Positions 1 through 42,819 of a DNA stretch of 42,819 nt are shown here, piece by piece. The stretch's first letter is position 1, and every line of letters starts with the position of its first letter. Under the pieces are notes generated by a model. It saw nothing but the letters and a program-made list of their open reading frames with translations. It ran no database searches and had not been told where the DNA came from. This DNA is from Desulfobacterales bacterium (GTDB lineage Bacteria > Desulfobacterota > Desulfobacteria > Desulfobacterales > JAHEIW01), in assembly GCA_020348305.1 (NCBI GenBank), contig CP070746.1, positions 1,737,899 to 1,780,717 of the forward strand, in the 5' to 3' direction. The position numbers and the translations under genes are program-made.

Positions 1-304
1 GCGACCCATGCGATTTATTCCGGCATTCGCAGTGGCTTGTATTTTGATCATTATCGCGGGTATCATCGGTTACAGCAAGCTTAAAGACGGTGCTGAGTTT
101 CACGTGTCAACCATAATTCAAGCAGAGCAACTGGCTGAAAAGGATTTGGAGATCATTAGAAACTTAGATCTTCTAAAAGAGATGGATGCTATTCAAAAAT
201 TGGTCCGCATTGTTGATAATGCGCAGGATGGCCAACCTTCGGAGGAAAACAACAACAATACCCGAGGAATGAGACCAAACATTTATGGGGAAAGCTATGC
301 ATAA
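1..304 (+). CDS. C-terminal part of a single-pass membrane protein (possible anti-sigma factor)
   Basis: The reading frame is open to the left edge, so this is probably the 3' end of a longer gene; an internal ATG at position 8 would give 98 residues. The visible part has one hydrophobic segment (about residues 5-21 from that ATG), followed by a charged helical tail with the string LAEKDLEIIRNLDLLKEMD. No catalytic motif is visible. Its stop lies inside the start of the next gene (8-base overlap), which is DUF3106-like. In many Desulfobacterota and Proteobacteria, DUF3106 genes follow a sigma factor and a membrane anti-sigma factor, so an anti-sigma C-terminus is an inference from context only. 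Confidence 0.55.
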   Translation, partial: RPMRFIPAFAVACILIIIAGIIGYSKLKDGAEFHVSTIIQAEQLAEKDLEIIRNLDLLKEMDAIQKLVRIVDNAQDGQPSEENNNNTRGMRPNIYGESYA

Positions 305-773
305 GCACAACGATCTTATTTTTCGAACAGGTTGGATAACAGCATTACTAATGATGATCCTTTTATTTTATCCAAGTACTTCGTATAGCGCTCTGTCAAA
401 AAACTACCCCCAAAAATATCCGAACTTGTATCTATTAAATTAAGAAGATCAATCCTATGAAAATAAATTATTATCGAAAAGGAAAAAAAACCGGAATTAT
501 TTTGAAAATTTAAGCCCTGAAGAAAAAGAAGACATCCAAAAAAAATATAAGGAGTGGCAATCGCTTCCTCCAAAAGAGAAAGAAAAAATTCGGAAGCGAA
601 TGAAGCATTGGAGGAAGATGTCACCCTCGGAACAGGAGCTCTATCAACAACGATACAAACAATGGCAACACCTCTCCCCGAATGAGCGAAAAAAACTTCA
701 AAAAGATCTTGAAAGGTGGGAAAACCTTTCTCCACAGGAAAAAAATGCAATTCGCCAGCGTTTCAAACCATAG
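297..773 (+). pseudogene. DUF3106-like protein interrupted by an in-frame TAA
   Basis: The ATG at 297 is preceded by GGGG and overlaps the previous gene. It opens a frame with a signal-peptide-like start (positive MHKHND, then a hydrophobic stretch ending TSYSA). The frame hits TAA at 441-443 and then stays open in the same frame to TAG at 771-773. The downstream part encodes the tandem DUF3106 pattern: LSPEEKEDIQKKYKEWQ, LPPKEKEKIRKRMKHWR, MSPSEQELYQQRYKQWQ, LSPNERKKLQKDLERWE, LSPQEKNAIRQRFKP. Upstream and downstream parts share a frame, so a single nonsense change (or base-call error) breaks an otherwise intact gene of about 158 codons. The first in-frame ATG after the stop is at 600, so reinitiation would give only the last repeats. 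Confidence 0.72.
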
Positions 774-924
774 CGCTTCGTTGTAGTCGTAACTAACTAA
801 AATTGAATTTTTAAATTTGTCCGGTTTTTGATGGATGTAAACCATTTGCCCCGGCCAATCGTCTAACCCAGCAAACACTCTTTTTTTTGGATCGAATGAG
901 CTCTACGGAAAGGGGAATATAAAA

Positions 925-1359
925 ATGAAAATGATACGAGCAATTATTGTTATGGTGATGGCCCTTATTTTTTTAATTTCATGCGCGGCTACCCATTCGG
1001 GACGTTATAACACCCAAAGAGTTGCGATAATGGGAGCCGGGGTTGGTGCGCTGGCCGGGCAAGTACTTGGAAATGACGCGGAAAGCACACTGATTGGTGC
1101 AGGGGTCGGAACCTTGTTGGGCGCTATCGTCGGAAATGCAATCGACCAGCAACATCAAGCCGTAAGAGAAGCTGCCCTGACGAATAAAAGGGTTGTTTAT
1201 TATGCCAATAATAACCATGCGATCGAAGCGATACCAGGACCGGTGGATCAGCATACAAAATGTCGTAAAGTGACGAAGCGTGAGTGGGATAGAGGCCATC
1301 TGGTCAGTGAAAGAGTTGAAGAAGTATGCGAAGGAGAAAGGTTCTCAGAGGATTATTAA
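925..1359 (+). CDS. Glycine-zipper outer membrane lipoprotein
   Basis: This 144-residue protein starts after GGAAAGGGG and has a lipoprotein signal with lipobox LISC (Cys20), so it should be lipid-anchored in the envelope. Two glycine-rich hydrophobic runs (about residues 36-50 and 57-73, with GAGVGALAGQVLG and GAGVGTLLGAIVGNAID) match the glycine-zipper 2TM or 17-kDa antigen/SlyB type. The C-terminal part (residues 95-144) carries two Cys (TKCRKVTKREWD and EEVCEG), which fits a small disulfide-bonded soluble tail typical of these proteins. The role of the family is poorly defined and usually linked to envelope integrity. It is monocistronic here, with no clear terminator after it. Confidence 0.82.
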   Translation: MKMIRAIIVMVMALIFLISCAATHSGRYNTQRVAIMGAGVGALAGQVLGNDAESTLIGAGVGTLLGAIVGNAIDQQHQAVREAALTNKRVVYYANNNHAIEAIPGPVDQHTKCRKVTKREWDRGHLVSERVEEVCEGERFSEDY

Positions 1360-1377
1360 CGGATTAGGTGCCTAACT

Positions 1378-1581
1378 TTATTCCTTTTCCGGAAAACCGT
1401 TTTCGGTTTCCTCTTGCAACTGTTGGGTCCATTCTCGCAGGGTATCACCCGTGGCATGATATCATCGATCCATCTGATCATCGGTAAGTTTCTGCGTCAG
1501 CCACAGGGGTGATAACCGTGCCCGATGAAGAATTTCATCGGAATATGCATTGCCGACGCTGCTGAAAATGACGAGGGCGGT
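1378..1581 (-). pseudogene. C-terminal remnant of a formamidopyrimidine-DNA glycosylase (Fpg/MutM family)
   Basis: Read on the minus strand from about 1581, the frame gives ALVIFSSVGNAYSDEILHRA, then RLSPLWLTQKLTDDQMDR, a TGA stop (about 1464-1466), then YHATGDTLREWTQQLQEE and TENGFPEKE before TAA at 1378-1380. GNAYSDEILHRARLSP is the helix-two-turn-helix signature of Fpg/Nei glycosylases, and DTLREW...GFPEK continues the same family. The catalytic N-terminus (Pro2/Glu3) and the C-terminal zinc finger are both absent, and the surviving segment has an internal stop. It cannot encode an active enzyme. See the finding on the deletion scar with the neighbouring oxidoreductase remnant. Confidence 0.75.
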
Positions 1582-1720
1582 TGCATCTCTTGGCTTTCGT
1601 CTGAAGAGCCAAAAATAAAAAATCCAAAAAATTCTGTTCATCCTGTCAAAAAAAAATCACCCCTGCGTTGAAAACCTCTTACATATCTGGTATCGATAAA
1701 CCCTCATCATCGTCAACTAT

Positions 1721-2625
1721 AGAACAGATCAGCAATGGCACAAAAAGGTGGTTCACGAATTATTCATGACACCAACGGCTCGCTATGCAGATATCCTGTT
1801 ACCGATTTCCCATTATATGGAAGAAGAAGATATCGGAACGCCATGGATCGGAGGGCCTTATTATATCTACATGAATCAAGTCATCGAAGCGTTGTCCGAC
1901 ACGCACTCCGATCTGGCCATCTTTTCGCAGCTGGCCTCACGGTTAGGATTAGAAACGTATAATCCAAAATCCGACCAACAGTGGCTTATGCAGTTTGTCT
2001 CGGCGACTTCCGCGCTTCCTGAATTCGACGATTTCAAACGCAAGGGGGTGCATCGGATAGAGCTGAAAAAACCCTTTATTGCATTTCAAAAGCAGATTGA
2101 AGATCCCCAAAGACATCCGTTTGCCACGCCTTCGGGTAAAATCGAAATTTATAGCCAGCATATCGCTGAAATGCACCATCCGCTAATACCGGCAATTCCC
2201 AAATATATCGAACCATGGGAAGGCCCAACCGATGCCCTGGCGAATAAATATCCCATTCAACTTGTCAGTCCCCATGCCAAAACCAGAGTCAACTCTCAGT
2301 TTGATAATATTTCCCATCTGAAAAAAAGGCGGACGATCGGATCTGGCTTAACCCGGATGATGCGCGTAGGCGCGGTATTGAAGACGGAGATCGGGTGATC
2401 GTCTATAATGATCGCGGTTCTCTGCGGTCCGTTGCAAACGTCACTGATCGCATAATACCGGGAGTTGCCAGCTTGGATGCGGGTGCCTGGTACGATCCGG
2501 ATCACCAGGGAATTGACAACGGCGGTTGCGTTAACGTGCTCACCCGAGACAAGATGTCGCCTTGCGGTGCCTTTGCCTGCAACAGTTGTTTGGTAGATAT
2601 TAAACCGGCCCCAGAGAATCAATAA
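1721..2625 (+). pseudogene. 3' remnant of a molybdopterin oxidoreductase (DMSO reductase family) with a frameshift
   Basis: The recognisable part begins near 1736 and runs [20 protein letters not shown], which is the molybdopterin-binding core signature of anaerobic DMSO-reductase-type enzymes. It continues through a substrate-domain-like stretch ([32 protein letters not shown]). At a run of A residues near 2321-2327 the frame shifts by one. The next frame gives [20 protein letters not shown] and then [10 protein letters not shown], and ends [20 protein letters not shown] before TAA, a normal C-terminus (molybdopterin-dinucleotide-binding fold). About 300 residues of an expected 700 or more remain; the Fe-S and N-terminal catalytic parts are missing, and a few residues before HELF look deleted too. 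Confidence 0.85.
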
Positions 2626-2814
2626 AAAGAAGAGTATCTTGCTGTTACATAAATCTTTCCTGATCAAATCTGAGCAAATTTGTTGGTTTCATTATCTAAA
2701 ATCATACATCTGTCGACTAAAAGATAAAACAGGGATGGAAAATTAACTCGAAAAATTTCGTTCTGTGACACTAACAGCTTGGATTTAAATATAATGTTAA
2801 GCGCAACACAAGCC

Positions 2815-2830
2815 TGGTACGGTAATTGCT
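2815..2830 (+). promoter_or_regulatory. Sigma-54 (RpoN) -24/-12 promoter
   Basis: TGGTACGGTAATTGCT matches the RpoN consensus TGGYACRNNNNTTGCW at every defined position. The GG of the -24 element (2816-2817) and the GC of the -12 element (2828-2829) are exactly 10 bases apart. Transcription would start near 2841, about 60 bases before the hydrogenase protease start. No enhancer-binding protein gene is in the window. Confidence 0.75.
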
Positions 2831-2901
2831 GTAAACTGTAAATTGGTGATTAAGCCAAAAAGTGAGCCGGAAAGTTGAAATGTTAGACTCGGAAGATGCC
2901 A

Positions 2902-3363
2902 ATGAAGACGCTGGTTCTGGGTATTGGAAATTTACTCTACGGTGATAAAGGCGTCGGCGTTCACGCAGCTCGTAAGCTTCTTGAAGAGAAGTTGCCTGAT
3001 AACACAAAAATACTTCAGGTCGAAACGTCCGCCTTGGAAGTTTTGCCCGACCTGGAAGACTATGAGCGCATAATTGTGCTGGACGCCATGGAAACTGGGG
3101 GTATTCCGGGAACAGTGTACCGCCTGCGCATCGATAGTTGCAAAAGCCCTAAAGAAATAGCCTCCATGCATGCTTTCGATATCTTCGCCGCTCTGGCACT
3201 GGCCGGCGGCAATAAGCCCTCGCAAGTCATCGCCCTCGGTGTCGAGCCCGCTAATTTAGAATGGTCTACGGAACTTTCTCCCCAAGTACATAGGGCCCTT
3301 CCGTTCTTACTTGATTCGGTAAAACGAGAAATCAGCGGACAAGACCCTTATTTTCAATTATAA
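2902..3363 (+). CDS. Hydrogenase maturation protease (HyaD/HybD/HupD family)
   Basis: This 153-residue peptidase should clip the C-terminus of a NiFe-hydrogenase large subunit after nickel insertion. The family N-terminus LVLGIGNLLYGDKGVGVHAA is clear, as are the central IIVLDAM, the SMHAFDI motif and the C-terminal GVEPANLEWSTELSP. In E. coli HybD the nickel ligands are Glu16, Asp62 and His93. Asp (in VLDAM) and His (in SMHAF) are present here, but the position matching Glu16 is Lys16. The start at 2902 is chosen over an ATG at 2896 because GGAAG (2891-2895) then has a 6-base spacing. The gene is alone: no hydrogenase structural genes occur in the window. It sits behind a perfect RpoN element. 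Confidence 0.88.
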   Translation: MKTLVLGIGNLLYGDKGVGVHAARKLLEEKLPDNTKILQVETSALEVLPDLEDYERIIVLDAMETGGIPGTVYRLRIDSCKSPKEIASMHAFDIFAALALAGGNKPSQVIALGVEPANLEWSTELSPQVHRALPFLLDSVKREISGQDPYFQL

Positions 3364-3521
3364 TTCTTGCTTCAATCTTTAAAACCATACAAGCTGTGAA
3401 ACCATTTACATATGATCTGTTAAATCTTTTTCCCAATTACTATGTAATCGCTATTCCACCGCATGCCGCATTCATCGCTAATCCCCTGTTATTACTAAGT
3501 AATAGTAGTTGGGAGTCTATT

Positions 3522-3537
3522 TTGCACGGTTTTTGCT
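3522..3537 (+). promoter_or_regulatory. Candidate sigma-54 promoter upstream of the PilZ gene
   Basis: TTGCACGGTTTTTGCT differs from the RpoN consensus TGGCACGNNNNTTGCW at one position, the first G of the -24 pair. The -24 to -12 spacing is exact. It lies about 52 bases before the start codon at 3589, so the predicted start of transcription (near 3548) leaves a short leader with the ribosome site. Confidence 0.5.
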
Positions 3538-3588
3538 AAAAATAATTCTGTAATAATTGTTGGAAAAAATTTTGCAGGAAATTGAACC

Positions 3589-4131
3589 ATGCCGGCGACA
3601 GATGGAAAATTAACCAAATACGATGTCATATCGCGTTTATTGCACTTGATTGATGGTATATCTGAAGACCAGCAGTTTGTACTTTTTAAGCATTTGTTTA
3701 AAGATAGTCTGGCCAATCAACTGCTCAAGCGGATCATCGATTTGTCCGAGAATCAACGCCTGATTCTCATGAAGCACATAGAGGAACTGGCTTCAGAAAA
3801 CAATAACGGAGATAAACGCAAAGCACCCAGAAAAGACTGTTTGATCAATACGAACATAAGGGTCCAGGGCTCAATATACAACAGCTACATTTTGGACATC
3901 AATCAATATGGGGCATACATCGAAACCAATGAGTCCTTTTCGGTTGGACAGGAAATGAAGTTGACGTTCGCAACACTCAACTCCAGAGAGCCTTTAAATA
4001 TATGCGGTGAAGTTATACGGAAAGATGCCCAGGGCGTCGGAGTAAAATTTCAAATTTTATCGGAGCGCGAATTGAAAACAATCCGATCGTTTGTTGAAAA
4101 CAGCGAGGTCGTTTATGAAATAAACAGCTGA
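3589..4131 (+). CDS. PilZ-domain protein (probable cyclic-di-GMP receptor)
   Basis: This is a 180-residue protein. Residues 1-74 are a helical, charged N-terminal region with a repeated pattern (LLHLIDGISEDQQFVLFKHL and LLKRIIDLSENQRLILMKHI look like two copies of one helical module). Residues 76-175 form a PilZ domain. The two ligand motifs are visible: RxxxR as R77-KAP-R81, and DINQYG for (D/N)xSxxG with Asn in place of Ser. PilZ domains bind cyclic-di-GMP and alter motility, exopolysaccharide or gene expression. The ribosome site is GCAGGA. It stands alone, so the output partner cannot be told from context. Confidence 0.85.
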   Translation: MPATDGKLTKYDVISRLLHLIDGISEDQQFVLFKHLFKDSLANQLLKRIIDLSENQRLILMKHIEELASENNNGDKRKAPRKDCLINTNIRVQGSIYNSYILDINQYGAYIETNESFSVGQEMKLTFATLNSREPLNICGEVIRKDAQGVGVKFQILSERELKTIRSFVENSEVVYEINS

Positions 4132-4200
4132 TATGAACTTGTTGAAAGGCTAATTAGTTAAATGGTCAGATCGTAAAGGCAAAGATCATTTTTTAGCAAG

Positions 4201-4725
4201 TTAACTAAATTCTCGGATTAGATCAGATATGACCATGTCCGAAAATCCTTTTGAATAAAGAAACCGGTAAATTTTATCTCTTCTTTTTTTGCTATCTTCT
4301 TCTCTCTCAAAGCTTTTCATTTTCTTTTGCAGAATTTTTCTTGCAATCTCGTGTTCATCGATTTCGGAGCTGCTCTCATTTAAAATGCTTTCAAAACGAT
4401 CGCCGCTTAGACCCTTCTTCTTTAGTTCCAATCGAATCCGACGAAATCCAAAGCCCCTTCTGGCAAGTTGACCGATATACATCCGTGCGGTTCTTTCGTC
4501 ATTAATGTAATCGAGGCGTTCGCATTCCGTCAAAACGGCATCAATGACGCCGCAGCCATAGCCTCGCTGCCTAAGTTTGTGCTGGAGTTCGAAGCCGGTG
4601 TGATCCCGGCGGGCCAGTAGACGCACAGCCGTATTCATGGCTTTCCGATATGGGTCTTTGGAGATGGTTTTTTCATTCATGAAAGGTCTCAACAGACACC
4701 GGCTGGAAACTGGTTTTCGGTCCAT
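4201..4725 (-). CDS. recX: RecX-family regulatory protein
   Basis: RecX binds RecA filaments and limits recombinase activity. The protein of up to 174 residues has the family's three-helix repeats: AVRLLARRDHTGFELQHKLR, then LDYINDERTARMYIGQLARR with GFGFRRIRLELKKKGL, and a last repeat with KIYRFLYSKGFS and VISDLIREF. Two ATG starts are possible, 4725 and 4680; neither has a convincing ribosome site, and the conserved core begins after the second. recX usually lies next to recA, but no recA is present here. The end at 4201 faces the PilZ gene with no obvious terminator. Confidence 0.88.
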   Translation of the reverse strand: MDRKPVSSRCLLRPFMNEKTISKDPYRKAMNTAVRLLARRDHTGFELQHKLRQRGYGCGVIDAVLTECERLDYINDERTARMYIGQLARRGFGFRRIRLELKKKGLSGDRFESILNESSSEIDEHEIARKILQKKMKSFEREEDSKKRRDKIYRFLYSKGFSDMVISDLIREFS

Positions 4726-4747
4726 GCATATAATAATGATAGTCTGT

Positions 4748-5584
4748 TTATGAAGGGATGCGGGGTCCCTTAATCTGATAGCCGTCTTTACGGAAAAGTT
4801 TGCTCATACCTCGGACATGGGGTGCGCCTACAAAAGCAATGACCTCACCCTCATTTAAGTATGCCTGCATCCTTTCATAGAATATTTCATCGCGATGGTC
4901 GATGACGGATTGATGGCGGCTGGGAAACCTCAGACCCATCGACCTCAGTTTTTCCAAATCCCCATCCAGATAGCATTCAACATAAGCCTGGGCGAGAATC
5001 GGCCAGCGGTCTACATTCCCCAGAAACTCCAGGATCCGTTCGTGGGGAAGACGCTCGAGCACCTTAATTTGCTCTTCGATGGTTTCCAAAAAGACGATAT
5101 TTTTTCCCAATTGCTTCGCTATCGTGTAACCCTCTAGATCAACCGAGTATTTCCATCCGTTTTTTTTCAAGTAACTGGACCAGATGGTAAAAAAGGCCAG
5201 CCAGGGCGTCATGCCCTTTATCATGTCATACACGGGATTTTCTATTCTTAGCTTGCAGAGATCCATAATAAAGAACAAATTGGGATCGCGGCAAGCCGGC
5301 CTTAAGGCATTGGTAATTTCATCGATGGTCTTCTTATCGAGCTCATCGAAGAGATGGTAAGAATTTTGACTATCGAATCCTGCATTGACCACCTTCGCCA
5401 TATTGTCGTCGTCAAGGGGGCCCTCAAAAATAGCCGTACGGGCGATTTTTAAATATCTGCGAAGCGAGGATTTATAACTATAGGGAAAGAAATGGGCAGT
5501 GCCAACCAGATAGGATACCCTGTTATCTTTTTCCACCTCCCAAATCATCTTTAGTTCTTTTTTTCTGGACCTTATGAAAAACAT
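4748..5584 (-). CDS. TraB/PrgY/GumN-family protein
   Basis: This 278-residue protein has the two family landmarks: an N-terminal GTAHFFP (GxxH) after the strand SYLVG, and a C-terminal VIAFVGAPHVRGM (GxxH). An acidic IFEGPLDDD follows the first motif. The family (TraB, PrgY, GumN, and the animal Tiki proteases) is thought to include metal-dependent peptidases acting on small peptides or signals; the substrate here is unknown. No signal peptide is evident, although a hydrophobic aromatic stretch (MTPWLAFFTIWSSYL) lies mid-protein. An internal ATG at 5548 is an alternative start close to the conserved core. It lies 22 bases before recX on the same strand, so the two may be co-transcribed. Confidence 0.7.
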   Translation of the reverse strand: MFFIRSRKKELKMIWEVEKDNRVSYLVGTAHFFPYSYKSSLRRYLKIARTAIFEGPLDDDNMAKVVNAGFDSQNSYHLFDELDKKTIDEITNALRPACRDPNLFFIMDLCKLRIENPVYDMIKGMTPWLAFFTIWSSYLKKNGWKYSVDLEGYTIAKQLGKNIVFLETIEEQIKVLERLPHERILEFLGNVDRWPILAQAYVECYLDGDLEKLRSMGLRFPSRHQSVIDHRDEIFYERMQAYLNEGEVIAFVGAPHVRGMSKLFRKDGYQIKGPRIPS

Positions 5585-5695
5585 ACGCTCACGTCTTCAA
5601 CTATATGCTCATTTAAGATTTTTCATTTACTGAACGCAATATTCCATCATTCAATCATTTCAATATTCCATTTTCGGACATCGTGAATATAACAA

Positions 5696-6544
5696 TCAAA
5701 ATTTGCCTATTGCCCTGATCGCTTCCCACATAGATAGCTTTTGGAGTGCAAGTTCACACATTTCATATCGGAGAGTGGGTCTTCCACCCCATTTTTCTTT
5801 AAACCGTCGTATACCTTTATTGACCCCCAGACCCAGATGAATGTAACTTTTTCCGTATTCAACACTCATCTCAATCAATTCGAAGAGCAAAAGATCGGAT
5901 GCCCCGAGAACATAATTTTGTTTAGAATAGCATCCGATAATATAATTGGAAAAATCTTTTGCCGCAAGGTCAACAACATAAAATGCCGTTAAATGGTCAT
6001 TGGAGTCCCAGGCGTTCAAAACAAAACAACTGTCGGCATGCCCGATATACCCCGGCATCTTGAATAAAAGGTTTTGTACGCGAACAGGCGGATTGACGCG
6101 GTCGATAAATTCGCGCATGACTTCATCGTGGGCGCTCCGCGTGCTTGAAGATCGTTCGATACTCAATGTTTGCCGTGCCTTTTTTAGGTTGCGCTGAATA
6201 ACTTTAGGAATGGTGGGTTTTTCGGCATTAAGCGTGTAGTAATGATCGCTGTCGCTTTCTTTGCAAATTGTAGAAATTGAAAGCGGCAACTCCGGTGCAA
6301 TCAGGGAAATAGTTCTCGGTCGTATTTGTTTTTTGATCTTCTCAATAACACATTCAAATTTCTCTAAGATGAAATTCCGTTGCAGAGGATAACCGACTAG
6401 AATTGTCCAGTCGTTTTTGCGGCAACCAAAATAATCATCCATTAAAAACGGCTCGCCATCGCAGAGATATGTCATCAGGCCAACGATATGCTCGGGTATA
6501 TAGGCGTGGGTTAAAATATAGTTTTCTTCTTCGCGGCTTAGCAT
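5696..6544 (-). CDS. GNAT/FemAB-like acyltransferase domain protein
   Basis: This 282-residue protein shows a C-terminal pattern common in FemAB/GNAT-fold acyltransferases: CFVLNAWDSNDHLTAFYVVD, then SDLLLFELIEMSVEYGKSY followed by HLGLGVNKGIRRFKEKWGG. The last stretch resembles the end of the acyl-CoA-binding fold, in which the residue path returns to the active site. The N-terminal 110 residues are not recognised. The start follows GGAAG and overlaps the end of the upstream small gene (7 bases), so the two are probably translationally coupled. Substrate and acceptor are unknown; an aminoacyl- or acyl-transfer role is only a fold-based inference. Confidence 0.55.
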   Translation of the reverse strand: MLSREEENYILTHAYIPEHIVGLMTYLCDGEPFLMDDYFGCRKNDWTILVGYPLQRNFILEKFECVIEKIKKQIRPRTISLIAPELPLSISTICKESDSDHYYTLNAEKPTIPKVIQRNLKKARQTLSIERSSSTRSAHDEVMREFIDRVNPPVRVQNLLFKMPGYIGHADSCFVLNAWDSNDHLTAFYVVDLAAKDFSNYIIGCYSKQNYVLGASDLLLFELIEMSVEYGKSYIHLGLGVNKGIRRFKEKWGGRPTLRYEMCELALQKLSMWEAIRAIGKF

Positions 6545-6822
6545 TCGGATTCTTCCTTTAGGTATCCATTATTTTTTAAGTATTTCAGAATTTCGAAATG
6601 AATCGTCTTTTCGATATCTTGCTCTAAAGCATCCAATTTGAGGTTCGGATAGCGTCTTTCAAGCTCCTGTTGATTATACAAGCGTTCAGTGGAGAGACTA
6701 TCCGGAACAAATGATCCATCTTGGACCTCAAACTCAAATTTTACCCGTATGGGTATGCCTACACTTTCAAATCCTAAATCAAGGATGTGGTAAAATACTT
6801 TTTTTTCAACCACCCATACCAT
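6538..6822 (-). CDS. Small conserved-looking protein coupled to the acyltransferase-like gene
   Basis: I do not recognise this 94-residue protein. It is soluble, with a beta-rich N-terminal half (VWVVEKKVFYHILDLGF, IPIRVKFEFEVQDG) and a helical C-terminal half rich in Lys and Glu (LDALEQDIEKTIHFEILKYL). It has no signal peptide and no Cys cluster; the single Cys is at the C-terminus. The stop overlaps the start of the acyltransferase-like gene, which supports it being real and acting with that product. It is the first gene of the minus-strand group that may run down to recX. Confidence 0.5.
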   Translation of the reverse strand: MVWVVEKKVFYHILDLGFESVGIPIRVKFEFEVQDGSFVPDSLSTERLYNQQELERRYPNLKLDALEQDIEKTIHFEILKYLKNNGYLKEESEC

Positions 6823-7237
6823 CTGGAATCTTCTTATTTTAATATGATCGGTTCGCTAAGTTTTTGCAAATATTACCATTCTTAGAAAAAATAAAGTTGT
6901 GCGAGCTATCACCCCGACTCACCTGTATACAAAATTACATAAAATTTGATTATAAACCGGGTAACTGTCAAGAGATTAAATTGGCTTATCTCCACCTCGT
7001 CAATGATAAAACATATTATTTAAATAGCATTCAGAATTTAATAGAAAATCTAAATTGCTGAATGATAATCAATTAATTAAAAAAAGCTAAAGTTTATATA
7101 AATGTTGCCGATATTACGTTAAACAACACCAGAGTTTGACATAATATGAATACTGCGCTAATGTTATTAAAGTATAAACCAATTTCGGCCGGATGAAATA
7201 GGCTTTAATCCGGTCAGATGTTGAGGAGAATGTTACA
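6823..7237. other. Intergenic region between divergent genes, holding the flgM promoter
   Basis: This 415-base AT-rich stretch separates the minus-strand group from flgM. Apart from the sigma-28 promoter at 7088-7114 and the flgM ribosome site, I see no conserved structure. A 65-codon open frame at 6864-7061 has no ribosome site and no recognisable content. Confidence 0.5.
7088..7114 (+). promoter_or_regulatory. Sigma-28 (FliA) promoter of flgM
   Basis: TAAAGTTT at 7088-7095, an 11-base spacer, then GCCGATAT at 7107-7114. This matches the flagellar sigma-28 consensus TAAAGTTT-N11-GCCGATAA at 15 of 16 positions. Transcription would begin near 7121, leaving a leader of about 115 bases. Confidence 0.85.
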
Positions 7238-7543
7238 ATGGAAATTACCCCAAAAAATACCGTTGATACCGATGCTTATGTAAAGCACATTAACGATAAA
7301 CAGAAAACTGAGATCACCTCCGATAAAGCCGTAAATCAGGGTGCTAAAGCAGATAAGGTCGATATTTCGGACGCTGCAAAGGAGATTCAGGAGGTAAGAA
7401 AGCAATTGGATAACACACCCGATGTTCGGACCGAAAAAGTCGAACAGCTAAAAAACCAAATTGAAAAGGGAACCTATGAAATAAAATCAGAGGAAATAGC
7501 GGAAAAGATGCTCAAAGAGTCTTTGTTCAACGATTTGTTTTAA
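7238..7543 (+). CDS. flgM: Anti-sigma-28 factor FlgM
   Basis: FlgM holds FliA (sigma-28) inactive until the flagellar hook is complete and FlgM is exported. The 101-residue protein has the family layout: a disordered, charged N-terminal half and the C-terminal sigma-binding helices (DKVDISDAAKEIQEVRKQL, then VEQLKNQIEKGTYEI and EEIAEKMLKESLFNDL). The ribosome site is GAGGAG. The gene is preceded by a near-perfect sigma-28 promoter, so the product would restrain its own sigma factor, a feedback loop known for FlgM in enteric bacteria. No other flagellar gene is nearby, and a terminator follows, so it forms its own unit. Confidence 0.93.
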   Translation: MEITPKNTVDTDAYVKHINDKQKTEITSDKAVNQGAKADKVDISDAAKEIQEVRKQLDNTPDVRTEKVEQLKNQIEKGTYEIKSEEIAEKMLKESLFNDLF

Positions 7544-7596
7544 TGGCTTAAGAAGGAAAACCAGAACTGATATAAGAAATTATTTTCTCAATAAAC

Positions 7597-7640
7597 CAGG
7601 CGGTTTAGGATATCATACCTAAATCGCCTGACTTTTTTTA
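7597..7640 (+). terminator. Rho-independent terminator after flgM
   Basis: A hairpin with arms CAGGCGGTTTAGG and CCTAAATCGCCTG (about 12 of 13 pairs) around an 8-base loop is followed by a run of seven T at 7633-7639. It lies about 55 bases after the flgM stop. Confidence 0.88.
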
Positions 7641-7710
7641 GGGACAATTTTCAAGTGAAGGTTACAATTTTATTGTCTCTGGGTGCTGCAGACAGGCCTC
7701 TGATCAAAAT

Positions 7711-9555
7711 TTAACGAACATTACAAGTCAAACAATAGGCGTACAGACCATGTGGATCGTTCAATGGCATCATCTGTTCGAGTTCGTTACCAAAATGGGT
7801 TAATAATCGGACAGTCGGATACACCTTACCCAGGGAGCTGTCCTTAATCAGGTTAAAAAGGAATCGATTCAGGCCTTGAATAAATTTTTCTCGATAAGTC
7901 AACGGTTTTTCGATATAGGATACCTCATAATCTTTCAGGCCCGCTTTTTTTGCCGCTGCGCGGACAGCATCTTGCAAGCTGCCGAGTTTATCCACCAGTC
8001 CCAATTTCACCGCAGTTGACCCCGACCAAACCCGACCTTGAGCGATTTTTTCAACCTCTTCCGGCGCCATATTTCGTCCTTCCGCTATCCGCTGAATAAA
8101 GAAACGATATCCTTGCTCGATAATTTGCTGCATGGCATCTTTCACCAGAGGATTGAGTGGACGACTGGGGTCAAACGCATCAGCTAATTTGGTGGTTCCC
8201 ACACCATCGCTGTGGATCCCTAAAGATTCTAAACTGTTTTCAAATGTTGCAAAGGCGCCGAATATTCCGATGGATCCGGTAATGGTTGTGGGAGAGGCCC
8301 AGATTTCGTCAGCCGCCGATGCGATCCAGTATCCCCCTGAAGCCGCAATTGATCCCATGGACACAATCACAGGTTTGCCGCGCATTGTGGTGAGCTCAAC
8401 TTCTCGGCGTATAATTTCTGAAGCAAAAGTGCTACCACCACCACTATCTATTCGTAACACTACGGATTTGATATTATCGTCTTCACGGGCTTGTTGGATT
8501 AAATCGGCAAGCGAATCACCGCCGATGGCACCGGGGGGTTGGGTGCCGTCCAGGATGATTCCTTTGGCGACAATAATACCCACTTTGGGCAGATTGGGTC
8601 TCGTTTTTTTCAGAAACGGGCGAATAATACTTAAATAATCATCGAACTCTATCTGTTTAAAGGTTCCGTTGTCTTCATCTTCCCCTACCAATCCGATCAG
8701 CTCTTCCCGCACCTCATTTCGGGTTTTGAGGCCGTCGACTAAACCGTGATTCAGTGCCAAAATAGCCATGTCGCCTTGAACTTTTGCCAAATGAGCGGGG
8801 AAATTATTAATGTAATCATCAATGCTGCCGGGATCTAATCCGCGCTGGGCGACGATATCCCTCTTATACGTGTCCCATAAAACGTTTAACCAAGCGAGAT
8901 TGGCTTCTTTGGCATATTTCGACATATTATCACGCAAAAAAGGCTCCAAAGCGGATTTGTAGGTACCAACTATAAACGCATGTAAATTCACCCGCAATTT
9001 TTCCAAAGCACTTTTGAAGTAGGTTCGGTATAAACCAAAACCGTATAACATCACCCCCCCCATCGGACTGATGTATACCCTGTCGGCATGCGCAGCCAAA
9101 TAATATTGTCGTTGATTAAAATAATCGCCGCTGGCGACGATGAGCTTACCGGAGGATTTAAATCGATTCAACGCAGCGCCAATATCCTGAAGTTTGCTGG
9201 GGCCGGCTCGGCCCATTTTGCGCAGATCAAGTACCAAAGCCTTAATACGTTGATCGTCTTTGGCATAATCAATGACATCAAGGATATCTTTCAGGAGAGT
9301 TTCTTCTTTGGCTGCATCACCCCATATTTGATTGGAAAGAATGGATTCGGTCTTTTGCTCTACAATATTGCCGGCAAGCGATAAATTCAGGGCGGCACCA
9401 TCAGGCACTTCCCGACCCCGATCAAACAGGAAAATGGAGAGAAAGAAGATAACCAAAACAAGAAACAATATGTTTACAACAAATCGACGAAAGGCAGAAA
9501 CGCTTTTCCAAAAGACATCGACTAGACGGCCTAATTTACGCATTAACCCTTTCAT
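7711..9555 (-). CDS. sppA: Signal peptide peptidase SppA, 67-kDa type
   Basis: SppA is a membrane-bound serine/lysine protease that degrades cleaved signal peptides at the periplasmic face of the inner membrane. At 614 residues it is the long, two-repeat form. One N-terminal membrane segment (about residues 25-44, NILFLVLVIFFLSIFLF) is followed by the first S49 domain with the general-base Lys (Lys200 in GTYKSALEPF) and the second with the nucleophile Ser (Ser402 in SMGSIAASGGYW). These match Lys209 and Ser409 of E. coli SppA. The ATG at 9555 is chosen over an upstream TTG at 9573 because GGGG lies just ahead of it. It is monocistronic, with hsp20 upstream on the same strand behind its own terminator. 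Confidence 0.93.
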   Translation of the reverse strand: MKGLMRKLGRLVDVFWKSVSAFRRFVVNILFLVLVIFFLSIFLFDRGREVPDGAALNLSLAGNIVEQKTESILSNQIWGDAAKEETLLKDILDVIDYAKDDQRIKALVLDLRKMGRAGPSKLQDIGAALNRFKSSGKLIVASGDYFNQRQYYLAAHADRVYISPMGGVMLYGFGLYRTYFKSALEKLRVNLHAFIVGTYKSALEPFLRDNMSKYAKEANLAWLNVLWDTYKRDIVAQRGLDPGSIDDYINNFPAHLAKVQGDMAILALNHGLVDGLKTRNEVREELIGLVGEDEDNGTFKQIEFDDYLSIIRPFLKKTRPNLPKVGIIVAKGIILDGTQPPGAIGGDSLADLIQQAREDDNIKSVVLRIDSGGGSTFASEIIRREVELTTMRGKPVIVSMGSIAASGGYWIASAADEIWASPTTITGSIGIFGAFATFENSLESLGIHSDGVGTTKLADAFDPSRPLNPLVKDAMQQIIEQGYRFFIQRIAEGRNMAPEEVEKIAQGRVWSGSTAVKLGLVDKLGSLQDAVRAAAKKAGLKDYEVSYIEKPLTYREKFIQGLNRFLFNLIKDSSLGKVYPTVRLLTHFGNELEQMMPLNDPHGLYAYCLTCNVR

Positions 9556-9661
9556 AATATGATCCCCGGCCAATTGAGTTTAAAAAAATCAGAACTCCAA
9601 ATTTAGTATTGAAACTTATCTAGAATATGAAATGTACCTACAATATATATCCAAATTTCCC

Positions 9662-9692
9662 AAAATAAAAGGGGTGACATAAATGTCACCCC
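9662..9692 (-). terminator. Rho-independent terminator after hsp20
   Basis: GGGGTGACAT and ATGTCACCCC form a perfect 10-pair stem with a 2-base loop (9671-9692). On the minus strand it is followed by TTTTATTTT (9662-9670), giving a strong terminator downstream of hsp20. Confidence 0.88.
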
Positions 9693-9727
9693 CAAATGGT
9701 TAATTGTTCATCCGAAATTGAAGAGAG

Positions 9728-10171
9728 TTAGTGGATCGTGATTTCTTTGGGCTTGTGCTCTTCAGGTTTTGGAACTTCTATCTTGAGCAGACCGTCTTTA
9801 AAATCAGCCTTAATCTTGTCCGGCTCCACATCAACCGGTAGAGTGAAGGTTCGCTGGAACTTGCCATAGGATCTTTCTCTACGGTAGTAATTTTCCTCTT
9901 TGACTTCATTATCATAATTGCGCTCGCCCTTTAAGGTTAAGATCCGATCCTTCACATCCACTGAAATATCCTTTTTATCCATGCCGGGAAGTTCGGCCTT
10001 GATCACAAAGCTGTTATTTTCCTCATACATATCCACAACCGGATACCACATGCCCATGACTTCATCGTTTTCCCGGTCGGTTCGGAAAAAAGGTTCATCA
10101 AACAACCGATTCATACGATTCTGTAAGGTTGTCATCTCTCTCCATGGATTCCATCTCACAAGGTTCATCAT
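9728..10171 (-). CDS. Small heat shock protein, Hsp20/alpha-crystallin family
   Basis: This ATP-independent holdase keeps unfolding proteins soluble for DnaK to refold. The 147-residue protein has the usual order: N-terminal MNLVRWNPWREMTTLQNRMN with FDEPFF, then the alpha-crystallin domain at about residues 45-135 (FVIKAELPGMDKKDISVDVK, LTLKGER, YGKFQRTFTLPVDV, KADFKDGLLKIEVPK). The short tail EHKPKEITIH ends with an ITI-like assembly motif. The ribosome site GGAGGT precedes two adjacent ATG codons (10171 and 10168). It is divergent from dnaK across 179 bases, which suggests shared stress control through the inverted repeat between them. Confidence 0.93.
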   Translation of the reverse strand: MMNLVRWNPWREMTTLQNRMNRLFDEPFFRTDRENDEVMGMWYPVVDMYEENNSFVIKAELPGMDKKDISVDVKDRILTLKGERNYDNEVKEENYYRRERSYGKFQRTFTLPVDVEPDKIKADFKDGLLKIEVPKPEEHKPKEITIH

Positions 10172-10234
10172 TTTTCTTACCTCCTCTTATAAAGTAATGT
10201 TAACAAAGATACGCATTTAGTCTATTTTGTGCTT

Positions 10235-10271
10235 TTGACAAATAAAATAATTTCGAATTTATATTTGTCAA
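10235..10271. promoter_or_regulatory. Perfect inverted repeat between hsp20 and dnaK (candidate operator/divergent promoter)
   Basis: TTGACAAATA (10235-10244) and its exact complement TATTTGTCAA (10262-10271) flank 17 bases. Each arm begins with TTGACA, so each strand carries a -35-like box; on the plus strand TTTATA follows at a 17-base spacing. It is not CIRCE (TTAGCACTC-N9-GAGTGCTAA), and no sigma-32 -10 box is evident. It could be an operator overlapping two back-to-back promoters. Confidence 0.55.
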
Positions 10272-10350
10272 GATAGTCATAAAAAAAAATGTTGCATTAC
10301 TAAAATAAATGTTTAAATTATAGTAATGAAAATTTAAAGGAGGAATACCA

Positions 10351-12264
10351 ATGAGCAAAATCATCGGAATTGATCTAGGAACAACAAATTCATGTGTTGC
10401 CATCATGGATGGCACGGAAGCCAAAATCATTACAAACCCGGAGGGTGGTCGCACAACACCTTCCATGGTAGCCGTTTCAACCAACGGGGAACGGCTGGTG
10501 GGTCAAATTGCCAAACGACAGGCAATTACCAACCCTGAACATACGGTTTTTGGCATAAAGCGTCTAATCGGGCGCAAGTATGATTCAGCCGAAGTGCAGA
10601 AGGATATCACGGTGTTGCCCTATAAAATCGAAAAAGCCGGCAATGGCGATGTTCGCCTTAACCTTCAGGGTAAACTCCACAGTCCAGCGGAGATATCATC
10701 TTACATCTTGGCAAACATCAAAAAATCCGCCGAAGATTATCTGGGTGAGAAGGTAACCGATGCCGTGATCACCGTACCGGCCTACTTCGATGACAGTCAA
10801 CGTCAGGCCACCAAGGACGCGGGCAAAATTGCGGGACTTAACGTGCTGCGGATTATCAATGAGCCGACAGCCGCTTCGTTGGCCTATGGTCTCGACAAGA
10901 AAAAGGAAGGAAAAATCGCAGTGTTTGACCTGGGTGGCGGTACATTTGACGTATCGATTCTCGAAATCGGTGACGGCGTATTTGAAGTCAAAGCCACAAA
11001 CGGTGATACCCATCTCGGTGGTGAGGATTTCGATCTGCGATTAATCGATTACCTGGCGGATGAATTCAAAAAAGACCAAGGCATCGATCTCAGAAATGAT
11101 AGTATGGCCCTGCAGCGACTCAAAGAAGCAGCGGAAAAAGCCAAGATCGAATTGTCGTCTTCCATGCAAACAGATGTGAATCTACCGTTTATCACTGCCG
11201 ACGCCAGTGGTCCCAAGCACTTGAATATCAAAATCACTAGAGCAAAGCTCGAAGGCCTGGTCAGTGATCTACTCGACAAACTGGAGCGACCCTGCAACGT
11301 TGCGCTTCAGGATGCCGGGCTTTCTCCCCATGACCTCAACGATGTGATCCTGGTGGGGGGTATGACACGGATGCCGGCGGTTCAAGATCGGGTAAAGAAG
11401 ATATTCGGTAAAGAAGCCAATAGGGGTGTAAATCCGGATGAGGTTGTTGCCATGGGTGCTGCTATTCAGGGCGGCGTGCTGAAAGGAGATGTAGAGGATG
11501 TGTTGCTGCTCGATGTGACGCCCCTGTCTCTGGGTATCGAAACTCTGGGTGGGGTAATGACGAAGCTGATCGAAAAAAATACCACCATTCCCACCAAAAA
11601 AAGTGAAATTTTCACCACGGCTGAGGATAATCAGCCTTCGGTTTCAATCCACGTTCTTCAGGGCGAGCGGGAAATGGCAGCGGACAATAATACGCTGGGA
11701 CGATTCGAATTAATGGGAATTCCACCGGCACCACGCGGCACACCTCAAATCGAGGTGACATTTGACATCGATGCCAACGGTATTGTGGAAGTATCCGCCA
11801 AAGATAACGCCACCGGCAAGCAGCAGTCGATCCGGATCACGCATTCTTCCGGCCTAAGCCAGGAGGAAATCGATCGACTGATTAAAGATGCCGACCTGCA
11901 CGCTGAAGACGATCAAAAGAAAAAAGAACTGATCGATGCCCGTAATGCCGCCGACACCCTGATCTATGCGACCGAAAAGACCATTTCGGAGCTCGGTAAT
12001 AAGTTAAACAGCACCACCAAAGCCGAGGTTGATCGTGCGATCAGCGATCTGAAACGCGCAATGGTAGGTGAAGATGCCGCTGAGATAAAACGATTAACAG
12101 AAATATTAACCCATGCTTCCCATAGGCTTGCGGAATCGGTATACCAGCAAGCCGGACCATCTGACGGACAGTATGCTGGAGGCGGCGGTCAAAACACAAC
12201 CGGTTCATCGTCTTCAAATTCGAATGATGATGTGGTGGATGCGGAGTTCGAAGAAGTCGCTTAA
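10351..12264 (+). CDS. dnaK: Molecular chaperone DnaK (Hsp70)
   Basis: DnaK is the ATP-driven Hsp70 chaperone. The 637-residue protein has full family length. The nucleotide-binding domain shows [59 protein letters not shown] and [14 protein letters not shown]. The substrate domain follows from about residue 385 ([20 protein letters not shown]), and the lid ends in a Gly/Ser/Asn-rich tail with [11 protein letters not shown], the usual bacterial end. The ribosome site is AAAGGAGG. Neither grpE nor dnaJ is nearby; the only chaperone neighbour is the divergent hsp20. A hairpin follows the gene. Confidence 0.97.
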
Positions 12265-12316
12265 TCCGGAAATATTTCTTAAAAATTCCGCATAGCGTTT
12301 TTATTTTTTGTAATAA

Positions 12317-12350
12317 AAAGGGCGGTGGTTCGAAAACAACATCGCCCTTT
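12317..12350 (+). terminator. Probable terminator after dnaK
   Basis: AAAGGGCGGTG and CATCGCCCTTT pair over 11 positions (one G-T) around a 12-base loop. The T run is short (TTT then AATC), so termination may be weaker than at the flgM or hsp20 sites. Confidence 0.65.
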
Positions 12351-12482
12351 AATCATTTGGCGTTGACCTTATTTCAGTAAATTGGGATAAACAATGGTAT
12401 TCGCCATTTTGTTTGCGACTTTAAGCATATTAAAATATCAATCACAACTCGTCTACAATCAGTAATAATTTAAGAAAACAAA

Positions 12483-13229
12483 ATGCTAAGCAGGTTAAAA
12501 AACGTATTATTGGTATTGGCTATTGCAATTCCCTTCATCATACTGGGAACATTCTTTTATCTTTACCTTGGCCTGCCCAATGTTACAGGTTTAAAAATAA
12601 AAAATCCTAAGACTACCGCGCTCATCGATCAACGCATCCGAGAAGCTCAGCGATCCCATGAATCCTACAGAGTCAGACAATATTGGGTCGCATTTGAAAC
12701 GATTCCGACCTTGCTCAAGGATATCGTTCGAATTTCTGAAGATGCTGGCTTTTATCAACATCACGGAATTGATTTCACTGAATTAAAAGAAGCGATAAAA
12801 AAAAATTGGGAAAAAAGAAAATATGTTCGCGGCGGAAGCACCCTAACCCAGCAGCTTGCTAAAAATCTTTATCTATCAACAGAAAAACGCATTTTCCGTA
12901 AAATAAAAGAATATTTCATTGCCAAACGCTTGGAAGCCAACCTCAGTAAAGACCGCATCTTTTGCCTGTATTTGAATGTCATTGAAATGGGTCCCGGAAT
13001 TTTTGGCGTCCAAGCAGCTTCGCGGTATTATTTCAACAAAAATGTCAGCGAACTCGATCTGGAGGAAATGATCAGATTGGCAGCCGTTATACCGCGACCA
13101 TTAATAATTGACCCAAGGGGAGATCACCGCTGGCTCCAATGGAAAACCAGATGGATTTTAGATACCCTCAAGAAATATGAGTATATTAATGAGTTGGAAT
13201 ATCGATCAGAAATCGTGAAATTTCAATAG
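12483..13229 (+). CDS. mtgA: Monofunctional peptidoglycan glycosyltransferase (GT51)
   Basis: This enzyme polymerises lipid II into glycan strands at the outer face of the inner membrane. The 248-residue protein has one N-terminal membrane anchor (about residues 7-29) and a single GT51 domain without a transpeptidase domain. Motifs in order are SEDAGFYQHHGID (catalytic Glu86), RGGSTLTQQLAKNLYLS, RKIKEYFIAKRLE, and YLNVIEMGPGIFGVQAASRYYF with a second acidic residue. It ends after a WLQWKTRWIL helix typical of MtgA. The ribosome site is weak. Next on this strand is an unrelated tandem ribbon-helix-helix-like gene nearly 200 bases later. Confidence 0.93.
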   Translation: MLSRLKNVLLVLAIAIPFIILGTFFYLYLGLPNVTGLKIKNPKTTALIDQRIREAQRSHESYRVRQYWVAFETIPTLLKDIVRISEDAGFYQHHGIDFTELKEAIKKNWEKRKYVRGGSTLTQQLAKNLYLSTEKRIFRKIKEYFIAKRLEANLSKDRIFCLYLNVIEMGPGIFGVQAASRYYFNKNVSELDLEEMIRLAAVIPRPLIIDPRGDHRWLQWKTRWILDTLKKYEYINELEYRSEIVKFQ

Positions 13230-13427
13230 CAATGCGTTAGCAAGAGAATAATTTACTGTAAAAAACAGCAGTTGCTAAGCTTTCGGTAGATTTTGCTTTG
13301 TATTTACATCTTCTGTCAAATATGTTAAGCCTAATATGAATTATGCCTGGTAAATAATTTAGTTATTAATTTCATTACTATTTTATTATAAATTTAATAA
13401 GTAATATTTCACTAAAGGTAAGGTAAA

Positions 13428-14024
13428 ATGGTTAAAAGAAGCAAGTTCACCATAACAGAGGGTATATCTTTACCGCTGCCGTCGGCTGAGGATTTGAGAG
13501 GCAGACAATCGGTCCGGGCAACCTTTAAATTATCATCCAGATCCATCGAAGCCCTCAGCATTGTGGCCGTTCATCTGGGAATTAAACAAAAATCTCTTTT
13601 TGATCAATTGATCGAGGATGCCAAATCATTAAGTCTCATCGCAAAAGAGATTGAGACAGCGGAGTTTCATGCACTGAATCGCATTCAAAAAACATTTGTC
13701 ATCAGTCGAAAAACATTGCGGTCTTTGGAAGATATATCCAGAGAATTCAACGCGCCGCGTGATGCACTGGTCGAATATTCCATTCAGCGCTTGTTGCCGG
13801 TGATAACTAGGGAGCGCGAGAAGCATCACAAACGCAAAGAAATATTGAGAGACATCAACGCTCATTTTGAACAAGGATTGAAAATTCTCAGAAAAACAAG
13901 AGAACTGTTGGGTGAAGACGATCCGGTTTATGCTGGGTTAGAAAATGCGATGGGAGCATGTGTCAATGCGCGTGATAACATTGAACAGTTCGTTGAAAAA
14001 TGTGAAATTATCGAAGAATTTTAA
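13428..14024 (+). CDS. Protein with two tandem ribbon-helix-helix-like modules
   Basis: I do not recognise this 198-residue protein by name. Two segments share one pattern: SVRATFKLSSRSIEALSIVA then VHLGIKQKSLFDQLIEDA (about residues 28-65), and KTFVISRKTLRSLEDISREF then NAPRDALVEYSIQRLL (about residues 87-123). Each reads as a short beta strand, a helix, a turn with a small residue and a second helix, the layout of Arc/MetJ/CopG ribbon-helix-helix DNA-binding units. Two in one chain could form an intramolecular pair. Residues 125-198 are a charged helical tail. The ribosome site is AAGGTAAGG. It converges with the retropepsin-like gene with only 15 bases between. Confidence 0.5.
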   Translation: MVKRSKFTITEGISLPLPSAEDLRGRQSVRATFKLSSRSIEALSIVAVHLGIKQKSLFDQLIEDAKSLSLIAKEIETAEFHALNRIQKTFVISRKTLRSLEDISREFNAPRDALVEYSIQRLLPVITREREKHHKRKEILRDINAHFEQGLKILRKTRELLGEDDPVYAGLENAMGACVNARDNIEQFVEKCEIIEEF

Positions 14025-14039
14025 AATTATTGCTTTTTT

Positions 14040-15944
14040 TCATCGGGGTTCCAGCAAGAGTACCCCCTTTTCCGTATTCAGATCCATACGAAATCGTTCC
14101 AGAAAATTGAGCCCTAATAAACCCAAATCCGATTGATTTGGAATATCGAGAATCAGCGCTTTAACATCAAAGACTTCCCAGCCCTCCAGAAAAATTGAAG
14201 GCAAAACCACCTCAGGAGCAGATACAATCCCACCGGCGGTATAAACTTTTCGAATCGGATTGCGGCTATCAATGGACAAACCAAGGCTTTGTGCCGTTGA
14301 ACTTGGAATCGTAACGGTCGATGCCCCGGTATCGACAAGAAACTTTTGTTCAACCGTTTGATTCAAGATAGCTGTGACGGGAATATTCCGGTTGCCGGGC
14401 GCAAATTGGATGACAATTTTACCCTCTTGTCCTTTGAGATCTGAAATCTGTGCTTGCAGACTTCGCACCTGATCGCCAAGAGACGATGGATACTCTTTCA
14501 TTGATATAAGCTTTTCAGCCGCGGCCCAGTCATTCTCTGCCAGCGCCAGGCGTACACCAAGCAGGTGGATCTTAAGATCATCCGGTAAACTTTGACTGCC
14601 CAGTTCAAAGGCATGCCGACCGCCCTGAGTGTCGCCATTTTCAAGCAAGCTGGTGATCCAATTTTGATATAAACTGGATCTCAATTCTATAAGCAGAATC
14701 TTCTCCTTGCTGTCCTGCAATTCGATACGACCGGCAATATCTTCGGTTAGTTCAGTGGCCTCCTCAAAATCATAGCCCTCAACCGTTGCGCTAACCACAT
14801 CATTTATCAAAGAAACGTCAGCGGTTTGGCTGAGAACCTGAGAGTCAAAAATATTGGCTACCTGTTCGGCAAATCCCTCTTGAACGGCTTGCGCAATCAA
14901 CGTTCGCATCTCGGCGATCACGGCTTCCTTTCGAAGATAAACGGGTCGGTCGTTTCTAGCAAGTTTTGAATCAAAACGAAAGCCATTGGCAAAAGCTGCC
15001 AACCGCTCCAAATGGGTATATTCTTCTCCCATAGCCAATGCCATTAAAAATTCTTCTTCTCTGCTGTTGGCGAAGGTTGCTCGATAAAAATCATCTACCC
15101 GGATTTCAGCCCTAAGATTATTGCCGTCAGCGCCGGTCCATAAATAAGCTCCGTCCATTATGCTTCCAAACGTCCAGCCAACCACCTTATCATGATCAAA
15201 CAATACACCGGCTTCGCTGATGTTCCCTGTCAACGTTCCCTTTATAAAATGTTGTTGTTTGTCGAGCACACTTATTTTCACAGGTTTTGGCGAGGTATCG
15301 GATTTCAGCGATACCCAAACCAAGGCTTGATCGGATGACCATGGATAAAGACCCGGCCCTTTGACAGGTTCATCTGTCTGAATGCGCCAAAGCCCTATCT
15401 GATCATTTTCACCAATAATTCCTTCCACGATATTCAGCTCATTTTCCGAATCCAACCGCAGTATCCACCGGTAACCTCCCAGGCAAAGTCGCTTTGGCAA
15501 AGCAATCCAACCGCCGGCAAGCACGGGTGTGGTGATCTGCGCAATTGGTTTTTCCGTAATATCTTTAATAACAACTAGCCCCGTGGGAAGGGTTGATTTT
15601 TGAGGCTTAGGTTGTTGGGATAAAGCGGTTTGTTTTTGAATTTTGTCGAGCTTTTCGGACGGCAAGGCTTGAACAAGCGATGCCACTTTTTCTTCTGATG
15701 GTGTCGAAGACTCAGACTGAATTTTCTCAGGCGTCACTTGGGTTGGTGGTTCTCGAGTAATAAAATTATAATAGTAATAAATTCCGATGCCGATAATAAT
15801 GATAAATAAGACACCGTAAAGCCACTTTTTACCGGCTTTTTCGGGTTGTTGCGCATGCAGCGGTTCACCGCAAACGTAACAAATATCGGACTCGAACGGA
15901 TTATCCGTATCACATCTGGGGCATATTATAATTTCATTGTCCAT
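14040..15944 (-). CDS. Zinc-ribbon, membrane-anchored protein with a C-terminal retropepsin-like aspartic protease domain
   Basis: This 634-residue protein has three clear parts. An N-terminal zinc ribbon has CPRCDTDNPFESDICYVCGE (CxxC...CxxC). One membrane helix follows at about residues 40-60 (WLYGVLFIIIIGIGIYYYYN). A long outside region ends in a retropepsin-like domain at about residues 510-634, with FLVDTGASTVTIPSS (catalytic DTG) and the flap/second-lobe features GLSIDSRNP and LGLLGLNFLERFRM typical of single-lobe clan AA proteases. The middle includes helical segments and a trypsin-like-looking beta region, but no serine triad was found. The ATG at 15944 follows a G-rich ribosome site. 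The NfeD-like gene lies upstream on the same strand. Confidence 0.75.
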   Translation of the reverse strand: MDNEIIICPRCDTDNPFESDICYVCGEPLHAQQPEKAGKKWLYGVLFIIIIGIGIYYYYNFITREPPTQVTPEKIQSESSTPSEEKVASLVQALPSEKLDKIQKQTALSQQPKPQKSTLPTGLVVIKDITEKPIAQITTPVLAGGWIALPKRLCLGGYRWILRLDSENELNIVEGIIGENDQIGLWRIQTDEPVKGPGLYPWSSDQALVWVSLKSDTSPKPVKISVLDKQQHFIKGTLTGNISEAGVLFDHDKVVGWTFGSIMDGAYLWTGADGNNLRAEIRVDDFYRATFANSREEEFLMALAMGEEYTHLERLAAFANGFRFDSKLARNDRPVYLRKEAVIAEMRTLIAQAVQEGFAEQVANIFDSQVLSQTADVSLINDVVSATVEGYDFEEATELTEDIAGRIELQDSKEKILLIELRSSLYQNWITSLLENGDTQGGRHAFELGSQSLPDDLKIHLLGVRLALAENDWAAAEKLISMKEYPSSLGDQVRSLQAQISDLKGQEGKIVIQFAPGNRNIPVTAILNQTVEQKFLVDTGASTVTIPSSTAQSLGLSIDSRNPIRKVYTAGGIVSAPEVVLPSIFLEGWEVFDVKALILDIPNQSDLGLLGLNFLERFRMDLNTEKGVLLLEPR

Positions 15945-16096
15945 GGCTGTGCCCCCCAACTCCTCGGGCTTACGGAATAATATTAAATTTCTCTTTTAAT
16001 TGATAATACTGATGGACAACTAGATGATTTGATAAAAAGGGTAATTTTCCAATTTCTTTGATTATAACCATTTTTACCAGTGAAATACAGCATAAT

Positions 16097-16528
16097 TTAA
16101 GCCTCATTATCGGTTACTACATATAGTTTCAATCCTTCTATTTTCTGTACCCTGACGAATTCACCTTCTTTGATGGGTGGACCTTCGTCACTTTTTTCTG
16201 CCCACCAGAGTTCTCCTACCACCTGAATATAGCCTGAGGGGTCCAAGCACTCTTTCACAATCCCGCGCTCTCCGATCATCGAACGCGAAATGCCGGGCCT
16301 GCGTGTGTCATGAGAGCGCCACACAAAGGGAAACATTACAACATCTTTGACGATCCAAATTGAAATGAACACCCAGAAAAACCACGCAGGAACGGCAACC
16401 CAATGCCGAATCAAGAACAAAATTAGAGTCAGCACGATCGTGCCGGGAATCATCAGAAGTACATATCTGAGATAGACACGTTTCGGTATTTCTCTAAAAT
16501 TAACCTTCATTAAAGAAGCTAAAGTCAA
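16097..16528 (-). CDS. NfeD-like membrane protein
   Basis: This 143-residue protein has two hydrophobic segments (about residues 22-42 and 48-66), then a soluble OB-fold-like domain with MIGERGIVKECLDPSGYIQV, GELWWAEKSDEGPPIKEGEF and VRVQKIEGLKLYV. That is the C-terminal signature of NfeD proteins, which usually partner stomatin or ClpP-class membrane proteases in lipid-domain quality control. Neither partner is next to it here, although sppA is about 7 kb away. The listed TTG start has an AGG with good spacing; an ATG at 16510 is the alternative. It lies 150 bases upstream of the retropepsin-like gene on the same strand. Confidence 0.78.
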   Translation of the reverse strand: MTLASLMKVNFREIPKRVYLRYVLLMIPGTIVLTLILFLIRHWVAVPAWFFWVFISIWIVKDVVMFPFVWRSHDTRRPGISRSMIGERGIVKECLDPSGYIQVVGELWWAEKSDEGPPIKEGEFVRVQKIEGLKLYVVTDNEA

Positions 16529-16757
16529 ATTTTACCTACCACATTAATGTAATCGTAACGTCGAGAGAACCTCTCAGGTTTAAGCTACCACTCGGATATA
16601 TTCCTTTTACAACTCTAAATGAGGAGCCAATTCGCCAGCACGATTTAATTCGTTGTGGTATCGGTGAAGATGGAAACTGATGCTGTTGTTGGCTTCCTGC
16701 CAGGTAGGTGTGGATCCCCATGGTAACGAGAGTTTATAGGATTGTGCGCATATCGTT

Positions 16758-18329
16758 TCAGGTGTTTTCAAAATCAGTCACGATAAGGGTTAAATCATCA
16801 TCTAATGTTTCTTCTGAATGCTTTCCTGACCAGCTTGAGAGTTGCTGAATGAATATATCGGCAAATTGATTGACGGAGAGATTGGAGTGAGACTTTATAA
16901 AGGCTTTAAGGCGATCCCATCCAAAGCGGGTTCCAGCAGCATTAGTTGCTTCGATGATGCCGTCTGTATAAAGAAAAAATCGATCACCGGATTCAATATC
17001 CAAGTGAATATTTTGATATTCGGCGTCTTCAAACTGACCTAAGATTATCCCCTTTTCCCGGTATTCATAAATCTTTTGCTCCGCTTTCCGCCATAACATT
17101 AACGGCGGATGACCGGCCCCGGCATACAAAATATTTTTTTTCTCCGTATCAATATAAAGATATCCGGCGGTGACAAAATCACTTTCCAGTTTCCCAAACA
17201 GTATCTGGTTTATTCCGGCAAGCACCTGGGCTGGATTGGATGCACGGGCGTGTTGAGATACAAATGCAATCTTGACCATCGAGCTAATAAGCGATGCCGG
17301 CACTCCGTGACCGGAAACATCTGCAACCAGAATGCCTGCTCGTTTTTCGTCCACTATCGCAAAATCATAAAAATCACCGGCCACTGACGCCATCGGAACA
17401 TAGCGCGCAGCGAGATCTAGACCCCTTATAACCACTGTTTTCTGGGGAAGGATAAAGGACTGAATTTGCCGTGCGGTCTCAAGTTCACGGGCTAAGATGA
17501 GCAGATTTTTTTCATTTTGAAAGAAACGATATGCAACAACATAGACAAGACAACCTAAAAATATGAGAAAGCCCAGAGGCTCAAGATCCATTATTTCGTA
17601 TCCGGTTGTCAGCAAAGGGGCAATGTTCGCATACAAGGCCGCAATACCAAAGATCAATATTCCGCCCTTGAGCACTCGCAATTCCCGGGTCATCTGCAGG
17701 CCGGGTCGGAACAAGTTGGTGCCCATCACCGATATACCCACGACGGCCATAATATTGTTGGCAAGCATGGCAGCACCGGAAGAGCGTTGAAATAGGTCCA
17801 CCGAAGCAGCCACAATCACAAAAACAATCTGGATTTGCCACATCCTTCGGATAGAAGATTTCCAGCCTTTTCCAAGAAATTGCTCAAAAAAAATATAAGC
17901 AGGGATAGGAGTGAGGTAAGTAAGAAACCAATGCCAATAACCCCAAAATAGAGGGGGAGCATCAATCAGAAACTGAAACGCGCGGGTCCGTGCACCATAT
18001 AAAAAACAAAACATTCCAAATGAAATCAACGACAAATCGTTTGACTTCCATCGATACAAGGCAAGTGTCACGGCCACCAGGCCGATAATTGCCATATGTG
18101 TTCCGAAAAGAAATTCGTAGATACCCCAGCGAGATTGAAAGCTGACTTGGTGGATTGGCTTGTGAGCATTTTGCCTGGCTGATCTCAGTTCATTCGAATG
18201 TTCACTAGTTACCGGACGAATGAGATGGCTGGATCTATAGGTTTCAGATGCATTCAAAACAACTGAATATGAAAACAGAAAAATTCCGATAAAAATAACG
18301 AAGAGCAATTTTGTGATCAAGTTATGCAT
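16758..18329 (-). CDS. SpoIIE/RsbU-type PP2C phosphatase with seven-helix membrane sensor
   Basis: This 523-residue protein has a signal peptide ending near VVLNASETY, a short outside segment, and about seven membrane helices (residues 70-270) resembling the 7TMR-DISM sensor layout. The cytoplasmic PP2C-type domain follows from about residue 290. Key residues are in AGDFYDF, DVSGHGVPASLISS, AGHPPLML, LYTDGIIEATN and DDDLTLIV, the metal-binding acids of the SpoIIE/RsbU class. Such phosphatases dephosphorylate STAS-domain antagonists and so free sigma factors or other targets. It is last in a three-gene run, 19 bases after the inositol-monophosphatase-like gene. No STAS or anti-sigma kinase gene is in the window. 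Confidence 0.85.
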   Translation of the reverse strand: MHNLITKLLFVIFIGIFLFSYSVVLNASETYRSSHLIRPVTSEHSNELRSARQNAHKPIHQVSFQSRWGIYEFLFGTHMAIIGLVAVTLALYRWKSNDLSLISFGMFCFLYGARTRAFQFLIDAPPLFWGYWHWFLTYLTPIPAYIFFEQFLGKGWKSSIRRMWQIQIVFVIVAASVDLFQRSSGAAMLANNIMAVVGISVMGTNLFRPGLQMTRELRVLKGGILIFGIAALYANIAPLLTTGYEIMDLEPLGFLIFLGCLVYVVAYRFFQNEKNLLILARELETARQIQSFILPQKTVVIRGLDLAARYVPMASVAGDFYDFAIVDEKRAGILVADVSGHGVPASLISSMVKIAFVSQHARASNPAQVLAGINQILFGKLESDFVTAGYLYIDTEKKNILYAGAGHPPLMLWRKAEQKIYEYREKGIILGQFEDAEYQNIHLDIESGDRFFLYTDGIIEATNAAGTRFGWDRLKAFIKSHSNLSVNQFADIFIQQLSSWSGKHSEETLDDDLTLIVTDFENT

Positions 18330-18348
18330 AAATCGATATTATTAAGCA

Positions 18349-19146
18349 CTAAATGCTTGGCTTTAGGCAATCCCTGACAAAAGAAAAATTTTCGGGGGCG
18401 GCAATCAATAGATGATCTTCGATGCGATGACCATTCAAATATTCGTTCAGATAAAAATCGCTACCGTCAATTTTACAAAATTTTCCGCCGGCCGCTTCTA
18501 TTATAACGCGGGCAGCAGCCATTCCTTGAAAAGATTCATTGGCCACCAATACGGCATCGGCGCGTCCCATAGCAACATAACAAATATGGGCCGAGGCACA
18601 GCCTAAGTTACGAATTTTACCCGGAAAGGTGGTACGATAGTGTTGGTGAAAACGGGAATAGGTAAACAGCAGACTTTCATCGCTAATAATCTCTCTGGTA
18701 GATACTTGAATTTTCTTTTTACCTAAAAAAGCGTTTTGTCCGGCTCTGGCGTGAAACAGATCGCCGGTCGCCGGCATGTAAAAGACACCTAAAATCGGCC
18801 AAAAATTTTCAAGCAATGCCAGAGACAAGCCCCACACGGGAATTCCGGCCTGAAAATTGGCTACACCATCAAACGGATCAAAAATCCAAAGATACCGTTC
18901 TTCTTCATGGGAATAATTCTCTTTTACCTCATTAAATCGAAAAACATGATGCTTCGGATAATGTTCTTGAAGTTGTTCCTGAAAAAACTCAGTCAGTTGA
19001 AGCTCGGCTTCGGTGACCACTCCCTCGTCAAACTTCACTTGTGGTCGTCCTTTTCCATAATGCGTCAGCGCTTTTTTGCCGGCTTCCTTGATGAATTCCA
19101 AAGCAAATTTACTTAATTCTTCGATCCCATGACCTGTGCTAACCAT
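18349..19146 (-). CDS. Inositol-monophosphatase-family phosphatase
   Basis: This 265-residue enzyme belongs to the Mg-dependent, Li-sensitive sugar phosphatase superfamily. It shows WIFDPFDGVANFQAGIPVWG, the WxxDPxDGTxNF metal site with Val for Thr, and a C-terminal stretch AARVIIEAAGGKF where the usual motif is WDxAxGxxLxxxAGG, here with the leading WD replaced (QGMAAARVI). The upstream EExE loop is less clear (VTEAELQLTEFF). The start at 19146 is set by AAAGGAGG. It lies between two SpoIIE-type phosphatases and is probably co-transcribed with both (gaps of 33 and 19 bases). Substrate is unknown; the altered C-terminal metal motif leaves activity open. Confidence 0.82.
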   Translation of the reverse strand: MVSTGHGIEELSKFALEFIKEAGKKALTHYGKGRPQVKFDEGVVTEAELQLTEFFQEQLQEHYPKHHVFRFNEVKENYSHEEERYLWIFDPFDGVANFQAGIPVWGLSLALLENFWPILGVFYMPATGDLFHARAGQNAFLGKKKIQVSTREIISDESLLFTYSRFHQHYRTTFPGKIRNLGCASAHICYVAMGRADAVLVANESFQGMAAARVIIEAAGGKFCKIDGSDFYLNEYLNGHRIEDHLLIAAPENFSFVRDCLKPSI

Positions 19147-19179
19147 TTTGCCTCCTTTTACTAATGCGAGCATATTTGT

Positions 19180-20862
19180 TTAGACGTTAGTAATCTTTAT
19201 GACAATCAGTGTGACATCGTCTTCAGGCTTAAGGCCGTTTTGGAATTTTTCCAGACGATAGAGACAGGCGGTGAGAAGCCCTGTGGCGTCGCTTTCAGAG
19301 TATTGGCGAATAATCCGCAGAAGAGGTTCCTTGCCGAACCGTTGACTGTTTGAATTTTCAGCCTCCCAAATTCCGTCAGTTCCCAATACAATAATTTGTC
19401 CCTTGGCCAGGTCCTTTCTGTCGTATTCCTCATATTCATGATTACCATCGATACCCAGGGCGATGCCTGACCCACGCAGCTCTTCAAATGTATCTGATTC
19501 CGGGTCATACAAAATAGCCGGATCATGCCCGGCGCGCACCCAAATAAGACAGTTGTTTTTTAAATCAACCGTCAAATAAAATAGGGTCATAAAACCGCCC
19601 GACTCCTGAACATCGTTTACAAGCTGGCGATTAACGTCGGATACAATGCGACTGATCGTGCCCGGCAAGGCAGATCGTTGTCGGAAAAAAGCCCTGGCGG
19701 AAGCCATGAGTAGCGCTGATGGAACACCGTGACCGGATACATCGCCGACCACGACACTGACTTTTTTTTGATCTCCATCATCAAGACCAAAAAAATCGTA
19801 ATAATCGCCACCGGTCTCATCGCAATATATGATGTGGGCAGCGATATCCAATCCTTCAATTTTTGGGGCTACCCGGGGCAGCAGCGCCTGCTGAACTTCC
19901 TTGGCTAAATTGAGCGACTCGCGCATCCGGTCACGTTCGATGAGTCCTTCCGTCATCTCATTCATCCCGTCACCCAACACACCTAATTCATCATTGGATA
20001 TTACCCTGACCTTCTGATTAAAATTACCGTGCCGTACTTTTTTGACAACGCCCATCATTTCTTTTATCGGATTTAAAATGGATTTTCCAACCAGGAAATT
20101 CAAACTCAATGCAATGGCAACAAAAATACAGTACAAAACAATGATAAAAATAAATATCTCTTTACCAAATTCTCCGGAAGAAGTAACTGAATCGTCCATT
20201 TCCCACAAAATTAAGGCCAGTGTTCCCACCAGTACCAGCATCGGTGCACCGGTGCCGGCGCCATATAAAATTCGGATCCTTCTTAAAATGGAAACCCTTA
20301 TGGTTCCCGGCATAAAGGCCAATCTCCCTCCGGGAAAAAGTATTGGAATCAGTTTTTTTCTGGAATAGTCGTCGATTAAAAAAAAGGCAATAAAGGAGGC
20401 CATTAATCCAATAATCACGCCCCGGAAAAAAATATACAGGCAAGTAACCACCCCTATATCTCTTATATAATGAAGAACGGGGATAAACAAAGCTGTCAAA
20501 ACCACCCACAAGGTCAAGTTGGCCAAACCAAGATATATGTGCAAATTCAACAAACGACGCCTTGCCTTTTCCTGGAGTTCAGGCTCAACTTTATTACCGT
20601 AATAGATCTGTTTAAATAGGGTGGAAATAGGACGTTGTATAAGGTATTGCAAAACGATTGCTGTTATAAAAATTGTCGGGAAAAGGAAAAGCAGCAATAC
20701 CCAGCCACCTTCTTGTCTGAGAAATGTTTGCCAGTCTTTAAAAACCTCAAGCGGGGTAAATATGTTGAGCAATATAATGATGAGATTGCCAGAGATGTTG
20801 GCAGTGAAATTACGCAGATAAAGTCCGATTAAAGATGGGCTACGTGATAAGGATTTTGACAT
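19180..20862 (-). CDS. SpoIIE/RsbU-type PP2C phosphatase with HAMP domain
   Basis: This 560-residue protein has about six membrane helices in two groups (residues 25-75 and 105-260). A HAMP linker follows at about 262-315 (PIKEMMGVVKKVRHGNFNQK, VISNDELGVLGDGMNEM), then a PP2C-type domain with ETGGDYYDFFGL, GDVSGHGVPSALLMASARAF, RAGHDPAILY, LGTDGIWEAEN and PEDDVTLIVIK. All the metal-coordinating acids of the family are present. It is the first gene of the operon that also encodes an inositol-monophosphatase-like enzyme and a second SpoIIE-type phosphatase. The HAMP link suggests that a membrane or periplasmic cue drives dephosphorylation of a cytoplasmic partner encoded elsewhere. Confidence 0.87.
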   Translation of the reverse strand: MSKSLSRSPSLIGLYLRNFTANISGNLIIILLNIFTPLEVFKDWQTFLRQEGGWVLLLFLFPTIFITAIVLQYLIQRPISTLFKQIYYGNKVEPELQEKARRRLLNLHIYLGLANLTLWVVLTALFIPVLHYIRDIGVVTCLYIFFRGVIIGLMASFIAFFLIDDYSRKKLIPILFPGGRLAFMPGTIRVSILRRIRILYGAGTGAPMLVLVGTLALILWEMDDSVTSSGEFGKEIFIFIIVLYCIFVAIALSLNFLVGKSILNPIKEMMGVVKKVRHGNFNQKVRVISNDELGVLGDGMNEMTEGLIERDRMRESLNLAKEVQQALLPRVAPKIEGLDIAAHIIYCDETGGDYYDFFGLDDGDQKKVSVVVGDVSGHGVPSALLMASARAFFRQRSALPGTISRIVSDVNRQLVNDVQESGGFMTLFYLTVDLKNNCLIWVRAGHDPAILYDPESDTFEELRGSGIALGIDGNHEYEEYDRKDLAKGQIIVLGTDGIWEAENSNSQRFGKEPLLRIIRQYSESDATGLLTACLYRLEKFQNGLKPEDDVTLIVIKITNV

Positions 20863-21364
20863 TTATATTTTATCCTGCCCTTATTTCGGATTAAAATAAA
20901 GATAGATATGAGACAATAACCGGCATGTTGTTGGGGATCAAGAGAAAATAAAGGACCGGGATATTTATCTTCCACATTTAATGAAGTATTTCAGCCATTG
21001 GTGTTTTCCTTACCTGATGAATTATTCTTTTCCGGTTTTGTTCGGTTTCCCACTTGCCAATCAAATATGACAGTATTCTCAGATTCTGTCAAATTCTTGA
21101 TCTATGCTTGACAAGATTCAACCGATACCATAATATGGTCCGCTATTTTTCGACTATTTACGGTCAGTTAGCTAGTATCGACCCGGAAACGGCTATTTTC
21201 TGCAATTTCTGCGTCAGGCTGAAATTTTAATCCCCGAAATACTCATTGTATGTCTGTGGTTGAAATTTTCGCCTACCTTGAACTGGCAAAAACTATCTTA
21301 TTTCCGGATCGACACTAATTATATGTAAAAAAAGAATTTGCTGAACACACAGGAGGTAAATATT
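20863..21364. other. Intergenic region with a MITE-like inverted repeat
   Basis: These 502 bases separate the divergent phosphatase operon and HD-domain gene. The stretch 20863-21172 has no recognisable element beyond AT-rich sequence in which the operon promoter must lie. The rest is taken up by the 145-base inverted repeat at 21173-21317 and the HD gene leader with its GGAGG. Confidence 0.5.
21173..21317. repeat. MITE-like imperfect inverted-repeat element, about 145 bases
   Basis: The left end TAGTATCGACCCGGAAA is matched by the complement of the right end, TAGTGTCGATCCGGAAA (15 of 17 identical). Similarity continues inward in patches, for example GGCTGAAATTTTAA against GGCGAAAATTTCAA. 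There is no open frame inside. The termini and long imperfect stem fit a non-autonomous miniature element or a large intergenic hairpin. No transposase that could move it is in the window. Confidence 0.6.
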
Positions 21365-21946
21365 ATGAGTTCTAATGTTCCTGCACGTGAAGAGACGTTC
21401 GAGCTTTTAAAAAAATACAATAAAAGTGAAAGCTTGATCAAACATGCCCTGGCTGTGGAAGGGGTCATGCGTTATATGGCCCGCAAGCGAGGAGAAGACG
21501 AAGAAAAATGGGGAGTAATCGGTCTGATCCACGATCTGGATTACGAACAATTTCCGGATCAACATTGCAAAAAAACCGAGGAAATATTGCGGGAAAACAA
21601 CTGGCCCGAAGAATATATCCGAGCAGTGATCAGTCACGGGTGGGGAATTTGTGTTGATGTCAAACCCGAGTCCGAAATGGAAAAGGTGCTGTATGCCATC
21701 GACGAGCTGACCGGCCTTGTCGTAACTACGGCATTGGTAAGGCCCTCCAAAAGCGTGTTGGACGTGAAAACAAAATCGGTTAAAAAGAAATGGAAGGACA
21801 AACGTTTTGCCGCCGGGGTTGACAGATCCATCATTGAAAAAGGTGCCGAAATGCTGGGAGTAGAGTTGTCAGAGCTGATTACCGATACGATCAAGGGGAT
21901 GCAAGAGGTGGCTGAGGAGATTGGGTTGAAGGGAAATATCGAATAA
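21365..21946 (+). CDS. HD-domain phosphohydrolase-like protein
   Basis: This 193-residue protein has an HD-domain pattern: the first His in SLIKHALAVEGVMRYMARKR, the HD pair in VIGLIHDLDYEQFPDQHCKK, and later AVISHGWGI and YAIDELTGLV supplying the distal His and Asp ligands. The C-terminal half has a Lys-rich helix (KTKSVKKKWKDKRFAAGV) and a regular amphipathic end. HD proteins hydrolyse phosphate esters, often of nucleotides; the substrate is not known for this subgroup. The ATG at 21365 follows GGAGG at good spacing and is preferred over the upstream start at 21338. It stands alone, just downstream of the MITE-like element. Confidence 0.82.
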   Translation: MSSNVPAREETFELLKKYNKSESLIKHALAVEGVMRYMARKRGEDEEKWGVIGLIHDLDYEQFPDQHCKKTEEILRENNWPEEYIRAVISHGWGICVDVKPESEMEKVLYAIDELTGLVVTTALVRPSKSVLDVKTKSVKKKWKDKRFAAGVDRSIIEKGAEMLGVELSELITDTIKGMQEVAEEIGLKGNIE

Positions 21947-22008
21947 TGGGGAATTCGGAAAGCGGAATTTGGATTAATAATAATTAGGAAAATTACATTT
22001 ATTTTTTA

Positions 22009-22101
22009 CCTTGTGCCTTGTGCCATTTTTTATCGAGCATCCGGCATCCAGAAACCAGAGACCAGTGGCCAGAGACCAGGCGCAGCACCAGCAGCCAGGA
22101 G
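22009..22101. repeat. Heptamer tandem repeat tract
   Basis: Period-7 units follow one another: CCTTGTG, CCTTGTG, CCATTTT; then GCATCCG, GCATCCA overlapping into CCAGAAA, CCAGAGA, CCAGTGG, CCAGAGA, CCAGGCG, a 5-base slip, then CCAGCAG and CCAGGAG. It resembles the short tandemly repeated heptamers known from some cyanobacterial intergenic DNA. It fills the gap between the convergent HD-domain and small membrane protein genes. A related tract lies at 33990-34024. Confidence 0.7.
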
Positions 22102-22105
22102 TCAG

Positions 22106-22408
22106 TCACCTTTCTTTTTTCCGAAATCCAGTAAACACCCAATACATTATCCACACCAAAGCCACAGGACCGAAACCGAGGTATAAAAACGGTATCAGGT
22201 CTTTTTTCCAGGGTTGTATAAAAGCCGCAATGACTGCCGGCCACAAGATTGAAGCCGCAACGGCCAATCGCAGCTTCCCGGAAAGTACAAAAGCCGGTTC
22301 CGGTTTAGCCGTTTCCTTTTCCTGCCCCCTGTTCAATATTCTGGGTAAAAATAAGATACCCAGAATTATAACCACCAAAACCAGGATTTCCTGAATACCT
22401 GTAAACAT
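22106..22408 (-). CDS. Small inner-membrane protein
   Basis: This 100-residue protein is not recognised by family. It has an N-terminal membrane helix (IQEILVLVVIILGILFLPRI), a short charged loop (NRGQEKETAKPE), and two further hydrophobic segments (about residues 47-66 and 72-93), ending GFRKKER. The start follows GGAGG with good spacing, which supports a real gene. The first helix followed by a polar, Pro-containing stretch recalls TatA-type proteins superficially, but there is no amphipathic helix to support that. Its stop is about 5 bases from the heptamer repeat tract. It is transcribed away from the MFS exporter's 3' end with REP-like DNA between them. Confidence 0.6.
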   Translation of the reverse strand: MFTGIQEILVLVVIILGILFLPRILNRGQEKETAKPEPAFVLSGKLRLAVAASILWPAVIAAFIQPWKKDLIPFLYLGFGPVALVWIMYWVFTGFRKKER

Positions 22409-22490
22409 CTATCCTCCGATCAGACCCTCTGGTTATCATATCTGTCTATTTTGAACAAGTAGCCGATCAAAAGATTTGTTTGTTTACTCT

Positions 22491-22574
22491 GCATCGCGGC
22501 TGGAAGCCGCTCCCACAGCACTTAATAAACTTTTAGGGAGACTTTCCGTCGGTGGTAGCGGCTTCCAGCCGCGA
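22491..22574. repeat. REP-like palindrome pair
   Basis: The left copy GCATCGCGG-CTGGAAG-CCGCTCCCACA (22491-22517) and an inverted copy ending GCGGCTTCCAGCCGCGA (22558-22574) face each other across about 35 bases. Each arm is itself a GCGGC...GCCGC palindrome. This is the arrangement of two REPs in inverse orientation (a BIME). It sits after the MFS exporter and before the small membrane gene. A third copy with a different loop lies at 37631-37657. Confidence 0.78.
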
Positions 22575-22618
22575 CAAAAGCGGTCCAACACGAACATTTT
22601 ACCAAGTTTTGAAAAATT

Positions 22619-23998
22619 TCAATTGTCAGGTCTCAATCGACCCCGATAAAGCGAAAAATAAATCCCAATGGCACAAAGACAGGAAAAAATAATTAGCGCC
22701 ACCTTTATGCTTTGGATCAGGGCAGGATAATAATCAGGTGTGATCTGGGCGCGTCCGATAAAAAGCGCAAATATCAACGTGGCAATTCCCATACTGAGCA
22801 TCTGTCCCAGCAAGCGCATGGTGCCCACAGAACCGGAGGCAATCCCGTAAAAACGTTTATCCACGGAGCCCATAATGGCGTTCATGTTGGGGGAAGAAAA
22901 CAGGGCAAAACCAAATCCGAGAATCACCAAACTGATGACAATAAAAACCCGAGCGGTGTTATTTCCGATGAATGCTAACAGTACGAGCCCTGACATGGTC
23001 AGGGCCATCCCCATGGAGGCAATGACCCGGGGTTCAATTCTATCCGAAAGCCATCCGGCCAGCAGTGAGACTAACGCCATCGTAAAGGGCTGGGCAATCA
23101 ACACCAAGCCGGTAAGCTGGGGGGTAAATCCTTTGATATATTGCAGGTAAAGGCTTAATAGAAATGTTACGGCAAAGGTCGCGCTGTAATGTATCAACGC
23201 CGCCAGACAGGAAAACGCAAACGTCCTATTTTCAATGAACAGTATCACTTCGAAAACCGGACTTTGAATTTTTTTCTCCCAATTTACAAATGCAACCAGG
23301 GCCAGAACGCCGATAATAAGCAACCCGACACTCGAGATTGCCGGCAGCGCAGAAAGCCCGTAAATAATCGCAACAATAGCGATGCCATAGATAAACGAAC
23401 CGGATAGATCAAATTTTTCGCCCTCAGCTCCGGTCCATTCTCCTTTTAATCTGAAGATAATCAGCAAAATGATAAACATACCCACCGGAATATAGGTTAG
23501 AAAGATGCTTCGCCATGAAAAATACTGGGTTAACAATCCGCCGAAAAGCGGACCGCACGTGAGACCAAAATAAACGGCCGCGACCGCGATTCCCAGAACC
23601 TTACCGCGCTCTTGCGGTGGATACACCGAAGTTAATATGGCAATTCCGGTGGCAAACACCATCGCCCCGCCGGCACCCTGAAAAATGCGGAAAATAATCA
23701 GCATGGGGGTTGAAACAGAAATCGCAGTCAGCAGCGAGGTAACCGTAATCAAAATCTGGCCGGTCATAAAAATTTTTTTCCGGCCGTAAATATCCGCCAG
23801 CCTACCAAACGGTACCAGGCATACTGCGGCAGCCAGAAGATATGACATTTGAACCCAGCTCAATAAGACCGCATCGGTTTTAAATTCATTGCCGATAGCC
23901 GGCAGGGCAAGGAAAATCGATGAGAGCATAAACGGCGTCATAAAAGAGCTCATCGATGCAATAATCAAGGCTGATAGTTTGGTGGCTTTTTCATTCAT
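22619..23998 (-). CDS. MFS drug/solute exporter, EmrB/QacA (DHA2)-type
   Basis: This 459-residue transporter has about 12-14 hydrophobic segments. Family motifs are LVPFGRLADIYGRKKIFMTG (the loop 2-3 motif G-R-x-A-D-x-x-G-R-K), RIFQGAGGAMVFATG (motif C-like proton-drug antiporter signature) and FGLTCGPLFGGLL. These point to proton-driven export of small hydrophobic or drug-like compounds. The ATG at 23998 (MNEKATK) is preferred over a TTG at 24046. It has no regulator next door; upstream is the cytochrome operon with its own terminator. Confidence 0.85.
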   Translation of the reverse strand: MNEKATKLSALIIASMSSFMTPFMLSSIFLALPAIGNEFKTDAVLLSWVQMSYLLAAAVCLVPFGRLADIYGRKKIFMTGQILITVTSLLTAISVSTPMLIIFRIFQGAGGAMVFATGIAILTSVYPPQERGKVLGIAVAAVYFGLTCGPLFGGLLTQYFSWRSIFLTYIPVGMFIILLIIFRLKGEWTGAEGEKFDLSGSFIYGIAIVAIIYGLSALPAISSVGLLIIGVLALVAFVNWEKKIQSPVFEVILFIENRTFAFSCLAALIHYSATFAVTFLLSLYLQYIKGFTPQLTGLVLIAQPFTMALVSLLAGWLSDRIEPRVIASMGMALTMSGLVLLAFIGNNTARVFIVISLVILGFGFALFSSPNMNAIMGSVDKRFYGIASGSVGTMRLLGQMLSMGIATLIFALFIGRAQITPDYYPALIQSIKVALIIFSCLCAIGIYFSLYRGRLRPDN

Positions 23999-24189
23999 GG
24001 GGATCTCGTCATTAATAATCAATGGTTTCCGGCGCTGTTCGATCAAAACAGCTCATGTATGATAACCTTTAAAATTTAGCACCGATCAGCTTGAAGTCAA
24101 TGTTACTTCTCAACTTTAATGGATTTGGTCAACGGCCCCTCAATTATGGATCTGCGCCATAAATATCCCATCGCAAACCACTAACCGAA

Positions 24190-24237
24190 TGAAAATAAAG
24201 AAAAAGGCTACATCCATTGAGTATGAATGTAGCCTTT
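24190..24237 (-). terminator. Rho-independent terminator after the multihaem cytochrome
   Basis: AAAGGCTACATCCAT (24203-24217) and ATGAATGTAGCCTTT (24223-24237) form a 15-position stem with one mismatch and a 5-base loop. On the minus strand it is followed by TTTTTCTTTATTTTC, a good T tract. It lies about 30 bases past the cytochrome stop. Confidence 0.88.
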
Positions 24238-24268
24238 GAAATTTTGTTAATAAGTGTTTTTAAAATGA

Positions 24269-26785
24269 CTAGACTCTTCTCCTTATATAGTAAATAATTA
24301 AAATAAACACAACGATTGCCGCCACCAAACCACCGAAGATTTCAACATTTGCCGCGATAAACATTGCTCGTCCTATGAGCTTCTGATGTTCTGGGTCGGT
24401 CTTCGGAATCATGCCAAGGTAATCACCTACCTTGGAGATCACCCGATAGACGAGCCTGCCCGAAGGTATCTCCTTGTGGCAGGACAAACACACCCCCACA
24501 CGTTCCATGTGGTCGCGCATCTCTTTGGTCAGCGGACCGTCTAAAGGCCAATGATGCCCGACGGTTTGCATCTGCTCGCCTTCACGGGAGACGACCTGGT
24601 CCAGATCCATGGGCAAATCAGGAACTGGGCTGATTTGAAACTGAGCCGTTTTCGTAACCAGCTGGCCTTTCTCATTCATTATATCGACATAAATACCTTT
24701 GGAGTATTGACGCAGGTATCGACCATCATGGGTCCCATATCCCAGAGCCTTGGCGGTGGCATGGCACGACGTACATTCGCGTGCTTGGCGGTCGATCGTA
24801 TGCGGAGCCGCCGGGGCCATATCGATTCCGCGCTGGCCCGCACTACCCCCGCCCTCTGTATTTGCGAGTGTGCGCCAGATCTTGTTGTGAACCAGTGTTT
24901 TGCCATCCGGGCTGATAACGGTAGTGATTTGCTGGCATCCGGGTATAATCGGGCCCACCCGGCCTTCACCGTTTATACCAAGCACCGGGTTCTCCCATCG
25001 CAAGTAGGAGCGGTTTTCAGAAGTTTTACCGTAGGCAACACCCGGCGCTACCGGTGGTTTGCCATCGCGAATGGATTCTGCCGTGTGGCCATCGGGAAAA
25101 TGGGTATTGCCGGCAGCCACCCAATCGGTGGCTTGTTTATCTCCAGAAAAATCAACTTTTACGTGGCAGCCATAACACTGCGGCGCCCAGGCCGAATGGC
25201 AGCCATAACATTCGATTTTCTGCAAGTGCTCCGGCGTTTGAATTTTTGCGGCAATCGCCGCATTTTTATTCTGCCATTTATTGTTTAGTTGAATCGATTT
25301 CAGAGTAGGCACTTCAAAATCCAACCCGCTGGCGGAATGCACAACGACTTTTTCGCCTTCACGCACCACATTGCCGAATGGATTGCCGCGGGCTGTCAGT
25401 AAATACCCGTCTTTGGCCGGATATTTCGTTCCAAATTTCTCCTGATTTTCCAGGAGCGTATTGGATACTGCCCGTGGTTTTTCATTGGCGAGATCGCGGC
25501 CGAATTCATCCCCCCAACCCAAGGGCAGTTCCCACGGGTATTGGGTAACTGTACCGTGGCAGTCGGAGCATTCAATTTCGACGTTCGCCAGCAATGTGCC
25601 GGTGATGTTGCCGTTGCCATGCGCCGAGGTTGTCGTGTGACAATCCTGACACAGGAGTCCGCCTTCAGGATTTCCTTCGCGGGATTTGAGCTGGTGGTGA
25701 ACATCATCTTTGATGAACTGGTAAAACTTGGTGTGCAGTTTTGGCTGCTCTTTGCCCTTAGGATTGAAGGGGCTGCCATAGGGAAACTCCATGAGCCCCT
25801 GGAAAGAGACGCCGATGCGCTTTCCCCGATTGTGGCAAGATACACAGGTTTCATGCGGAATACCGGAATAAACGTTATTGTTGACCACGACTTTGGTCTT
25901 GCGCGAAGACTGGATCGAATGGACCATGGAATGCCCGGATTGGTCGCGCTTTACCGTTTGGTCGCCACCCTCATATAGTCCCGCATTGTTATAAGGAATA
26001 TGACAAGCGGCACAGCCCATCCCGCGGAAGTCGCCACGCCTGTTGCGACCTTTGACACCGACATGACAGCGCTGGCAATCGGTACGAATATACGTGTAGA
26101 TGGCCGTTTGGGGATTTTCTTCAAGCTGCTCAACATCGGTTTTCGGAACCTGTTCGAGTTTGGATGGAAAGTTTTCCGGGTACGACTTCATGAGGGCTGT
26201 GGTGTAATCCTTGTATTCGTTTGTGCCGAAAACAGGGACGGGACCATCAGGATCATCCACATCGTAATTACCATATTTTTTTGCGTAACCTGTTGCGGCA
26301 GCCCCCCAGCCCCAGAGAGCACCTTGAATTTTTCCGGCCTCGGTCTGCATGATGGAGCGGTATTGGGCATAGGTCCATTTTTCGTGGCATTGGCCGCAAA
26401 TCTTCTGATTGACCCACACCGAAGCGGAATGAAGCACAAACGTATTGAGAGGACTTCCATCAGGCGCACCGGTGTGAGCCTTTTTCGCGTCCTTTTCTTC
26501 GGTGGGATCGCCGCCATGACAAACCACACAGCCGTTGGGATCGCCCAACTTGGATCCCGTGGCATAAATCTGTTTCGCCATCTCAGAGTTATGGGCACGG
26601 ATGGGCTCAATGCCAGAATGACATTTTCCCGGTGCCAGGCATCCCGTGTTCGGAGCCGGATAGCCTTTGGGATCCATCTCTGGTAAGGCGAATTCTGCAA
26701 ATGAGGTTGAGGAAAAAGTCATAACCAGGCAGGCGAAGAATAAAGGAAGCCCAATCCCCATAAACCGTCGAAAATGGGAGCGCAT
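24269..26785 (-). CDS. Membrane-anchored multihaem c-type cytochrome (11 CxxCH plus one CX5CH)
   Basis: This 838-residue protein has a signal peptide (RRFMGIGLPLFFACLVMTFS, cleaved near SFA-EF), a periplasmic body, and a C-terminal membrane helix (FGGLVAAIVVFILIIYYI, then RRRV). Eleven CxxCH haem sites are visible: CVVCH, CGQCH, CQRCH, CAACH, CVSCH, CQDCH, CSDCH, two CYGCH, CTSCH and CLSCH. A twelfth possible site near residue 49 is CLAPGKCH, with five residues between the cysteines. The start at 26785 follows AGGAGGAG. It probably carries electrons at the outer face of the inner membrane; donor and acceptor are unknown because no quinone oxidoreductase, Fe-S or NrfD-like gene is adjacent. 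It resembles known cytochromes in haem spacing only; I cannot assign a subfamily. Confidence 0.88.
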   Translation of the reverse strand: MRSHFRRFMGIGLPLFFACLVMTFSSTSFAEFALPEMDPKGYPAPNTGCLAPGKCHSGIEPIRAHNSEMAKQIYATGSKLGDPNGCVVCHGGDPTEEKDAKKAHTGAPDGSPLNTFVLHSASVWVNQKICGQCHEKWTYAQYRSIMQTEAGKIQGALWGWGAAATGYAKKYGNYDVDDPDGPVPVFGTNEYKDYTTALMKSYPENFPSKLEQVPKTDVEQLEENPQTAIYTYIRTDCQRCHVGVKGRNRRGDFRGMGCAACHIPYNNAGLYEGGDQTVKRDQSGHSMVHSIQSSRKTKVVVNNNVYSGIPHETCVSCHNRGKRIGVSFQGLMEFPYGSPFNPKGKEQPKLHTKFYQFIKDDVHHQLKSREGNPEGGLLCQDCHTTTSAHGNGNITGTLLANVEIECSDCHGTVTQYPWELPLGWGDEFGRDLANEKPRAVSNTLLENQEKFGTKYPAKDGYLLTARGNPFGNVVREGEKVVVHSASGLDFEVPTLKSIQLNNKWQNKNAAIAAKIQTPEHLQKIECYGCHSAWAPQCYGCHVKVDFSGDKQATDWVAAGNTHFPDGHTAESIRDGKPPVAPGVAYGKTSENRSYLRWENPVLGINGEGRVGPIIPGCQQITTVISPDGKTLVHNKIWRTLANTEGGGSAGQRGIDMAPAAPHTIDRQARECTSCHATAKALGYGTHDGRYLRQYSKGIYVDIMNEKGQLVTKTAQFQISPVPDLPMDLDQVVSREGEQMQTVGHHWPLDGPLTKEMRDHMERVGVCLSCHKEIPSGRLVYRVISKVGDYLGMIPKTDPEHQKLIGRAMFIAANVEIFGGLVAAIVVFILIIYYIRRRV

Positions 26786-27117
26786 CGTTCTCCTCCTTTT
26801 ACAAGAAAACACGGATAGATTGCTTGAAGATAAGGTTGTTAGTTTACGAAAAATATACTTTTAAGACTCGTAAATAAGGAAAATAAATCGTTTATGTTTA
26901 TATAAAGATCTCTATGGCGCTTTTGAGTCGTATAGATAGAGAAAGAAGGAAGAAATGCGGCAAGTTCTATTCCCATTAATCAGGTATACTTTTTGATGTC
27001 AAGAAAAAATTAGATTTAAATCAAGATGTGCGATAAATACGATCATAAATGGTTCGCATATCTTATATAAAGCTCAATTGGAAAGGATCTAAACCATTTA
27101 GAAAAATCTAAAAAAAC
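26786..27117. other. Intergenic region upstream of the cytochrome
   Basis: This AT-rich stretch of about 330 bases must hold the cytochrome promoter on the minus strand. I see the ribosome site next to the gene and the DegP terminator at the far side, but no clear sigma-54, sigma-28 or operator motif. Confidence 0.45.
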
Positions 27118-27162
27118 AAACCGCAGGCGCGCACGAACTACTATCTCACACGTCTGCGGTTT
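27103..27162 (-). terminator. Rho-independent terminator after the DegP-type protease
   Basis: AAACCGCAGGCG (27118-27129) pairs with CGTCTGCGGTTT (27151-27162), about 11 of 12 positions, around a 21-base loop. On the minus strand it is followed by GTTTTTTTAGA. It lies just past the protease stop at 27190. Confidence 0.82.
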
Positions 27163-27189
27163 TGAGTTTTCAATTTAAATGAATTGCCT

Positions 27190-28659
27190 TTAGGAAATTG
27201 TTATCACCACAAAACCCGCATTCGGTCGCTTAACGAGGAGTTGGACAGAATCACTGGATCTATTTTTCAATTCAGACTGCAATCCTTTGACCGTATCAAC
27301 GGGCTTGCGATTGACCTCCTTAACGAGATCACCTTGCTGAATTCCGGCCTGGTCTGCTTTGCTGCCGGGTTGCACACCGATAACCAGCACACCGTTTTCA
27401 TCCTCCGAGTGGCCGAACCGACGAGCCGATTCCGGCGTTAGCTCCGTAACCTGCATGCCAAGATCACCGTTGTCTTCCAGCTCCTGTTTGGCCACCAATT
27501 CGGAATCCTGCCGTTTGGCCAATTCAGCATAAAACGTTTTTTCTTTGCCGTCTCTGAGAACCATAATAGCCGTGCGCTTGCCAACCGGAAGACCGGCAAT
27601 GGTAGCGGATAGCTCACGACCTGTATTGACGGGTTTCCCGTCCACAGCAATAATGATGTCGTTGGGTTTAATACCGGCTTTTTCGGCCGGATCCCCTCTA
27701 AACACCTGGGATACCAGAACCCCTTTTTTGTCTTTCAGATTGTAATAGTCGGCCAGCTCAGGGGTAAGGTCTTGGATTCCGACCCCCAGCCAGCCGCGGG
27801 TAACCGACCCGTCTTCTTTGAGCTGCGAAATGATTCCTTGGGCCAGATTGATGGGTATCGCAAAGCCGATTCCCTGTCCCTGGGCAACAATAGCTGTATT
27901 AATACCAACTACCTCACCGCTCATATTTAGCAGCGGGCCTCCGCTATTTCCAGGGTTAATAGAAGCATCCGTTTGAATAAAATCATCATAGGGCCCAGCT
28001 CCGATCACACGACCCTTGGCACTGACAATACCCGCGGTTACGGTTTGTTCGAGACCAAACGGACTGCCGATCGCTACCACCCAACTCCCAACGTCGAGTT
28101 TTTCCGAGTCGCCCAGTTTCAAGGGAACCAACTCCGAGGATCCCTTTATTTTTATGAGGGCTAAATCGGTATTCGGATCGCGGCCGATCAATTCGGCATC
28201 ATATTCTTTACCATTGGCCAGTTTAACTTTAATCTCGTCGGCATTCTCAATGACATGGTTGTTGGTAACAATATAACCGTCCTTATCTATGAAAAACCCG
28301 GACCCCAGACTTCGCTGCTTGAAATCGCGGGATGGTCCACGCTCAGAAAAAGGCCCGAAGAATTCGTGAAACGGATTTTTTTCGCCATGAGGATTTTTGG
28401 GGCCAAACGGATTTCCAAAGAAATGTCGAAACACCGGCCCGCCGCCTTTCATCGTTTTGACGGTTCGAATATTGACCACTCCCGGCTTAACTTCTTTGGC
28501 AAGTTCAGCAAAATTCATTGGTACCATCTGGACTTTGTAATCAACTGATGTGGTTGCTTTCGCTGCAGTTTCATTCCCCAGTCCATATCCCCAAATAAAT
28601 CCGGCTAATACCAAAACGACAATTGCTATTGTAAGTTTTTTAAAATAATTGATTTTCAT
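27190..28659 (-). CDS. degP: Periplasmic serine protease/chaperone DegP (HtrA/Do family)
   Basis: DegP-type proteins degrade or refold misfolded envelope proteins. The 489-residue protein has an N-terminal membrane/signal segment (residues 8-26), then a trypsin-like domain with the full catalytic triad: His135 in VTNNHVIENA, Asp165 in RDPNTDLALIKI and Ser239 in NPGNSGGPLLN. Two PDZ domains follow at about residues 285-370 (GWLGVGIQDLTPELAD...) and 390-485 (GDLGMQVTELTPESARRFGH...). A Pro/Gly/Phe-rich loop (residues 72-110) precedes the protease, as in the Q-linker/LA loop of the family. It is monocistronic. I cannot tell DegP from MucD or DegQ from sequence alone; the symbol is the broad Do-family name. 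Confidence 0.92.
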   Translation of the reverse strand: MKINYFKKLTIAIVVLVLAGFIWGYGLGNETAAKATTSVDYKVQMVPMNFAELAKEVKPGVVNIRTVKTMKGGGPVFRHFFGNPFGPKNPHGEKNPFHEFFGPFSERGPSRDFKQRSLGSGFFIDKDGYIVTNNHVIENADEIKVKLANGKEYDAELIGRDPNTDLALIKIKGSSELVPLKLGDSEKLDVGSWVVAIGSPFGLEQTVTAGIVSAKGRVIGAGPYDDFIQTDASINPGNSGGPLLNMSGEVVGINTAIVAQGQGIGFAIPINLAQGIISQLKEDGSVTRGWLGVGIQDLTPELADYYNLKDKKGVLVSQVFRGDPAEKAGIKPNDIIIAVDGKPVNTGRELSATIAGLPVGKRTAIMVLRDGKEKTFYAELAKRQDSELVAKQELEDNGDLGMQVTELTPESARRFGHSEDENGVLVIGVQPGSKADQAGIQQGDLVKEVNRKPVDTVKGLQSELKNRSSDSVQLLVKRPNAGFVVITIS

Positions 28660-28864
28660 AATTTCAACCTCCCGATAATGAAAGCGTATATTAAAAAAAG
28701 TTGCCCAACCTGGCTGTAGGATAACACGGCAAGTTAACGGGAAGATGATCTGAAGATGATCAAAATGTTATTTCCGGGATGATAAATTGAGATTTCGAAT
28801 GGAAGGCATCAGGCAATATTAATTAAATATCAAATAGTTGTAAGGTATTTGAGTAAGGCAGGAA

Positions 28865-29083
28865 TTAGGACTCATCATCGGGGCACACGCTCGACCATTT
28901 GGTTACTCTAACGCAGTTGCCTCGACGTTCGTCTTGCTGTCTTCGATCTGTTCCCTTTCTTCTTTCTATTCCACCGTTTTGAAAATAATCCAAATCGTAG
29001 GCAACACGTCTATCTTCGCCCGAGCGGCGATCAATAAAAGGGTCATTTTCTCTCTCATCTTTTAAAACATATTCATTTTCCAT
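28865..29083 (-). CDS. Small Arg-rich protein with RRxGxDRR motif, paralogue 1
   Basis: This 72-residue basic protein shares a clear pattern with the next gene: IDRRSGEDRR, then GGIERRKGTDRRQQDERR, and a C-terminal VRVTKWSSV. There is no signal peptide, membrane segment or Cys cluster. The ATG at 29083 is preferred because GGGGCAG lies about 9 bases upstream. Function is unknown; repeated RR pairs suggest nucleic-acid or acidic-surface binding, which is inference only. I recall similar small proteins in Desulfobacterota genomes but cannot verify this. Confidence 0.6.
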   Translation of the reverse strand: MENEYVLKDERENDPFIDRRSGEDRRVAYDLDYFQNGGIERRKGTDRRQQDERRGNCVRVTKWSSVCPDDES

Positions 29084-29220
29084 TTTTAGCTGCCCCAATA
29101 TTTCAATAATGCTTTAATATAATTAGCCAAGATATAATTGGCAATAAAATAATAGAAAATATTAGTTTTGAACTTCAAAAGAATACTAAAATAGGCTTAT
29201 ATTTTATTTGCTACTAGGAG

Positions 29221-29433
29221 CTATTTTAAAAATTTCGCTATTTTTAAATCCCTAAGAAAAACACTAGACCACTTACCAACTCTTACCCAACCTCGTCTCC
29301 TTTCTTTTTGCAACCTTCTCTCTTTAAGCTTCCGACGTTCTGATCCTTTGTAAAAAAAACGAGTCGGCGTAAACATTCTGCGTCTATCTTTCCCTGTGCG
29401 CCGATCAATAGATGAACGCATTATTGCTAACAT
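29221..29433 (-). CDS. Small Arg-rich protein with RRxGxDRR motif, paralogue 2
   Basis: This 70-residue protein aligns with paralogue 1 over most of its length: IDRRTGKDRR, GSERRKLKERRLQKERR, GWVRVGKWSSVF. The order and spacing of the motifs are kept while the middle differs (FTPTRFFYKG against YDLDYFQNGG). The ribosome site is AAGGA. The 137 bases between the two genes are AT-rich with no terminator, so they may share a transcript or each have a promoter. Function is unknown. Confidence 0.6.
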   Translation of the reverse strand: MLAIMRSSIDRRTGKDRRRMFTPTRFFYKGSERRKLKERRLQKERRRGWVRVGKWSSVFLRDLKIAKFLK

Positions 29434-29667
29434 CGGATTCCTTAAATTTGTGGATTTAGATTATAATGCCAGGAGATAAACAGATAATAAATTTGTCAGT
29501 GCAAAAATCATGCAAAAACAGTATGTTAAATAAATATTTAAAATAGGTAGAAATTACAGATACATATATCAATTAGAACTAACGCGCAATTAGGTATTGA
29601 GAAATGAATTAACCAATTATTCTGAAATTAATTTCACAATTTGAAAGGCTTTATTGGCTGCCGTTTT

Positions 29668-30054
29668 TTAGAATGATGCTGCGATATACTTAATTATGTT
29701 CCCAAAAGGCGTTCCGGGACCAAAGACCTCGTCAATGCCCTCCGATTTAAGCTTTGGAATATCATCGGGAGGTATAGTACCACCGATAATTACAACCTTC
29801 TCCTCAGCCCCTTTTTCTTTGAGCCGTTTAACAACTTCAGGGGCCAGCATCATATGGTTTCCGGATAGGGTGCTCAATCCGACGACATCGGCATCCTCTT
29901 GAATAGCCGTCTCCACGATATTTTCCGGCAGTTGATTACCCAGATAAATGACTTCCATGCCTGAATCGCGCAAAGCGCGCGCCACCATAATACTGCCTCT
30001 CCAGTGGGCATCCATTCCCAGACGTGCAATTATGACCCTGATGCGCTTTTTCAT
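29668..30054 (-). CDS. B12-binding (small) subunit of an acyl-CoA mutase
   Basis: This 128-residue protein is a stand-alone cobalamin domain of the methylmalonyl-CoA mutase family. The base-off B12 motif is DAHWRG (Asp15, His17, Gly20), matching DxHxxG, followed by VIYLGNQLPENIVETA, DVVGLSTLSGNHM and IIGGTIPPDDIPKLK. Asp15 and His17 match D608 and H610 of P. shermanii MCM. The position of MCM Lys604 is Arg11 here. The ribosome site is AAAGGAAG, 39 bases after the large-subunit stop, so the two form an operon with the large subunit first. Confidence 0.88.
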   Translation of the reverse strand: MKKRIRVIIARLGMDAHWRGSIMVARALRDSGMEVIYLGNQLPENIVETAIQEDADVVGLSTLSGNHMMLAPEVVKRLKEKGAEEKVVIIGGTIPPDDIPKLKSEGIDEVFGPGTPFGNIIKYIAASF

Positions 30055-30093
30055 AGTTCTTCCTTTAACATTTTATTATTAAACTCAAAAATA

Positions 30094-31785
30094 TTAGAAT
30101 AAAGGAGCGTTCCATGTACCATAGCTATCCTTAAGCCTACGTGATATTTCTCCCTCGGTTATACAGGCTTTCACTGAATCTGTTATGACCTCCATCAGGT
30201 TACCGTTTTCTTCACAACAGCGCGCAATCGCATCCAATGCATGCTGGGCTTGGGTGGAATTTCGTTTCTTTTTGATTTGTTTAAGTTTTTCTTCCTGTAT
30301 GCGGAGTGTTTCCGGCACCTCAAAAAGCGCCATCGGCAGTTTTTCTTCTTTGACCTGGTGGCAATTTAATCCCACAACCGACATTTTTCCGGATTCAACT
30401 GCCTGTTGATATTCATAGGCCGCATTTGATATTTTCTGGTGAATCCAGCCGGTTTTTACCGCCTCAACAATACCGCCCATTTCTTCAATTTTATCCAAGG
30501 TGTTGCTGATCTTTTGCTCCAGTTGGTTGGTCAGGGTCTCGATAAAATACGAACCACCTAAAGGATCGATGGTATGGGTTACCCCTGTTTCTAATTGTAA
30601 AATCTGGTTGGTCCTTAAGGCCGTAAGGGCCGACTGTTCGGTCGGCGTGCACAGCGCCTCATCATATGCGTCTATATGCACGGATTGCGCTCCACCTAAC
30701 ACTGCCGCTAACCCGTGATAAGCCGCCCTGGCAATATTGTTTAACGGCTGTTGCGCAGTTAAGGCGACTCCTGCCGTTTGAACATGGAACCTGAATCTCA
30801 AAGACCGGGGGTCTTTCGCTGCGAAACGTTCCTGCATTATCCTGTACCAAATTCTGCGAGCGGCACGGTATTTTGCAATTTCCTCAAAAAAATCGTTGTG
30901 GGCGGAAAGAAAAAAACTTAACCGGGGTGCAAAGCGGTCGATTTCAAATCCGCGTTGGATCAGTTCTTCGCAACAGGCAATTGCATTGGATATAACAAAG
31001 GCGACTTCCTGAATGGCCGTGCAGCCGGACTCACGATAGTTATAGCCGGAAAAGCTCACAGGATTCCAGCGTGGTACATATTTGGTGCAGAATTCTATGG
31101 CATCACAGCTCAATTTAAAAGATACCCGCGGGGGCAAAACTTCCGGGGCAATCGTGATGACGGTCTCCATCAAAAAATCGTTTTGGCTTGTGCCAGTCAA
31201 TTTTTGTAGAGGGATGCCTCTGAGCTGAGCATTGGTAAAATACATGGATTGCACGATAATATTGCAGATGGGCTGACATGTCACCAGAGACGTACTGATC
31301 TTTTCAATGGGTATATCATCGAATAGGATCTGCATGTCCGCCAGCGTATCTATGGCAACACCTCCGCGCCCTGCATCCGCGCTGGCAATGGGATCGGTCG
31401 AATCATACCCCCTAAGGGTAGGATAATCGAAAACCCCATTGATCCCAGTAGCGCCTTCTTTAAGTAAAAATTTATATCTTTTATTTGTCTCCTCCGGAGG
31501 CCCGAAGCCGGCCAGTTGTCGAATCGTCCAGCTGCGCCCACGATACATAGTCGGGTAAACGCCGCGAACATACGGTTCCTCCCCGGGAAACCCTATATCC
31601 TGTATGTAATTTAGATCAGAAACATCTGCCGGTGTATACAGGGATTTAATAGGTATGCCGGAAAGCGTGTGCAAGGCATGCTGCCGCTTTTTCTTGGCGA
31701 AGGATGACTTATCCTGCCATACTTTTTTCTTTTTTCTGATATCTTTTACAACTTCAGCGTCATATAGTCTGGTTGCCGCTGTCAT
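30094..31785 (-). CDS. Catalytic (large) subunit of a B12-dependent acyl-CoA mutase
   Basis: This 563-residue protein is a TIM-barrel acyl-CoA mutase subunit; the cobalamin domain is encoded separately just downstream. Family features are GVYPTMYRGRSWTIRQLAGF (Tyr81, matching MCM Y89), GINGVFDYPTLRGYDSTDP, TGTSQNDFLMETV (Gln201, matching MCM Q197), and RWNPVSFSGYNYRESGCTAI. Aligned by eye, Thr211 stands at the position of MCM R207 (substrate carboxylate) and Asn249 at MCM H244. The region TLADMQILFDDIP...SLVTCQP also departs from the usual SMTMNGAVLP. The reaction is probably a carbon-skeleton rearrangement of a CoA thioester, but not confidently methylmalonyl-CoA/succinyl-CoA. The ribosome site is GGAGG. 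Confidence 0.85.
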   Translation of the reverse strand: MTAATRLYDAEVVKDIRKKKKVWQDKSSFAKKKRQHALHTLSGIPIKSLYTPADVSDLNYIQDIGFPGEEPYVRGVYPTMYRGRSWTIRQLAGFGPPEETNKRYKFLLKEGATGINGVFDYPTLRGYDSTDPIASADAGRGGVAIDTLADMQILFDDIPIEKISTSLVTCQPICNIIVQSMYFTNAQLRGIPLQKLTGTSQNDFLMETVITIAPEVLPPRVSFKLSCDAIEFCTKYVPRWNPVSFSGYNYRESGCTAIQEVAFVISNAIACCEELIQRGFEIDRFAPRLSFFLSAHNDFFEEIAKYRAARRIWYRIMQERFAAKDPRSLRFRFHVQTAGVALTAQQPLNNIARAAYHGLAAVLGGAQSVHIDAYDEALCTPTEQSALTALRTNQILQLETGVTHTIDPLGGSYFIETLTNQLEQKISNTLDKIEEMGGIVEAVKTGWIHQKISNAAYEYQQAVESGKMSVVGLNCHQVKEEKLPMALFEVPETLRIQEEKLKQIKKKRNSTQAQHALDAIARCCEENGNLMEVITDSVKACITEGEISRRLKDSYGTWNAPLF

Positions 31786-31838
31786 TTGGTCTGCCTCCTT
31801 AGTCTTTTTTCTGAATCATAAATACAAGAAATGTATGT

Positions 31839-33263
31839 TTAAAAACCAATTCCAGGAAGGGTTACTGTGAAGGTGCTTCCCTGGTTAGGTGTGCTTACAA
31901 CGGTAATATCGCCACCATGGGCCCGGGCGACAGTTTGGGAAAAACTGAGTCCCAGTCCGGTGCCACTCTGGGATCGACTGGGATCACAGCGATAAAAACG
32001 TTCAAAGATGTGGGGAAGATCGTCTTGAGAAATGCCCATGCCTGTATCTTGTATCGCGATTTCCACTTTTTGATGGCCCTCGGCAAGAACCGACACCTCA
32101 ATCCGGCTATCAGGCGGTGTATAGTTGATGGCATTATCAAGCAAATTGGCAATCATCCTTTGAATTAAGCGAATATCGCCGTAAAGTCTGAAAGCTTCTT
32201 TTGCATGGCAAACCATCGTTACTCCCTTATCTTCGGCTGCAGACTGAAACAGGTCACAGGCATCACGGACAACTGCAGCGATATCAATTTCTTTTCTATC
32301 CAATTGACCAACACCCGCCTCGGCTTTGGATATAAAAAGCATGGTGTTGATCATATCTAGTAGCCGGTCGCACTCTTCAATCGTACTGGCCGCCATGCTT
32401 TCATATTCCTTCAGGGATGCAGCCGAAGTCAAGGTGACTTCGGATATCCCCCGCATACGGGTAATGGGGCCTTTTAGATCATGGGCGATGTTGTCGCTCA
32501 TATCTTTGATTTCGGTTACCAAAGCCTGTATTCGATCCAACATCTGATTAAAGGTGATTGCCAGTTGATCGATTTCATCCTCGCGTTTATTGACCGGCAC
32601 CCGCTCTTGAAGACTACCGTTGGATATGCGTCTTGCCGTTTGAGTTACCGTTTCGACACCGGCCAGCGCCCGTCTGGCCATAAACCAGCCGACGACAGCT
32701 GCCAGCAAGAAAAGAATCGCCATCGTCGTGATAAATATTTTACGAAAGACTTCGATGACACGGGTATAGTTTTCCATGGATTGGCCCAGCTGCAAGATAA
32801 CGCTTGGACTGAAAAGGATATAGAGAACCCGAATCTGGTGTCGACGATCGGGCGTGCGGATGATATCAAAAACCGGTCGGTTGTCTTCCAGCAATTGATT
32901 GATGGCGTTTCGTTCAATGCCGATATCTCGCCAATAGGACATGTTGGAGGAAGAAAAAACAATTCCTGTAGGATATAGAAACCGAAAAAAAATCTTCTTT
33001 TCACCGGCTGCCTGAGCCTCAAGAACCGCCTGCCGCTGAGCGGCTTCGATACCCCGTGCTTTTCGGATGGACGTTAGCGCTCGTGCTTCTTCCAACAGAT
33101 CCTGGTCGGTACGATCCCGAATCACAGCGGTAATCAATAAGTAGAAAAAGAGGAAGGCCACACATGAAGACACCAGAAAGACACCTGCGTACCAGAGAGT
33201 CAACCGAAAGGCCAGGGTATGACGGATACTAAGCAGTCTCTTCTTTAGCTTGCTTGAGGACAT
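31839..33263 (-). CDS. Sensor histidine kinase, heavy-metal-sensor/CusS-like layout
   Basis: This 474-residue membrane kinase has two membrane helices (about residues 22-48 and 173-195) bracketing a periplasmic sensor of about 125 residues, then a HAMP domain ([37 protein letters not shown]). The kinase core follows with the phosphorylated His261 ([18 protein letters not shown]), N box ([18 protein letters not shown]) and G boxes ([28 protein letters not shown]). It starts inside the end of the response regulator gene (35-base overlap), so regulator and kinase are translationally coupled. The cue is unknown; the layout resembles CusS-type metal sensors but the sensor domain is not conserved enough to say. 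Confidence 0.88.
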
Positions 33264-33918
33264 ATCCCACTCCGCGTACCGTGTGAATCAACTTGGTTGG
33301 AAATTCTTTATCAATTTTTTCCCGGAGTTTATAAATTCGCGATTCCACCACATTGGTCTGGGGATCAAAATGATAATCCCACACATGCTCCATAATCATG
33401 GTTTTGGAAACAACTCTGCCGGCATTACGCACTAAATACTCCAATAAGGAAAACTCCAGCGGTTGAAGATCGATCTTCTTTTCGGCCCTAACAACTTGAC
33501 GGGTAATCAAATTCATGGAAACATCGCCCACCACCAATCGGGTCGGCTCGGTTTGGTCGGTGCTTCGCCGAATCAGTGCCTGAATTCGGGCGAGCAATTC
33601 GGAAAAGGCAAATGGTTTGGTCAAATAATCATCTCCACCGGTCTGCAGCCCTTTCACGCGATCGTCAACAGTGTCTTTGGCGCTTAAAATAATGACCGGT
33701 GTATTTATCTTTTCCTGCCGCATTTTTTCAATAAGGGTCAAGCCATCCAATTTGGGAAGCATAATATCAACAATGGCGGCATCATAAGGTTCGGTCACCG
33801 CCAGATGAAGTCCATCTTCGCCGTCAAGGGCATGATCGACCGCAAATCCCCCGGCCTTCAGACCTTTTATAATAAATGAGGCGATCTTCTGATCATCTTC
33901 AACGAGCAGTATTCTCAT
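33229..33918 (-). CDS. OmpR-family response regulator
   Basis: This 229-residue transcription factor pairs with the kinase. The receiver domain (residues 1-120) has the acidic pocket VEDDQ (Asp8, Asp9), phosphoacceptor Asp51 in [13 protein letters not shown], and Lys81 in [15 protein letters not shown]. The winged-helix domain (about 130-225) shows [40 protein letters not shown] and [14 protein letters not shown], then [10 protein letters not shown], the usual OmpR/PhoB end. It is first in the two-gene operon. Target promoters are not visible here. Confidence 0.92.
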
Positions 33919-33984
33919 GGGGTGTATTCCTTGATCTATGAAACTAATGCAATGAATTGGGCAATTGATAGTAATGAAAATGTT

Positions 33985-34929
33985 CTATCCCTTGCGCCAT
34001 GAGCCGTGTGCCGTGAGCCTGGCACATATGGCCACCCATTGCTCCTTTATGCATGTCTCAATTATTTCAAACCCTATTTCCTTGATCTTGGCAATAATCA
34101 AATCTTTATTATCTTCCAGGATACCGGAACAGACGAAAATACCTTTATCTTTTATGACTTTCTCTATATCAGCCAGCAGTTTTATAATCGCATCAGTTAA
34201 GATGTTGGCCACCACAAAATCATACGTGCTTTCTATGCTTTCTATAAGATTACCTGTATTTACGGAAAATTTTTCCTGTTCGATCGCGTTTCGCACAAGA
34301 TTTTTGGTGGCAATATCCACAGCGAATTCATCTTTATCGACTCCACAAACCATCTCAGCTCCCAGCTTTGCCGCTGCAATCATCAAAATTCCGGAACCGG
34401 TGCCCACATCCAAAAAATTGTCTCCCCTTTTTAGATAAGTTTCAATCATCTCGATACACAGGGCAGTGGTCGGATGGGTACCCGTGCCAAATGCCATCCC
34501 CGGATCCAATTCGACAATGATATCATCTGACTCGGCACGGTAATCCCGCCAGGTCGGTTTGACAACAATATGCTGGCCCACTTTCTGGGGCCAGAAAAAC
34601 GCTTTCCATGCTTCGGCCCAGTTTTTTTCATCAAACTCCTTAAAACTAACCCTGTAGAATAATCCAAGTTTGTTTTGAAGCCTCTTCAGCCTGTCCGCTA
34701 AGACGCTGCCTTTTTCTGCGGCCAGGCGGTCTTTTGGAAAATAGCCAATTACGGAATGAGCATCCGGCTGCCCGACGGCATCCTCCGCCCAGGCACCATC
34801 AGGTTCAATATCCGGGTCTTCAATGACAACCCCTTGCAAATCAAAATCGTAAAAAATGGTGGCGATAAGGTCGGCAGCAAGATCGTTATCGGTATGGTTA
34901 AAGACAACTTTTGCTTCGATCCATTTCAT
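33985..34929 (-). CDS. prmA: Ribosomal protein L11 methyltransferase
   Basis: PrmA uses S-adenosylmethionine to trimethylate ribosomal protein L11. The 314-residue protein has the two-domain family layout: an N-terminal L11-recognition part (VVIEDPDIEPDGAWAEDAVG...) and a C-terminal methyltransferase with GTGTHPTTALCIEMIE, FLDVGTGSGILMIAAAKLGA, GVDKDEFAVDIATKN and VVANILTDAIIKL. The ATG at 34929 is preferred over upstream GTG codons. The last residues after AICAR (LTAHGSWRKG) appear to be encoded by a heptamer repeat tract rather than by the ancestral gene. Downstream on the same strand, after about 65 bases, lies the response regulator gene. Confidence 0.92.
   Translation of the reverse strand: MKWIEAKVVFNHTDNDLAADLIATIFYDFDLQGVVIEDPDIEPDGAWAEDAVGQPDAHSVIGYFPKDRLAAEKGSVLADRLKRLQNKLGLFYRVSFKEFDEKNWAEAWKAFFWPQKVGQHIVVKPTWRDYRAESDDIIVELDPGMAFGTGTHPTTALCIEMIETYLKRGDNFLDVGTGSGILMIAAAKLGAEMVCGVDKDEFAVDIATKNLVRNAIEQEKFSVNTGNLIESIESTYDFVVANILTDAIIKLLADIEKVIKDKGIFVCSGILEDNKDLIIAKIKEIGFEIIETCIKEQWVAICARLTAHGSWRKG
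33990..34024. repeat. Heptamer tandem repeat overlapping the 3' end of prmA
   Basis: Five period-7 units on the plus strand: CCTTGCG, CCATGAG, CCGTGTG, CCGTGAG, CCTGGCA. The tract encodes, on the minus strand, the last ten or so residues of PrmA before TAG at 33985-33987. It resembles the tract at 22009-22101. Confidence 0.65.
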
Positions 34930-34962
34930 TGCTGAATTCACCACGGAGCTCTGTGGTTAAAA

Positions 34963-36273
34963 TTAAAAATTTTCCTTTGGCGGGTTGAAGTAGCCGTGTT
35001 TCACCTTCGGGAATTGCTTGCGCACTCGACTGATCAGATTCTCCATTCCAATCGGTTCACCATGCCGGGTTATGCCATTCATCTTCTTCCAGTATCTTAA
35101 CGGGTCGAAGTTCAGATTGCGCCACTGAATCATGTGAACAGGATATATTTTTAGGAATCGCAGCAGGGCCTTCACTTCCTGTGGCGCGTCGGTAAAACCG
35201 GGACAATTTAGATAGTTAATCGCCACGAATTTCTCGCACGCAAGTGCCAACTCGATACTCTTCAAAACATCTGAAAATCCATATCCTTTTGGCCGAAAAT
35301 AGGCTTCATAGCAAACCTTGCGGACGCTATTCATGCTGATTCGGATGCTATCAAGTCCGGCTTCAAATAGCCGTTTTGCGGTATCCGGCAGACTACCGTT
35401 CGTGTTCATATTGATGGTTCCCCGCTTTGTTTTCGCTCGTATTTGGCGTATGGCAGGTTCAATCACATGAGCGGCCAATAAAGGATCCCCTTCACAGCCT
35501 TGCCCAAAGCTGACAACACTTTTTTTCACCCGTCCGATATGGGCTATGGCAACTTCAGCAATTTCCTCCGGTGAAGGCGTAAATTCGATACGGTCCTGAC
35601 TGCAAGGAATTTCTCTGTTTCTCTGCTGCGATAAACATCCCAAACAGCGGGCATTGCATTGTTTAGCCGTGGGAAGGGGCGCTTCAAATCGACCCAAAAA
35701 GAAATTTTTGCCGGCCGGACATCCATATTCCAGAGCACATTTTTCTAGATGTGCTCGTAACCGGTTTACCGGCATGTGTTTGCGCACCATTTCAACACCA
35801 GCAACCACATCTTCACGCTTCATCTGCCGGAGGTCTTGGCGGGCTTCCGGATCGACCCGAATAACTGCCGACCGAAAATGCCCCCGATACCATCCCACCG
35901 CGCCATAGGAAAAAAGCGGAAGATATCGTGCTTTTTTATTTTCCCGATAAGCACTCACGTGAGTAATCATATATCCGGGCGAGTTAAAGGCCGCTACCGG
36001 AAATATCGACTCTCCTGGCACGTAAGGATTTTCTTTCAATGTTTCAATTTTGTGCGTACCCAAATTAAACAAAACGGGACTTCGATCAGGTAAATACATC
36101 AACTCGCTGCCGTGAGGGATTGTGCGGGTCTGGCCCAGCGATAGGGGTACCAATGATGGTCCTGCCATTCCAACAGAGGCGTATCCATCCAATTCAATAA
36201 TCTCACCGGCTTGATTGGCAACCAGTGCGGTGATCTGGTTGTTCTGCCGATTTGCAGATTTTTTTAAACTCAT
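34963..36273 (-). CDS. Radical SAM enzyme
   Basis: This 436-residue protein has the radical SAM cluster CNARCLGC (Cys206, Cys210, Cys213; CxxxCxxC) in the middle of the chain, followed by strands typical of the partial TIM barrel: SVVSFGQGCEGDPLLAAHVI, TINMNTNGSLPDTAKRLFEA, LDSIRISMNSVRKVCYEAYF and YLNCPGFTDAPQEV. Residues 1-200 precede the cluster and include an AIRVDPEAR helix and two further Cys (C179, C185). The long N-terminal extension before the cluster is unusual but occurs in some tRNA- and protein-modifying or activating enzymes. No substrate gene is evident beside it. It starts 28 bases after the MFS gene stop and lies 33 bases upstream of prmA, so the three may be co-transcribed. 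Confidence 0.82.
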   Translation of the reverse strand: MSLKKSANRQNNQITALVANQAGEIIELDGYASVGMAGPSLVPLSLGQTRTIPHGSELMYLPDRSPVLFNLGTHKIETLKENPYVPGESIFPVAAFNSPGYMITHVSAYRENKKARYLPLFSYGAVGWYRGHFRSAVIRVDPEARQDLRQMKREDVVAGVEMVRKHMPVNRLRAHLEKCALEYGCPAGKNFFLGRFEAPLPTAKQCNARCLGCLSQQRNREIPCSQDRIEFTPSPEEIAEVAIAHIGRVKKSVVSFGQGCEGDPLLAAHVIEPAIRQIRAKTKRGTINMNTNGSLPDTAKRLFEAGLDSIRISMNSVRKVCYEAYFRPKGYGFSDVLKSIELALACEKFVAINYLNCPGFTDAPQEVKALLRFLKIYPVHMIQWRNLNFDPLRYWKKMNGITRHGEPIGMENLISRVRKQFPKVKHGYFNPPKENF

Positions 36274-36301
36274 TTAGTCTCAGAAATAGATTTTGGTGTT
36301 G

Positions 36302-37618
36302 CTAAATATTCACTCTACCTTTTTGCCGGGCTATAACCTGACCCGGCACACGCCGCACCTTCCTGGGTGACGCCCCCCAGATTGCGACACCTGCCACAGC
36401 ATACCAACCTATTGCCGTTAAAAATGCAATCTCGTAGCTTTGGGTGAATTCAAAAATCCAACCACCGAACCAGGGTCCTATGGCACCTCCAACAGCAAAA
36501 CTAAACCACACAAAGCCAATGGTAGACCCTATCCTTGGCCCTTGGAAAATGTCCGTGACAGTGGCAGCTATCGTCGGTGCACTTAACCCGTTGCTAAAAC
36601 CAAAGGTTATTGCGTAGTAGTAAAGCATCCAGGAATCGGAAGTGTTCTTCATGAACATCAGGACGAATATGCCAGATATGCCGATGATCGTACTGATAAT
36701 CATGGTGTTCTCGCGCCCTATGCGATCAGACACAGAGGCAGCCAGAGAGCCGAAGGCAAATAAGATGCCAAACAGGGATAATACAGAGGAAGCATAGATT
36801 TTTGGGTAGCCTAGATCTGTGGCAAAAGCCACGTGATGAGCCACCATAATATGTTGCGTGATCCCCCACATCGAAAATGTTGACAGACATAGCAGCCAGA
36901 AGCGGCCGGTTCTGATGGCATTCGGCAACGTCCAGTCAATAGCCGTCCAAGCGTGATCCACGATTTGTGCTGCTCCCGTTTCAGCTGTTTTCAGGTTCCC
37001 GGCAGTCTTTGTCAGGCCGTCGGATATAAGGCCCTTCTCCCGAGGATGATACCGAACGGTAAGAATGATTAGGGGCAGCATAAGACCGGTAACAACAAAA
37101 CCCTCGATCACGAAAGTATTTCGCCAGCCGGCGTTTTTAATTAGGTAGGCTAAGGCTGGATACCAAGCAAAGGCACCGCCGCCGCCTAAGAACAGGAGCG
37201 AGAAGGCCAGTCCTCTCTTTCTTTCAAACCAATTCCTCAATATAGCAGTAAAGGGCACGGCACCTATAAGGCAAAGGCCGGCTCCAGACAGGACGCCAAA
37301 ACTCAAATAGAAATGCCAGGGCTTGCTCCCCCATCCTGATAGAGATAGACCGATGGATAACAGAATTGTTCCAGTTGCCATGGTTTTGCGTGGACCTATT
37401 CTGTCTACCAAGAATCCGGCCATAGGGGCAACAAAGCCATAAACCAGCACGTGGACCGACAACATGATGGCGGTTGTGTCTCTGGGCCAATGGAACTCCG
37501 TCAGGAGGGAAGGGAAAATGACTGAGAAGGAATACCGCGCGCCATAGCCAAGGGCATATGAAACGATACCAGCAGCTACGATAAACCAACCATAAAAAAT
37601 GAAAGCTTGTTTTTTCAT
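36302..37618 (-). CDS. MFS transporter, oxalate/formate-antiporter (OFA) or MCT-like
   Basis: This 438-residue carrier has about 12 hydrophobic segments. The pattern YSFSVIFPSLLTEFHWPRDT, then MAGFLVDRIGPRKTMATG and a central polar loop (RYHPREKGLISDGLTKTA...), followed by WGITQHIMVAHHVAFATDLG, is typical of the OFA/monocarboxylate carriers that move small organic acids. Substrate cannot be assigned. It is the first gene of a minus-strand run leading into the radical SAM and prmA genes. A REP-like palindrome lies 13 bases upstream of its start. Confidence 0.8.
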   Translation of the reverse strand: MKKQAFIFYGWFIVAAGIVSYALGYGARYSFSVIFPSLLTEFHWPRDTTAIMLSVHVLVYGFVAPMAGFLVDRIGPRKTMATGTILLSIGLSLSGWGSKPWHFYLSFGVLSGAGLCLIGAVPFTAILRNWFERKRGLAFSLLFLGGGGAFAWYPALAYLIKNAGWRNTFVIEGFVVTGLMLPLIILTVRYHPREKGLISDGLTKTAGNLKTAETGAAQIVDHAWTAIDWTLPNAIRTGRFWLLCLSTFSMWGITQHIMVAHHVAFATDLGYPKIYASSVLSLFGILFAFGSLAASVSDRIGRENTMIISTIIGISGIFVLMFMKNTSDSWMLYYYAITFGFSNGLSAPTIAATVTDIFQGPRIGSTIGFVWFSFAVGGAIGPWFGGWIFEFTQSYEIAFLTAIGWYAVAGVAIWGASPRKVRRVPGQVIARQKGRVNI

Positions 37619-37630
37619 AAATATTTGATT

Positions 37631-37657
37631 TGTGGGAGCGGCATCTTACCGCGATGC
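37631..37657. repeat. REP-like palindrome, third copy
   Basis: The complement of this stretch is GCATCGCGG-TAAGATG-CCGCTCCCACA. It matches the copy at 22491-22517 in both arms (GCATCGCGG and CCGCTCCCACA); only the 7-base loop differs. It lies between the PEP-synthase-like gene's 3' end and the MFS carrier start. Confidence 0.78.
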
Positions 37658-37715
37658 AATTTCGACGACGCGTAACACAGCATTCGGGTAAAAGATGGAG
37701 ATTATAAAACTAGTT

Positions 37716-40700
37716 CTAGAGGCCCGGTATACAAGAGTTGAGATACCCTTCAGCCAAAGCTCCGGTAAACATCACACACTGAGAAGATCGTCCATCCACT
37801 TTCAACACAAACGGTTTCTCAAGCGTTACATGGGCAACGAACGTGGTCTCATCGGTTACCGGCAGAGAAGTAAGCCAGTTCCAATTTAGAAAATCTTTGT
37901 TGGTATTGGAGATGGTCACATAATTTATACCCAGCGATGTGATATTGTGGAAAAAATGGGAGCCCTGCGAGGGATCGGCCTTTAAATGGGGAGAAGATGT
38001 TTCGATCATTGCACCCACACCGCAGATTTCAGCCCAACTCACCGGTATCCCCAGCCAGCGGTCTGCCGAACCCCAGCGACCCGGCCCGATAAGCAAGTAT
38101 CTTCGTCCTTCTTTTACCAACCCTGCATTTAATTTTCCGATCTCCTGAGCCACCTCCGGGGTTTTGCTGGGATCAAACACATCCGGCTTTATATATAGAA
38201 TATCGGCGAGATCCGTTTTTTCCGCATTACCCAGCGCATGGGAAGAATAGCAAAACGCCGCTTTAATCTCTTCTTCGATAATTTCCACCTGTCCGAGTTC
38301 CGCCCTGGCCGTCATGGGTCTTAGCTGCAGAAAAGCAAATTGCGGTTCGCAATCCTTTTCCTGGCATAAGTTTACCGAAAACTCGAGTTCCACCGGACAA
38401 CCCATTCCTTCCTGCCCCATTGCAAGAACTTCTGAAAGAATCTCGGGCAGAGGAAACAAATCGTATTTCAGGATCTGAGAAAAGGTCAGCACACTGTATC
38501 CGGGAATATGCGTGCTATCTCTGATACGGCCTTCTTCCGGCAGGAAGGTGCTGGCCAGCAGTTTCATGGGGGGATCCGCAACCACGTCATCGACTTCACG
38601 TTTGTAAAGATTTGCATCCTCCTGGATACCGAGATCAGGATAGGGGCCTCCCATTTTTACCGAATAAAAATAGCGCTGTGAATTTTCGAGGATATCATTT
38701 ACCGTGGATCGCTGCGGCAACAGTTGCGGATATTTTGGTGAAAACCGAAGGGCCTTTTCGCCTTCCATGACGGTTTTGCCGAGACCAAGGGCGATGGTTG
38801 CAATGCCTTCTTCGGGTTTCATTTTCGCGAAGGGGTAATAATTATGGGACTGGGCCACCCCGGATATCGCCGGATAGAAATAATCTCCGTATCTCTCGCC
38901 CACCAATTGCTGGATAATCACCGCCATTTTTTCTTCTTCCGTGCGGTGGCCGATCCGTTGGGAGAACGCTTTGGGACCTTGAAAATAGGTGGATGCGTAC
39001 ACCAGTTTGATGGCATTGATCAACTGTTCAAGCCTTTTCTCCAAACCGGGATGATCGTTTGGCAGCATAAAGGTGCGATAGAGACCGGCATAGGCCCGAA
39101 ATTGAGCGTCTTCCAGAAGGCTGGACGATCGGATGGCCAGCGGATAATGGATCTTGTCCAGATAAGCCTTTAGGATATCGGCAATCCATTTTGGAAACGA
39201 AGCCTTGCGAAATGCTTCGGCAATCTCTTCATCCGGAGCATCCGACTTTGCGAGTCCCTTCAGATTGTTTTCTTCCACAAAGGCATCAAAGCCATCGGTC
39301 GTAATAACCAATGTTTGCGGTATGAGAAGGTTTATTCCTTCGAATTTCTTATGTATTTCCGGCAGCCGCTGCAGCAGATTGGATACAAACGCCAATCCTC
39401 TCGCCTTTCCGCCCAAAGAACCTTTTCCGATTTTAAAAAATTCGGTATCCGAGTCAAAATCGCCGGTTTCAAAATCAACCACCACTCCCTTTTGCCGCCG
39501 CCGCCGCCGGGCTTGAATCAGAGAGATAAGATACTGCCGGTGGCTTTCCACGCTGGAAAAGTCATCGTCGCGGATGGGCCGCACCATGGACGCCAGCATG
39601 ATTTCCGTGCGCGCAAAAAACCAACGTGAGAAATCATTGCGGCTGCAATGGTTGATAAACGCATCTTCCGGAATTTCTTGCAGATTCTTTTCAAGAGCGC
39701 GCATATTCGATGCTCTAGCGATTTCGCGTCCATCCGGCTTGCGAAAGACAAAATCACCGAACCCAAGATAATCCATAAAAAATGTGTGCACTTCAGCAAG
39801 AAGCGTGGGCGAGTTTTTGTCTACAAAGAAGGCAGGAATTGTGGCGGCTTTTTCAGCGTTTGAAGGCTCCGAGCTGGTGAGTAAAAGCGGTATATCAAAT
39901 CGCTCCTGCTTAATCATTGATAGAAATGCCACACCAGCCTCATGATCGAGTTGGCCGTTTTGCGGGAAGCGGACATCTGAAATAACACCCAGAACATATG
40001 GTTCGAATTTCTTGTAAAGATGGACGGCCTCCTCGTAATCTCTGGCCACCAATATCTTCGGGCGCGCGCGCATGGTCAGTAACCGGTGCTCCTCGTTCAG
40101 TCCCTCCTCGAGCACAGCCTGGGTCTGACTCACCACTTCCCGGTACAAAACGGGCAGCAAGGTTGAGTTGTAAAGGGGTGAATCCTCCACAAATAGGATA
40201 ACTCGGATACCGGCATACTCCGTATCGTGCTCGACATTCAATCGGTCCTCTGCACTTTTCACCAGTGCAACCAGAATATCCGTATTGCCGGACCAGACAA
40301 ATGTTCGATCGATACCGGCTGGATGGGTAAAGTTTAGACTGCATTCCTGAGCATCGGGAAGTATGGAACTATGGCTTAACAGAATCACCGGCAAATCGGG
40401 CACCTTCTTTTTAATTTCCTGCCCCAGAACAGAGGCATCCATATCGGCGAGATGCAGCATGGTAATAACTAAATCAAATTTTTTTTCATCCAAAGCTGCA
40501 AGCGCCTCTTCTGCTGTGGATACCCAGGTAAATCGCGGCGGATTGCTGAGATTCAATCCCCGGTATTCATTAATAATCCGCTCAGAAAGCCGGCAATCTT
40601 CTTCCATAATCCAGGCATCATAAGGGGTGGAGACCAAAAGAATATCTCTGACCTTTTTGGCCATGAGTTCATGGAAAACTTTAAAACGAGGATCAAAATC

Positions 40701-40730
40701 CTCAGCAAAACTGTCAATAGGCAATGTCAT
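37716..40730 (-). CDS. PEP-synthase/PPDK N-domain protein fused to receiver-like domains
   Basis: This 1004-residue protein has an unusual order. Residues about 25-150 are receiver-like but lack the phosphoacceptor (DLVITMLHLADMD, Met91 where Asp belongs). Residues about 175-320 are a second receiver with a full set: Asp183 in FVEDSP, Asp252 in GVISDVRFP and Lys305 in FFVDKNS. From about 430 to 1000 it shows the ATP-grasp PPDK-N pattern: GKGSLGGKARGLAFVSNL, IPQTLVITTDGFDAFV, YPLAIRSSSLLEDAQFRAYA, ALGLGKTVMEGEKALRFSP and AFLQLRPMT. The swivelling phospho-His domain and PEP-binding barrel of true PEP synthase are absent. The ATG at 40730 follows AAGGA. Function is unknown; phosphorylation-controlled nucleotide or phosphate transfer is inference. 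Confidence 0.78.
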   Translation of the reverse strand: MTLPIDSFAEDFDPRFKVFHELMAKKVRDILLVSTPYDAWIMEEDCRLSERIINEYRGLNLSNPPRFTWVSTAEEALAALDEKKFDLVITMLHLADMDASVLGQEIKKKVPDLPVILLSHSSILPDAQECSLNFTHPAGIDRTFVWSGNTDILVALVKSAEDRLNVEHDTEYAGIRVILFVEDSPLYNSTLLPVLYREVVSQTQAVLEEGLNEEHRLLTMRARPKILVARDYEEAVHLYKKFEPYVLGVISDVRFPQNGQLDHEAGVAFLSMIKQERFDIPLLLTSSEPSNAEKAATIPAFFVDKNSPTLLAEVHTFFMDYLGFGDFVFRKPDGREIARASNMRALEKNLQEIPEDAFINHCSRNDFSRWFFARTEIMLASMVRPIRDDDFSSVESHRQYLISLIQARRRRRQKGVVVDFETGDFDSDTEFFKIGKGSLGGKARGLAFVSNLLQRLPEIHKKFEGINLLIPQTLVITTDGFDAFVEENNLKGLAKSDAPDEEIAEAFRKASFPKWIADILKAYLDKIHYPLAIRSSSLLEDAQFRAYAGLYRTFMLPNDHPGLEKRLEQLINAIKLVYASTYFQGPKAFSQRIGHRTEEEKMAVIIQQLVGERYGDYFYPAISGVAQSHNYYPFAKMKPEEGIATIALGLGKTVMEGEKALRFSPKYPQLLPQRSTVNDILENSQRYFYSVKMGGPYPDLGIQEDANLYKREVDDVVADPPMKLLASTFLPEEGRIRDSTHIPGYSVLTFSQILKYDLFPLPEILSEVLAMGQEGMGCPVELEFSVNLCQEKDCEPQFAFLQLRPMTARAELGQVEIIEEEIKAAFCYSSHALGNAEKTDLADILYIKPDVFDPSKTPEVAQEIGKLNAGLVKEGRRYLLIGPGRWGSADRWLGIPVSWAEICGVGAMIETSSPHLKADPSQGSHFFHNITSLGINYVTISNTNKDFLNWNWLTSLPVTDETTFVAHVTLEKPFVLKVDGRSSQCVMFTGALAEGYLNSCIPGL

Positions 40731-40919
40731 GTAAATCTGTCCTTGGGAAAATACACTATCAAATCGGTTGGAACTAAATAAAATCACATCTTCGTGAAAA
40801 TCTCAATAATATTGCGAAAATTGTCATATCATTTAGTATTGATTACAGATAGTTTAAAATCCCTTTACAACAAACTTTGATGAATGTTTTGAATGAATAA
40901 AGTTTAGTAATATTATGGC

Positions 40920-40958
40920 TTGACGTAAAAAATGACCATGGTATTATGACCATGTCAT
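40920..40958 (+). promoter_or_regulatory. Promoter with repeated operator upstream of the vapBC-type pair
   Basis: TTGACG (-35, 40920-40925) and TATTAT (-10, 40942-40947) are 16 bases apart. ATGACCATG occurs twice (40932-40940 and 40946-40954), 14 bases apart, and the second runs into the palindrome ATGAC-CAT-GTCAT (40946-40958). The operators overlap the -10 region, consistent with self-repression by the antitoxin/toxin complex. Confidence 0.62.
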
Positions 40959-40991
40959 ATTGGGACTAAAATTAAATTTGAGGAACGCAAT

Positions 40992-41225
40992 ATGGAAAAT
41001 ATGATATCAAAATCAAAGTTTAAACCCCGCGCATTATATTATTTTCGTGAGGTTGAAAAAACCGGAAAAGAATTGATCATCTGCGACCGCGGTAAACCAG
41101 TTCTTAAAATTGTGCCTTATACCGAAAATCCTGAAGAAGCCATGAAATCTCTTCGAAATACCGTTAATAAGTATAAAGATCCAACAGAACCTGTCGGTTT
41201 GGAGGACTGGGAAGCGTTAAAGTGA
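40992..41225 (+). CDS. Antitoxin of a type II toxin-antitoxin pair, Phd/YefM-like
   Basis: This 77-residue protein has the Phd/YefM-type N-terminal DNA-binding pattern (FKPRALYYFREVEKTGKELI then ICDRGKPVLKIVPY) and an acidic C-terminal tail (PTEPVGLEDWEALK) that would wrap the toxin. It precedes a PIN-domain toxin, with the toxin GTG inside the antitoxin stop (GTGA). A promoter with repeated ATGACCATG sites lies just upstream, which supports self-regulation. Confidence 0.87.
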   Translation: MENMISKSKFKPRALYYFREVEKTGKELIICDRGKPVLKIVPYTENPEEAMKSLRNTVNKYKDPTEPVGLEDWEALK

Positions 41226-41617
41226 TTGTTCTTGATACACATGCCTGGATCTGGTTTGTTAGTAATCCAGATTTACTATCAAAAAAGGCAAAAAAGGCGA
41301 CAAATGCAGCCCTAAAAGAAAGAGGATTGTTAATTTCATCAATCAGTGTCTGGGAGATTGCTCTTCTGGTTGCAAAAAAAAGAGTGACACTTGCTTTGGA
41401 AATAACCGACTGGGTAGCAAAATCGGAAGCTTTGCCGTTTCTTCAGTTTGTGCCCGTTTCGAACTCAATAGCAATCAAGGCAGTAAACTTGCCACAGCCA
41501 CTTCACCCTGATCCAGCCGATCGCATAATAATTGCAACTGCATTATCATCAGGAGCCCATTTGGTCACCAAAGATAAAAAATTATTAGACTACCCGCATG
41601 TCAAAACGATCTGGTAA
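41222..41617 (+). CDS. vapC: PIN-domain ribonuclease toxin, VapC family
   Basis: VapC toxins cleave RNA, often tRNA or rRNA, when freed from the antitoxin. The 131-residue protein has the PIN acidic residues: Asp5 in VLDTHAWIW, Glu45 in SVWEIALL, Asp100 in HPDPADRIIIA and Asp118 in LVTKDKKLL. The start is GTG, overlapping the antitoxin stop by four bases, so translation is coupled. The unit is complete, with no sign of truncation, and sits between the PEP-synthase-like gene and an acyl-CoA ligase. Confidence 0.92.
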   Translation: MIVLDTHAWIWFVSNPDLLSKKAKKATNAALKERGLLISSISVWEIALLVAKKRVTLALEITDWVAKSEALPFLQFVPVSNSIAIKAVNLPQPLHPDPADRIIIATALSSGAHLVTKDKKLLDYPHVKTIW

Positions 41618-41708
41618 AAAAGCTGATCAATGCTTAAAAGAAAAGGCCACATCAGCCGATCTTAGCGATTCTAGAACCAAATAATATTTACTTAGAAAGG
41701 AATACATT

Positions 41709-42819
41709 TTGGACATCTGGATGACCTTGAAAAAAGCAGTGGAACTTTATCCTGAAAAGGTGGGAGTTGTTGATGGTGATCGATCGTTTACTTATGCTCA
41801 AATCGGTGAGCGGGTTTCCGGTCTGGCCCGGTTTTTCCGGGCGCATGGCATTCAACCCAAAGATCGCATTTCGATCCTTGAAGTAAACTCCCACGCGTAT
41901 TTAGAAACCTACTACGCAGCTGCCGGAATCGGGGCAATCCTCAATCCACTAAATTTTCGACTTTCTCCGAAAGAAATAGCATTTATTTTACGTGATTGCG
42001 GCTCCCGGTGGCTGGTTACCGGTGCGCAGTTTGCATCTGTTGTAGAAGGTATTCTGAAAGAAAAGACACCTTTGGAAGGAATTCTCTGGATCGGAGATTC
42101 ACCGTCCATGGCTATCAACCTTAAGTGTCATGCCTTTGAAAATGTCATCAATGAGCATAAAGGTTCTTTCGAACCCGTCTCAAATCAGGAAAATGATGTT
42201 GCCCATCTCTACTATACCAGTGGCACCACCGGACGCCCTAAAGGGGTGATGCTCACTCATAGAAACGTTTGCCTCCATGCCCTGGGAACGATTGCAGAAC
42301 TCCGGCTGGCGGACACAGACATATGGGGCCACATTGCCCCCATGTTTCATCTGGCCGATGCCTGGGCAACATTTGCCATCACCTGGGTGGGGGCACGCCA
42401 TGTCATGGTAGGTCAATTTGAGCCCGAGGCTGTAATGGCCACTATTGAAAAAGAGCAAATTACATTAAGCAACCTGATCCCCACCATGCTCAATCTAATG
42501 ATCAAGCACCCAAACGTAAACAAGCATGATTTTTCAAGCCTGCGGGTGATTCTTAGCGGCGGCGCCCCCATCGCCCCGGAAGTGGTGCGAAGCATCACAG
42601 AAGTCTTTGGCTGCGATTATATTCAAACCTATGGTATGACCGAGACCAGTCCATATTTGACTTTCAGTATCATAAAACAGCATCTGCAGAATTTATCACC
42701 CGATGAGCAGTTCAAATACAAGTCCAAAACAGGTCGGCCGTTTATCGGCTTAGATCTTAAAGTCGTCGATGAAGACGGAAATCCTATTGCCGCGGATGAA
42801 AAACAGGTCGGCGAAATTT
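41709..42819 (+). CDS. AMP-forming acyl-CoA synthetase/ligase, 5' part (cut by window end)
   Basis: The frame is open from a TTG at 41709 (AAAGGA about 8 bases upstream; an ATG at 41721 is the alternative) to the window edge, giving about 370 residues of a family that is normally 500-560 long. The N-terminal domain of the ANL superfamily is clear: FTYAQIGERVSGLARFFRAH, ILEVNSHAYLETYYAAAGIG, the AMP-binding loop YYTSGTTGRPKGVMLTHRN, SLRVILSGGAPIAPEVV and YIQTYGMTETSPYL. It would activate a carboxylic acid to its CoA thioester through an acyl-adenylate. Substrate is unknown. It might feed thioesters to CoA-linked pathways such as the mutase elsewhere in the window, but there is no linkage evidence. 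Confidence 0.92.
   Translation, partial: MDIWMTLKKAVELYPEKVGVVDGDRSFTYAQIGERVSGLARFFRAHGIQPKDRISILEVNSHAYLETYYAAAGIGAILNPLNFRLSPKEIAFILRDCGSRWLVTGAQFASVVEGILKEKTPLEGILWIGDSPSMAINLKCHAFENVINEHKGSFEPVSNQENDVAHLYYTSGTTGRPKGVMLTHRNVCLHALGTIAELRLADTDIWGHIAPMFHLADAWATFAITWVGARHVMVGQFEPEAVMATIEKEQITLSNLIPTMLNLMIKHPNVNKHDFSSLRVILSGGAPIAPEVVRSITEVFGCDYIQTYGMTETSPYLTFSIIKQHLQNLSPDEQFKYKSKTGRPFIGLDLKVVDEDGNPIAADEKQVGEI

Follow-up and report, generated by a model that had tools for sequence, protein, structure and literature searches.

A B12-dependent acyl-CoA mutase of a Desulfobacterales bacterium from a sister clade of the RcmAB type, with asparagine at the place of His244

The stretch of DNA analysed here, referred to as the window, comprises 42,819 nucleotides of the genome of a Desulfobacterales bacterium and carries the two genes of a B12-dependent acyl-CoA mutase, encoding a large and a cobalamin-binding subunit and separated by 39 bases (Table 1). 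The end of a sensor kinase gene lies 53 bases upstream of the pair and an HtrA-type gene about 1 kb downstream. Neither a CoA ligase nor MeaB nor a dehydrogenase was found among the scanned genes beside the pair, and no cobalamin riboswitch was matched in the window by Rfam at the gathering score. Between the B12 subunit and HtrA there are two small arginine-rich ORFs of 72 and 70 amino acids (28865-29083 and 29221-29433, minus strand), which are alike and have DRR/ERR motifs and KWSSV in common. Also encoded on the minus strand of the window are a 1023-amino-acid protein with response-regulator and PPDK N-terminal domains (37716-40787) and an 847-amino-acid cytochrome with MtrC/MtrF-like similarity (24269-26812). 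The genome consists of one contig (6.97 Mb). Its eight PF01642 matches include a remnant, a canonical methylmalonyl-CoA mutase (MCM) with Tyr89, Arg207 and His244 (L001) and a fused IcmF with Phe89, Gln207 and His244 (L007). Two further mutases of the same genome (L005:1363-3072 and L006:1474-3081) have active-site regions that align poorly to MCM, and long branches.

Table 1. Positions of the mutase pair, its neighbours, selected active-site codons and AbfD-family genes near related mutases (window coordinates unless a locus is given)
Feature	Position	Strand	Basis or remark
Large (substrate-binding) subunit, B12 acyl-CoA mutase, 563 aa	30094-31785	-	ORF; MM_CoA_mutase Pfam, 601 bits
Cobalamin-binding subunit, 128 aa	29668-30054	-	ORF; B12-binding Pfam, 81 bits
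Sensor histidine kinase (heavy-metal type)	31839-33263	-	flanks the site where the pair was apparently inserted
Response regulator, overlapping the kinase gene	33229-33918	-	
HtrA/DegP-type serine protease	27190-28659	-	
Codon Asn249 (His244 of MCM)	31039-31041	-	computed from ORF
Codon Thr211 (Arg207 of MCM, ungapped alignment)	31153-31155	-	computed from ORF
Codon Leu91 (Tyr89 of MCM)	31513-31515	-	computed from ORF
Codon Val118 (Asp117 of HcmA)	31432-31434	-	computed from ORF
AbfD-family gene near mutase	L169:2809-4284		
AbfD-family gene near mutase	L171:5573-7024		
AbfD-family gene near mutase	L009:1497-3209		

Active-site residues were compared using the literature numbering of P. shermanii MCM, which is the PDB chain position plus one; the reference chain, 5req, has Phe at 89 and is the Y89F mutant by its title. 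The window protein shares the fold of MCM and keeps Gln197 (as Gln201), Tyr243, Arg283, His328 and Gln330, whereas Tyr89, Arg207, His244 and Lys604 are all replaced. Arg207 corresponds to Thr211 in an ungapped alignment, or to Ile212 if a one-residue insertion is placed before it, with Arg in neither case; His244 corresponds to Asn249, and Lys604 to Arg11 of the B12 subunit, in which the D-x-H-x-x-G motif containing His17 is intact (DAHWRG). The original prediction had correctly noted the retained Gln197 and these three losses, but had also taken Tyr89 to be kept, which the alignment refutes: the residue is Leu91 (context WTIRQ-L-AGF), and HcmA has Ile there. Val118, which lies at Ala116 of MCM and Asp117 of HcmA, is Val in Kyrpidia tusciae P0152 as well, and stands with Tyr121 among the residues noted for the large subunit (Leu91, Val118, Tyr121, Gln201, Thr211/Ile212 and Asn249). 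AlphaFold gave low confidence for residues 73-85, which adjoin the pocket. As had been predicted, the residues of isobutyryl-CoA mutase are not matched either, Leu, Thr/Ile and Asn standing against Phe89, Gln207 and His244 of IcmF. The window protein scored 521 bits with the MCM equivalog model PRK09426 (cut-off 876) and 249.7 bits with that of IcmF (cut-off 1500).

The loss of Arg207 and His244 is explained, judging from aligned homologues, by membership of a family and is no oddity of one gene. Of 8000 homologues scored, the 120 best all have Asn244, and none has Arg207. Of 390 rows gathered more widely, 146 came from loci and one was the window itself; the remainder were three reference chains and two homologue lists with 120 entries each. 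A QNDF motif was found in 281 of the 390, with Asn244 in all 281 and Arg at 207 in none, counts that express constancy within the family and not its frequency, since the rows were picked by likeness to family members. One QNDF row, L024, has an Arg close to position 207. The 109 rows lacking the motif had His at position 244 in 101 cases, with Asp in three, Gln in two, and Phe, Asn and a gap in one each, the lone Asn being that of L005, which is badly aligned there. Gln at the place of His244 was seen in Actinomycetota mutases clustered with MeaB and SDR relatives (L038:9819-11501 and L060:9923-11605). The annotation 'methylmalonyl-CoA mutase' is likely to be misleading for the Asn244 branch.

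Phylogenetic analysis with IQ-TREE used 53 rows, with the columns around 84-92, 112-120, 160-170, 194-212 and 234-252 blanked. The Asn244 clade was recovered with support of 100/100, HcmA and MCM lying outside it. The MCM clade was set apart with 100/100, which supports the prediction that the enzyme is not an MCM, as does the canonical MCM of the same genome. Within the Asn244 clade an Rcm clade (K. tusciae, Robertmurraya massiliosenegalensis and the genome G318; 100/100) and the clade of the window (97/84, or 94/91 with the outliers L021 and L024 added) were sisters. The 53-row tree leaves out 18 of 71 rows, the longest branches among these; a quick tree of all 71 rows and all columns agreed with it (99, 100, 87 and 83), with Asn at 244 in 42/42 rows of the clade and His in 23/29 of the others. 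Among the genomes seen here the window clade is found mostly in deltaproteobacteria.

A comparison of 140 window-type with 135 Rcm-type rows, in which a residue was called fixed at 90% or more in each, revealed positions fixed differently that include (window type/Rcm type) 84 W/F, 119 Y/L, 168 C/H, 206 T/G, 245 Y/L, 250 C/T and 288 L/W. Position 207 is mostly V/I in the window type and S in the Rcm type, and 241 is A/S/T against N. From their nearness to known pocket residues, these clade-specific positions are predicted to line or flank the substrate site. RcmA is said, in work by Weichler of 2015, to have Val in place of Asp117; Leu takes its place in about half of the Rcm-type rows, including that of G318. 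The small-subunit motif reads DxHWRG in 21/21 window-type loci and in 17/19 other family loci for which a small subunit could be located, but DAHYRG in L021 and L022; L016 yielded no small subunit. At the place of Lys604, Arg occurs in 20/21 window-type loci (Lys in L168), in contrast to Lys in 18/19 of the others (Ile in L024).

Knowledge of function in this family comes from the Rcm side. When homologues were searched for a second time, now starting from L020 of Bacillus aerolatus, the list included K. tusciae P0152 and R. massiliosenegalensis P0138, both with Asn244, Ser207, Ile89 and Val116 and each 51% identical to the window protein. K. tusciae is reported to isomerise 2-hydroxyisobutyryl-CoA by RcmAB, a distant relative of HcmAB, and R. 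massiliosenegalensis to have both RcmAB and HcmAB forms; rcmAB is described as lying with hcl and meaH, in most cases along with a GntR gene (PMC7176365). The L020 operon is of the same type (GntR - MeaB - large - small - AMP-binding ligase, the cluster mate of this ligase in L171 being PaaK-like) and its small subunit has DxHWRG, as in the window, where a kinase and HtrA surround the pair in place of the regulator, MeaH and CoA ligase. A study in which the mutases of Aquincola, K. tusciae and R. massiliosenegalensis were purified gives a kcat of 0.29 per s for the last of these on 2-hydroxyisobutyryl-CoA, reports that first-shell active-site changes made the mutase inactive, and lists in its Table 1 changes at Val92, Glu102, Glu137 and Pro163 of the R. 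massiliosenegalensis enzyme (PMC11599936). P0138 has exactly these four residues, which indicates that the assayed enzyme is of the Asn244 type. A branch with Asn for the catalytic His244 of MCM, ICM and HcmA thus has at least one assayed member, making a direct test of the residue's role possible. A literature search outside Kurteva-Yaneva 2015 and Weichler 2015 found no printed mention of Asn at 244 in RcmA, for which no claim of novelty is made here.

The original prediction held that the residues of hydroxyisobutyryl-CoA mutases are not matched. This is true of HcmAB of Aquincola tertiaricarbonis (4r3u), which shares with the window the fold, the two subunits and the loss of Tyr89 (Ile in HcmA), but is 42% identical, lies outside the Asn244 clade and has Asp117, Gln207 and His244; the HcmA signature of Ile90, Asp117 and His at 244 is replaced by Leu91, Val118 and Asn249. 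It does not hold for RcmA-type enzymes, as the pattern thought to be unlike known mutases is, at the level of sequence, the common pattern of that family: Asn244, no Arg207, Leu or Ile at 89 and Val at the Asp117 place are shared by the window with P0152 and P0138. The window is nevertheless outside the clade of the characterised RcmA proteins, and its own clade is distinguished from the RcmAB type by Tyr119, Cys168, Thr206, Tyr245, Leu288 and Arg604.

Acetone-degrading sulfate reducers provide a second link. In the genome G318 a family mutase is followed by MeaB and SDR genes, with the TDP enzyme of ketone activation about 10 kb off. The predicted masses of its mutase subunits, SDR and TDP enzyme are 64.7, 14.5, 28.0 and 77.6 kDa. 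Table 1 of PMC7888143 lists the same values (64.7, 14.5, 28.0 and 77.6) for four acetone-induced proteins of Desulfosarcina cetonica, namely the two mutase subunits, a reductase and the TDP enzyme. For the prediction each start codon was picked from two to five possible ones, and the pI values are off by 0.12-0.47. The match in mass is strong, but no proof of identity. Extracts of acetone-grown D. cetonica are reported to contain an inducible 2-hydroxyisobutyryl-CoA mutase activity, the mutase is described as induced on pentanones, and according to the abstract cells grown on butanone or isopropanol express the same protein set (PMC7888143). Acetone-induced mutase subunits are also reported from Desulfococcus biacutus (PMC4103992), the mutase of which is described as RcmAB-like (PMC7176365). 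If G318 is D. cetonica, the mutases of these sulfate reducers would belong with the window to the Asn244 family, and SDR or MeaB neighbours also occur in some window-type loci. The G318 mutase (L134), with Asn244, no Arg207 and Leu at the Asp117 place, differs in falling within the Rcm clade and in being accompanied by the TDP enzyme, a protein of 685 amino acids for which no match was found at 1e-60 in the window's genome (G000).

The TDP enzyme was present in 7/28 genomes with the family: in 6/13 with only the Rcm type, in 0/14 with only the window type (the window's included) and in the one with both, types being assigned by identity from a scoring that in part took at most three candidates per genome and may miss a weaker second member. 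Its absence from these 14 window-type-only genomes counts against a role with ketones or 2-hydroxyacyl-CoAs. An acetone-induced cluster of Desulfotomaculum arcticum is reported to include an Xaa-Pro aminopeptidase, a DUF35 OB-fold protein and acetyl-CoA acetyltransferases (PMC8084838), and its parallel with neighbours of the window type supports a role with ketones or 2-hydroxyacyl-CoAs. These neighbours comprise MeaB, an HMG-CoA-synthase/OB fusion, thiolase and MmgE/PrpD in L012 and L126, the fusion with thiolase and SDR in L019, and M24-type peptidases near L013, L125, L161, L162, L163 and L168, the family having been tested for L013 and L162 and assigned by similarity for the others. No M24 peptidase was found in the window's genome at 1e-60, and the fusion was rejected as a lead, its two relatives in that genome being 50% and 47% identical.

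Location of the pair between kinase and HtrA is shared by the window and its relatives G001 and G005, three genomes of two genera, and might suggest that the enzyme was recruited to serve, along with HtrA and the two-component system, in the response to envelope stress. A search with the HtrA protein in 14 relatives found the mutase between the two genes in only these two relatives, the kinase beside HtrA without a mutase in five (0.2-0.6 kb apart), and neither kinase nor mutase within 1.5 kb of the best HtrA match in seven. The simplest reading is that the pair was inserted into an older kinase-HtrA unit, and reading a function from the window's neighbours was rejected on the strength of the five. 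Such recruitment, or a decayed enzyme, is therefore highly improbable; against decay, both frames are open and Gln201, Tyr248, Asn249, Arg288, His334 and Gln336 are among the invariant columns of a 29-row alignment.

We consider it probable, at roughly 60%, that the pair is a B12 acyl-CoA mutase of the sister clade of the RcmAB type which converts a branched 2-hydroxyacyl-CoA into a linear 3-hydroxyacyl-CoA and back. The substrate class would follow by analogy with the Rcm proteins, 51% identical to that of the window, as no assayed enzyme was found within the window's own clade. The fixed differences from RcmA and the missing TDP enzyme of the acetone pathway argue against simply acetone-derived 2-hydroxyisobutyryl-CoA, and because the sister branch has changes predicted in the substrate pocket, the substrate is likely a related but different hydroxy acid. 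The enzyme is best read as an Rcm-like mutase whose 2-hydroxyacyl-CoA substrate differs from 2-hydroxyisobutyryl-CoA or whose range extends beyond it. Going by what is known of superfamily chemistry, His17 of the small subunit would hold adenosylcobalamin, which would be cleaved homolytically; the 5'-deoxyadenosyl radical would then abstract hydrogen from the methyl branch, to whose carbon the CO-SCoA group would migrate. The amide of Asn244 may take over the contact of His244 to the thioester carbonyl, and the clamp of Arg207 and Tyr89 would be unneeded if the substrate lacks a carboxylate.

Leu89 and a hydrophobic residue at 207 would also fit an apolar group, the change from Trp288 to Leu may widen the pocket, and acyl-CoA dehydrogenase genes lie directly upstream in L009 and L016, all of which are consistent with a non-hydroxylated branched or alkyl-branched substrate (isobutyryl-, pivalyl- or 2-methylacyl-CoA). 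This seems unlikely, given that the IcmF of the same genome carries Phe89, Gln207 and His244 and that the window's relatives of known substrate take 2-hydroxyacyl-CoAs. The alkyl-branched substrate of hydrocarbon activation originally suggested is not borne out: the nearest characterised relatives are reported to use 2-hydroxyisobutyryl-CoA (PMC11599936, PMC7176365), and the listed window ORFs of at least 700 amino acids, the cytochrome and the PPDK-domain protein, include no glycyl-radical enzyme.

Another route would make a 4-hydroxyacyl-CoA, e.g. 4-hydroxybutyryl-CoA from 3-hydroxyisobutyryl-CoA, and feed an enzyme of the 4-hydroxybutyryl-CoA dehydratase (AbfD) family and then crotonyl-CoA. 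In the Rcm-type loci L169 and L171, ligase and mutase are followed by an AbfD-family gene with the cluster ligands Cys99, Cys103, His292 and Cys299; such a gene is also near the mutase in the window-type L009. The window's genome has an AbfD relative (79% identical), and at the order level a close relative, sought with a C-terminally shortened query, was found in 8/16 genomes with the family and 22/373 without (Fisher 4e-6, ignoring relatedness). However, AbfD was clustered with the mutase in just 3/42 context loci, a set in which L010 and L147 look like one contig and four loci (L014, L143, L166 and L173) are without a mutase call, probably from a competing frame kept or a split gene. In 12 genomes read the close relative was located elsewhere with varied neighbours, and the copies of L169 and L171 are without the equivalents of Glu455 and Tyr296, leaving this route quite improbable. 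A constant AbfD context was also sought, and none emerged from 13 loci compared.

With the 2-hydroxyacyl-CoA reading preferred, the interesting remaining part is the substrate of a conserved, well-supported sister clade and the chemistry of Asn for His244. It is conceivable, at a little under even odds, that the window's clade represents an unrecognised specificity, in which Asn244 and a rebuilt pocket (Tyr119, Thr206, Tyr245 and Leu288) accommodate a hydroxyacyl-CoA outside the reach of all known mutases; in some bacteria the enzyme would be one of three tandem B12 mutases with one MeaB. The window type stands in tandem with other mutases in L012, L125 and L163. These tandems have separate small subunits and one MeaB (L012:4643-12098, L163:2640-9956 and L125:1634-5787); those of L012 and L163 combine an Asp244 type and a His244/Leu89/Cys116 type with the window type, and L125, a short contig, has only the latter two. 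The window's genome has the His244/Leu89/Cys116 type and MeaB together at L119:7652-11679, plus a C-terminal remnant of the Asp244 type. The number of PF01642 matches reached 29 in G461 and 30 in G593, genomes of only about 3 Mb, with 20 in G050, 14 in G010 and 13 in G760.
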